Position numbers and translations under genes: made by a program
From: Glaciozyma antarctica PI12
Taxonomy: Eukaryota > Basidiomycota > Microbotryomycetes > Kriegeriales > Camptobasidiaceae
DNA length: 56,597 nucleotides
Reading direction: 5' to 3'
Assembly: GCA_002917775.1 (NCBI GenBank)
Contig: KZ627161.1
Location: 1,048,256 to 1,104,852 of the forward strand
The notes under the pieces: generated by a model
Told to the model about the DNA's origin: nothing
Databases searched by the model: none
Seen by the model: the letters and a program-made list of their open reading frames with translations, nothing else
In this document: in pieces, positions 1-56,597 of the stretch
How positions within the stretch are numbered: position 1 is the stretch's first letter
How the letters are laid out: each line of letters opens with the position of its first letter

Positions 1-167
1 TGGCGTTCCTACCAACTGCTGGTACGCTCTGCAAGGGCTGTGTAATATCGTCATCCGGCGTCCGCTGGTTTCCCCGGACCTAACCCCAAAGTCAGTCGCG
101 GAGCGGTACTCCGAGAGGTGGATCGCGTCTTTTCTCCTTCTTCCCCAACTCACTCAAGCCACGCACC
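1..167. other. Upstream region of the first gene
   Basis: No coding signal is visible on either strand. The stretch is less GC-rich than the genes and ends in a pyrimidine-rich run before the first ATG at 168, as expected for a yeast promoter and 5' leader. No specific regulatory site could be recognised. Confidence 0.4.
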
Positions 168-2527
168 ATGATGATCTTCGACCACGCCTGCCCGCCCTCT
201 TGCGATCACTGCCTGGCTTACGACCGACACGCTCGCTCCCTTTGCTCCCGCCTCCCCTCCGCCGGCTCCAAATGGTGCTCCGTTCACGAGGAGCTGCAGG
301 TGCGCACGTTCACACTTTCAAAAAGAGCAGCAGCTAACGGGCGAACGCAGGCCAAGCTACTCAAGACCTACAAGCGCATGACTCTCGCCGTCGACCTCTT
401 TGACGACACGACGCTCCCCTCCGGCCACGAGCACGTCGCCGACGAGACCAACCTCTCTCAATTGCGATTATGGAGCGAAGCGGCTCGGAATAAGTGGGGA
501 CTGACGAACCGCGTCGTCGTCGCTCGCGCAGAGCATCATCACCAGGTGCGTCGAGTCCGCTTCGCACGTCCGAATCGGCCGCTGACGAGTCCCCAGTTTT
601 ACGCTGGCGGCGACTGGGGCCATTGCCTCTTTGTCGAGACTCTCAAAGGCGAAAGCGATCGCCTTGACCGACTGATGCGGCTTCTTGATCGTCGCGCGTA
701 CGCCGTAAGGTCGACCTCTCCTGCGCCGAAACCCCGAACTGACCCCGACGCAGCTCACTCTGGCCAACTCGCAAGCAGAATGGATCCTGTCCGCACCCTC
801 TATCGGCTTCATCTGCGACGAACCGGCCGTCGAAACTCCTCCCACTCCTCCCGCCACTCCTCCCTCATCCTCCCTCTCCCTCCCCTCGGCCCTCTCCAAA
901 AATCAACGCAAGAAGGCTCAACGCAAGGTCCGCAAGAACTCTACCTCGACGACGACCGATGACTGCTGCCCCGACGAGGACAAAGTCTCTCGCCACCTCA
1001 CCACTTCCGACCACCTCGCGCGCCTGCGAGAGTACCTCGTCCCTCCCTCCGACCTCCCCGCGTCAATCAAGCCAGCGACCTGGCACTCGCTCATCTCCAA
1101 CCTCTTCCGATTCGTCATCCTCCGCCTCCCCTCCCTCGCTCCCCTCGCTCTCGACCCAGGAGAAGGACGAATTCTCGGCAGCGTCGAAGAGTTTTTGGAT
1201 TTCCTCGAGGAGCGAACGCCGATGCGATGCGGGGACGAGGTCGCGCGACTGTGGGCAGGCCTCAAGTTCGCAAAGACTTCGTCGTCGAGCGAGGAGGAGG
1301 AGGGCTTCGTCGGGGTTGGAGTTCTCGGAGACTGCATCGCGGACGTCTTCAGGCCAGAGGACGACGAGGGATTACACGTCGAGATTCTAGGAGGCAAGGT
1401 CTTCAAGGACAACACGACGGCTCCGGAGCTGCCGAACGAAGGCTGGGATCTCTTCTACCAATTCGTGAGTTCGCCCCGTCCCTCCTCTTGCACATTCCTG
1501 ACGACGACTTGGGACAGATCGGCTGCTCCGGATGCTCCCTCTCCATCACTCGCACCTTCGCCGCCTGGTCTCGCAACCGTCGCCTCGCTCTCCTAGGCGC
1601 CTACCCCGCCTGGCTCACTCCCGGGGAGACCTCGCCCGAGCACGTCTTTCGCGTCACCAACATTGTTATCTGCGGGAGTAACGCCACTGCGTGCGGGAAG
1701 AAGGTCAAGCGGGTCGAGCAGAAGATGAGCGCTGGAGCGAGGAGGGGGCAGGCGAAGAAGGCGGTCTTGGTGGAGGACTGGGAGAGGGCGTGGATGTACG
1801 TTAAGATGGTGAGTTTGATCCCCCTTGCGAACTTGCGAAGGTGATTCGTCGCTGATTCGCTTTCTCCAGCCTTGCGACGATCCTCGCACGGCAACGATCC
1901 TCAAAGCTCTCGCATCATCGCCTTCGCAGTTCGTCGTCCTCGCTCGTGATGGCAAGACTCTCGAAACGACGTACGCGCCTCCTCGGTCGACGGAGTGCAA
2001 GACGGCAGGCTGCCACTGCTGCTCCAACTCGGACCTCTGGTTAGGGCGTGTTCGCTCTGGCCTCAACCCTGTCGAACGCAAGTCAGCAAGCTGGACCACC
2101 TCCACCTGTACGTACCTCTCTTCTCCACTTCGTCGCTCTCGAAAGCTGACCCCTTTGTTCGCACGCAGTCTTCCCCGCCGAAACCGTCCTCTCCTCGTTC
2201 AGCAAGAGCAGCTCTCCCGAAAAGCGTTTCGGCTTCGACTACACCGACGTTCAGGACGTTCTCCTCATGGATAACCGCGACTACGATTCGTCGGGAGACT
2301 GGGGATCGTTCGCCGAAGTCGTCGCGCGAGCCGTTCTCGAGGCGATGGGTAGCGAGACGACGCTCAAGGACTTGCTGAGCCGGGAACGACATGCCGCGGT
2401 CAAGAATGGCCAGGTCTGCATTCCGGGGACGAAGAAGCATGTGTGTTTGAGGAAGGGAGCGGAGGGCATTTCGTACGCGGCTTTCGACGAGCAGTTGACG
2501 GCGAGGGGGTTGTTTAGGGAGCGGTGA
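168..2527 (+). CDS. Unknown multi-exon protein with Cys-rich N-terminus
   Basis: I do not recognise the family. The first exon encodes a Cys/His-rich start (C-x3-C-x2-C, then C and C-x2-H spaced over about 35 residues) that could bind a metal. Exons are separated by short introns with GTGCGC/GTGCGT donors and GCTAAC/GCTGAC branch points, for example just after 298 and after 544. The middle part (about 750-1465) carries a basic, Lys/Arg-rich patch followed by a segment rich in Leu, Phe and acidic residues. The last exon (about 2170-2527) ends in a compact region with several Lys, Cys and Leu residues and stops at TGA 2525-2527. No transmembrane segment is evident. The start is the first ATG after the upstream region and opens a long frame. 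Exon joins around 1950-2170 are ambiguous because two frames are open there. Confidence 0.55.
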
Positions 2528-2882
2528 GGGTTGGTTTGCGTGTAGAGTCGTGATTGTTCACTGTAAAGTTGTTTGAATACATTTCATGTGTCGGCGACAC
2601 CGGAGGATTGGTGTCGAGGAGAGTCAGCGAGGAGAGGGGGTCGTGCTTCGCGGCGCGAACAAGCGTTGTTTCGAGTCTTTTTCGCAGGAATCGAATGCGC
2701 CTTTCCAGTGAGAGGATACGCACGTATTCACACCTTTGAATCAAGCACAGTAAAGACAAGGAAGAAGTGTCTCGAGCAGCTCAAACGCGAAAGACGATCG
2801 AGCCAGCACGGCCCCCTCTTCCTTCACCTTGAGCTGCCGGCCATCCTCCTTCTCTCCAGCAAACCCAATCTATCCAGCCTCG
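2528..2882. other. Intergenic stretch
   Basis: About 350 bases between two plus-strand genes. No conserved coding signal is visible, and the open frames here have no recognisable composition. It probably holds the 3' end of the upstream transcript and the promoter and leader of the next gene. Confidence 0.35.
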
Positions 2883-4184
2883 ATGGCATCACACTCGTTT
2901 ATTCCCTCTCTCTCTACCAGCGCCAACGCCCTTGTCGCCACTCCTCCTTGAGTTCGGCAGGTCAAAACGACAGGCGCCAGCACCTCTCGCCTTCCAGCGG
3001 CTCATCCCCTCCTCCCACAATCCCTCCTCCTCCCAGCTCGACCACTCCCGTCTTCTCTTCACAAGGCATCAAGTCCACCCCGCAGCGCTCCTCCTACTCG
3101 ACCAGCAGCAGGCCCCGAGTGGCACCTCCTGTCACTACCTCGAGCGACGCACCGCCCCTCCCCAGCATTCGGATGCCTCTCTCCACTCTCTCGCCTCTAT
3201 CAACGTACTCGCCGGATGGCAACAGGATGGAATTACAAGGGAATTACGCCAAGGTGAGAGTTGGCCCCTACTCTAGGGAGCCTCGACACCCTCCTCCTCT
3301 CAGAGCTAATGCCTCTTCCCCAAGGCTCTTCAATCGTCGCCGAACAACGAGAAAGCTGCTTACTTTGGCAACAGTGGCTACCCTCGTTCCGAAGGCGCCT
3401 ACTCGGAACACGACTCCCCCTCCTCGCACCCCTCCAACTCTCCTCCCCGCCGCCCGCACCTCACCATCGCACCTCCCAAGGCCGCCTTTATCAACCCCCC
3501 GTCGTCTCCAGCTTTCGCACCTCCTTCGCCGCACGCAGTCGACTTTGGTAATGGCCCCAGGACGCCGAGGACGCCCAAGCCGACGATTCAGGGCGATTCG
3601 CAGATGTGGAGTCGTTTCAGTATGATGATACACTCGCAGCAGTTGCAGGAGGAGAAGGACAGCAAGAAGGAGTGCGTCGTTTTGCGAGAGTAGTGCGGTG
3701 GGATTCGAAAGCTGATGGTCGTGCGGTGCGCAGTTCGGCCTGGTTGAACAAGAAGACTCGCACCAAGAAGAGGTTCTGGTGCCTCGGTTGGATTACCGCC
3801 GGCATGGTCGTAGGAGGGTGAGTCGCGTTGGGGACGAAGCGTCGGAGGCGTGGCTGACCCGCCGAGCGCCGAGCGGTTGGATACCTCGTCTGGCACTTCT
3901 TGACGCTCGAGAAGCAGGTCGATCCCACGGTCCTCAAGCTCGGAGGATTCAACGGCGAAAAGACCACGTCCATCGTCGCTACCGCCAGCATCGCTGCTGA
4001 CCACATCGCATCGTCGACGAGCGCCCCCTCCAACGCCTCGACCTCCTCCTCTCGCACCGCCTCCGTCGTTCCTACCACCACCACCACCTCGGAAGCAGTC
4101 GCTACGACATCGAGCAGGGTCGTCGCGAGTACCACGACCACGAGCAGGAGCGCGGCGTCCGTGACCACGGTCGTCAGGAAGTGA
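2883..4184 (+). CDS. Ser/Pro-rich single-pass membrane protein
   Basis: The predicted protein has a long Ser/Pro/Thr-rich, probably disordered N-terminal part (about 2950-3640), then a Lys/Arg-rich stretch with a Trp (NKKTRTKKRFWCLGW). One hydrophobic segment follows, split by an intron near 3820-3870 (GWITAGMVVGG joined to AVGYLVWHFL). The C-terminus is a Thr/Ser-rich tail ending at TGA 4182-4184. Basic residues before the helix suggest a cytosolic N-terminus and a Ser/Thr-rich, possibly O-mannosylated outer tail. Introns are visible near 3255-3325, 3670-3735 and 3818-3870. The ATG at 2883 gives a sensible start (MASHSFIPSL) but its frame closes at a TGA near 2949, just as the Ser-rich frame opens one base off. 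Either a base is missing in the nearby CC run or the true start lies elsewhere. The family is not recognised. Confidence 0.5.
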
Positions 4185-4579
4185 ACGCTCTTCCGCCGCC
4201 ATCGCATCCCTCAGCACCATTGATCCACATTCGTTATTCCTTCCGCATATCCCTTCCCCCTTTATTGCATTCGCCACTGCCAGCAGAACCGCTCCCTCCG
4301 TAGATCGCAAGCGACGTTAGCTTCCTCCCCCCCTCCCGCGCCTTTTCAGCAGGCCCATTCGCAACTACTATACCTCCGTTTCGCTGGCCAATCGTTCTTT
4401 CTCTCATGAGAGCAATCGTCGATGGTCAAGGGCGGCTGCCGATATCAGCCAGAGGGAGGAAAGGGAATCTTCCATCCGGCCACTCCGGCGGCACGTTCAA
4501 CAGCCCCAGGGCCGGGGAAGTCGAACCGTGTCGGGCCCTTTCCTCCTGCTCTCAATCTCTCCTGCTTCGACTTCAAACG
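4185..4579. other. Intergenic stretch before RIB1
   Basis: About 400 bases without a convincing gene. Pyrimidine-rich runs (around 4325-4400) look like promoter or leader sequence. Several short frames are open but none resembles a known protein. Confidence 0.3.
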
Positions 4580-6528
4580 ATGCAAATCCTACAGCAACCA
4601 AGCCAACACGGTTCTCACACCCCAGGCGTCGCCTACTCCTACTCCCCAGTCGACCTACACCTCCTCGACATCTTGACCTCGGAAACAGGTCTGCCATCTT
4701 CCGCCCGATCCCGCCCGACCTCCGCCACCCAAGAAGAAGATCCCAGCACGGCGCCCCAACGACGACGATCCTCTACTGCTAGCAGCAGCGTCGGCAGTTG
4801 GCCCCGAGTAAGCACGCGATCTCTCTCCCCCTCAACCGGCCCCCACCTCCCTAGTCAAGAGCTAACTCTTTACCCGCTCGCAGAGTCACTCGGAACCACT
4901 ACCTCCACGAGTACTTCCCTCACACTCTCGCCTACGCCAGCTGCGACGACGAGGTCGTTCGAGCGCCGAATCCGGCGAGGCCGAAAATGGTTTCTCAGCA
5001 GGCTCCGAGACGGGTCAGGCTGGCGACGGCAGAGGCTCTAGCAGAGGAGAAGAGCAAGCTGGGAGCCTCGAATGGTGTCCCTAGTCCAGCAGCAGTCACC
5101 CTCGACCCCCTTCCCATCGCCGGCCTCCCCTCTCCTATCCCCATCTCCGCCGCCCCCGCTCCCACCTCTCGTCAACGCCGTCCCTCTCTCAGCGATCCCG
5201 CCGTCGCCAAACTCCTTCGCGCACAACCCGTCCCCTCCACCTCCACCTTCCCCTCTTCCTCCCACGCCAACGCCGCCCCTCCCGCCCTCGAGATCAAGTG
5301 TCACGTCCGCACCCGCATTCCCACCCCCCACGGCCATGTTTTCCTCCACCTCTACACCAACAACCTCGACGGGAAGGAGCACCTCGCTTTCGTCGCCGAC
5401 CAGGCGCAGATGGACGCTCAGCCCGGCGAGGCGGGACCTTCTTCCATGCCCTTCCTGCGGAGCGCATCGCTCGACGAGGAGTGGCGCGAGGGGGAGACGG
5501 AGATTGAGCGAATCGTGCGAGGAGCGTACGTCGGTCGTTTGAGCGCCGACACCATCACTCCTTCCTCGCCTGGGCAGTCGCACTCGCATCGTCGGAGCAC
5601 GGCAGCAGGGCGGGCAGAGAACGGCGAGGTGGACGACTGGGAGCCTCCGCTCGTGCGGATTCACAGCGAGTGCTTCACGGGCGAGGTTATTGGGTCGCAG
5701 CGGTGCGATTGCGGGGAGCAGCTCGACGAGGCGTTCAGGCTCATTACGGAGGCACGGCGCGGGGTCATCGTCTACCTCCGTCAAGAGGGACGCGGGATCG
5801 GACTCCTCGAGAAGATGCGCGCGTACAACCTCCAGGACCTCGGGCACGACACGGTCGCGGCGAACCTCCTCCTCGGGCACGGCGCCGACTTGCGCACTTA
5901 CGACGTCGCGGGCGCGATCCTGCGGGACCTCGCCGTGCCAGAGGTTCGACTTCTCACCAACAACCCGGACAAGATCGAGCAGATTGAGAAAGAGGGGATC
6001 GTCGTCGTCGAGCGCGTCGCGATGGTGCCTAGGAGCTGGACGGCCCCGGCGAGGAAGGCGGGGAAGAAAGCGCGCACCCGACCTGTCCTTTCTGGCGCGG
6101 CGTTGCTGCAGCTCGCGAGCGAGGCGATGCTCTCGTCAGGTCCTGGGACGGAAGAGGAGGGAGGCGATTACGACGACGACGACGAGGAGGACTACTCGAC
6201 CGACTCGGACGCGTCGCACAACTTGCGAAGGTCGGGCGTCGGCATGATCGGAGCGTCGACGACGAGGAGCGCCGAGCTCGACAAGTACCTACGAACGAAG
6301 ATTGAGCGAATGGGACACCTCCTCGACATGCCCGCCACTCCTCCTTCGACAAGAGCGGGCACGCCTCAGCATCGTCATCGGTCGAAGAAGATGCCTGCCG
6401 CAGCGAAGGTCTCGCTCATGAGCTCGGTCGCGAGCCTGATGACGGACGAGGGGAGTGTAGATTGTGGGAGCGGGTGTGGGTGCGGAGAGAGGATGGGAGA
6501 TAGCATGGTGGAGGATCCAGAGGCTTAG
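4580..6528 (+). CDS. RIB1: GTP cyclohydrolase II (riboflavin biosynthesis)
   Basis: This enzyme opens and deformylates GTP to the pyrimidine that starts riboflavin synthesis, in the cytosol. The core frame 4987-6528 (513 codons) carries the family motifs. The zinc-binding pattern HSECFTGEV...QRCDCGEQL (Cys residues at about 5670-5715) is followed by the catalytic YLRQEGRGIGL (about 5773-5805), then DTVAANLLLGHGADLRTYD and the nucleotide-binding LLTNNPDKI (about 5953-5979). The protein is longer than bacterial RibA because of a Ser/Pro-rich N-terminal extension and an acidic, Cys/Gly-tailed C-terminal extension. An upstream exon from ATG 4580 to 4807, with a GTAAGC donor at 4808 and an acceptor before 4884, is plausible. 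Its join to the core frame is not clean, so the safe minimum start is 4987. The enzymatic call is very secure; the N-terminus is not. Confidence 0.9.
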
Positions 6529-6761
6529 AGGGGGCACTCGGTGCTTGTAGCTGCAAGAACGATATGTTTATGCGTTCTGCGTTCGTCGTTGCCTTCTTCA
6601 CGAGAGCTCAGCGTTCCTTGCTCGCTATTGCGTCTTCGGAAGAAGGATGCGGCGGACGACGGAGCGAGAAGTTAGGAGCTGGCGATCGTAGGTAGATCGC
6701 GGCGGCCGGAGTGCTTTCTTCCTCACTCTACACCACCACTCAGCTCATTCTACCACTCTCG

Positions 6762-9715
6762 ATGCATCTCAGAGCTGCACCAGCTCGTTTGGCAGTCGCT
6801 TCAGCCGCCCGACGCGTTGCTATCGCCAGCACCACCCTCCGGCGATCCGCAACGACCGACAGCTCCTCCTCGACTTCTCTCCAAGTTACCGATCCTCTAG
6901 ACCTCTATCGCGGCCTCGTAGCTCAAGGCAAAGTCCAGTTCGATCCAGAGCAAGTGCGCGCGCTCGTACAGGTGCGTTCCTCCTCCATCGCGACCCCCAC
7001 AACACCCTCTCATCTCCGAGTTCCTCCTTCCAGATCCGCAAGGTCCACGGCGCCCTCCTCGACTACCAACCTCCCATCCGACTCCTCATCCGAACTCGAA
7101 GCTCTTCGCCCTACCAACGATCCCGCCGCGACTGCAGTCCCCGAATGGCCGTTCAAGCGATCGCACCTATCGAGCATCGGGATGGACTTGCTCCCCTCCG
7201 AGCAGGCGGAGCGCATGGAGATTGTGGGGATGAGTGAAAAGGCTCGGAGTAAAGCTCTCGTGACGGTGTTGAAGGGATCGCAAGGGCTGGAGGACCTGGA
7301 CACGCCGCGAGGGTTCCTCTTTGACGGGAGGAACGTGGAACGTGAGTCGGTTCTCTCCCAGCTAGCAGGGGAAGTGGAAGCTGATGGATTATTGCTGGAA
7401 TGCGCAGGGGAAAGAGCTTGTTGATGGACATCTTCTTTCAGTCGCTTCCCGTGCCCCACAAGGTCCGCTTCCACTATCACCACTTCCTCCTTTCGATCTA
7501 CTCCAAGGTAAGCTCGTTTCGCACCGCTCAGCTGGTTGAGGCTGAGCCTGAGATACCTAGGTACATGACGCTCTAGAGCTGCACCGTCTGGAAGCCGAAG
7601 CGGAGGAGCTGGCGATGAACCAGGCCGCCGGGCTCGGAGAGGACGGGTACCCCTGGTCTCGTCGAGAAGAGATGAAGGCTCTCGCAATCACGAAAGGATG
7701 GTGCGTCATTCATCCAGGCATCTCACGGTACGAACGCTGACACGCATTTCCGCAGGCGAGCAGTCTTCGCAGGCGGGCGGTCTCCGAACGATCCGGACCT
7801 TAACACCAAGGAGTTCGTCCTCGCTACCATCGCTCGCGACCTTATCAAGACGCACGGCTGGCTTCTGGCGTTCGACGAGGTGCAGCTGGTCGATATCGCC
7901 GGCGCTGGACTTATCAACCGCGTTCTCTCCTGGTACTGGCGACTGGGAGGTGTGGTTGTTGGGACGAGTAACCGCGTTCCCGAAGGTGCGTTTTGCCATT
8001 CTGTCGCGAGCGTGTAGCCTTAGCTGACAATTCTCGCTTAGATCTCTACAACCAAGGAGTCCAGCGCGACAGCGTCAACGGCTTCCTCGTCGCTCTCGCT
8101 AGCCGCTCCCCTGTCATCGAGCTTCGCTCCGCTCTCGACTACCGCCGAGAACAGCGTGGCGTCGAGCTCGACTCGGATTCGGACCTTCCCGCCGGAGATT
8201 TCGGCCGGGTCGAAGCGTGGAAGCGTTGGGGCAGTCGTGCGAAGGGGTGGTACGTGCGAGGAGAGGAGGCAGAATTTGAGGCGGCGACGAAGCGGCTTGT
8301 GGGAGAGGAGGTGGGGGAGAAGAAGGTGCTCAAGGTGTATGGGAGGGACCTCGTCGTGCCTTGGGTCGTCGGAGGCGTCGCGCGGTTCTCGTTCCACGAG
8401 CTCTGCGAGAAAGCTCTCGGTCCTGCGGACTTTATCACCATCGGCTCCAACTTCGTGAGCTCGTTCCTTGCTGCCTGAAGACGAACGCTGACGACCTCGC
8501 TCACAGCACACCATCATCATCACCGACGTTCCCGTCCTTCTCCTCAACGCAAAGAACGAAGCTCGACGATTGATCACTCTTCTCGATTCCTTGTGTAAGC
8601 TCGCGTCCTTCCGGCAGCTCTGAAGAAACCACCGCTCACTCCTTTCTTCGCAGACGAGACAAAAACGCGACTACTGGTCTCTGCGGAGGTGAGCTCACTT
8701 CATCGCTTCGGCAAATGTAATGCTAACGCCCCTCCAGGTCGGCATCGACACCCTCTTCTTCCCCGACGCCGTCAAGGGCACCTCCTTCTCCTCCCCCACC
8801 TTCGAGCCATCCCCCGACGACATCTTCACTTCGGGCGGACCCAACCACCCCTTCAGCTCCGAACGGATCTACGAGTCCGACAGCTTGTCGATGCCCACCC
8901 ACTCGGCTCTCCGCAACGCCGTCGACCCCGCAGGCGAGATCGGCGATTCGCTCACGCAGGAAATGATGGGAGACCTCGCTATGGATCTCGAGGCGCCTTA
9001 CCGGCCCAACATCAGCTCCTACGACGCTGCGTCCAACGCCACGTATTCCAAGGACGAGGCGCGAGTCGACGTCCCGCTAGCACCGAGGCAGAAGACCGCA
9101 CCGACGGACGACCGCAAAAATCCTCATCCCAGCGCCTCCACTCCTTCCTTCCAGAGTCTCGCTATCTTCAGCGGTTCGTACCTTGCTCCCGTTTCAAACG
9201 ACCGTGACTGATCGATTCCAAATTCTGCAGGCGAGGAGGAGCGATTCGCGTTCAAGCGAGCCGTGTCCCGCGTGCACGAGATGAGCTCGTCTGAGTTCCT
9301 ACGAACAGCCGAATGGGCACCTCTCGACCCGTCGATGCGCACCTGGGAGCGACCCCCAAGAGCATCCGCCGCCCCTCGTCCTCAGCAGCCCTCGCGCGAT
9401 GCGATGGGCGCCGCTCTCCCGCTCAGTGAGGAGAAGCTCAGCGGCGTCCTTCCTCCGTCCGAGATGCGACTCAAGTACCCTCAAGGGATGCCCAAGTACA
9501 GCGAGGTCGACGTTCGAGCCTCCGAGGCGCCGAAGCGAGGTCAGAAGTTCGACATCAACATCGAGGATCCTCGACGGACGCTGCCGACGCCGAAGCTCAA
9601 GTCGGATCATGTTTGGGGAGTGCGGGAGGATTGGGGCAAGTCTGCGGGCCCGTGGGGGAAGGGAGCATCGGTGTATGAGGGCGAGGCGGAGGTGAAGAAG
9701 CGCAGCGAATCATAA
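6762..9715 (+). CDS. AFG1: AFG1-type mitochondrial AAA ATPase
   Basis: AFG1/LACE1 is a mitochondrial inner-membrane ATPase that helps degrade or extract membrane proteins such as cytochrome oxidase subunits. The N-terminus is Arg/Ala/Ser-rich, fitting a mitochondrial targeting peptide, and is followed by the family's DPLDLYRGLV segment. The P-loop spans an exon junction: GFLFDGRNVE (7309-7340) joins GKSLLMD after an intron, giving G-x4-GKS. The Walker B equivalent is WLLAFDEVQLVDIAGAG (about 7860-7912), and the sensor region VVVGTSNRVPE follows at 7950-7985. The protein continues through exons 8041-8454, 8507-8594 and 8738-9175 to a Ser/Pro-rich extension ending at TAA 9713-9715. At least eight introns with GTGCGT/GTGAGC donors are seen. 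Around 7050-7090 the frame that reads IRKVHGALLDYQPP must shift by one base to reach the frame that carries the P-loop; a CCC run lies there. The extra C-terminal tail is long for the family. Confidence 0.88.
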
Positions 9716-9948
9716 TACCATCGATTTGCGACCATGAGAAGCGGTACGAGGAGCAGCGCGTTGATGTGGTGCATGAGCTCGAGACGCGCAACAGTCTTCG
9801 TCGAACCTTGCGCAAGAAGAACTCGAGGGCGAAATAAGCCCGTTCGAAGCGGGCAACGCGAGAACGCGAACCGTTCTCAACGATCGCAACACCCTTCGAT
9901 AGACTATGCTTTCCATGCTTGGATCCACATTTCAAGAACCCAACACAT

Positions 9949-12900
9949 CTAGCAACTCTCCCTAACCTCCTCGACAAACTCCCTCGCCAACTCGCGAATC
10001 TCCTCGACCATCTCATCCCGCTCCCACTCCTTCCTCCCTCGCCAGATGATATCGTAGCACGCCGCCCTCAGCTGCTCCAACTGATCCACATTCAGCCCGT
10101 CCGTCTCCTCCCCCAACTCCCGCACGAGTGACTCGAGTCCCGAGGACGAGAGGATAAAGTCGGGCAAGGGTTCGGGCGTCGGAGGGTCGACGACGATGGG
10201 CGAGGCTGCGCGCGGTGCGGGGTCGGGGATGGGGGCTCCGACGTCGGCGGCGGGATTTGGGGGAGTCGATTGTCGCTCGGGGGCGACGACGACTTCTGCT
10301 TCGGGCTCGACGACGGTGGCGTTCTCGGCGAAGCGAACGCTCGTTGAGGGGCCGGCTTCGGGGATGTGAGGAGTGGCGACGGAGGAGGAGGGGAAGACCC
10401 CGGCTTGGAGAGTGGAGAGGGGGAGGGAGTCGAAATCGGGGAGGGGAGGGAGATCGTCGAGTGGTCCTGCGAACTCCATGTCGTCGAGGTCGGGTTGGCC
10501 GCCGACTGGCATCGGAGGAGCGAGCTGGTGGCCGAGGGGGAACGAGTCGGGGAGGAGAGAGTTGGTGAGAGTGAGGGCGGGAAGAGGGGCGTGGTTGAAC
10601 GAGTCGCCGAAGCCGTTCGTCGAAGGTCCGTCGAAGCGAATCCCGTTGAGCTGGCTCGTCGAAGCGACAGGCTGGGCTTCCTCCTCGTCGTCTTCGCCCA
10701 GTGCGTCCTCGTCGTCCTCCCCTCCGTCGATCCCGTTGACGCCTCGCGCCTTCTTCGCCGGTGCCGGTCCCTCGTCCTCCGCATGCGAATCCTCGCCCTC
10801 CCTCCTACTCCTCTTGAGCCCCCTCTCGAGCGCTCCAATATCCTGCAACTCGACCGGCCCGTTCGCCTCGGCCCTCGTACCCCTCGACCTCGTCCCATAC
10901 CTCCCTCCTCCTCCCGCCGCCGCTGCCGCCGCAATCGCCTCCCGCTCCGAAACGACCGTCTTCCCCTTTCCCTTTCCCTTCCCCTTCTTCTCCCCCTCCG
11001 GCCTATTCTTCTCCCTCTCCGCCATTCGCTCCGCCATCCTCGCGCAGTCCGTCTTAAACTGAGCATCGAACGTCTGGTCGATCATGACCTTCGAGTGGTT
11101 GACCATCTGCCCCGCCTTGACAGGCGCCTCGGCGTCGTTCTCGAGGAGCGCGTTGATCTCGGCGTTGGCTTGAATGCGGAGGATGTCGGCGAGGAAGTCG
11201 TCGGGAGTGTGGTAGAAGCCTTTGTAGAGGTCCATGTGCATCGAGTCGAGGTCGACGTTGTGGTAAGGCTGCGTGCCGAGACCGAGGATCTCTTCGCCGT
11301 TCTTCTGCTGCTGGACTCGCCACTCGAGGTCGTCGCTCTTCCAGTCGTCCTGCCAAACCGCACAGACGTCAGTGGCGATTACGAGCAGGGGAGCGAAGCT
11401 CAAACGCACGTAGAGAGACCGCTGGAAGCGCTTGTACCGCTTCTTGAGCTCGTTGAGGACAGGACCAAGTCGCCACTTGAGGTACTCGAGGAGTCGCTGA
11501 TCGTTCTGCTCGAGTTGGGCGATCTCGGCCGCCGTCGGGACCTTGGGCGGTGGAGGAGGAGCGATGGCGAGTTCCTCGAGGACGCGCTTCCGTCTAGGCA
11601 TCGCATCGGGGAACTCGTTCGGCGGTCGCTGAATCCCTTGAATGACCTCCTCGAAGAAAGCTTTTCGCTGGTCCTATCGACGAAGAAAGCTCAGCCTGAA
11701 TCGCACGAGAGAAGGAGAGAGCACGTACGGGACCGGGGTGGGTCATGACGACGCGATTCCCCTTGACGAACCCGAACCAGCCCCTCACGTCCCAGGGGAG
11801 GTCAGCGAGGTTCCCATCGACGACAGCGAGGAGCAAGATCGGGTCCGAAGGATCGAGTCCGTCGAGCAAGCCCTTGATCGTCGACTTGACGGTGTCGGTG
11901 ACGGTCGAGCACCAGGTGAGGAGGGAGGGGATGAAGAGGATCGACGGCTTGTGGCGCTTCGCTTCGACGAAGAGCTGGACGCACGCCGCTTCCATCGTGC
12001 GAGAGGAATCGCCGACGAGCGTCGCGAGGTCGAGCGTTTGGACGTGGAACCCTTCGAGGTGGTGCAGGACGGCGGCGCCGACGTAGCTTTGGCCGAGACC
12101 GGGTTCGCCGCAGATGAGCATGCGAGGTCGGAAGACGCGGAGGGTTTCGAAAGCTGTAATAATCGTCAGCGACGAACGAAGGGCGCCGAGGGAACGGCGA
12201 AACGCACCCTGCATCATCTTCTCCTTCTCAAATCCTCCGCAGTCTGTGATCACACTCTGCCTCCTCGAGCACGTTCGGTCGCTTGACGTCGGGAAGGACC
12301 TTGGAGAGAGCCTTCTTGGCGGCTTCGAAAGCGTCGGCGAGGAGAGGGACGAGTTGGGGAGGGATGGGTGCTGCCGAGGAGGAAGTAGCTCGAGCGGTCG
12401 AGGGGATGAGGTCTGCGCACGACAGTGAGCATAAAGTTTTCTCCGGCCTCAAAGCAGCGTAAGAGCCAAGGACTCACTCTTCTGCGAGACGATAAAGTCG
12501 CGCGCGGTAACGTCGATCGTCTCGGGCTTGATAACGAGCCGCTCGTTCGTCTTGTAGATCTGCGGATACGTCCTCTGCACGGCATTCAACGCCGCCTCCG
12601 TACACAGCGCCTACTCACTCATCAGCCTCCCGTCCTCCTCACGCAGCACGAAATCGACTTACCCTCAAATCCGCACCTCCGTACCCCTTCGTCAGCGCCG
12701 CCAGTTCGTCCTTGAACGACTCCTCGATAGGCGGGTTCCACCCGTTCGTGTGGATATCGAGGATCTTGCGCCTTCCCTCGAGGTTCGGAAGAGGGAAGTA
12801 GAACTCGCGGTCGAACCTCCCCGGTCGTCGGAGGGCAGGGTCGATCGCGTCCGGTCGGTTCGTAGCGCCGATCACAATGACTTGGCCTGTGGAAAGAGGT

Positions 12901-15013
12901 GAGCGATGAACAGGGAGAAGGGGAGAAGGACGTACCTCGACCGTCCATTCCGTCCATGAGCGCGAGGAGGGTCGAGACGATCGAAGCGTGGATCTGCTCC
13001 TGCTTGCTGCTGCGAACGGGTGCGAGTCCTACGAGCGCCATATAATCAATGCACTGCGCTTTGAGAGGATGAGGGAGAACGCACCATCAATCTCGTCGAA
13101 GAAGATGATGCTGGGCTGGCACGCCTTGGCCTCCTCGAACAGCAGTCGGAGCTGACGCTCCGCCTCTCCGACCCATTTCGACAAGCAATCCGCTCCCTTG
13201 CGCATGAAGAACGCTGCGTCCCTCATCAGCCTCGATCCCTTCGCACGATACTGCGAGACTCACAAATCTTGCGACCCTCGGTACTGCAACTCGCCGCCAA
13301 TGCCCGCGCGAGGAGCGTCTTTCCCGTTCCGGGAGGGCCGTGGAAGAGGACTCCTCGGGGAGGAGTGATGTTGAATCGCTCGAAGACTTCGGGGTAGAGG
13401 AGAGGGAGGGAGACCATCTCCTTGAGCTGCTGGATGTGGGACCCGAGCCCGCCGACCGAGTCGAACGAGACGGTCGAGGAGACGCCCAGAGGATCCGTAT
13501 CTGCGAGAGCTGCGTAGTGGCGTCAGTGGGTTGTACGCGGGGAGAGAGGAGGAAGGGACGAACTCGCTGCGTTGCCGACTTTGCCGAGGTTGTTGGGAGT
13601 CCCAGCGGCGGTCATGTCGAGGTTCGCTCCTCCTGCGAGCATACCTCCTCCTCCTCCACCGAATCCAGCAGCGGCGGCAGCGGCGTTCGAAGAGAATAGG
13701 GCGGCCTTTCGAGGAGTCGAAAAGTTGGGGACGTCGTCGTCCGAGTCCTGCGAGAGTGCGATTCGTCAAAGTAAGCTCCTGCCCTCTCCCGCGCTCGGAT
13801 GGAGCAACGCACCGAATCGACTGGTGCTCCCTTCTCGGGGTACAGCGCCGCCCACTGCGCGCCCGTCATGTTGTGAGGCAAGCCGCTGAAAGGGTCCTCG
13901 GTCGCGCGTCCCTTGCCCTTGTTCTTCGACTTCTTGTCGGGAAAAGCTTCGAGAGGAGGAATGGTGTAGTAGTCGATCTTGGCCTTCTGACGAAGCTTGC
14001 GGCGCGGCATCGGTCCGACGTCGTCGTCGTCGTCGTCGTGCAAATCGAGTCCGTCGTCCGTGTCGCTCGAAATCTCGGAATGGTGCTCCATGCTCCATGT
14101 CGAACGAGACGTCTACGTCGGCCTTTTGGCTGTTGCGAGTGGCGCGGGGCTTGGGTTCGCTCTTCTGCGTGAGAGTATCCTGCCTCGAGGTCCGCCGAGC
14201 GCGATCCTGCTCCTTGCGCTCCTGCTCCTCGCGCGCCTTTTTCGCCTCCTGCCTACTACTCCGCTTGCGCTCTCCGTACCCGTCGTCCTCGCGATCGTAG
14301 TCGTCGTCCGGCTCGACAAAGTCGCTCTTGCGCGACGACGATCCTCCACGACGAAGACCTCCGCGCTTATTGGGCTTGAAGTCCTCCTCCTCCTCCTCGG
14401 ACGTTCCAGCGGTGTACATCGCCGGTCGAAGGGTCCTCCGTCCGTGCAAGGTCGTGGTAGGAATGAGACGCGGTTGACGCTCGACGTAGCCGTCGTCCGA
14501 GTCGGACTGCTGAATCTTCCTCGGTCTCCCTCTCCCCCTCTTCGGCGGCGGCAGCGCATCGTCCATCTCGGCGTCCTCGTCCAGCTCTCCCTCCCCATCG
14601 AACTCTCCCTCATCATCACTATCCTTGACGACCCTCCTAGCCCTCAACGTCCTCCCTCCCACACTCTTCTCCTCCTCTCCCTCTCCCACCCCACTCCCAT
14701 TAACAAACGCGTCGTCCTCCGCGAATTCGGGCGCCACTTGCTCCGACGCGTCGAAATCCCGGTCGGCAACTTCTCCCCTCGTCGCGCGCCCTGAAGGCTG
14801 ACTATCGTGCGAGGCGTACCCTCCCTCATCAGCGCCTTGGGAGAGCATGGGAGAGCCTTTGCTGGATCGGCGAGTGGCGCGGGAGGTGGAGTCGGCGGGG
14901 AGGGGGAGTAGGGAACGAAAGTAGGAACGTCGGGGAACGAACATCGGAGGATGAGGATGAGTGGGACGAGTTGGAGGGAGAGTGGGGGTGGGTCGGCGTT
15001 CTTCTCTAACCAC
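9949..15013 (-). CDS. YTA7: YTA7/ATAD2-type bromodomain AAA+ ATPase
   Basis: This nuclear chromatin ATPase acts on histone H3-H4 and nucleosome density. Reading down the minus strand, the N-terminal part (15013-13600) is acidic and disordered, with an AT-hook-like KRGRGRPRK near 14535-14510. The first AAA domain has Walker A FHGPPGTGKT (about 13345-13316) and Walker B IIFFDEIDG (about 13109-13083), then [20 protein letters not shown] (about 12872-12813). The second AAA domain has a degenerate Walker A, GEPGLGQS (12109-12086), with Gln in place of Lys, as is usual for this family's inactive second domain. A bromodomain-like region (about 11340-11080) reads DLYKGFYHTPDDFLADI and ends QMVNHSKVMIDQTFD. 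The C-terminal 350 residues are low-complexity and acidic. A 60-nt intron at about 11350-11410 is a multiple of three and has no stop, so it can be mistaken for coding. A 7-bp tandem duplication at 14084-14097 breaks the N-terminal frame. The start may lie a little upstream or at the internal ATG 14944. Confidence 0.88.
14084..14097 (+). repeat. 7-bp tandem duplication (GCTCCAT x2) in YTA7
   Basis: Two perfect head-to-tail copies of GCTCCAT (ATGGAGC on the coding strand) sit inside the YTA7 N-terminal exon. With one copy the protein would read from ...DVSFD straight into MEHHSEISSDTDD without a frame change. With two copies the upstream frame runs into an unrelated Arg-rich frame. It is therefore either a slippage mutation, an assembly artefact, or a sign that translation begins at the downstream Met (14091). 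Confidence 0.75.
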
Positions 15014-15442
15014 TTTGCTGTTGAGAACTTGATAGTTGAGCGGGGTTGAAGGGGAGGGCTGTCGGCGGGGAAGAGGTGAGCTAAGTTGTTGGTTGAGTCG
15101 TTGGCTGTTGGATGAGTTATGTCGTTCAAGTTCATTCCTTTAGTCCCATTGAGCTGGGACAGAAGGGGTCGGGGCTTGGTCGACTGAGTCGCGTAACGAC
15201 GTGACTGTGCTGGGGAAGGGAGAAGTCGAAACCTCGCTTCTGCCTTTGAGGTTCACGCGACCCTCTCTCGATTCTGGTCGTTGCTCTTCAATCCTTCCTA
15301 CGCCATTTCATCCTTGATGGATCTGTCGATTCTGAACGTTTAGAACGTCGTAACGAGGTCGACAGAAAAGACGTGAAACTTTGAGCAAACAGGGAGGAGC
15401 TGGACAGTACTGGCGCAGGGGAGAGGTTGACCTCCCTCAGCT
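15014..15442. other. Divergent intergenic region (YTA7 / small unknown gene)
   Basis: About 430 bases between a minus-strand start and a plus-strand gene. No conserved coding is seen. Part of it may be the YTA7 leader, since a minus-strand Met at 15135 opens another frame over the YTA7 start. No specific promoter element is recognised. Confidence 0.35.
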
Positions 15443-16080
15443 TTGACTCTCTTCACCTCGAGCTTGGAAGCTGATACGACTCAGGACCTCGAGAAAGCTT
15501 CTACGCCTCTAGCTCAAGCGCAAGTCGCTCAAGTCGCTCACTCAGCCTCGTTCGCGCCTCAGTCGCGACCGCCGCCTCAACACGCCAAACACTCGTTCTC
15601 AACAACAACACCTCGTTCCAGTTGCCAGCTCACTAGTTGCGTTCGTGACGTTATGCAAGCGCGGATAGAGGAGCTAGGACGGCGCACGCTGGGGAACGGC
15701 CAAGATACCGTCAGCCCTCAACGCCGGCGAGAGAAGCACCACCTGACTCTCCTTTCTCGCAGAGCTACCAGGCGCCAGAGTGGTACCTTGAAGCTCTTGC
15801 GCAGCTCCAGGAGATTCACGCTGGAGAGGAGAACTTTCTCACCTTTCTTGGAGGCGGGACCGGCTGTGCGTCGTTCATCTGGAGGAGGGCTGAGAGGGGA
15901 GGGAGCTGACGCGTTGCGTTCGCAGACGGAGAGGTTGACTGCGGCGCGTGCGTGGAGCGGATCAGCTTGAGGCGCTCCGAGAGCTTTGACATCGAGGGAG
16001 GTGGGATGCTACGCGGCTTCGGATCCTTTGAGGCCTTCTCTGTGGGCTCGAATCGCATCTGGTACGGTGCGCGAAGCTAA
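15443..16080 (+). CDS. Small unknown protein upstream of the SNF2 gene
   Basis: Family not recognised. A plausible gene model uses an exon ending near 15708 (MQARIEELGRRTLGNGQ at 15653-15703). A GTCAGC intron with a CTGAC branch point follows, then an exon encoding YQAPEWYLEALAQLQEIHAG and FLTFLGGGTG (about 15765-15868). A second intron has a GTGCGT donor and a GCTGAC branch point, and the last exon encodes GEVDCGACVERISLRRSES and GGGMLRGFGSFEAF before TAA 16078-16080. The matching splice phases across the first two joins support it. The in-frame Met at 15443 would add a Ser/Gln/Pro-rich leader; Met 15653 is the alternative start. The stop lies within an intron-like sequence (branch CTAAC, acceptor CTGCAG before 16095), so the protein may instead continue with an Arg-rich tail that overlaps the next gene's start. 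Confidence 0.4.
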
Positions 16081-16247
16081 CACGCGGCTGCAGCAACACC
16101 TCGAGGGAACGGAGCATCAGATGGTTTGCGAAGCTTTGAGGATGTCCGTCGGCGGTGTTTCAGTGAGCTGGCTGAGCTGCGAAGAGCGAGGGCAGGAGCT
16201 GAATCTCGTCGCGTCTTCAGGTCAAGGCCGAGCCTGCGAGCTACGCC

Positions 16248-19200
16248 ATGGACGTGGACGTCAAACCTCTCCCTCTCCTCCCATCTTCCACTGCGTCCCG
16301 CGTCCTCCAGCCCTTCCCATCCGGCACCAAGCCCAAGCTCCCCTCCTCCTCGGCCTCCCTCAAGCGCTCTTCTCCTCCCGCCACCCCTCTCCCGCGCCTC
16401 GTCTTCAATTCCGCGACGCGCAAGATCAGGCACCGCACCCTCTCCCCCGTCGCCTCGACCTCTCAATCGCGCGGCACGCTCTCCTCGATCGCGTACGACA
16501 TCTCCTCGGACGAGGAAGAGGTCGTTTTGCTAGACGACGACGTCGAGATGGTCGAGTCGGGATCGAAAGGGAAGAGCAAGGTCGTCGAGGTGGATAGGAA
16601 GCCGGTGCCAATCGTGATCGACAGCTCGGACGACGAAGCCCCGCCAGCGAGGAAGCCGCTCTCCAAGCCCGCCAAACGCGTTCCTGCGATCGTCCTCTCC
16701 TCCGACGACAGCGACTCGGACCTCAAACCCTTGAATCCCTCGGCCAAAGCCCTCGGCAAAAGTCGTCAAGTCGACTCGTCCTCCGACTCGGAAATCGAGA
16801 TCATCCCCAGCACCTCGACGCGCAAGAAGTCCCGTCCCTCGCTCTCCGCCTCCGCCTCCACTTCCCCCGTCCCGTCCTCGACCTCCACCGACACGCGCGC
16901 CCGAGTCCTCGAAATGACGATCCGCAACTTCGCGACCAAGTACGCCACCTACGGCCCCACTCGAACTTCTCGCAAGCTCGACCTCCAACGCCAAGCTCGC
17001 GCTCTCTCCGTCGACTGGTCCAAGTTCTCCCACCTCTTTGGCGCGATTTCGACGCCCGAATCAACGAGGAAGAAAGGGCTTAGCGTCGTCGAGCGTCTCG
17101 CGGCGCAGGATAGGGCGATCGAGGAGGAGGCGAGGAGGAAGGAGGATGCCAAGGAGCGGATCAAGGTGGAGAAAGTGGAGAAAGTTGAGGCGAGGAAGAA
17201 GGTGGAGAGGAAGGTTAGGGAGGGGGAGAAGGGGTTCGTTCGAAAGGCGCCGGAGAACGTCGATGCGCTTCAGGCGGCCTTGGAGAGGAATTTGAGGAGG
17301 AAGAAAGAGGAGGACGTCAAGAGCGAGCGAGCGCCGAAGGAAGCGACGGCGGTGGTGAGGGCGGGAGAACAGGCGGCGTTGCAGGAGTTGTTTGGCGACG
17401 AGATGCCGGCGGAGGGACCTGCTAAGGCGCCGCAGAAAGCGTTGCCGGTTGAGGAGATGGATGAGGAGGAATTGGCGGCGAACAGGAATGACGTCGAGGT
17501 CTTTTTGAGGGAGCATCGCGAGAGGAGGTTCGAGGGTGCGTTCTTTTTTTTCGCTATGGTGTGCGGTTCGCTGATTATGACCGCAGCTGCTGTATCCGTC
17601 AACGAGGCTGCTGCGAAGCTTGGATTACCCGATCAGGAGACGCCGCTCGAGGGGATGCGCATCAAGTTGCTGCCGTTCCAGATCATCAGCGTCGCGTGGA
17701 TGGCGGATCGAGAGATGGACAAGCAGTCGCCCGGAGGAATTTTGGGGGACGACATGGGACTCGGGTACGTGCTCGGTCTTCTCAGCTTCGTCGTGCGAGG
17801 TGCTGATGGCGAGCGTTGTCGTAGGAAGACCGTTCAGGCCCTCGCTATCATCGCGAGTCGTCGTTCGACGGATCCGGAGATCAAGACCAACCTCATTGTC
17901 GTGTACGTCGCTCGCTTCGTACGCACCGTCCTGAATCACTCGCTCACGTGTCTCCGCCATAGGCCTCTCTCGTTGATCGAACAATGGGCGAGCGAGATCA
18001 AGACGAAGGCGATCGGGCTCAGCGTCGTCATCTACCACGGATCCAACAAGAAGAAGCCCAAGACGAAGGAGCAGCTCATGACCTACGACGTCGTCATCAC
18101 CACGCACGGAACGCTCAGCGGAGAGTGCGTCGAATTCCGTCGCTTTCGGCGCTGTGGTGGGCTGACCCTGCGTTCTCGTTTCTCCAGGTTCAGGTTCGGA
18201 AGCGAAGGAGGGACAGCCAAGGCAGGCTTGCTCTTCCAGTGCCTGTTCTATCGCGTGGTGATTGACGAGGCGCACATCGCGAGGAACGCCGTCACGAGGA
18301 TCTCGAACGCGGTCGCCAAGGTCGACGCAGTCTATCGCTGGTTGCTCACTGGGTGCGTTCCTCCCTCCTCTCTTGCTCAGGAACAGCTCGGTGAACATCC
18401 CGATAGGACGCCGGTCATCAACAAGCTCACCGACGTCTTTCCGTACTTCCGATTCCTTCGCTACCGCCCTTGGTGTGTCGCGAAACACTTCAAGGAGTTC
18501 ATCACCAAGGTCGAGAAGAAGGACGCCATTCAGGCGGGAAGGACGGCCGATGCTGCGCTGTCGAAGATCTTGCTGCGACGGAAGAAGGACGACCTTTTTG
18601 GAGGGAAAGCCTCTTGTCGACCTTGTTCGTCCCTTCGTTTTTTCGCGCGGAACCGGGAATCTCGCTGACGATGTTCTTCCGTGCGCAGAAAGCCAAGACG
18701 ATGGAACTTATCGTGCTGCACTTTGACGAGGAGGAGCGACGAATCTACGGTGCGTGTTTGTGCTTTCTCTTCGTTGAGGCGCCGCTGACTCGCGTTGCGT
18801 AAAAAGATGCGGCTGAGGAGGAAGCTCAAGTCGTTGTCCAGCGCTACCTCAAGGCGGGATCTCTGATGAAGAACATGTCGATCATCCTCACCCTCATCCT
18901 CCGACTTCGGCAAGCGACTCTCCACCCCTCGCTCCTCTTCGAAGACCCGACTCCCGCCGACCTCGGCGACGAGATCAAGCGCGCAAGGAAGGCCCTGGGC
19001 GACGCTGCGGTCGACGATTTGAGGAAGAAGCGGCTCGAGTTGGCGGTCGAAGCGCTTACGGCCGAAGCTAAGCGCAAGGAGAAGCTTCGCAATGAGTCGC
19101 TGGAGGAGAGGCTGCGTAAGGAGAAGCTGCAGGCTGAGGGCAATATCGAGGAGGACGACGAGCGGTTCGACTACGACGAGTGTCCTGTTTGTGAGCTGCT

Positions 19201-20671
19201 CTCGTCGTCTCGTCGAATGCGTGGTTCTTCGCTGACGTCTCTGTCGCAGGCATGGAGCCGATCGAGAAGGGCAGTGGCGTCGTTACGCCCTGCAGGCATC
19301 TTTTCTGCAGACCTTGCGCGGCCGAAGTCCTCTCGGCTGCAGCTCCCGAGGCTGGTCTCGAGGACCCAGGAGGAGCTCCCGCTTGCAAGAAGAACGAACG
19401 ACCGTGCCCCAAGTGCGTACCGTTCTTAGCCTCTCTCCGCCGCTACCGACTGACGAACGCGAAACGTGTAGCTGTCGTCAGCCGTTCTCTGAGGCGAGCC
19501 TCTTCCTCCTCGACGCTTTCGAACCGTCGCAGCAAGAGATTGCGGAGGCGACGCAGGGCCTCGTCCTTCGCGACGACAAGCGCGACGTCAAGCCGAACAT
19601 GAGCAAGGAGGATGAGTACAACCGCTCTCAGTACTCTCTTTCGGGCATCGTTCCTTCGACCAAGGTACGTCTGTGAGAGCATACATATGTGGGAGGCTGA
19701 GCTCACGGTGTTTCGAATTCAGATGAACCACGTTCTCGAGCGACTCCTCGCCTGGCGCAAGGAGGACAAGGAGATCAAGACGATCGTCATCTCTTCCTTC
19801 GTTCAAGGTACGTCGTCGCCGCTAGCTTGCGAAGTCACGCTCACCCTCTCGCGACGCAGTTCTCGATCTCGTCGACAACTTTCTCACTACGAACCGGATC
19901 GCTTCCGTCCGCCTTCAACGAGACTGCACCGCTCAGGATCGCAAGGACGCGCTCAAGACTCTCGCTGAGGATCCCAAGGTCCGAGTGATGCTCCTTTCGC
20001 TCAAGGCAGGCGGTGGTAGGCTCTCATTCCCTTCACGACCTGCCTCGGTTGACGTGGCTCGCAGTCGGACTCAACTTGACTATGGCGTGTCGTGTCATCA
20101 ACATGGACCTAGCCTGGGTAAGGAATCTGCTGCGATCTCCGGAGTCGACGAAAGCTGACTTGCGCTCGCTTCGCAGTCGGAAGCCGTCGAGATGGTTCGT
20201 GTTCCGCTTCGCACGCGTCTGATACCTCGCTGATGCCTGTCTTTCCTTTCCAGCAAGCCTGCGACCGAGTTCACCGTCTCGGCCAGTCCCGAGACGTACT
20301 CGTTGAACGCCTCACAATCTCGGACACCATTGAGGTGCGTTCTTTCTTTGGCGCGACGCGAGGGAGCCCTTCTCCGCTGGCTGAGTACTGAGATCGTGTT
20401 CAGGCTGACATGCCTTGCCTTCCCAGCAACGCATTCAGCTTCTTCAAGAACGCAAGCGTCTTCTCTCTGACATGGCTCTCCGCGAAGGTCAAGGTGCTCC
20501 GGGACGCGTCGGACCCATCACGGTACCAGAGCTTCTCGGCGTAAGTTTCTCGTCTCTACTTTGCAGGATCTTGCGCTGAGTATCCTGATGGGACAGCTGT
20601 TCAACCTTGATCGCTTTGGGAAGCGCAAGAACAAACCGGGAGGAGCTCGGCCAGGGTCGCCGCACTTTTAG
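16248..20671 (+). CDS. SNF2-family DNA translocase with embedded RING (ULS1/RAD5 group)
   Basis: Proteins of this group are nuclear Swi2/Snf2 translocases with a RING finger placed between the two helicase lobes; ULS1 acts on SUMO-modified DNA-bound proteins. The N-terminal 450 residues are Ser/Asp-rich and include several SUMO-interaction-like patches: EEVVLLDDDVEM (about 16514), PIVIDSSDDE (about 16606), AIVLSSDDSD (about 16687) and EIEIIPS (about 16794). The ATPase lobe starts LLPFQIISVAWMADREM (about 17670), with Walker A DDMGLG-KT split by an intron at about 17765-17825 and the DEAH box at 18264-18275. The RING motif CPVC...CRHLFCRPC...CPKCRQPF runs through exons 19175-19505. The C-terminal lobe (19725-20330) includes VISSFVQ, VMLLSLKAGG-VGLNLT and DRVHRLGQSRDV. 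GTGCGT introns interrupt the gene throughout. The RAGS/LRLRQATLHPSL region resembles ULS1 more than RAD5. The exact subfamily is inferred. Confidence 0.85.
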
Positions 20672-20886
20672 TAGTCGCTTGTTATTCATATTCCCCTAGC
20701 TTTGCAGCATTCATCGTAACTAGCTTGTCGCCAGCGAACTTGAGAAAGAAGGAAGGAGCTGAGAGGGGTCACGGTGGACTTGGACGCCCTCGCTCCTCGT
20801 CTCCTCGGCTCCCCTCCTCACTTCCCACCTTTCTCGCTTTCCCCACCCGCGTAGGTGCAGAACTTTACAGCAGAACAAGCTCCACG

Positions 20887-23800
20887 ATGTCGCGCTGGGA
20901 CGACTACGTGGACGCGCCCAGTGGCACGAGCGCACTTGCCCTCCCCGTCGCCGGATTCGAGGGCGGTGAGGGAGGCGTGTACGGCGGAGGGGCAGGAGAC
21001 GAGGTGAGTTCCGTTTTGGCAGAACGTAGAGCGATCTTGAGGGTGCGGAGGAGTCAGCAGTCGCCGCTGCCGTGCTCGAAGCTGGGGGTGCCTGGGTGGA
21101 GCTGACGCTCTCTGTCCCCTGCAGGTCGACGATACGCCCATATTCTCCCTAGGACGAGTCCAGTTCGCCCTACCGTCTCCACTCCATTCCCTCTCCTGCA
21201 CGTCCAACATCCTCCTCCTCACCCTCTCCGGCCTCCCTCGCCCCTCCAACACCTCCTCAGCCGGCGGGCAGTCTCCCCAGCTCATCCGCATCGATCTCGA
21301 CAAGCCCACCGAAGTCGAGAACATCGATCTCCCCATCCCTCCGCCAGTCACCACTCGCGACGGCGTCGTCAGCGCTCTCCATCGCGTCCATGTGGATCCG
21401 ACCGGCCGGCACGTCCTCATCTCGACCACGAACGGCGACAACTTCTACGTCTTTATCGGTACCTTGCCAATAGGAGGAGCGCCGACATCAGGCCGGAGAG
21501 CGAAGCCGCTGGCGCGGTTGAAGGGCGCCATCATCGAGTCCGTCTCCTGGACTCCCTCCTCCACTTCCGCCTCGTCCGCCTCCTTCTCAACGCGCGAGAT
21601 CCTCCTCGGTACGGCGAACGGACAGATCCTAGAGACGACTCTCCTCGACCCCTCCCTCGCCGAATCCTCGTCCTTCTCCATCCCCGTCCCAGGTCGCTCA
21701 GGCGCGCCGGAGCGGTATGTTAAACTCTTGTACACGCTGCCGGAGCGACAAGGAATCACTGGACTCAAGTGCGAGACGTGGGGAAAGCGGGCGACGATTA
21801 TCGCGACGACCAAGACGCGGATTTACCAGTTTGTGGCGAGCTTGAGCGGGAAGAAGGACGAGGAGGGAGGGATGCTCGAGGCGGCTTTCCAGCCTTACGT
21901 GTCGGGAGAGGCGCAGCCTAGTAAGTGGCTCGCTGGCCTGCGACGGAGAGTGGGCGCTGACTGCTTGCAGAATCGTTGGAGCTTCCTGGCGAACCGCTCA
22001 ACTCGGAGCTGCACTTTTTCGCACCCTTGCGCACCGATTCGAAGGGATCCATCATCGGGATCAACCTACCCAAAACCGTCGCTTGGCTCACTGGTTAGTC
22101 CGATCCGTTCTGGTTTCGAGATCCTCACTGACGAACCTTCGCAGGACCTGGCATCTACCACGGCGCTCTCACCTTCGCTCCCCCTTCCTCCGACCACCTC
22201 CACCCCGGCGACGGCGTCATCGAATCCGCCTCCCTTGTTCCTTACCCCGCCGAGCCTTCCTCACCTACGCACCTTTCTTCGGGCTTCCCTGAACGCGACA
22301 AGTTCGCCGAAGAAGATGGGAAGCTCGAGATGCCCATCAGCATGGCGTTGACCGAGTGGCACTTTATCCTGCTGTACGAGGACAAGATCCGCGTGATCGG
22401 ACTGCTGAGTGACAAGGTCGTGTACGAGGAGGCTCTTGACCTTGTGCGTTGAGCTGTTCTCTGCGAAAGTGCTGCCGCTGACTCCCCGACGCAGCCTCCT
22501 GGCGTTCGGCCCATCCGCCTTTCGACTGATCCTCTTCGCAAGACGTACTGGATGCATACCGACCAGTCCATCTTCGAGCTCGTCGTCAAGGACGAGGACC
22601 GCGACGTCTGGAAGATCTACCTCGCTCGCTCGAACTGGGAGCTTGCACGTCGCTATGCCAAGGTCCGTTTTGATACCAACTACAGCGCGCTCTGAATCTA
22701 AATACGGTCGCTCGCAGACTTCTCGTCAGCGCGATAACGTCCTCGCAGCCGAAGCGGACGCCTACTTTGCCTCGGGTCGCTATATCCAGTCCGCGCAGTG
22801 CTACGCTCAGTCCTCAAAAAGCTTTGAGGAGGTCGTTCTTCGCTTCGTCGACAAGAACGAGCGAGATGCCCTGCGGTACTATCTCGGAGCCAAGCTGGAG
22901 CGTCTACGACGAACAGTGAGCTCGCTTCCCCCGACTTGTGGCGACATCGCTGATACCTCTCCTAAAGGACTTGACGCAACGAATGATGCTCGCGACATGG
23001 CTCGTTGAGATCTACCTTTCGAAGATTAGCCAGCTCGAGGATATCGCCGCTGCCGAGCGCGCTTCGGAGGACGTCGAGAATTACAAGATGGAGAAGGGCC
23101 TGATCGAAGATGACATGCGACAGTTCCTTACGACCTATAAGGTGAGCTGCTGCGCTGCTCTTTTGCTCTCTGCTTCCGCTGATACCTCGCGACCCGCAGG
23201 ACAACCTCGACCCCAAGACGGTCTTCGACCTCCTCGTGAGCCACGGTCGAGATGAGATGACGCTCTACTACGCTGGCATCGTTGGCGACCACGAACGGAT
23301 CATTACTCACTGGATTCTCGAGGAGGACTGGCTCAAGGCGCTCGAGGCTCTCAACAAGCAGGTTCGTCGTTCGACTCTGCCTCTCTCCACCGCAGGCACT
23401 GATTCGGCTTCGCAGGAGAACCTCGACCTCTACTACCGCTTTTCCCCCGTCCTTATCCGTCGATCACCTCAGCAAGCCATCGAAACCTTCATGCGCCAAC
23501 CCAACCTCGACGTCCGCCGACTCATCCCCGCCATGTCTCCCCCGAAACGCTCTCCCTCCGATACCCGCTTCTCCATCAAATACCTCCAGTACTCGATCCT
23601 CCAACTCCAGAACACCGACGCCTCGGTGCACAATACCCTCCTCACACTCTACGCCACCGACCCCTCGCCCGACGAAGACGAAGCCGAAACTTCCTCGCCG
23701 CCAGCCCCGACAACCCCCTCACCACCGCACCTTACTACGACCTCGATTACGCTCTCCGCCTCTGTCGGTCGAACAAGCGCGTTCAGGCGTGCGTGCTCAT

Positions 23801-24811
23801 CTACTCCAAGATGGGGCTGTTCGAATCGAGCGTCGACCTCGCACTCGCGAACGACGACCTCGAGCTGGCCAAGATCAACGCCGACAAGCCCGAGGACGAC
23901 GACATCCTTCGCAAGAAGCTGTGGCTCAAGATCGCTCGCTACGTCGTCGGCCAGAAGAACGACATCAAGACGTGCGTTCCGATTCCCTTTTCCCGCTTAA
24001 GCTTACGCTGACACCTGGCGCAGTGCGATGCGGTTCCTCGAAAGCACCGACCTTCTCAAGATCGAGGACATCCTCCCCTTCTTCCCCGACTTTGTCGTGA
24101 TCGACGACTTCAAGGACGAGATCTGCACCGCTCTCGAAGGGTATTCGGCGCACATCGAGCGGCTCAAGGAGGACATGGACGAGGCGACTCGGAGCGCGGA
24201 AGCGATCAAGGGAGATATCGCCGACTTGCGGAACCGTTTCGTCGTCGTCGATGCGGCGGAGAAGTGCGGGAGCTGTGGGCAGACGCTCCTCACGAGGCAG
24301 TTCTACGTCTTCCCATGCCAGCATGCGTTCCATGCGGATTGCCTGATCAAGGAAGTGAGTCTTCATGCTCTTCTCGCTCTCGATTCGCTCGCTGACAGCA
24401 GCGCAGGTCACGAAGCATCTCAGCCCCGCCAACCTCCGCCGCATGCTCGACCTCCAATCTCAGCTCTCCCCTCCCTCCCCCAATTCCACCGCCACACCCG
24501 CTCGCCCGCGTCGAGCCCTCGAAGACAGCCGCAAGCTCGCTGTCGCCTCCGTCCAAGGCCTCGACCAGCTCCGCAAGCTCGTCCTCCCCGACGCGCTGCT
24601 AGGGATCATCGGCGGTGCGATACCGGGTACGACGAAACTGCGGGACGCAGGGACGAGCGGGGCGATGAGCAGTAGTGCGAAGAAGGAGGCGGGGGAGAAA
24701 CAGGGACTTGTGGAGGCGTTGGACGATTTGCTCGCGAGTAGCTGCGTGCTGTGCGAGGGGGCGATTACGAGCGTGGATAGGCCGTTTGTAGACGATGGAG
24801 AGGAGATGTAA
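20887..24811 (+). CDS. VPS18: VPS18 (HOPS/CORVET core subunit with RING)
   Basis: VPS18/PEP3 is a core subunit of the HOPS and CORVET tethering complexes on endosomes and vacuoles. The N-terminal beta-propeller part reads from FSLGRVQFALPSPLHSLSCT (about 21140) through LPKTVAWLTGPGIYHG (about 22070-22165). The Pep3/Vps18 signature region follows (MALTEWHFILLYEDKIRVIG near 22343-22402), then YWMHTDQSIFELVV. Helical repeats include VLRFVDKNERDALRYYL and VFDLLVSHGRDEM. The C-terminal RING-H2 begins CGSCGQTLL...FPCQHAFHADCL (24265-24350) and is completed by CVLCEGA near 24748, with the stop at 24809-24811. At 23687-23691 the frame changes by one base at an AAA run: upstream reads TDPSPDEDEAE and downstream NFLAASPDNPLTTAPYYDL. 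No intron fits, so a missing A is likely. The family call is secure. Confidence 0.92.
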
Positions 24812-24932
24812 TTGCAGTGCTGCACCGCACTCTGGAGCCGTGGCTCGATTGGGAAGCAGGAAAGTACAAAACGTCGCGAAGCTCCTGTCTTCCTTCCTTC
24901 CCTCTCTCCCCACCACAACACTCTGCCCAGCT

Positions 24933-25265
24933 ATGCCATTTCGCGTGCAACACAAGTGGCATAGGTTAGTCAGCTCCCTGTCTCGTTCAAGGAACCGCGA
25001 GTGGCCTGTACCCTGCTGATCGCACCCTCAGATACACCATCGTCCCGTACGGGTTGTATATTCACCGTCACGGCATGCGCTTCAAGATTACCTTCGGACC
25101 TGGAGAAAGAGTGAGTTGCACCTACCGGCAAGCGTGAACCAAGCCCTTGCTTCGTACGAGTGTGGGCTTGCGTCAAGCGCCGGGAGCGCGGCCTGTCCCC
25201 ACGTCAACACGTTCCTTCCGCGACTAACGTCTCTCTGCCAACAGATCGCTTGGACTCCCAGGTAG
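24933..25265 (+). CDS. Small 43-residue conserved-looking protein
   Basis: Three short exons (24933-24964, 25032-25110, 25245-25265) join in phase to a 43-residue protein that begins MPFRVQHKWHR, continues YTIVPYGLYIHRHGMRFKIT and ends GPGERIAWTPR before TAG. The donors are GTTAGT and GTGAGT, the acceptors TCAG and ACAG, and branch-like CTGATC and CTAAC sequences are present. The protein is basic and aromatic with one weakly hydrophobic stretch. The size and composition resemble small accessory subunits of mitochondrial complexes, but I do not recognise it and assign no function. The clean phase of both joins is the main support. A 294-base gap to the next gene's stop holds nothing recognisable. 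Confidence 0.5.
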
Positions 25266-25559
25266 CGAGTGAAGGGACGCGTCGAATGGGCGAATCGGGC
25301 TGGGGGTTGGTTGGGCGCCGGGAGACGGGAGCGCGTGTACTGTGCCCGAGGAGGGACGGGAGCTTTTGAAACTGGGGTGTACGTAGGCTTGGGATCGCGT
25401 GTCCGTGCTGCTTGAGCTGCTCTGGACGCGAACCTTTGCTGGGAGAGGAGAGAGAGAACGCGAGAGGGAGGACAGGACAGGACAGGAGGCGCGACAACCA
25501 CGGCTGCGGCGCGACAGAGCTCCCGTGCAATCGATATCTACGTTGCTGACTACCCAGTT

Positions 25560-26919
25560 TTACCGCCGCTTCGTCCTGAAAGCAAGGAACGCCTCCTTGT
25601 CCTCCCAATCCAGCTTGGTCCGCTTCCACCTCCCCGTCCCCGCCAAAGCTTCCGCCACAGCCTCCATCTCCGCTGGTTTGGGGAACGCAGAGATCTTGGG
25701 TGATTCGGAGGGGTGTAGTCGGCGGACGAGGAGGGTGCGCGGGGCGGGAGAGGTGGTGAGGGTGAAGAGGGAGACGGGGAAGGAGGTAGGGATGGGGAGA
25801 GTGGCGGAGGACGTGACGGGGGTTGGCAGATCGTGCCTGTTTGGCGGGTTAGATGGTGCTGTAATATTGGAAAAGGAAGGACGCACTTGAATGAGAGAAT
25901 GAAGGTCTTGAGCGGAAGTGCCTTCGCGCCGTGATGCGTTTCCAGCAGCTCGCCGAATCGCAGCAAGGCGCGGTTGTTGCTGGTCGTGCACTGGTCGTGA
26001 TTCAAGTTATCAGCAGCTTGCTAGCAGAAACCGAAAGGCCGAAGACGTACCTCGGGGAAGAGCACGAGAGGTCCTCTCGCAGCCTTTGAGGCGGCTTCCA
26101 GCGTCTCGCCTCGCTCGCTCCGTTCTGGTAGCGATCCTGTAGCTCGCATCGCCGAGAGCAGACCGACTCTTCGCCAGCTCGTGATCTTGGCTGGGGAGGA
26201 AGACGACGCCTTGGAGCCAGTAGGAAGAGACGGGTAGTAGGAAGGTTGGGTTGTAGCTGTGGAAGAGCCTTGCGTCAGCGGGCTTCCGCGTGCCTTCGTC
26301 GTGCTTCTCGTACCGGAACGCCAGGTAGAGCACCTCGATGTACGACGAGGAGTTTGCGATGATGAGGTCGCCGCGTCCAGGCGCAAAGGCCAGAGCAGCC
26401 TGAGGAGGGGAGCGTCTGGGAACAAGGTCAGTACCTCCTCCTCTCCTAGCGCAGATCAAGAAGCACGTACGCCGTCCTTTTCAGCGAGGCCTTCTCTACT
26501 GGGATCCAAAAGTAGCCCAGAAGAACAAGAAGCAGGCGGGCCAGGACGCTCGTCACGATCCGTCCCAGGAGGTCACGCAGCGGTAGGACCACGAACTGCA
26601 CCTGTCGTTAGCTCCCTTCTCTCCTTCGCCTGCGCATCGCCACTCACACACACGCTGAACAGCACCTCCACGAGCACCCAGTGCAGCAGGAGCAAGATCC
26701 CGACTACGGTCGTTCGAAGGCCGGCCAACAGCCATGAGAGCGGGAGGGCGACGAACTTGAGCGCCAAAGGAGCGGCGTTGGAGGTGGCGGGAAGAGGGGT
26801 TACGAGGGGTGCGATACCAGTACCTGCGTCCTGACGGAAGGGAGGATCAGCTTCGAAGCTATGAGCGGCGAGCGGTGGGGCTAGGTGAGACTCACCCGCC
26901 ACTTTGAGAAGCGCTCCAT
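25560..26919 (-). CDS. LOA1: Lysophosphatidic acid acyltransferase, LOA1/VPS66 type
   Basis: This family transfers an acyl group from acyl-CoA to lysophosphatidate at the ER and lipid droplets. On the minus strand the first exon encodes MERFSKWR. Next comes a region with hydrophobic segments (ALKFVALPLSWLLAG, TTVVGILLLLHWVLVEVL at about 26770-26650, then VVLPLRDLLGRIVTSVLARL). The acyltransferase core has ANSSSYIEVLYLAF (about 26370-26330) in the place of the usual H-x4-D block, followed by SYWLQGVVFLP. The glycerolipid-binding motif FPE-CTTSN spans an exon junction (FPE at 26059-26051), reading FPECTTSNNRALLRF. The C-terminus ends KEAFLAFRTKRR at TAA 25560-25562. The missing His in block I fits LOA1/VPS66-like proteins better than classical LPAATs. 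Introns have GTGAGT and GTACGT donors. The start is the Met at 26919, with an intron right after eight codons. Confidence 0.72.
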
Positions 26920-27091
26920 GCTGCTCTGACCTGGTGGGAGGCCGAACTAGTCAAGTCCGGAGTAGGAGGAGCGTGGGCAAGAGGAGAGGACGCGTCCAGC
27001 CGACGCACCTGCTCGATTTAGCGCGTCCCTCGTTGACTCCATCCACGACCTCCCAGCCCGCCAGAACCTCCCTTCAGACGCCAACGACAAG

Positions 27092-28950
27092 ATGGCACGC
27101 TCCATCGCCACAGAAGTCGCCTCCGAGGAGGGAAAGCCAGAGTCCATCGCAGAGTTCGAATCTCCTCGGAGTCCCCGCGTCCTATATCGCCAGTAACAAG
27201 CGGCAAGACTCGGAGCGCACCGTCAGCCCCGTCACTACGCGCGAATCCTCCTTCGACGTTCGAGCGACCTGTCCCTCTCCTCCCTCTGACGGATCGACGG
27301 AGGGAGGCGTACTTCTTCCTCACCAGCGCTTTCGTCGTAGAGACGGTGATCTGGGGACTACCTTCCTCGTATGGAGTTTTTCTTCAGTATTACCAGCTCG
27401 AAGGCGTTCATGGAGGGAACGAGACCGGGGCGTCGCTTCTGCCGCTTGTTGGGTCGTTCGCAAGGGATTGATGTGTGAGCCTTCTCCCTTCCTCGTAGGC
27501 TCATGTTACAGAACTGTTCGGTCCACCGCTCGCTCTGCTTCTCAATCCGCGACCTCGGTACCGCGTTCCCGCCATTCGCATCGGTTGTATCTGCGTTCTA
27601 GCTTTGATCCTCTCCTCTTTCGCCACGACGGTACGAGTCTATTCTCTACTCCGTTGAATCTGAGAGCTAATGCGATTTTCAGGCATGGCACTTGCTTCTC
27701 ACTCAAGGACTCCTTTACTCAATCAGTGGCTCGATGGTTTACTACCCCTCATGTGCGTTCCTCGCCGCCGTCTCGTAAGGAGCTCGCTCACTTTCTATCC
27801 AACAGTTTCATTTCTTTCAGATTGGTTCGTCGTGCGCCGAGGCTTTGCCAATGGAGTGTGCTTCGCAGGCAAGTCGTGCTGTTTGGCGACTCGGCCCCCT
27901 CGCTAACATTTCGCTACTTCGTAGGCACAGCTGCAGGCGGACTTGTCCACCCCTTCCTTCTCGATTTTCTGCTCCAGAAATACGGAAGCGGAGTCACTCT
28001 TCAGGCACTGGTGACTTCTTTCTCGCCGCCACTCGCGACGCGAGCTGACTTGTTCATCCCAGGCCGTCCTCACTGCGTTCCTTCTCGCATCGGCGATGCC
28101 GCGTCTTCAACCTCGAATTCCTGTCACCTTGACTTCGGTACCATCGAGACGCGAACATCCGACGACTCGACCCAAGACCTGGTGGAAGAGCAAGCGCCTC
28201 TGGGCATTCCAGATTGCGAACGTCTAGCAGGCGCTCGGCTTCTTCCTTCCTACGCTCTACCTGCCCATCTTTGCTTCGTCGCTCGGGCTGTCGAATTCGG
28301 TGGGCAGTGGACTTGTCGCTGCCGTCAATGGTGACCTTCTCGCTTGGTCTCGCTCGCACCAAACCTCGCTGAAGCTGCTGCAGCCACTTCTGTGATCTCG
28401 CGTTTGGCGGTTGGAGTGCTTCCCGATCGCGCATCTCCGCATATTATTCGCGCAGTCATTTTGGCAGCGTCCTCGCTCACAGTCATCATTCTCTGGGGAG
28501 TCACTTGTGCGTCCTTCCCGTCACAGGTCTATCTCCCTCGCTAACGCTGCGATTTATTCCCCAGCGACCTCCCTTGCACCTCTCATGGTATTCTCTCTCA
28601 GTCTAAGATTATCCGCCGGAGGATGGACGAGCCTTTACAGCAGCATCGTGCGAGATACAGCAAGTCCGTCTTCCTCTTCCTCTTCTCCACATCCCGCTGA
28701 CCCTCGCACCGCAGAAGACGACCCTCAACTCGTAGCAACTCTTTTCGGTCTCGTTTCCTTCACACGAGGCATTGGATCCCTCCTTACGGCGCCAATCTCG
28801 TCGTTCCTTGTCAGTGTCACGCAGCCGCTTTTGAAAGCTTTGCCGTCGACCGGCTTTGGGATCTCGGGAGGACAGTATGGATCGCTGGTGATATTTGCTG
28901 GGGTATCGTTGGCGATCGCAGTGGGGATGGAGACAGTTGCGTCGATTTAG
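27092..28950 (+). pseudogene. MFS transporter, monocarboxylate-porter-like, frame damaged
   Basis: The translated pieces match a 12-helix major facilitator of the fungal monocarboxylate/MCH type. They include REAYFFLTSAFVVETVIWGL with YGVFLQYYQLEG (about 27298-27395), LALLLNPRPRYRVPAIRIG, WHLLLTQGLLYSISGSMVYY (about 27687-27746) and the loop motif DWFVVRRGFANGVCFAG-TAAGGLVHPFLL (27823-27960). Further on are WAFQIANV and QALGFFLPTLYLPIFASSLG (28201-28290), VISRLAVGVLPDR and a C-terminal LLTAPISSFLV. Between WAFQIANV and QALGFF there is an in-frame TAG at 28225-28227 where the family has Leu or similar. Two more frame changes, near 27170 and near 27470, are not explained by consensus introns; the second lies at a GGG run. 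Either this is a decaying gene or the sequence has errors. The substrate cannot be told. The Met at 27092 is the probable start. Confidence 0.6.
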
Positions 28951-29103
28951 AACGCGCCAGCGAACGAGAAAGAACAGAGGTGCGAGACTCGAGCTGCGCT
29001 TCGCGCGTTCGGGCTCTTCTTATTCCAGATTTCTCCCCGGCTTCGTTCAGAGACGACGACTAGGGCCTGCTCTCCGACGCACCTGCAGCGAGGTCAAGCA
29101 AGG

Positions 29104-29867
29104 ATGAAGCTCGCCGAGATTACTGCCGTGCGAGCGTCCAGGGACGACGCTTCCTCGACCTCGCTCAGCTCGTCTTCGCCCCTGGAAGGAACATCATGGT
29201 CCGGTGTACCTGTACAGAACTGAGCGGGAAGCAGCGCAGGAGGAAGCTGCGGAGGGTCGGTGGAGCTGCAGCCTTGGAGAAGGGGGATCTTGCGGAAGAT
29301 GTGGGCGGGTCGGTTGGCATCAAGCAGGTTCGTACAAGTAGAGAACTGCAAGCAGCTGGAGCAGGTTGAGCGGTTCAACGAGCAGGGGACAGAAAGGAAG
29401 GAAGGTGGGGGAGCCGGACTCGGTACTAGTCCCAGAGCAGCCGTCTTCGAGTGCTCCCACCCCTCAACTCTCCCTCTCACCGCACGCGCCTTTCTCCCAA
29501 TCCTCCACAAAGCTGGATCAGCTGTGTGCCCACCTCCTCCTGACCGTCTGCGATGGCATCGTAACCCAGTGCGCCACCACGCGTCGGTCTCCTCCCTCCC
29601 CCTATCCCGCTCTCAGCTCACTCACTGGTTCCCACAGGTCGAGCATTTACCAACACCCTCCTATGTCGATGCTCCGACAACAGCGCGCCGTGCTGCTCTA
29701 CGGAACAGAGCTACGATCCGGTCGATTCCGATGACGAGGAGGGCGAAGGGAGGGGGAGAGGGAGGAGGACGGCGCCGCCGACCGAGAGGGATCCGATGGT
29801 CGTGAAGCGTGTTGAAGGTCCTGGTAGAACGAGTGGGACTGGGAATCAAGCTGGAGGAGCAAGTTAG
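29104..29867 (+). CDS. Uncertain Ser/Arg-rich multi-exon gene
   Basis: A possible gene of four or five exons. ATG 29104 starts MKLAEITAVRASRDD. A GTGTAC intron and a further intron (acceptor GAGCAG before 29369) join in phase to a Ser/Pro-rich exon that ends CAHLLLTVCDGI near 29558. A GTAACC intron with acceptor CCACAG follows. The last exon is open in two frames, one acidic (DPVDSDDEEGEGRGRG) and one Arg-rich, so the C-terminus is undecided. Nothing resembles a known family and composition is low-complexity. It could be a non-coding transcript or part of a neighbouring gene's leader. Confidence 0.3.
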
Positions 29868-30050
29868 AGACGCTTCGGACCCTCTGGAGAGAATCGACCT
29901 CAGCATAGAATCCGGAGAGACGGGAGTCCCTCGCTGCCGACCCTCCTCCTCCTCCCTCTTCCGCAACACCACCACCAACGCCAACTCACTTCCGCAGCTC
30001 CCTGGCTGCTACTCGACCTCCTCGAAGCACCTACTTGGCCAATCTAATCT

Positions 30051-33000
30051 TTGGAGCGCTTCGAACGCTTCGAAGGAGCGCCTTACAGCAACGCCCGTCG
30101 CGCCCTAGGACAGATGACCACCAGAGCTGCAGATCCCCGCGATCGGGCAGGTCTTCCCCTTCGCTTCTCCAACCTCGCCATCCCTCAGATCTCGGGCGGC
30201 TCAGGAGGCTCCGAAGAGCTTGTTCAAGATCTCGGGAACGGCGTGTGGGATGTCGTCACGTTCGGTCCGCTACGACGGTTGGGAGCTGCAGCTATCGGGT
30301 ACAAGCAGACGGGGAAGGAAAAGCTGCTGGTGGCCGAGGTGGAGGGGATCGTTCACCAGGTGAGAGTTCCTCCAGCGCGCCTGCGGATGGGCGAGCAGTC
30401 GGAGCTAACCACGACTTGGCGAATGCGCAGGGAGAACTGCTGTTGATCCTGGGGCCGCCTTCGTCCAACGCCTCCATCCTCCTCCGCGCCCTCTCCTCCC
30501 CCTCCGACCTTCAGCTCTCCGAGACGTCACAGCTCGACATATGGACTCATGGAGCAGTCGACCGTCACCCGCTCTCGCTCCCCCTTCCGACGCACGAAAG
30601 GCGCAGGAGCTATTCGGTCGGAAGTCGTTTACATGGGGGAGCACGACGTCCACTTTGCGACGCTCTCCCTCAAGGCGTGCATGCTGCCCAGCTCACGCGC
30701 CAAGACGCCGCGGGTACGGCCTGAGGGATGGAGTAGGAAGGAGTGGGCCGAGCGGAAGCTGCTCAGCTTGGTCGACTCGCTGGGGCTGAATCATGCGCTC
30801 GGGACAAAGGTCGGCAGTCCTCTCGTGCGAGGCTTGAGCGGCGGAGAGCGCAAGCGAGCCTCCATCGTCGAAGCTCTCCTTACGCGCGCGTCGGTACTCC
30901 TCCTCGATGGACCGACGAACGGACTCGACTCTTCGACGGCGCTTTCGATGCTGTCCTTTCTGCGGAGCTGGGCAAAGGACGGCAAGCGCTCTCTCGTCTC
31001 TACGGCGCCCCACATCGCCGACCCCCTCTACAACCAGTTCGACAAGGTCCTCATCCTCTCCACGCGCGGTCGATCCATCTATTTCGGCAAAGCGAGCGAC
31101 GCGCAGGCGTACTTCGAGGCGGTCGGACTCGGGTTCTCCCGACGCCTGTCCTCTGGGGAGGGGATCGCCGAGTTCCTCGTTGGATGCGTCGAGGGCCGAG
31201 GGAACGACGTCGAGCTGGAGCGAGCATGGCGCACGAGCCGAGAACGGAAGGAGCTTCTCAAGGAGATGATCGACTACGAGTCGCGCTACCCGTACGCTAC
31301 CTGCGCTGGACCTCTACTCGCCGCACTCGCCAAATAGAAATCCGTACCTTCCACCCCCAAATCGACCCACTACACCGTCTCCTTCCTCACTCAAGTCGGC
31401 ATCCTCACCCGCCGCCAATACGCCCTCATCACCTCCGAACTTCCCACCTACGTTACCAAGACCGTCGTCAACCTCCTCCTCTCCCTCCTCGTCGGAACCG
31501 TCTTCTTCGCCCTCCCCCAAACGACCTCCGCTGCGTTCACTCGTGGATCCCTCCTCCTCCTCTCGATCATGTTCAACGCGTACCTCAGTCTAGCAGAGTT
31601 GGGAAAGACGGCTCGAAGGGAGGGACGATCGGTCAAGAGGGCAGGGTAGACTGGGGGTTTCTTCGGAGCGAGCGCGTTGGCGCTGGCGAGGCTTGCTGGG
31701 GATCTGCCGTTGATTGGTGCTCAGGTGCTGCTGTTTGGTACCATGACTTACTTCCTAGCAGGGCTGCAGGTTCGCATCCCATCTTTCGAAGCTCGTTGAG
31801 GTCGAGCTGATCCCGCTTCGCAGAGAACGATCGAACACTTTGCGGTCTACATCCTTTTTGTCTACGCCACAGCTCTTACGCTCAGCGCCATGTTCAGGAT
31901 GTTTGCTGCGTTCTCACCATCATTCGACGAGGCTATTCGCTACTGCGGTATCACTCTCAACATTCTCGTCGTGTGAGTTGCGCTCGATGGTTTTGGTCCA
32001 CACCGCTGACCATCTTGAATGCAGTTACGCTGGATACTTCATCCCAACTCCTTCGATGCGGCCGTGGCTCAAGTGGATCCACTTCGTGATCGACCCCATC
32101 TCCTACGCCTATGAAGTCAGTCCTCCGTCGCCCGCTGCGAAATCTCACTCACGCCTCTTTGTAGGCCGTCCTTACGAACGAGTTCCACAATCTCGACCTC
32201 ACTTGCAGCCCCTCCGACATCGTCCCCTCGGGCCCCTCCTACACCGACATTCGGTACCAGACCTGCCTCCTCCCCGGCTCCACCCCTCGCTCCCTCGTCG
32301 TCTCCGGCGATGCCTACCTCGCCACCGCGTACGACTTCCACTACTCGAAACTCTGGAGCAACCTCGGCATCATGATGATTCAAGCCTTTGCGTTCCTCAT
32401 CATCGGTGTCGTCGCGACGGACTTTTTGCACTTTGCGCCCGAGGGGACGAAGAGGATTTGGGCGAGGACGCAGAGGATCAAGCTGCGACTGAGGAGGAAG
32501 TGGTACAAGAGCGACGAGCTGGAGATGGGCGATGCGGGGCTGTACGTCGATCCGATTGACGATGTGAGCGATGGGAGCTCGGCGTTCGGCGAGACGGATG
32601 ATCCGCTCAAGATTGATACGAGTGGCTCGGTGCTCGTGGTGCGTGGTTTCTCTAGTATCTCGTACGGGGTCGGGCGCTGATGCGGGTGGTCGCAGTGGCG
32701 CGACGTCTCGCTGTGGGTCGACACGCCGCTCGAGGCTCGCCGTCTGCTCGATCGTATCTCGGGGTACATTCGACCGGGATCGCTTTGCGCACTGATGGGC
32801 GCTTCAGGAGCTGGGAAGTCAACCTGTGCGTAGCTTCCTCTGCTGTCGCTGCTACAATGGCTGACGATTGAGATGCGCAGTGCTTAATGCGCTCGCTGGC
32901 CGAAGCGAGGGAGTCGTCAAGGGCACAGTGCTCGTCGATGGTCAGCCTCCGGACGCCGAGTTCTATCGCACGACCGGTTACGTCGAACAGTTCGACTTGC

Positions 33001-35164
33001 ATGGTGAGTCTGCTTGCGCTGGACTTCGACCGCGTGCTGAGCAGTGCCTTCCTGCGCAGACGACCGCTCGACCGTCCGCGAAGCTCTCGAGTTCTCCGCC
33101 ATCCTTCGTCAGGACTCCAAGATCCCTCGCGCTGAGAAGCTCGCCTACGTCGAAGTCGTTCTCGACCTCCTCGACCTCACGCACCTCCAGGACGCCATCA
33201 TCGGTCACCCTTCTGCCGGGCTCAGCCTGGAGCAGCGCAAGCGCTTGACGATCGCGGTGGAGGTCGTCAGTCGACCTGCGATCCTCTTCTGCGACGAGCC
33301 GACGACGGGATTGGATACGAAGAGCGCGTTAAGGGTCGTTAGGCTTCTTCGTCGGCTGGCGAGAAGCGGGCTCGCGGTCGTTGCGACGATTCATCAGCCC
33401 GTGCGTCCTCCTTCTTTCCGGAATGATGAAGTGTGCTGATTCGCGCCGCGTCGCAGTCGGCGGAGACGTTCAACATCTTCGAGACGCTCCTCCTCCTCCA
33501 GCGCGGTGGCAAGCAAGTCTACTTCGGCCCTCGCGACGCAGCAGTCGCCTTCTTTTCGCCCTCGGGACTCCCGGACGACCAGACCAACCCCGCCGAATTC
33601 CTTCTCGACGCTGCGGGAGCTGGTACAGACGTTCCCGACGAGAACCTTTCGATGGTCTCGGAAATGGATATCCTCTCCAAGCAGTGGAAGGGTTCGTCGC
33701 AGGCGAAGGTCCTCCAGGAGTCTATCACTTCGCTGAGCGCGCCGGAGAACTCGAGGCCGCGCAAGGTCACTACCTCAGCGACTCGGGCGCAGCAATGCCT
33801 TGAGCTTACGAAGCGAGTGACGCGCCACTACTATCGCGACCTGTCGTACTCGTACACGAAGATTTTCACGGCGACTGTTGTCTCTCTCAGTACGTCCCTC
33901 CTCCGCGCATCTAGTGGTCGATCTAACATCACTTTGCAGTCATCGGTCTCTCCTTCTACAACCTCAACAACTCGGTCGTGTCGCTCGACAACCGGCTCTT
34001 CAGCGTCTTCCTCATCCTCTTCGTTCCTCCCGTCTTCATGAACCTCGGCATCTTCAAGATGTTCAAGCTGCGAGGACTGTGGGAGGCGAGGGAAGGGCCG
34101 AGCAAGATTTACGGACGGACGGCGTTCGTTACGAGCTTGATCGTAAGCGAGGTGCCGTACTCGCTGCTCTGCGCGACGATCTACTTTGTGCTGTGGTACT
34201 TCATGGGTGAGTCGCTGTGTCGTTTGCAGAGAGCCGCGCTGACAGTCTGGTACCTCGCAGTCGGCCTTCCTCTCGTCACTGGCACAGCTCTATACAGTGC
34301 GTCGCCTGCGCCTTATCTCGGAGGCATACTGACGGCTTCACTCTCCCTCAGCCTTCGCCATGGTCCAGCTGTTTTTCTTCTTCATGGTACCTCTCCAAGC
34401 TTTCCCTTTGCCGAAGCTCAACTAACGCTGGTCTGCAGTCGACCTGGGCCATGTGGATTACTGCCCTCGCGCCGTCGCTCGGAATGGTCGCCAATATCCT
34501 CCCCTTCTTCCTCGTCTCGATGGAGGTTTTCAACGGAGCGCTCATGTACGTCTCAGCTCTGCTTTCCTACAGTCTCGATCGCTGATACCTCTGCATCGCA
34601 GGCCGTACGCTCAAATGCCCGTCGCCTGGCGCTGGCTGTACTGGGCTTCGCCGTTCCAGTGGTACGTGCGAGGCGTCGTCGGCGTCTTGCTTCACAAGTT
34701 GCCCGTCGAATGCGAATTTATGGAGCTGGTGACCTTTGATTCGCCCGAAGGAGCGACGTGAGTCCCATTCTCGTCCTCAGGTTTCGCAGAGCTGACGACG
34801 TCCCAGGTGCGGAGAATACGCCGCCGAGTACCTCTCCACTCAAGCAGGCTACCTCGTCGACGCTGCTTCCGACAGCCTCTGCCGATTCTGCAAGTTTGCG
34901 AACGGGGACGACTTCCTTGCGAGCATCAACATCAGCTACTCGGACCGCTGGCTCGCGTTCGGCGTCTTCCTCGCCTACACCATCACCAATATCCTCCTCA
35001 TCTACGTATTTACGTACTTTCCTCCTCGACTACCGAGCTGGCGGCCGAAGAGCGCGAGGAGGATGGCGACGGAAGTAGCGCGAGGATGGAGGTTGCTGGT
35101 CGAGGATGCGGAGAGGATTGGAGCGGAGGTGCTGGCGGAAGGAACGCGGAGCGCATTCACTTGA
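30051..35164 (+). CDS. PDR-type (ABCG, SNQ2-like) full-size ABC transporter
   Basis: Layout is NBD1-TMD1-NBD2-TMD2, as in fungal pleiotropic drug resistance pumps of the plasma membrane. NBD1 is unusual: its P-loop position reads [11 protein letters not shown] (about 30438) instead of the usual GRPGxGCS. Its signature [14 protein letters not shown] (about 30823-30864) and Walker [15 protein letters not shown] are better kept. TMD1 includes [20 protein letters not shown] and [23 protein letters not shown]2 is canonical: [16 protein letters not shown] (intron within), [16 protein letters not shown] (about 33220-33270) and [20 protein letters not shown]2 ends with [20 protein letters not shown] and a Cys-containing outer loop, and the stop is TGA 35162-35164. 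The NBD2 half reads cleanly across many introns. The NBD1/TMD1 half does not: there are frame changes near 30540-30610 and in-frame TAG codons at 31335-31337 and 31647-31649. The start at 30051 or 30114 is provisional. Confidence 0.82.
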
Positions 35165-35334
35165 TTAGACGAAATAGACACCAGTCACCGCATAAATCAG
35201 GCAGCGACGCCGACAACTGATCTTCGGCATCGTTCTGGAGCCTGAGGCGCCTCGTGCTCGAGAGGGGCTAACTCTGGATTTGAGGCTTGAGGGTCCTTCT
35301 CCTCCTCCTCCGCCAGCTCGCCGTCCGAACGAGG

Positions 35335-38300
35335 ATGGCACCAAGCTCAGGAGCGCAGGATCTCGTTCAGGTCGTTCTCCCGACTGGTCAACTACACGCG
35401 TCCTTCCTGCATTCCAGCGCGTCACTCGCCGACCTCATCCTCGCCATTCTCCGCGAAGACGGCGACTCGATCATCAAGGAGGTCTGCGGCAAGGTGCTGG
35501 ATGGGCGGGAGAAGGATTCGGACAGGTGGGGCATCCAGCGGTGCGTCAACAGCAAGCCGAATCGCGACTGGGCGGATGCTGAGCTCGAGGCGCTTGAGGA
35601 TGGTGCGTTGCCCTCTTTCTGGGATGGTTGGAGCTGACAAGAGCTGGAAGCAGGTGTCTTACCACTTGAGACGACTGTTGCCCACGCTCTCAGCGAAAGC
35701 GGTCCAGCCTCGACCTCAGCAGCACCTGCACGGCCACCTCCCTCGAACCGGCAGTTCAGCGACTTTATCCTCACGAACCACCTCCACTCCGCCTCTCTCC
35801 GCCTCGTCTACCTTCCCTTTGCATTGGACGTCCGCTTTCAGCATATCCCTGGCGTGCGCGAGGAGTGGAGCCGCAGGATCTGGATCGGCGGAGAGATGAC
35901 GGCGGGTGAGGTGGTCGAGGCGCTGGTGGAGGAGATGGGAGTGCGCAAGGTCGTCGTGCACGGAGCTAAGACGGCGCGTGTTGAGTACGTGCTTCAGGCT
36001 GCAGCTGCTTCCGGAGGTGAGTCGTTACGCCGCCGAGGAGGAGCTGGAGCTGACGCCGGCGAACCCCCTGTTCAGACCTCCAGAGTATCCCCTTCACGAC
36101 GCGACTCCTCCCTCATCTCCGGACCCTCGGCAGCTCCTCCCCGTATCCTGTCACCTTCATCATCTCTCCCGCCTGGTTCGCTCGCATCGGCACGGTCGGG
36201 ATCGCGGTCTCAGCGAGCGCGAGCGCGAACAAGGCACGCATCGCGACGCGCGACGAGTCGAAGGACGGGAATCCTGCAAGCTGGAGGCCTGCAAGCATCT
36301 TTGGAGGAATATTCGGAGGAGCTGCGCAGGGAAAGAGTACGTCGGTGGAGCACGAGGTCGAGGCGGAATCGGGGGAGGAGGAGGAGGAGGAGGAAGAGGG
36401 AACGATCAAGGGCCTCTCGCTCATGAGCGCTTGCGAGAGCGGAGGAGAAAGGAAAGTCTCTTCTTCCACTACCGCTTCGACGGCTGCTCGACTCTCGACC
36501 CTCTTTACGGACTGGATGGCGCCAGACCCGACGACCAGTCCTCCAAGCGGAACGACGAACGCGGAAGGCGCGCCTGCGAAGACGCGAGTCGTGAGCGAGC
36601 CGGTGGCGATCGAGGAACAGACGGCTTTGCGGAGGAAGTTCACGAGCTTGACGAGCGTTCAGCGGACGAAGGTGATGGGAGTCGGGCTCTCAGAGGCGCT
36701 GGAGGAAGACGAGGAGGAGGAGGATCTGGACGCGGCACTGGAGATTCTAATGGTGCGTCTCTTCTTCCAGCATCGTGATGAAAGCTAATTGAGACGCCGG
36801 CAGGACGACCTTGGTCTCAAGGGACCTCAACGAGCAGCCATGCGCCAACTCGCTCCCGACCGAAAGCGCTTCCTCATCAACCAGCATCGCGAAGCCTCCA
36901 CTCCCAATCCTTCCCCTCTCCGTCCCTCCAAGACCGGCCTCGCTTCTTCACATGACCAAGGCGCCCTCGCAGGCCTCAAGCGCTTCTCAATGGCCAGCGT
37001 CGGCTGGGTCGCTGCGAGCGAGGAGCCGAGTGCTGCGAAGCCTCCTTCGCGACCATTCACGACGCACGAGCATTCGAACAGTCCTTAAACAAGCCAAGCT
37101 TCGACAAGCTCGCTCGAACCGCCCTCGAACCCCCACCTCGTCGCCGAGCCTGGGCGAGCCGCCGCAGAGCGCGTCGACGTGGACTTCGTGGTGGGCGTCG
37201 GCGTCGAACGCGACGGGATCTGGGCATGCAGCCGGCGAGCAGGCGAAGGACACGCCCCAGTTCTACGTCGACCAGCTCAGATCGAGGTCAGCATCGTTAG
37301 TCAAGCCCTGGAGCGGTTTGCTGATGTCGCTATCCGAACAGCAAAATCTCGCAGCGAAGTCTCGTCAAGCATCTCATCGCCTTGCGAGTTCGGCTTTCGA
37401 CTGCGAAGATGTCGTGGACGCAAGACTTTCTGGGTCCGGCGAAGGGGTTGGACGCTTTGGAGTCGCTACTGGGCAAGATCACGCTCAAGGGGGTCAATCA
37501 GTGCGTTCTTTTTCGTCGCTCCTGCTCAGAGTGGCAAGCTGACAAGCGGTTCGCAGCCGCGAAGTTCAGACGGACGAGGATGAGACGGTGCAGATCGAAT
37601 GCGTCAAGTGTCTTCGAGTTCTCATGAATACCGAGGTGCGTTTGTACCTTGCGCGTCCTGCGAAGTCTCGCTGATTCGCGCCTCTCAGATCGGCTTCGAC
37701 CAAGTTCTCTCACACGCCAACCTCATCACCTACATCTCCTACTGCCTCTTCACCTCGTCCAACAAGCTTCGCGCCCAAGTCGCCGACGTCCTCGCCGCCC
37801 TCTGCGTCCTCTCGCTGCACGACGGCCACCGAGTCGTCCTTGCCGCCCTCTCCGACTTCCGCGTCGCTCACGACGAAAAGTTCCGCTTCGAGTACCTGGT
37901 CGACAGTATTCGGCTCAAGGACCTCGAGGCGGAGTCTGACGAAGACGAAGAGGAGGACGAGGCGGGGCTGTGGGAGTATCGCACGGCGGCGATGTCGCTC
38001 GTCAACGCGATCGCCAACAGTCCGGAGGACCTCGAGGAGCGGATGATGCTGAGGGACGAGTTCAGTCGGCGAGGCCTGAACGAAGCGATGGCGGTGCGTG
38101 CTCTGCTTCTTTCGCTGGATCGGTCGCTAATTTCAGCATTCAGGGGTTGCGATACGTCAATCCTCCCGAGTACTTGCTCACTCAGCTTTCCGTCTACACC
38201 GAAGAACGGCAAGAAGATCAGGAGGAGCTACACGAGCGAACGATCGGTCGCTCGCGCGCCGAGTGCGTTTGTACCCTCGCAAGCCTCGAGCTCAAGCTTA

Positions 38301-41300
38301 TCTCTATCTCCCGCAGTACCACGGACGTTCCTCTCACCGAACTCATCAAGCTGGCTCAGGAGCACGAGGATCTCTACCCGCTGCTAGTCGACACCGTCAA
38401 GAAGTACGTCGCCATATTTGAGCGCCGCGACATCGACGAGTGCGTGCTTTCTATCTTCGCTTACCGGCGTATCACTAACGCAGGTCTGCAGGAATCTACG
38501 CTCCGACCTCATCACCGTTCTCGACAAGTTTGTCGACCACATCGCGCACTTGGAGAACTTCGACGACGGATGGCGACTTTTCATGCGCCAGTACCTCTCC
38601 TCGGTCCAGCACATTGTTGGTCAGCAAGCGGTCGTTCGAGCGAGCAGGATCTCCGACACTGCGAGCGTTCCGACGAGCTTTATCGAGGAGCTCGAAGCTC
38701 TGCGTGCGAAGGTTGAGGAGCTAAGTGATGAGGTCAGTCGCTGCGTGTTTCGCTCGCGTTCATTGCTGACGGTCCTTCGTCGCTTATAGCGCACGATTCT
38801 TCGCTCGGAGCTTAACGACCAAATCGCCGAGACGAACACACTTCGAGCTCTGCCCCTCGAGCGCAGCAACTCCGATCAGCAAAGGCATTCGCTCAAGAAG
38901 GGCGACAAGGAGGTGAGCGCACGCTCGGGCTGCAACCGATCTTCCACTAACGAGCGTCGCAGAACTTTTCTGGGGTTATTCAGCGACTCGTTCAGAAGGA
39001 GAAGCAGGTCCTCCAGCTCCAAGCCGACGTCCTCAAGTTGACGAAAGCGCAAAAGGCTCTGCCGGAAGAGGTTCGTCGGACCTGAGCAGGCTCTACAGGA
39101 TTTCTCGCTGACGCCTTTCTCAAATAGTCTGATGCGAAGAAGGACCGAGGCGAGCGGAACCGGCGTTGGGAGAATCTTATGGAGGAGATTGGCAAGAACA
39201 AGCTCCAGGTGCGCATTGCGCCGCCCCTTGAGATGAAAGGTAGCTGACGCTCTCAACGAAGATTACTGAGCTCGAATCTTCGGTCGAGATGCGCGACAAG
39301 GAGATCAAGTACCTCAAGCGAGCACTCGAATCGGTCTACTCGCGCTTTCAGGCCAGCGCAGCGGAGGTAGCATCAGAAGCGACCACCTCCATTACTTCTT
39401 TGCGACCCGAGTCTAACGTCGACGCGGAGGCGATGGCCAATCGGACGATCGACGCTCTCGCTCAGCGGGACGAGGAGATTGCGAACCTCAAGAACGAGCC
39501 CGCCTCCACCACCAAAGCTCAAGCTGCCGCTCAACGGCGAATTCCCAAGTCCTTCGCACGGACAGCTCCTCCTCCGCCACCTCCGCCACCTCCCACGTCT
39601 TCTGGAACGCCTTCTCCTTCAAACGAAGCCGGCATTCGGGCTCAGGCACCTCCACCGCCTTCTCCCGCTGTTCGGAAGCTGGCAACTCCTTTAGGATCCT
39701 TACAGGGCTCAACAGGAGGAAGCGATCTCGCGACTGCCGAGGTTTCGTCAAATCTTCCTATGGCGGTCAAATTCGCTCCAGCTCCGTCCCCGCCACCACC
39801 CCCGCCTTTCGTTGCTCCGACGAGCTCACCCCCGCCGCCACCACCGCCACCTCCTCCTCCCTCCTCGACTGTAGCATCACCACCTCCACCGCCACCTCCG
39901 CCACCTCCCCCATTTTCGACCCCGCGAGCCTCTAGCTCTTCGCCCGCAGCACCCCCGATACCCATATCCCGCCCTCGATTACCCTTCCTCTCCTCCCTTA
40001 CGACTGTTACGACGAGCGAATCAGTCCCTCCACCCCCACCTCCTCCTCCTCCGTCTCCCCGAATCCGAGTTTCTGGCGAAGGTCCTCCTCCGCCACCCCC
40101 ACCTCCGTTCCTCGACACTCCTCCTCTGCCTCGTATGCGACGAACGACCATTCGCGTACCTCAGAAGAAGATGAAGGTGCTCATATCTTTGACGTGCTCG
40201 CCGTCACCCTGCTGACGTACCTCCTTTGCAGCCTTTCTTTTGGAACAAGCTCGCGACTAACAACGCCGGCTTGACGATTTGGGGAGAGCTCGACGCGCTG
40301 CCGGTCTTGGATCTCGCCGACCTCGAAGTCGACTTTTGCGTCGGAGCCCCAGCACGACCAGTCGTTCAGGACGCCGCGTCGAAGCAGAAGAAGGCCGTCA
40401 CGACCATGCTCGGCAACACTCGCGCGCAGAACATCGGTGCGTTCGTCTCCCGCTCTCGGTACTGAAGCGTCGCTGACCCTTTTGCGTCCAGCGATCATGC
40501 TCGCACGATTTCGGATGCCGCACGTGCAGATTCGAGATGCAGTCCTTCATATCGACGACTCGAAGCTGTCAATCGACAACCTCAAGGCGATCAAGCACTA
40601 CGTTCCGACGACCGATGAGGCGAGTCCTTCGTTCGTCGTTTCCAGTACCGCAGACCGCTAAGCTTTTCGCATGCAGCTGGAAGCCATTCGGGCGTATCCT
40701 GGCGAGATCACCACTCTCTCCCCGAGCGACCAGTACTTCAACGAGGTGCGCTTCACCTTAAGTCTCCTCGCGTATGCACTGACGAGGTCGGCGGTTCCAG
40801 ATCATGATTATTCCCCGTCTCAGCGAGCGACTCGCCTGCATGATGCATCGCAGGCGTCTCGAGATGGACATGGAGGAGCTCAAGCCGGAGCTCTCGATCC
40901 TTCGCTGCGCTGCCGACGAGCTGAAGAACTCTCTCAAGTTCAAAAAGCTCCTGGCGGCAAGTCAGAGCTTTCTCCACCGCTACGCAAGCTAACTCCTCGC
41001 TGCAGACGGTTCTAGCTATCGGCAACACTCTCAACGCCAGCACATTTCGAGGCGACGCAGATGGGTTCCAGATCGAGTCGCTACTCAAGGTGAGCTGGCT
41101 TGCGAAGCTCGTCTCGCTGGAACGACTCGCTCATCTCTTCCCTCCAGCTCAAGGAGACGAGAGCTGCCAACGCCTCGGCGGCAACTCCGACGCTGCTGCA
41201 CTACCTCGTCCGTGTCGTCCTGCGAACCGAACCATCACTGCTATCGTTCTTGGAGGAAGCTTCGCACGTCGAAGCTGCATCACGAGGTTAGCCTTTTCGC

Positions 41301-42023
41301 TTCGCAACTCGCGCACGAGCTGATGTTTGACTCAGTCTCGTTCGTGACGGTGTTGGGTTCCGTACAGTCGCTCGTCAATGGTGTCGCGCAAGTCCAAGAG
41401 GAGCTTCGAGTGCTCAAACGCATTTGCATCTCGCCGACTGGGGATCGCTTCTCGCCAGTGATGGAGGTACACACGGCTTCCGCGCATTTCCGGTTCGACG
41501 AGCTGACGACCTTGCAGACCTTCGTCCAGCACGCTTCGCCCGCGATTGAAGCTCTCAAAGCGATGGGTTCTCAACTCGATGCGGATCTTAGAACGCTGCT
41601 TCAGTACTACGGCGAGGATCCAACGAGCACCAAGCCGGAGGATCTCTTCGGCATCGTCGTCTCGTTCTCGCAATCGCTTCTGGTTCGTATTCCCGCTACA
41701 TTTCGTGACGATGAGCTGACTGTTCGATGCTCGCAGCGAGCCGAAAGCGAAGTCAAGGCCGCAGACAAGAAGGCCGGCCCCGCCTCTTCGGCAGCGAAAC
41801 GGCCTCCGCTCGAAGTACGTCTCTCTTTGCCCGCCTCTCCCTCAGGTCTAACCACCTTATCTCGCAGCCCACTCGAACGAATTCGAGCGTCGGCAGGAAG
41901 TCCATCGGCCGCGGAGGATTCGACGACGCGATTCGCGACCTGCGCAGTGGGATTGGCTCTCGCAGGCAGCGGAGTCAGGCTCAGCGGCCACTTTCGAGGG
42001 TTTTCTTGGATGGAGCAAGATAG
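35335..42023 (+). CDS. Diaphanous-related formin (BNI1/SepA type)
   Basis: Formins nucleate and elongate unbranched actin filaments at growth tips and the cytokinetic ring under Rho control. The N-terminus (35335-36018) is a folded region ending VVHGAKTARVEYVLQAAAASG, followed by a low-complexity acidic stretch. The GTPase-binding region begins LMDDLGLKGPQRAAMRQL (about 36740-36855). The FH3 region includes TPQFYVDQLRS, DFLGPAKGLDALESLLGKIT (37425-37490) and IGFDQVLSHANLITYISYCL. A coiled coil follows (about 38690-39330). FH1 is a run of polyproline blocks (39560-40130), and FH2 starts PFFWNKLA (about 40232) and includes KKAVTTMLGNTRAQNI and ATVLAIGNTLNASTFRG. A C-terminal autoregulatory DAD-like motif GGFDDAIRDLRSG lies at about 41911-41952, followed by basic residues. 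The stop is at 42021-42023, 84 bases from the convergent neighbour. Two one-base frame changes near 37030-37135 (a CCCCC run is one site) interrupt the GBD-FH3 linker. Confidence 0.9.
39560..40130 (+). repeat. Low-complexity CCN repeats encoding the formin FH1 domain
   Basis: Irregular runs of CCA/CCT/CCG codons encode five or more stretches of 5-10 prolines, the profilin-binding FH1 segment of the formin. The complementary strand is therefore open and Gly-rich for about 170 codons, which is a shadow and not a gene. Confidence 0.85.
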
Positions 42024-42107
42024 ATTGGACGCTGGAAGCGTTGTATACATCAGGGATAGCTTGTTGCCTTTCTACTTTTACGATAACGAATAATACAATG
42101 CAGGATT

Positions 42108-43645
42108 TCAGGAAGCGTTGAGAGGCGAGACTTTGTCGGCCGTCGCTACTGCTTCGAGGAAGAGGTTCCAGAACGCCGGTACCTGAGGTCTAATCAGCGT
42201 CAAGGAGGAGAGAGGAGGGAGGGAGAACGAACATCGACTTCTTCCGCGACCCAAACGTTCTTCCCGAACGCACCCCAGCTCTCCCTCGATTCTGGATCCA
42301 CCATCGCCGTGAGATCGTCCTTGCGGTACTCCCAGAGATCTATGACTGTCGTTCCTGCCGTATAGCTGCGAAGGACGAATCAGGCGCGTTCGACGGCTTG
42401 CGAAGATAGCTTACGCTCCGGCGAGCTCGCAATCGACGCGGTATCGCTTCCCCTTGAAGAGATGCGGATGAGCTAGAAACGCCAGGCAAAGCGGGTCGTG
42501 CACTGGAGGTCCATCGTGGAAGTCAAAGACTTTGGCGTCTGCGGTGGTTTCGGTCAGCGAGCGCGAGGGTGAGAGAGAGCACAGACTCACAGGTCGAGGC
42601 GAAGAACATGAGCAGCGTCGAGAGCGTGTGCCGAAGAGGAGTACTGGCTTCTGTCGAGTGGATGGAGGGTGGTGTACGTTGGAGGAGTTGCTCGTTGATC
42701 GAGGGAGTGAAGAGGGCGGTGTGGCTGACGTTGAGCGGCTTGAGAGGGGAGGTGCGTCAGCAGTAGCTCGAGCAGGCTGTCAAGGACATACGATCATGAC
42801 GACTTTGACCTCGGCATTGAAGACGATCGCAGCGGCCTGAGAGGGAGTCAGTGAGGTCCAGGAATGAGAGCTGGCGCGAGTACTTCGGGGTCACACATCT
42901 GCGAGCGCGATTCAGTAGATTTCCGCCTTTCGCTGCCGAGGAACTCACAATATTGAACTCTGCTGTGGGACCACGATTCCCCCTCCCTTCCGCTCCACCC
43001 ATAAGAACGATCTGGGACACCTTGTCCCGCACCAGCTCGGGGAACATGGCGCAGAACAGAGCCGCGTTCGTGAGGGTTCCAGTCGCGACGATGGTGAGTC
43101 GTCCTTCGTCGCCTTCTCCCCCAGGCATCGCACGCGCTGCGTCGGCCATAGCGAGTATGGCGTTGCGACCCTCGGATTCAGCGAGCTTGAGCTTGACCAA
43201 CTCGTTCTTTCCGTCGTAAAGGCCTTCGACTCCTCCGAGACCGTCGTCTCCATGGATCTCTATCAAGAACAGGTACTTCAGTACTTGTCGGAATCGAGAG
43301 GAAGACGAAAGCTCACCAGGATCGTGTCTGGCTGCCCGCAGAAGCGGCTTGTGCGAACCCGAGTAGACGGGGATACCGCGCGCTTGCTCCGGAGATCCAA
43401 AAGAGACGAGCAGCCGAGCAGCGTTGAGCGTCGTGTGCAGCAATGATCCGTTCCCGTGGACGGTTGAGATGCCCACCAGGCGGATCTGAGGGAGGTGGAC
43501 TTTGAGGGAACTTGCAGGGTGAGTGCGCAGGCCGTTTGATGCCGTTGAAGGACTCACGGCCGAGCAGTATCGCTATCGCATCGTCGTGTCCTGGGTCGGC
43601 GTCTAACCAGACTGAAATCGGGGCCATTCGGGAGAGGGACTCCAA
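42108..43645 (-). CDS. Inosine/uridine-type nucleoside N-ribohydrolase
   Basis: This family cleaves the N-glycosidic bond of ribonucleosides in purine and pyrimidine salvage, using a calcium ion held by an Asp cluster. On the minus strand the protein begins MAPISVWLDADPGHDDAIAI (43627 onward), the family's DxDPGxDDAxA signature with His in the variable position. It continues RLVGISTVHGNGSL (about 43485) and GIPVYSGSHKPLLR, then LTIVATGTLTNAALF (about 43107-43063), SQIVLMGGAEGRGNRGPTAE, and the block VSHTALFTPSINEQLLQ (about 42730-42680). The C-terminal part includes PVHDPLCLAFLAHP, with the conserved HD pair, and VWVAEEVDVPAFWNLFLEA, ending at TGA 42110-42108. Short introns are visible. The Met at 43645 or the one at 43627 is the start; the second begins directly at the catalytic strand. 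Confidence 0.88.
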
Positions 43646-43876
43646 GCTGATCTCGGCCGATACAATGCCACCAATTTATTTGTTTTCTCTAGGTCTTTCC
43701 AAGTCCCGCTTCCGATTAAATTTTCAGACGCGTGGGCTGACGAGGAGACACGTCAACCTTTTCCCCAATTTTCCCCTCACCCTCTCGGTCGGAAAGGAGT
43801 GGCCCTTCTCTCCTTCCGCGTCGATACACTCCCGCCTTACCCTCCGCCACACACTCGACCCCAACTCAACCCAGCC
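43646..43876. promoter_or_regulatory. Shared divergent promoter (nucleoside hydrolase / HAC1-like)
   Basis: A 231-base gap separates two divergent start codons, so it must hold both promoters. It is more AT-rich than its surroundings near 43665-43725 (TTTATTTGTTTTC) and CT-rich toward the bZIP start. No specific factor site is claimed. Confidence 0.5.
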
Positions 43877-44913
43877 ATGTCGTCCGGGTCTCGCGCAGGA
43901 GCTTCAAAACGCAGCGCGTCTGCCGCGTCCTTCGAGGAGGAAGACGCCTCGGACGTCGAGGGCTCCACGTCGAAGCGAGCGAGAGGAGGCAAGGCCAAGG
44001 CCGATGTCTCCTCCTCCGACAAGATCGCACGGAAGGAGGCTCGTATGCACCGCAACAAAAGTGCGTTCTTTTGCTGCTGACGTGGCCACTTCGAAAGCTA
44101 CTCAAGCTGACTCTTCCCTGGAGTCGCCGCCCAGGCTTCACGCGATAGGAAGAAGAACTACACCGAGACGCTCGAGCGCCGCGTAGCCGAGTTGGAGGCT
44201 CAGGTCGGAGAAGGGGCTACGCCACCATCGACCTCCTCCCGCCAGCCTTCGCGCCGTTCGCCTTCCATCGCCGCCGCTCCTCCCACTCCCCCTTCCTCTA
44301 CCAGCACCAACCTTGAAGAGGAGAACGCAACTTTGAGGAGTCAACTCGCCGTAGAGCAGCTTCAAAGCGCCAACCTCAAGGCTCGCCTGGGGACGCTCGA
44401 GCATCGCTTCGCCAAGTTGGAATCCCTCCTTTCGACTCCCACCACCGCCGCACCCTCTCCATCCCTCCCCCACCCCTCCTTCACCTCCTTCCCTCACACC
44501 TTCGCCGACCTTCCCACGCCCAGGACGGACGACGGCCCTTCGACCCAACCTGAGACCATGGACAGCTCTCGCCTCCCAGCACAGGAGGTTTCCCTGCAGC
44601 GGAAGCTGTCCGACCCTCTCTCGTCCAAGTCGTCGGCCCCGACTCCTTCTTCGCGGCCCCTCTCCCCTCCTCCACGCCCTACGCTCTCGGAAGTCCTAGC
44701 GTCGATCCAAGTCCCGCTCTTGGTTTCGACTTCGCGGACGTCTGGAACGACTGGGAGGCAGGACTCGGGGTACCGTCGGCGGTCGATGAGTGTTGGGGTG
44801 GAAGCGGGGCGGACCAAGGAGCGCTCTTTGGGTGCGAGAGGGAGACGGGCGTCCTCGATGCCGACTTCTTCGCGTTCTTCGAAGCAGATGCGGTGGTACT
44901 TTCTGTATGTTAG
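43877..44913 (+). CDS. HAC1: HAC1/XBP1-like bZIP factor of the unfolded protein response
   Basis: Exon 1 (43877-44060) and exon 2 (from 44124) join across a 63-nt intron (GTGCGT donor, GCTGAC branch) in phase. The joined basic region is RNKIAAQASRDRKK, followed by a heptad-like ETLERRVAELEAQV and a second coiled segment (about 44310-44430). The AAQxxRDRKK core is characteristic of XBP1 and of fungal HAC1, CIB1 and HXL1 proteins, which drive ER-stress genes. Without further splicing, exon 2 runs to TAG 44918-44920 (326 residues) with a Ser/Arg-rich tail. If 17 bases at 44580-44596 are removed, the frame shifts to one that ends at TAG 44911-44913 (318 residues). Its tail is acidic and aromatic (FDFADVWNDWEAG; DADFFAFFEADAVV), as expected of an activation domain. 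The upstream limit of that tail frame is a TGA at 44551-44553, so the switch must occur after it. Regulation by Ire1-dependent splicing is inferred. Confidence 0.82.
44572..44606 (+). promoter_or_regulatory. Candidate Ire1 twin-hairpin splice element
   Basis: Two adjacent stem-loops with 7-base loops are visible. The first is CCTCC-CAGCACA-GGAGG at 44572-44588, a perfect 5-bp stem. The second is GTTTCC-CTGCAGC-GGAAGC at 44588-44606, with six pairs including one G-U; the two share G44588. The second loop matches the Ire1 consensus CNG|CNGN fully, and the first matches at all fixed positions except the sixth. The intron between the cuts would be 44580-44596 (17 nt). Confidence 0.68.
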
Positions 44914-45012
44914 GCGTTAGCGCCGTGGGACGAAGATTCCCCGAACGTGCGTCCCTTCTCCTCAGCGTCGACGTGTTGAGAATGTCGAGCTGACGTGTCC
45001 ACGTGCGCGCAG
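44905..45012 (+). other. Possible conventional 3' intron of the HAC1-like transcript
   Basis: A branch-point-like GAGCTGACG and an acceptor GCGCAG before 45013 are preceded by two possible donors, GTATGT at 44905 and GTGCGT at 44947. Using the first would remove the TAG at 44911 and replace the last residues of the acidic tail with about 25 others. Using the second would be a 3'-UTR intron. The sequence alone does not decide. Confidence 0.4.
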
Positions 45013-45203
45013 TTCTCAACCTTCCTTTTCGCTCCTCGATCTCTCTCGACCTTACTCACAATAGCACTCCAACTCCACTGTCTCTCCTAGTTCTACCCTC
45101 TCTGGTCTTCTTCCCGCTCGTCCGCCTCACGGCGTTGGCGACGGCGAAGGAGTCGGCAGTTGGGTCGTTCCGGTTGATGAGCTCTGGTGTACAGAGTGTT
45201 TGA

Positions 45204-45522
45204 TGGCGAGGGAGGAAGAGAGGGGGATGGGAGAGGATTGGGTGGGAGAGGAGGGAGAGGCGTCTAGGTCGGGGAGGGGAGGGAGAGACGCGCGGCCTTG
45301 TATTTTTGGGCGGATACGCCTTGCTTGACATAATGGATTCCTACTTCGACTTTCTAATCAGTATCGTCCTCGCTTCATCCTTCAGAGCGCAGAGATGAGA
45401 GCCCTTAGCTGCCCTCAGAAAGCGAAGCGAAACAGCGGAGAAGTCACCGCTGCGGGCGCTCCTCTCCTTCTCACAGCCACGGCTCAGCTCTCGAACTCCT
45501 TCGGTCAAACCAACCGCCAGCG
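45204..45522. other. Intergenic stretch
   Basis: About 320 bases between the HAC1-like gene and the 5-phosphatase. It is purine-rich at the start (GGGAGAGGA repeats to about 45295). No gene or recognisable site is seen. Confidence 0.35.
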
Positions 45523-48500
45523 GTGCATATGGAGCGGGAGGTGGCCCCGACAGCTCTCGAAGCGCCCTCAAACCGCCCCTCTCTCACCGTCAACACTGAC
45601 GCTCCTGTCCCGCCTACCTCGTCGAACGGTCCGCCTTCCGCCCTCAACTCAGCTGGTGGACTATCGGCAGATGGGGGACTGGCTCCAGATGAACGGGAGG
45701 GGCGTAAGGCGGGTACGCTGCTGTCTCCCAGCCCTCGACTGCCAGGTACGTCCTCAGACCGTAAGCTCTCCTCTCCAGCCAGCCAACGGGACAAATGCTG
45801 ATTCCAGCCTACACAGGGTCAGCTCCTTCCCGCCCCTCGACCCCCATCTCGTTCCAGCATTCCTCGAACGGCCCCCAGAAGCTCCTCAAGCGCCTCCGCT
45901 CCCTGCGGCAGCAGCTCGCCAAACCCCTCCCCCCTCCACTCCCAACCTCTCCCGCCGGTCCTCCTACGCCGCTCGCCGTCCCACAATCGTCGAAGCACCC
46001 GAACCCTTCGGCCCTCTCCCCGCTCCACCTCCTCTCGAACGACCGGCGATCAAAATCCGCCTCATCACCTGGAACATGTACGAGAGCCTCCCGGACCCGA
46101 GTGGAGATCTGAGCGAGTTTTTGGGAGAGGTCAAGGGGTGGAGAAAGAGGCAGACGAGCTTGAGCACGGTTGGATCGAAGAGGGGCTCCGTAGCGGGGTC
46201 GATCGTCTCTGTTGCGGCGCCGGCTTCGCTCCCTGCGTTCCCGCTTACGGCTGAGCACCCGTATCATCTTATCGTGGTCGCTGGGCAGGAATGTGCGTGA
46301 CGTTTTTGTGGGAACGCAGGGAGGAGAGCTGATGCGTTCGTGTGTGCAGGCCCGACGGCGAGCGGAGTCCTGGCTGGGAAGATGCCGCGCGCGTGGGATG
46401 GTCGTGGATGGACGAGCATGCTCGAGAGCTGGCTATGCGGGGACTGCCCCGAGGACAGCGATGATGATTTGGGTCGACGGAGTACGGATGGGAGCGAGGG
46501 AGGCGCGGGGTCGACGAGGTCCAAGGCGACGGCGAGCGAGGGAGAGGAGGACGAGGACGAGCTGAGAAGAGGGCAGGGACCGTACGTCCTGGTGGAGAAG
46601 GAGCGTCTCATGCCCGGTATCTATATCGCGGTGTTTGTAGCACGAAGCTGTCACGGCTTTGTCGAAGGTACGTTTCAGTCGTCTCGCTCGTACCTCCACG
46701 TCTTCTGACCGTTTCAAGCAGCTACTTCGAAGGGTCGCGTCACTGCTGGATTACTAGGCGGGCGAATCGGCAACAAAGGCGGCGTCGCGATCAGTCTATC
46801 CTTCGCGGGGAGCCGGCTACTTTTCATATCGGCGCATCTCGCCGCGCACGCCTCTGGACTCGAGATACGCAAGGCGAACGTCCGCAAGATTGTTGAGGAG
46901 CTCGAGATCGACGACTTCACGGGCCGGCCAGCGCGACATGGAGGAGACGTTTCCGACCGGTTCGACCAGGCGTTCTTTCTCGGTGACCTCAAGTGCGTCG
47001 CCTGCCCTCTGCTACTCTTACAGCTTTGCTAATCGTTCCTTCTCGCAGCTTCCGCCTCAACATATCACGTTTGCACGCCGACTTCCTCATCAAGTCGAAC
47101 AGCTTCGCGACGGCTCTCGAGTTCGACCAGCTTCGCGGCGTGCTCGCGGAGGAGAACTCCGTCTTCAAAGGCTTTCAAGAAGCGCCGATCTACTTTGCTC
47201 CGACGTGTTAGTCGGTTTCGCTAGCTGCATAAGGGGTTTGCTGACCGCCTGGTCGAGTAGACAAGTACGACGTGCTCGCGAAGGTCAAACGGAAACGCAG
47301 CGGTCTCCTCCGCCCCAAAGCGAGCGTCAGCAAGCCACGCCATATCGACAACATTATGTCGTCTCCCGAATCTCCCTCGGTACCCATCCTCATCCCCGTC
47401 GCGGCCGAGACCAGTCCCAGCCGCCGCGACAACGACACTCTCTCCGTCAAGTCCACCAGCGGATCCATCTCCTCCGCCATGAGCGACTACGTCGGCATCG
47501 AGCAATCCGACTGCAACCCTCCTTCGCCGCTGCCGACGAGCGGTCCTGCGTCGATGGAAGCCGTCCGCCGGGCGCAGGTCCGGTTCCTCACGCTCGTTCG
47601 AAAGAACAGCGGAGCCCCGGCGCTCGCAAGAACCATGTCGGGGTCGGGATCGTCCTCGCCGCGAAGGTTGCTCTTCGGAGCGTCCTCACCGTCGTCCCCG
47701 GGACCGATCTTGACGACGTCGCAGTCGTTCAATGGGAGTCCATCCCCTCCGTGCGGTGACGACAGCAGCGACGATGAGGTGGAGGTGAACGTCGAGCCCG
47801 TCTATGATTCGTCGTCCAAGCAGCGCGTTCAGTCGTACACGGGTACGCATCCTGCCGTCGTTCCCAAGTTTCTCAGCTGATTGATCTCGCTTTTGCAGAT
47901 CGCATCCTCTTCAAAACGAACGTCGGCAAACTGCAGCTCACCCATTCTCGTACTCTCGGCGACCTCATCGTCGACTCGATCAAGGGACTTGTTCATGGCG
48001 GTCTCGGGCAGCAACCGGATAAACCCTCTCCTCCTCTGCACCACTCGTACTTCGCCGCACGTCCTGCGCTCGACCACCCCTCGCGCAAGATTAAGGACGG
48101 CAACAGCTCGCAATCATGGTCGGACGTCGCGTCGGTCGCTGGAGAGCCTCGACACTTTCGATTCGCCAACTTTTTCGGACGAACGCCCCGACGAGGGCTT
48201 TCCTCCCGCTCGGTCGACTCCCTCGTCTCGCCTCCGACGTCGCCTGCCGAGACAGGCGTCGCTCAGCGCAAGCTCACGCGAGCGAGGAGTCTCAACGCGA
48301 CTCGATCGGCGAGGCGGAGCTCCTTCGCAAGCCCGGCCCCCAACCCCCCTGCGGCTGAGCCTCCTGCACTCCCCTTTTGGAGGAAGGTGTCTGGAGTTCT
48401 CCCTTCGATGGCAGCCGACCCTACGCCCGCTCAAACAACGCTACCGCCTCTCTCGCCAATCGATTCTCATCCCTTGGCCGACTCGCCGGCCTCTGCTACA

Positions 48501-49062
48501 CCTCCCCCCTGTTCACGACCATCTACCCTTCCACCCAATTCCTCCCTCTTCGCCCTTCACGCTCTCGCGCAAGGACCGCCGGTCTCAGTCCCTCGTCAGT
48601 CCTTCTCGCCCCTCGCTACGGAAGGAAGGAAACAGCGACCCGCTCGTGCGCCAGCATCGCGCAGACGGCTCAGTCGACACGACCGTCTCCTTCACTCCCT
48701 CCCAAGCGTCCATTCGCCCGCCCTCCCATTCTTCGACGCTCCCCAACCTTTTCCGCACTCCGACCTCGCGCAACCCGTCCCGCGCATCGACCCGTACCCC
48801 CAGCAACAGCAATAGCAACACTCGTGGACGCTTCAAGTCATTCTTCCACTTCCTCCCCCTCCCCTTCCTCTCCACCGCCGCCAAACCCGAAGAAGCAGAG
48901 GACGTTCTCCCTCCTCCTCCCGAACCCGAGATGATCGGTCCTCGTCTCGGCGAGATCCAGGTGCTGGAGTACAACGCCGTCGTGGATTTGGCGGCGATGG
49001 GAGCGACGTCGGACCATCGTCCCGTTTTCGCAGTCGTGGCGATTGGGGTTGGAGAGGAATGA
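45523..49062 (+). CDS. Inositol polyphosphate 5-phosphatase with large insertions
   Basis: This enzyme removes the 5-phosphate from phosphoinositides or inositol phosphates. After a Ser/Pro-rich N-terminus the catalytic domain starts IKIRLITWNMYESL (about 46048) and HLIVVAGQE. It continues with PGIYIAVFVARSC and GRIGNKGGVAISLSF (about 46759-46803), LLFISAHLAAHAS (46820-46855), FFLGDLNFRLN (across an intron near 46990-47050), APTYKYD (intron 47207-47260), RVQSYTDRILFKT (intron between SYT and RIL) and ATSDHRPVFAV (about 48996-49030). All motifs of the family are therefore present in order. About 185 residues lie between APTYKYD and RVQSYT, and about 360 between DRILFKT and SDHRP; these spacings are normally only tens of residues. 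The inserts are Ser/Pro-rich. Frame changes near 45910 (a C run) and between 48480 and 48590 are unexplained. The start at 45523 (or Met 45529) is provisional. Confidence 0.83.
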
Positions 49063-49223
49063 GTAGGAAGACGTTGTTTTTATCCCCTCGCGTTTGTTGT
49101 AGAGTGCGCGACCTCTCGTTACCAGTACCCCTGCTTAGCTATACCCATAATCGAGCTTCATATTACAGCACAAGAACACCTTAGGATCCGGAGAGCGAGA
49201 ATAGCGAGAAGGAGGTGCAAAGA

Positions 49224-50256
49224 TCAAGCTCGTCGCTCGACCTTTTGCGCCTTCTTCTTCTTATCCGCCTCCTTCTTCTCCTTGTCGTCCCTGCTCAGAG
49301 GCTCAGGTCAGCTCACACTCTTCAAGGAGCGAGGAGGGAACGCACTTCTGCTTCTTCATGTCGTTCTTGTCGCGCTCCCGCTTCTTTGCAGCAGCTGCTG
49401 CGTCCTCTTGCCGCCGTTGAAGCTCCGCACCCTTCACCACCGCCGCGTTGATGTTTGGTTGCATCAGGATGTCTGCAGGCACAGTCAGTTGCGAGCTGAG
49501 AGGAGAAGGAGGGAGGACGCACCGACACCAGCTTCCGCCTTCTTGCGCGCCTTCTTGCTCTGCGTCTTGGGGTCCTGGAAGACGACGGTGGGAGGCTTAT
49601 CCGCTTCCGCCTTCGCAAGTCGCTCCTTCTCGTCCTGGTCCTCAAGGAACTCATACGACTGCCCGAGAGAATCAGCATCAGCTCCACTCCCTCGCACCGG
49701 ACACCCAGAACGCACCTTCACCAACGCCCGCTTTCGCGCCGCCTCCTCCTCCGGCGTAAGCATCTTCTTCACCTTGCCCGCCGCAGCGTCCTCCAGCGCT
49801 GCACGGCCCATCAGCATCCAACCCCAGCTCGATGAGGCGCAGGAGACGACGCACCTTTCGCCGCCAGCTTCTCCTCCTCTTCCGCTCGTAGCTTAGCTTC
49901 GACCGCTTCCCGGTACGCCGTTGAGTCGGCCAGTAGCTCCATCACGCCCTTCTCCATCACCTCTGAGAAACGCAAGGCGTTAGCTCTCTTCAGCTCCTGT
50001 CCTTCCCTCCGTTTTCGCACGCACCATCTCCCTCCTCCACCTCTAGAACGCCAAGGATCGCATCCCGCTTGTCCTGCAGCAAGGCCGTTAGCTCGCGCGT
50101 TCCGCGCTGTCAAAGGACGCGACGCACCTCCGGCTCAAACGAGTCCTCCTCGACGATTCCTTGGACGAAAGAGGTCGTGCTTTCGTCGTGCTGGAGGCCG
50201 AGGGATGCTAGCTTGGCGCAGATAAGGTCCTCGAGCGAGGCGGGGAGGGAGGTCAT
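49224..50256 (-). CDS. CCDC43-like coiled-coil protein
   Basis: On the minus strand the N-terminal exon encodes MTSLPASLEDLICAKLASLG and FVQGIVEEDSFEPE, the alpha-helical domain of the CCDC43 family. The next exon adds DKRDAILGVLEVEEGD, then VMEKGVMELLADSTAYREAV. The rest is a highly charged coiled coil: EAKLRAEEEEKLAAK, KKMLTPEEEAARKRALVK, YEFLEDQDEKERLAKAEADK and a Lys-rich tail ending KVERRA at TGA 49226-49224. At least six short introns are visible. CCDC43 has no well-defined molecular role, so none is assigned. The Met at 50256 is chosen because the domain begins right after it; the frame is also open to a Met at 50295. Confidence 0.68.
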
Positions 50257-50353
50257 CGTAACGCTAGCGGCAAGACGCAAAAGAGCAAGTGTCAAAAACG
50301 CTTCGTCTTTCTCTCTCTCCGCCGCGAAGGAACTCCAGCTAACGAATCTAGTT

Positions 50354-53300
50354 TCAAAGCCAGAACTTGTCTACAGCGTACTCTCCCACCTCGGCGTGCT
50401 TCTCCTGCGCCGCGACCCTCGCCGCCATCGTCGCTTCGAACCCCTTGAGCTCTCCCTTGTGCACCTTCTGCGCACTCGACGCCTCGAGCTGCTCCTCCCT
50501 CGCCCGCGCATAGATCGACAACGCTCCGAGGAGGGTCGACAAGTCCGTAGAGAGGGCGACGTGCGCTGCGACGTGGCCTGAGAGGCGTCGGAGGAGGGGG
50601 TGGGATTGGCGTTGAAGAAGGAGGGTGACGAAGTGCGCGTCGAGGATCGCTTGCACGACGGGAAGGATCTGCCGGACATTTCCAAAGTCAGTCAGCCACA
50701 GTCGCGGAATCAGAAGAACGAACACGCACGTCCTCCACCCGCGCAGGCGTGACCTCCTCGTCGACCTCCTCGAGCGAAAGAGGAGCGAACGGGTTCGTCG
50801 GAAGCCTCTTGGGCCTCGCGCGTCCCTCCGCCTTCCAATCCGCGTCGGTCTGGCCACCTCCTCCACCCCTCTTCGCCCACCACCCAAGCCATCCGTCGAG
50901 GACCTCGAGCACCGGCAGCGCCTCAACCGCCGTGAGTTGCTGCTGGAGTGCCTCGCGCAGGATCGCGGGCGTCGAGGGGGACTCAACGAAGCCTGCGAGG
51001 AAGGTGGCGAGAGAGGGAGGAGGTAAGGGGAGGCCGGTTGAGTCGATGTCGATGCGGTTAGCGGCGTCGGTGGCGAGATGATGCGAGACGATGGTTTTTA
51101 GAAGAGCGACGGTGGTGGATTCGGGGATGTCGGGCATCGTGATGAGGGCTTGGTGGATGTTGAGCTGCGAATTGAAGGCGTTAGCGACAAGGTCTGGTGT
51201 GCAGCGAAGGAAGTGGACTCGCCCAATCGCCAGCTCGAGCGAGGTAGTTGGTCACGCCGCCATCGATGACTCCATCACCGACGAGCTTCCTCTCGAGGAG
51301 GTAGCCAACGATTCCGGTCGGGTGCTTCCACGTCCGCTTCGACGCGCCAGGAGTCGCGAGGTCATCATCGGCCGCAAGAGATCCAGGGAAGCACAGGCGG
51401 AGGAGAGCGGTGACGAACGTCGAAGGAAGCGTGGGCTGCAGAAAGAACGGCATCAGAAGCTGTCAACGGTCTCGAGGGTGGTACGACAACTCACCTCCAA
51501 TCGCTCGATCGCCTTGAGCGCCTTCTCCTGACTCCCCTCGACGACGATCTGTCCCATGTCCTCCTCGAGCTTCTTGCGGACCTCGTAGTACTTGTATCGA
51601 TAGACATCGCTGACGCCCTTGATCCTCTTCGCCGTCACCTCGGTCCAGATCACCTCCTCTCCCGCCTTCGCAATCGCGTCCTCGATCCTGCGCCTCGTAA
51701 TGCGGTACTTCTTCGTCGAAGTCTGCAACCGATCCTTCTCCTGCAGCGCCACGATCCTCCTCTCTTTCTCCTTCTCCTCGGCAGCATGCAGCTTCTTCAG
51801 CGCGTACTCGACCAAGCGCCCCTTCTCGCCCTCGACAAAGACCTTGAACGCCTCCTCAGCCTTCTCAATCGTTCCGTCCAGCGCAGCGCCCGAAGCGCTC
51901 TCCAGCGGCACCATCGTCACCTCCAGCTCTTCGAGCAACTGCGACCGCGCCGCCTCACTCGCCTCGATAAGGAAAAGCTTCCCCTTGGACGTGCGAGGGT
52001 GTCGCATCGGCTCCGTCTTCTTCGCCTTGACCGCGATCGAATCTCCCTTGGCGAGGTAGCGCGCCGTGAGAGCATGCTTGCCCGCGACGACGGCGAGGAC
52101 AGATGCGGAGGGGAGGGAGAGGGGGAGGACGAAGATGATGGACCGTCCACCGGGGGCTGAAGTGGGTGAGACGACGAGGGACACGGCGCGGTAGGAGAGG
52201 GGGAAGAGGGCGAGAGAGAGGGCGCGGGCGGAAGGGAGAGGGGAGGAGAACGCGGCGGAGGGAATGTTGATGTCGGACGCGGAGACGACGGCGCCGAGGC
52301 GGACGTCGAAGATGAGGGCGACGACTTTGGTGGGCGTGTCTTCGGCTGTCGTGGGCTTGTGGCCGGGGCGGACGGAGGTGAGGAGAACGAAGGAGGAGTG
52401 GAGGGGGAGGAGAGTCGTGTTGCTGCTCGTGAGGGCGGTAGGGGAGAGGGGTAGGGACTTGAGAGGGGCGAGGGAAAGGTGAGAGGAGGAAGACTGGAGG
52501 GGGGTGAAAAGGTCGGCGTAGGTCGAGGCGAAGGAGGAGGTGGCAGAGAAAGATAGGCGGTAAGATTCGAGAGAACCGTTGGCGCCTAGTGAGAACGTGA
52601 GTGGGAGGTCAAAAGATCGTTGCGAGGGGAGGACTAACCGAGAGCCGACATGAAGCCATCTTCGCTCACGCCAACTTGCGTTCCAGGCACCACGACCTTG
52701 CCGAGGCTGACAATACCAGCACTCGCCTCTCCATCCCGCATCACCTGGGGATCCACCAAGACGACCTCGATCTCGCTGCCCTCCTCCTGCACCGTCTCTC
52801 CGGTCTCCGCCTCCTCGATCACAGCTGCCGACGACGGCCGCTTCGTCTTCTTAAACTTCTTCTTTCCAATCTCGACGAGCGAGGTCGGCGAAGAGCAAGC
52901 TGCGTACGTTCGAACGACGAACAACAGATGGGCGCGGGGTGGCGTCGACATGAGGGAGAGGATGTGCGAGGGGAGGAAGGAGGAGTTCGACGAAATAGGG
53001 TGGATCTGGAGGTTTTGAGAGATGGGGGTGGATGAAGGCGCGTCGAGCGTAGCGAGAAGGGAGAGGTCGGCCTCGGCGGCGAGCGAGAGGGCTCCGGTCG
53101 AGGAGAGGAGAACGAGGTTTTGAGGGAGAGTTCGAGGGGCAATGATGGTGGACAGAGGCGCGGCAGTCTGTAACGAAAGTGTTAGCAGAAAGCACCGCGT
53201 CCCCTCCTTCGCAAACAACGTACAGGATAGACAACCTTCGCAGCTTCTCCTTCGGTGCTGCCGTCCTTGCGCTCCTCCTCCATCCAGCACCACACCTCTC

Positions 53301-53803
53301 CGGCATCTCCCTGCTTAACTCCAACCCAGGTTTTCCGAGCTCCCTTGATACGAATGGAACCAGCCGAGGCGGCAGGAGAAGAGCGCGAGACGGCGTTGGT
53401 GGTGGGGAGGAAGGAAGGGCCCAAGGTGATCGAGGACAGCGGCGTCTGGTCGGCGGACTGTAAAAGGAATCAAGTCAGCTCTCGTCCGCCTACAGCTTGC
53501 ACGTCCAGCTAGGGTGCTTCGTCCACACCAGGGCTTCATCTGCAAAACCGTCTCTGGACCTCGCAGAGCTCTCCCTCCAGCTCAACACCCCACACCGCCT
53601 TTCCACCTCCTCCACGTGTGACCCGAACAAGAGCTTACGTCGAAGACACCAAGTCCGACTCCGCTGGCGACTACGCAGAGGCGTGCATCCTGCTTTGGTG
53701 CGTTGGTGTAGGCGACGGCTGAGAGAGCTGGGGGAGATGGTGATCCAGAGGCAGGAGTAGCGTAGCTCGTGAGGATGAAGTGCTCTTCTTGATTCGAGCT
53801 CAT
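50354..53803 (-). CDS. NOL11/UTP8-like nucleolar protein
   Basis: The long minus-strand protein begins MSSNQEEHFILTSYATP. Its first half looks like a beta-propeller, rich in short hydrophobic strands (NLVLLSSTGALSLAAEADLS; LLFVVRTYAAC; SIIFVLPLSLPSASVLAVVA). Then comes a Lys/Glu-rich helical middle (YALKKLHAAEEKEKERRIVA near 51810) and a helical C-terminal part. The C-terminal exon contains LPVVQAILDAHFVTLLLQRQ (about 50665-50607), which resembles the NOL11 C-terminus, and ends YAVDKFWL at 50354. NOL11/UTP8 proteins belong to the t-UTP/UtpA part of the small-subunit processome that links rRNA transcription and processing. The assignment rests on the overall layout and a few short stretches, so it is moderate. 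Short introns interrupt the gene. The neighbour at 49224-50256 follows in the same direction about 100 bases downstream. Confidence 0.55.
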
Positions 53804-54023
53804 CGTCGGTTTGAGTTCGTCGAGAGCGTCGAGAGCGTCGTCGACCTGGAGATTTTTGTCGTTGAAGGACTTAACACTAATCTTAGGCCAAATTAAATCG
53901 TAGAATATTTAAATCAGAATTGATCTCGGAGTTGAGAGGAGGACGACGCGCCGGCAGCTCTTCCTCGTCTTTCCTCACCTTCCTTCTCCTCCACCTCTGG
54001 CCTGGGGACGAGAGCTTTGCACG
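53804..54023. promoter_or_regulatory. Divergent promoter (NOL11-like / ROG1-like)
   Basis: A 220-base gap separates the two start codons. It includes a small tandem repeat of CGAGAGCGT around 53820-53838 and a distinctly AT-rich core at 53873-53925 (TTAGGCCAAATTAAATC then AATATTTAAAT), unusual for this GC-rich region. It probably serves both genes. Confidence 0.5.
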
Positions 54024-56124
54024 ATGGCAGCAGCTCAACTCAAATCTCAAGCTCAAGTTCATCTGCTCGTCGTCTGCCACGGGTACGCTCCATCTCCTCT
54101 CTTCGCGCCGAACTCCTGTGACCATCTCACCGAACTCTGCAGACTCTGGGGAACCCGCTCTCACATCGCCTACGTCTGCAAGTCGGCACTCGAACACGCC
54201 AGCACTCCCGCCTCTCCCCGATCTCGAGCTCGAAGCAACTCCATCTCGCGCGAATCGAACGACGACGTCAAGCTCGTGGTCCTCCCCGCTGGCACGAACG
54301 AATGGGTCAGGACGTACGATGGGATAGATCATTGTGCGGAGCGGGTGGTGCAGGAGATTGATCAAGAGTGTGAGTGGTGAGGAGCTGGGGCGTGGCGCTG
54401 GAGCTGACTGGGTGTGTGGCACGTTGCAGGTTCGAGAATTGAGGAGGACGGAGGGAAGGTGACACGGTTCTCAATCGTTGGGTAAGATTGGCTGGTCATT
54501 TCTGCAGGGGTGGACGCTGACAAGGTTGAGATCAGTTACTCCCTCGGAGGATTGGTCGCGCGGTACGCCCTTGGACTCCTTGAGAGCCGCACTCCCTCCT
54601 TCTTTGCCGACGTACGCCCGGTCAACTTTGCCACTTTTGCTTCTCCTGCGATTGGAATGTAGGTCGGCTTTCGAGTTCGACTCTTGCGCATGAGCTGACC
54701 GAACTTTAGCCCCGTCTACCGGAGTTTCTGGTCAAAAACGATCAGGTACCTCGGTGCTCGTGAGCTCTTCCTCGCATTTTAGTTGAACGGACGACTGACC
54801 ACGTGCCCACAGGCCTTCTCAGTCGTTCGGGAAGTCAGCTTTACGAGCACGACCGCTCTTCCTCCCTTCCTCGCTTCCTCGAAAGAGAACAACGAACCTA
54901 TCAAGTCCAAGAGTGCTCTCTCGCGCCTCTCCTTCGTCAAAGAGAAAGCAGAACCTTTGCTCGCCGTCATGGCCGACCCCAGATACTCGTTCTACAAAGC
55001 TCTCGCAGCTTTCGAGCGAGTGGAAGTCTTCGCCAACAGGTCCGTGCTTCTCGCTGTCCTCCCTAATTCGCTGCTGATATGACGGGAGCAGTGTCAACGA
55101 CCGAACGGTTCCCTATCCGACTGGAGCTATCGAGGCGCACGATCCTTTCGCACTTGCTCGCGCGAAAGCGCGGAAGCTTGCCGATGAGCGAGGGGAGGAT
55201 CCGAATTCTGAGATAGACATCCGGGAGGGAGGATTGGAGGTGTAAGCCAGTCCATGCCTTCCCCGTTGTCTCACTGACAGTCTCGTTACAGGACGCTCAA
55301 CGCCGCCGGAGGACCTCTCATCGCCACCTACAAACCCTTGACGCTGTCCCCTCCTCAATCTTTCACCGAGGCCACCAGTTCGAAGCGACCATTCAGAGTC
55401 GCACTTCGCACTCCTCCTACGACCTACGACCTACCCCCTTCTCCCGCCCCGTCTCCCTCTTCATCATCATCTTCCTCCCCGTCGCTCTCCCCATCTCCCT
55501 CCTCTACCTTGTGCGTATCTCCACTTAATCCCCCTACTCCGCTAACTTTCCTCGCATACAGGTCGGTCGGTTCATGCTCGAAGGTCGCCGTTCCTCGCAG
55601 CGAATTCGTGAGATGCGAGTGGGTCGCGGAGGGCGACACGGCATGCTCGAGCGCGTCGGCATCTCCCTCAACGCCGCGATGGAAGAAGTGGCCGAGATCG
55701 CTCTCCCCGACACTCCTGCGCTCGCGGCGGACGAGCGTACGGCGCTGCGCGGGCCGGCGTTCGACCAGTACAAGTACGACGGAGCGGGGACGCCGGAGCT
55801 GGCGAGAGCTGGCTGGCCGGGACTGGTTGAGGACACGAGCGCGACGGGGAGTAGCGAGGCGCCGTACCCTACCGATCCTGTCCTCACGGACGCCCAAATC
55901 CTCATGATCAAGAACCTCAACAGCATTCCTCAACTCCGGTGCGTCCTTTCTCCTTCCTTTCGTTTCGCATGAGCTGAGACGAGGGCTGTAGGAAACATCT
56001 GGCGTACTTTCCCAAGGCGAGGAATGCGCACGGGACGATCGTGGCGAGGGATCCGGAGCAGTACCCGCCTCATCGAGAGGGGATGAAGGTCGTCGATGCG
56101 TGGGCGAAGGAGTTTAGGCTATAG
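54024..56124 (+). CDS. ROG1-type (DUF676) serine esterase/lipase
   Basis: This alpha/beta-hydrolase family includes yeast ROG1, a monoacylglycerol lipase. The start MAAAQLKSQAQVHLLVVCHG is followed, after an intron, by LWGTRSHIAYV. Next come VVLPAGTNEWVRTYDGIDHC (54280-54335) and the nucleophile motif FSIVG-YSLGGLVARYALGL, where GYSLGG spans an intron near 54482-54535. VNFATFASPAIG-IPVYRSFWSKTIRYLG follows. The likely catalytic Asp is in VNDRTVPYPTGAIEAHDP (about 55090-55145). A hydrophobic membrane-associated segment, FIIIFLPVALPISLLYL, lies at about 55456-55511. The likely His is in ARNAHGTIVARDPEQYPP (about 56010-56070). The C-terminal WAKEFRL ends at TAG 56122-56124. Introns have GTGCGT, GTACGC and GTGAGT donors. 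Around 54830-54960 two frames are open and the join is uncertain. Confidence 0.82.
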
Positions 56125-56228
56125 ATTACGTTGTTGTGTGCGTGTAAGAGAACTGCAGCTTTGCGGAGAGGGCGAGGGAATAGCGCAATGATCTGCTCAC
56201 TCGCTCGCCGCTTGCTTGCTCTTGCACG

Positions 56229-56597
56229 ATGGACCAAGGTTGTCGAGGACCACTTGTCGGGACGACATCAACGTCTGATGCTCCCCCGCTCTCGGAGCTA
56301 ACCCTCGCTTTTGCAGTCGGAACCTCCATCTCCCTCCCTTCTTTCAAGGCCGAATTCGACCTGAACCCTCCCACCGTCGATGCTCCCGGATTCCGCTTCA
56401 TCTCTGCCAACATCGTACGTCCGCTCGCGTCTCGAGTCTTTCAATTCGGGCTGAAGCTCGCCCTCCCAAAGGTCTCCACCTACCAAGCAGGCTGCTTCTT
56501 CGGTGCTTTGCTAGGGTACCCCGTCGGTGCTCTCATGGGTCGCAAGCGTGGTCTTTTCGCCAACGGCAACGTCCTCCTGAACGGTTGCGGCAACAAT
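56229..56597 (+). CDS. Sugar-porter family MFS transporter, 5' part only
   Basis: The gene runs off the window. After an intron (acceptor TTTTGCAG before about 56317) the exon reads GTSISLPSFKAEFDL. A second intron (GTACGT donor at about 56415) follows, then VSTYQAGCFFGALLGYPVGA and GRKRGLFANG. This is the region of helices 1-2 and the G-R-K/R loop of sugar porters. The sequence before the first intron gives only a few residues (MDQ), so helix 1 is short or encoded by an exon not recognised. The start is therefore uncertain, and only about 100 bases separate it from the upstream gene's stop. The substrate is not known. Confidence 0.6.
   Translation, partial: MDQGCRGPLVGTTSTSDAPPLSELTLAFAVGTSISLPSFKAEFDLNPPTVDAPGFRFISANIVRPLASRVFQFGLKLALPKVSTYQAGCFFGALLGYPVGALMGRKRGLFANGNVLLNGCGNN

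Follow-up and report, generated by a model that had tools for sequence, protein, structure and literature searches.

A Predicted 17-nt Ire1 Intron in a Probable HAC1/XBP1/HXL1-Type bZIP Gene of Glaciozyma antarctica PI12: An Unusually Compact Version of a Known Switch

Genetic Organization of the Locus

The DNA considered here, referred to as the window, is a stretch of 56,597 nucleotides of Glaciozyma antarctica PI12 (assembly GCA_002917775.1, contig KZ627161.1, positions 1,048,256 to 1,104,852 of the forward strand), which is GC-rich (60%) and characterized by short introns. On its plus strand lies a HAC1-like gene with at least two exons, whose ATG is found at position 43877 and whose first part is organized as follows:

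43877..44060, plus strand: exon 1, from the ATG to the basic region (...RMHRNK), read and translated from the sequence
44061..44123, plus strand: ordinary spliceosomal intron of 63 nt (GTGCGT...AG), located inside the basic region
44124..44579, plus strand: bZIP part of exon 2, comprising the rest of the basic region, the LERRVAELE segment, a Pro/Ser linker and a second coiled-coil-like stretch

The donor of the 63-nt intron, GTGCGT, is the most frequent donor hexamer among the pattern matches on the plus strand of the window (n = 19), and joining the two exons without this intron restores RNKIAAQASRDRKK, so that the product reads ...MHRNKIAAQASRDRKKNYTETLERRVAELEAQV. Residues 50-88 match the Pfam family bZIP_1 (PF00170) with an E-value of 5.6e-10 and 39.6 bits against a cut-off of 27.6; PF07716 is matched as well (28.2 against a cut-off of 22.3), and the nearest solved structures by sequence are bZIP chains of CREB (E 0.003). 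In addition, the stretch AAQASRDRKK (AAQ..RDRKK) presumably resembles the basic region of XBP1. The zipper is split after its first heptads by a Pro/Ser-rich insert of 35 residues (44207-44311).

Relatives were looked for in collections of bacteria, archaea and viruses, where the absence of a fungal-type gene says little. Specifically, the bZIP part found no confirmed relative among viral contigs (4 pattern matches) or among genome contigs (92), the acidic tail described below found none among viral contigs (5 pattern matches), and none of the 49 pattern matches of the unspliced tail was confirmed. A degenerate basic-region pattern was absent from the viral contigs; its two bacterial matches run into a stop within about 35 residues, with no zipper, and were discarded as due to chance.

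Upstream of the gene, on the minus strand, a divergent neighbour (42760-43572) matches inosine-uridine nucleoside hydrolases (PF01156, E 3.9e-34). The only ATG in 43577-43876 opens a frame of 173 amino acids (43665-44186, unspliced reading). It spans the main start, with which it is out of frame, and, if transcribed, could act as an upstream ORF.

Two Adjacent Hairpins and a Candidate Ire1 Intron

The initial annotation had reported in this gene two adjacent stem-loops with loops CAGCACA and CTGCAGC, and both lie in exon 2 as described, together with a closing helix that had gone unmentioned:

44571..44589, plus strand: 5' splice-site hairpin, loop CAGCACA (44577-44583), predicted cut after 44579
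44587..44607, plus strand: 3' splice-site hairpin at its maximal extent, loop CTGCAGC (44594-44600), predicted cut after 44596
44580..44596, plus strand: predicted Ire1 intron of 17 nt, CACAGGAGGTTTCCCTG, placed by the loops, the frame change and the register of Rfam family RF04247
44560..44567, plus strand: left strand of the closing helix, pairing with 44604-44611
44604..44611, plus strand: right strand of the closing helix, in the fold of 44556-44616

The two loops stand out in their surroundings. A scan of exon 2 for 7-base loops of the relaxed CNG type on stems of at least 5 bp returned only the neighbours CAGCACA at 44577 and CTGCAGC at 44594, and the strict form CNG|(C/A)NGN on a stem of at least 4 bp occurs in exon 2 just once, as CTGCAGC at 44594. 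When a twin was defined as two CNG loops on stems of at least 5 bp, 14-80 bases apart and with at least one loop of the strict CNG(C/A)NGN type, the 44577/44594 pair was the sole one in the window, whose two strands together comprise 113,194 nt. Among 3000 dinucleotide shuffles of exon 2, a twin arose in 20, and in 8 of the 3000 the enclosed length was 2 mod 3.

The specificity described for Ire1 of S. cerevisiae is CNG|(C/A)NGN (PMC8104961, as excerpted). The 3' loop, CTG|CAGC, agrees with it in full. The 5' loop, CAG|CACA, fits at three positions (-3 C, -1 G, +1 C), but has a C rather than a G at +3, a deviation that the initial annotation overlooked when it quoted CNG|CNGN for Ire1. This points to a more tolerant Ire1 in this organism, to a weak 5' site or to an error of detail in the proposed reading.

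The Ire1 switch might also have different boundaries, such as those of a 20-nt intron produced by the cut TCC|CAGC after 44576. This cut also keeps the frame and gives an intron that begins with CAG, thereby restoring the G at +3; CAG stands at both borders of the intron of Cryptococcus HXL1, and an intron of 20 nt is described for Aspergillus fumigatus (both in the consulted portion of PMC3154848). Against it, the cut would follow a C at the base of the loop and would have neither the C at -3 nor the G at -1. Moreover, 44130-44584 contains a single frame-compatible cut of the CNG type (C at -3, G at -1) whose 7-base loop is carried by a stem of 3 bp or more, the one after 44579. We regard shifted boundaries as unlikely, if slightly less so than the explanations discussed further on, and retain the 17-nt intron.

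In the fold of 44556-44616, both hairpins are carried by the closing helix of 8 bp, seven of whose pairs have a probability of 1.0 and the remaining one of 0.83, and the lowest energy belongs to a three-way form that shows both 7-base loops. Its margin is just 0.1 kcal/mol, several alternative folds lie within 0.5 kcal/mol, and the probability of the loop-closing pair is 0.58 for the 5' hairpin and 0.26 for the 3' hairpin, with the same values in five longer contexts; the two-hairpin conformation is not dominant in the predicted ensemble. Counting G-U pairs, the stems extend maximally to 6 bp (5' hairpin) and 7 bp (3' hairpin). At full length they have 44587-44589 in common, so the two hairpins are never complete simultaneously, and the full 3' stem also overlaps the closing helix; in the lowest-energy fold the 3' hairpin retains just 3 bp (44591-44593 with 44601-44603). 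In a 42-nt piece deprived of the closing helix, the 3' half folds differently. Compared with shuffled sequences, stability is not exceptional (z = -1.18 over 42 nt and -0.59 over 221 nt). A looser definition, with 3-bp stems on a closing helix of 7 bp or more, admits 67 of 2000 shuffles and nine places in the window, the 44577/44594 site included. Because the energies are unexceptional and loose three-way shapes are not rare, the structural argument relies on the loops and on their uniqueness more than on stability.

An additional indication comes from Rfam. The family ranked first among the 4227 searched with 44540-44640 is RF04247 ("bZIP non canonical Hac1/Xbp1 intron"), described as an intron found in Metazoa (PMC11701678, as excerpted). 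The alignment covers 44561-44610 on the plus strand and the entire model (positions 1-72 of 72), and in it the closing helix and the two loops line up with those of the model. Its score of 18.4 bits (E 0.24) remains under the curated gathering threshold of 41 bits; divided by the 4227 families, the E-value corresponds to roughly 6e-5 for RF04247 alone on this segment. RF04247 appeared when 101 bases were submitted and was absent from the results for 1601 bases. The likeness extends to the closing helix, the two hairpins with 7-base loops, the loop register and the 3' loop CUGCAGC, whereas helices and junctions are shorter here and the 5' loop is CAGCACA in place of the CuGCAGC of the model.

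In S. cerevisiae-type HAC1, translation is blocked through pairing between intron and leader. Extensive pairing of this kind was not found when gapless duplexes between 44555-44616 and 43577-43876 were searched, the longest one measuring 8 bp.

A Predicted Exchange of the C-Terminal Tail

Removal of the 17 nt changes the protein after residue 214, replacing a tail of 112 residues with one of 104:

44597..44913, plus strand: tail of the predicted spliced form, acidic and aromatic, 104 residues, ending at the TAG of 44911-44913
44597..44920, plus strand: basic, Ser/Arg-rich tail of the unspliced form, 112 residues, in the bZIP frame, stop at 44918-44920

As the initial annotation had it, the excision converts a Ser/Arg-rich tail into an acidic and aromatic one: 21 K/R, 6 D/E and 5 F/W/Y in the unspliced tail become 2 K/R, 16 D/E and 13 F/W/Y in the spliced one, which corresponds to a net charge of -14 (D/E minus K/R) and 13 aromatics per 104 residues. 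The claim that the new frame stays open for about 105 codons is correct as to length (104 residues), but openness by itself was rejected as evidence, since 125 of 504 overlapping off-frame 104-codon windows drawn from six ORFs of the window are open as well. The acidic frame is in fact already open from 44552, and 44597-44913 is open in both the basic and the acidic frame, whose stops start seven bases apart.

Beyond the tail, a further spliceosomal intron may be present, either 44905-45012 (donor GTATGT) or 44947-45012 (donor GTGCGT), with a branch-like CTGAC at 44990 and an acceptor CAG at 45010-45012. With the donor at 44905 in use, the acidic frame would continue for 25 mostly non-polar residues in place of the VVLSVC end.

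Codon usage offers a way to follow the frame along the gene. The models were trained on ORFs of the window, starting with a set of 33 that was likely contaminated by non-genes and continuing with sets of ten and of six; the six-ORF set drops ORFs 26889, 13769, 40993 and 33927 after leave-one-out scores of at most 0.025. The area under the curve is 0.898 for the ten-ORF model and 0.989 for the six-ORF model, the latter on leave-one-out windows and flattered by the selection, and the control windows are overlapping, not independent. In the six-ORF model, exon 1 scores 0.249, more than all 506 off-frame 104-codon windows, and the bZIP part of exon 2 scores 0.118. The acidic tail, at 0.134, is equalled or exceeded by 0.4% of the 506 off-frame windows, the third frame falls to -0.253, and the unspliced tail, at -0.034, is intermediate between coding and non-coding sequence.

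A single switch from the bZIP frame to the acidic frame gains 20.6 nats in the six-ORF model, with an optimum at 44615, that is, 18 bases 3' of the predicted junction, and a 2-nat range of 44606-44639 that starts nine bases past it. In the ten-ORF model the gain is 17 nats and the range 44597-44631. Taken over both models, codon usage places the switch 0 to 42 bases 3' of the junction at 44597. As a control, 158 segments were treated in the same way with the six-ORF model; in 108 of them an alternative frame was open at the end, and 3 of these 108 gained anything, one of them more than the candidate (22.0 nats). That segment is situated within ORF 21041-22348, which matches Vps18 (PF05131, E 4e-45) and may contain an exon end or intron that was left unmarked. 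Under the ten-ORF model, 3 of 73 control segments gained at least 17 nats, up to 57.5; they derive from ORFs 13769 and 33927, which may hold introns or be no genes.

The codon model registers a change of frame and is blind to its cause. A one-base sequencing or assembly error could join the two frames, leaving a gene with no regulated intron in which the acidic tail is always present, an eventuality that the initial annotation had itself named. Such an error would account for none of the RNA features, that is, the twin hairpins, the closing helix and the Rfam match, nor would it explain the identity of the gene as a bZIP gene, and we consider it very improbable. An equally low probability is assigned to the opposite case, in which the acidic frame is untranslated, the gene ends in the Ser/Arg-rich tail and the hairpins are there by chance. 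The unspliced frame is indeed open to its stop at 44918-44920 with an intermediate codon score, and the local folding energy is unexceptional; downstream of the switch, though, the acidic frame outscores the unspliced one, none of the 504 off-frame windows equals it in both acidity and aromatic content, and the twin hairpin is unique within the window. Least probable of all is that an ordinary spliceosomal intron, or alternative splicing, connects the bZIP and acidic frames: 114 frame-joining stretches of 30-199 nt of the GT/GC...AG type start in 44440-44799, GC-AG included, yet the GT-AG candidates, inspected individually, all lack a CTNAY branch site, and their donors with G at +5 are GTCCGA, GTCGGC, GTCTGG and GTTGGG rather than the GTGCGT, GTGAGT and GTACGT common here.

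With the bZIP domain, the unique twin hairpin, the top but sub-threshold Rfam match and the codon-usage switch close to the junction on one side, and neither a competing CNG cut nor a convincing spliceosomal intron on the other, the HAC1/XBP1-like Ire1 switch put forward in the initial annotation is well supported. Judged from its sequence, this is very probably a gene of the HAC1/XBP1/HXL1 type with a 17-nt Ire1 intron at 44580-44596. As a member of the Ire1-spliced bZIP genes of this group it is graded probable, not proven, because the 5' loop misses the consensus at +3.

Comparison with Known HAC1/XBP1 Systems

The anatomy of the gene is closest to that of HXL1 of Cryptococcus neoformans (PMC3154848, in the sections available). 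Both are basidiomycete bZIP genes with a short conventional intron (55 nt in HXL1) and, downstream, an unconventional intron bordered by stem-loops, whose length is 2 mod 3 and whose removal exchanges the tail. The differences concern the conventional intron, located upstream of the bZIP domain in HXL1 and inside the basic region here, and the unconventional one, which in HXL1 measures 56 nt, has CAG at both borders and was shown by RT-PCR, whereas here it is predicted, measures 17 nt and begins with CAC.

Other fungi provide closer parallels in size. The hac-1 gene of Neurospora crassa, in the portion of the account consulted (PMC4488935), likewise has a short intron (23 nt), twin hairpins, a 3' border CTGCAG and a change of frame; its intron is six bases longer, was shown experimentally and has a 5' border CTGCTG with G at +3. 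The bases after the 5' cut are thus CTG in N. crassa (PMC4488935) and CAG in HXL1 (PMC3154848). HAC1 of Candida albicans also has a very short Ire1 intron between two hairpins, of 19 nt as compared with 17 nt here, and the same source, as excerpted, quotes from Hooks and Griffiths-Jones 2011 a range of Ire1 introns from 19 to 379 nt (PMC6222058). Within this range fall the introns of A. fumigatus (20 nt) and Cryptococcus (56 nt; both PMC3154848), of N. crassa (23 nt; PMC4488935) and of Yarrowia, given as 29 nt. Similarly, cib1 of Ustilago maydis is described as a fungal Hac1-like bZIP transcript whose unconventional intron is excised by Ire1, and the likeness is one of description (PMC6918084, PMC10688622, as excerpted). 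According to one study, in the part consulted, HAC1 was not found in the genome of the red yeast Rhodosporidium toruloides (PMC9853887). The literature searched returned nothing on Ire1 and the unfolded protein response in Pucciniomycotina, and no precedent for a HAC1 intron of 17 nt, a novelty of length that is judged against partial literature.

A Proposed Mechanism and Its Implications

On the basis of these features, the following sequence of events can be proposed. In unstressed cells, the mRNA would be read through the 17 nt, and the resulting bZIP protein would end in the basic, Ser/Arg-rich tail. Following ER stress, Ire1 would cleave both loops after G, at 44579|44580 and 44596|44597, with the closing helix and the compact twin hairpins keeping the exon ends together until an RNA ligase would join them. 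The loss of 17 nt would then shift the frame and provide the protein with the acidic, aromatic tail, presumably an activation domain.

An intron of this size would be near the geometric limit: where two 5-bp stems, each with a 7-base loop, adjoin directly, the stretch between the cuts consists of 4 loop bases, two 5-base half-stems and 3 loop bases, 17 nt in all. We favour, with moderate confidence, the view that this is the smallest Ire1 intron yet described, and that Ire1 tolerates a 5' loop devoid of G at +3 because the 8-bp closing helix presents both loops.

If confirmed, these findings would provide a candidate master regulator of the UPR for this fungus and would lower the size limit of fungal Ire1 introns from 19 nt, the quoted minimum, to 17 nt. 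A gene model that reads through the intron would have the wrong tail for the stress form of the protein. Moreover, nature would have provided, in this locus, a test of the extent to which Ire1 depends on the loop consensus.
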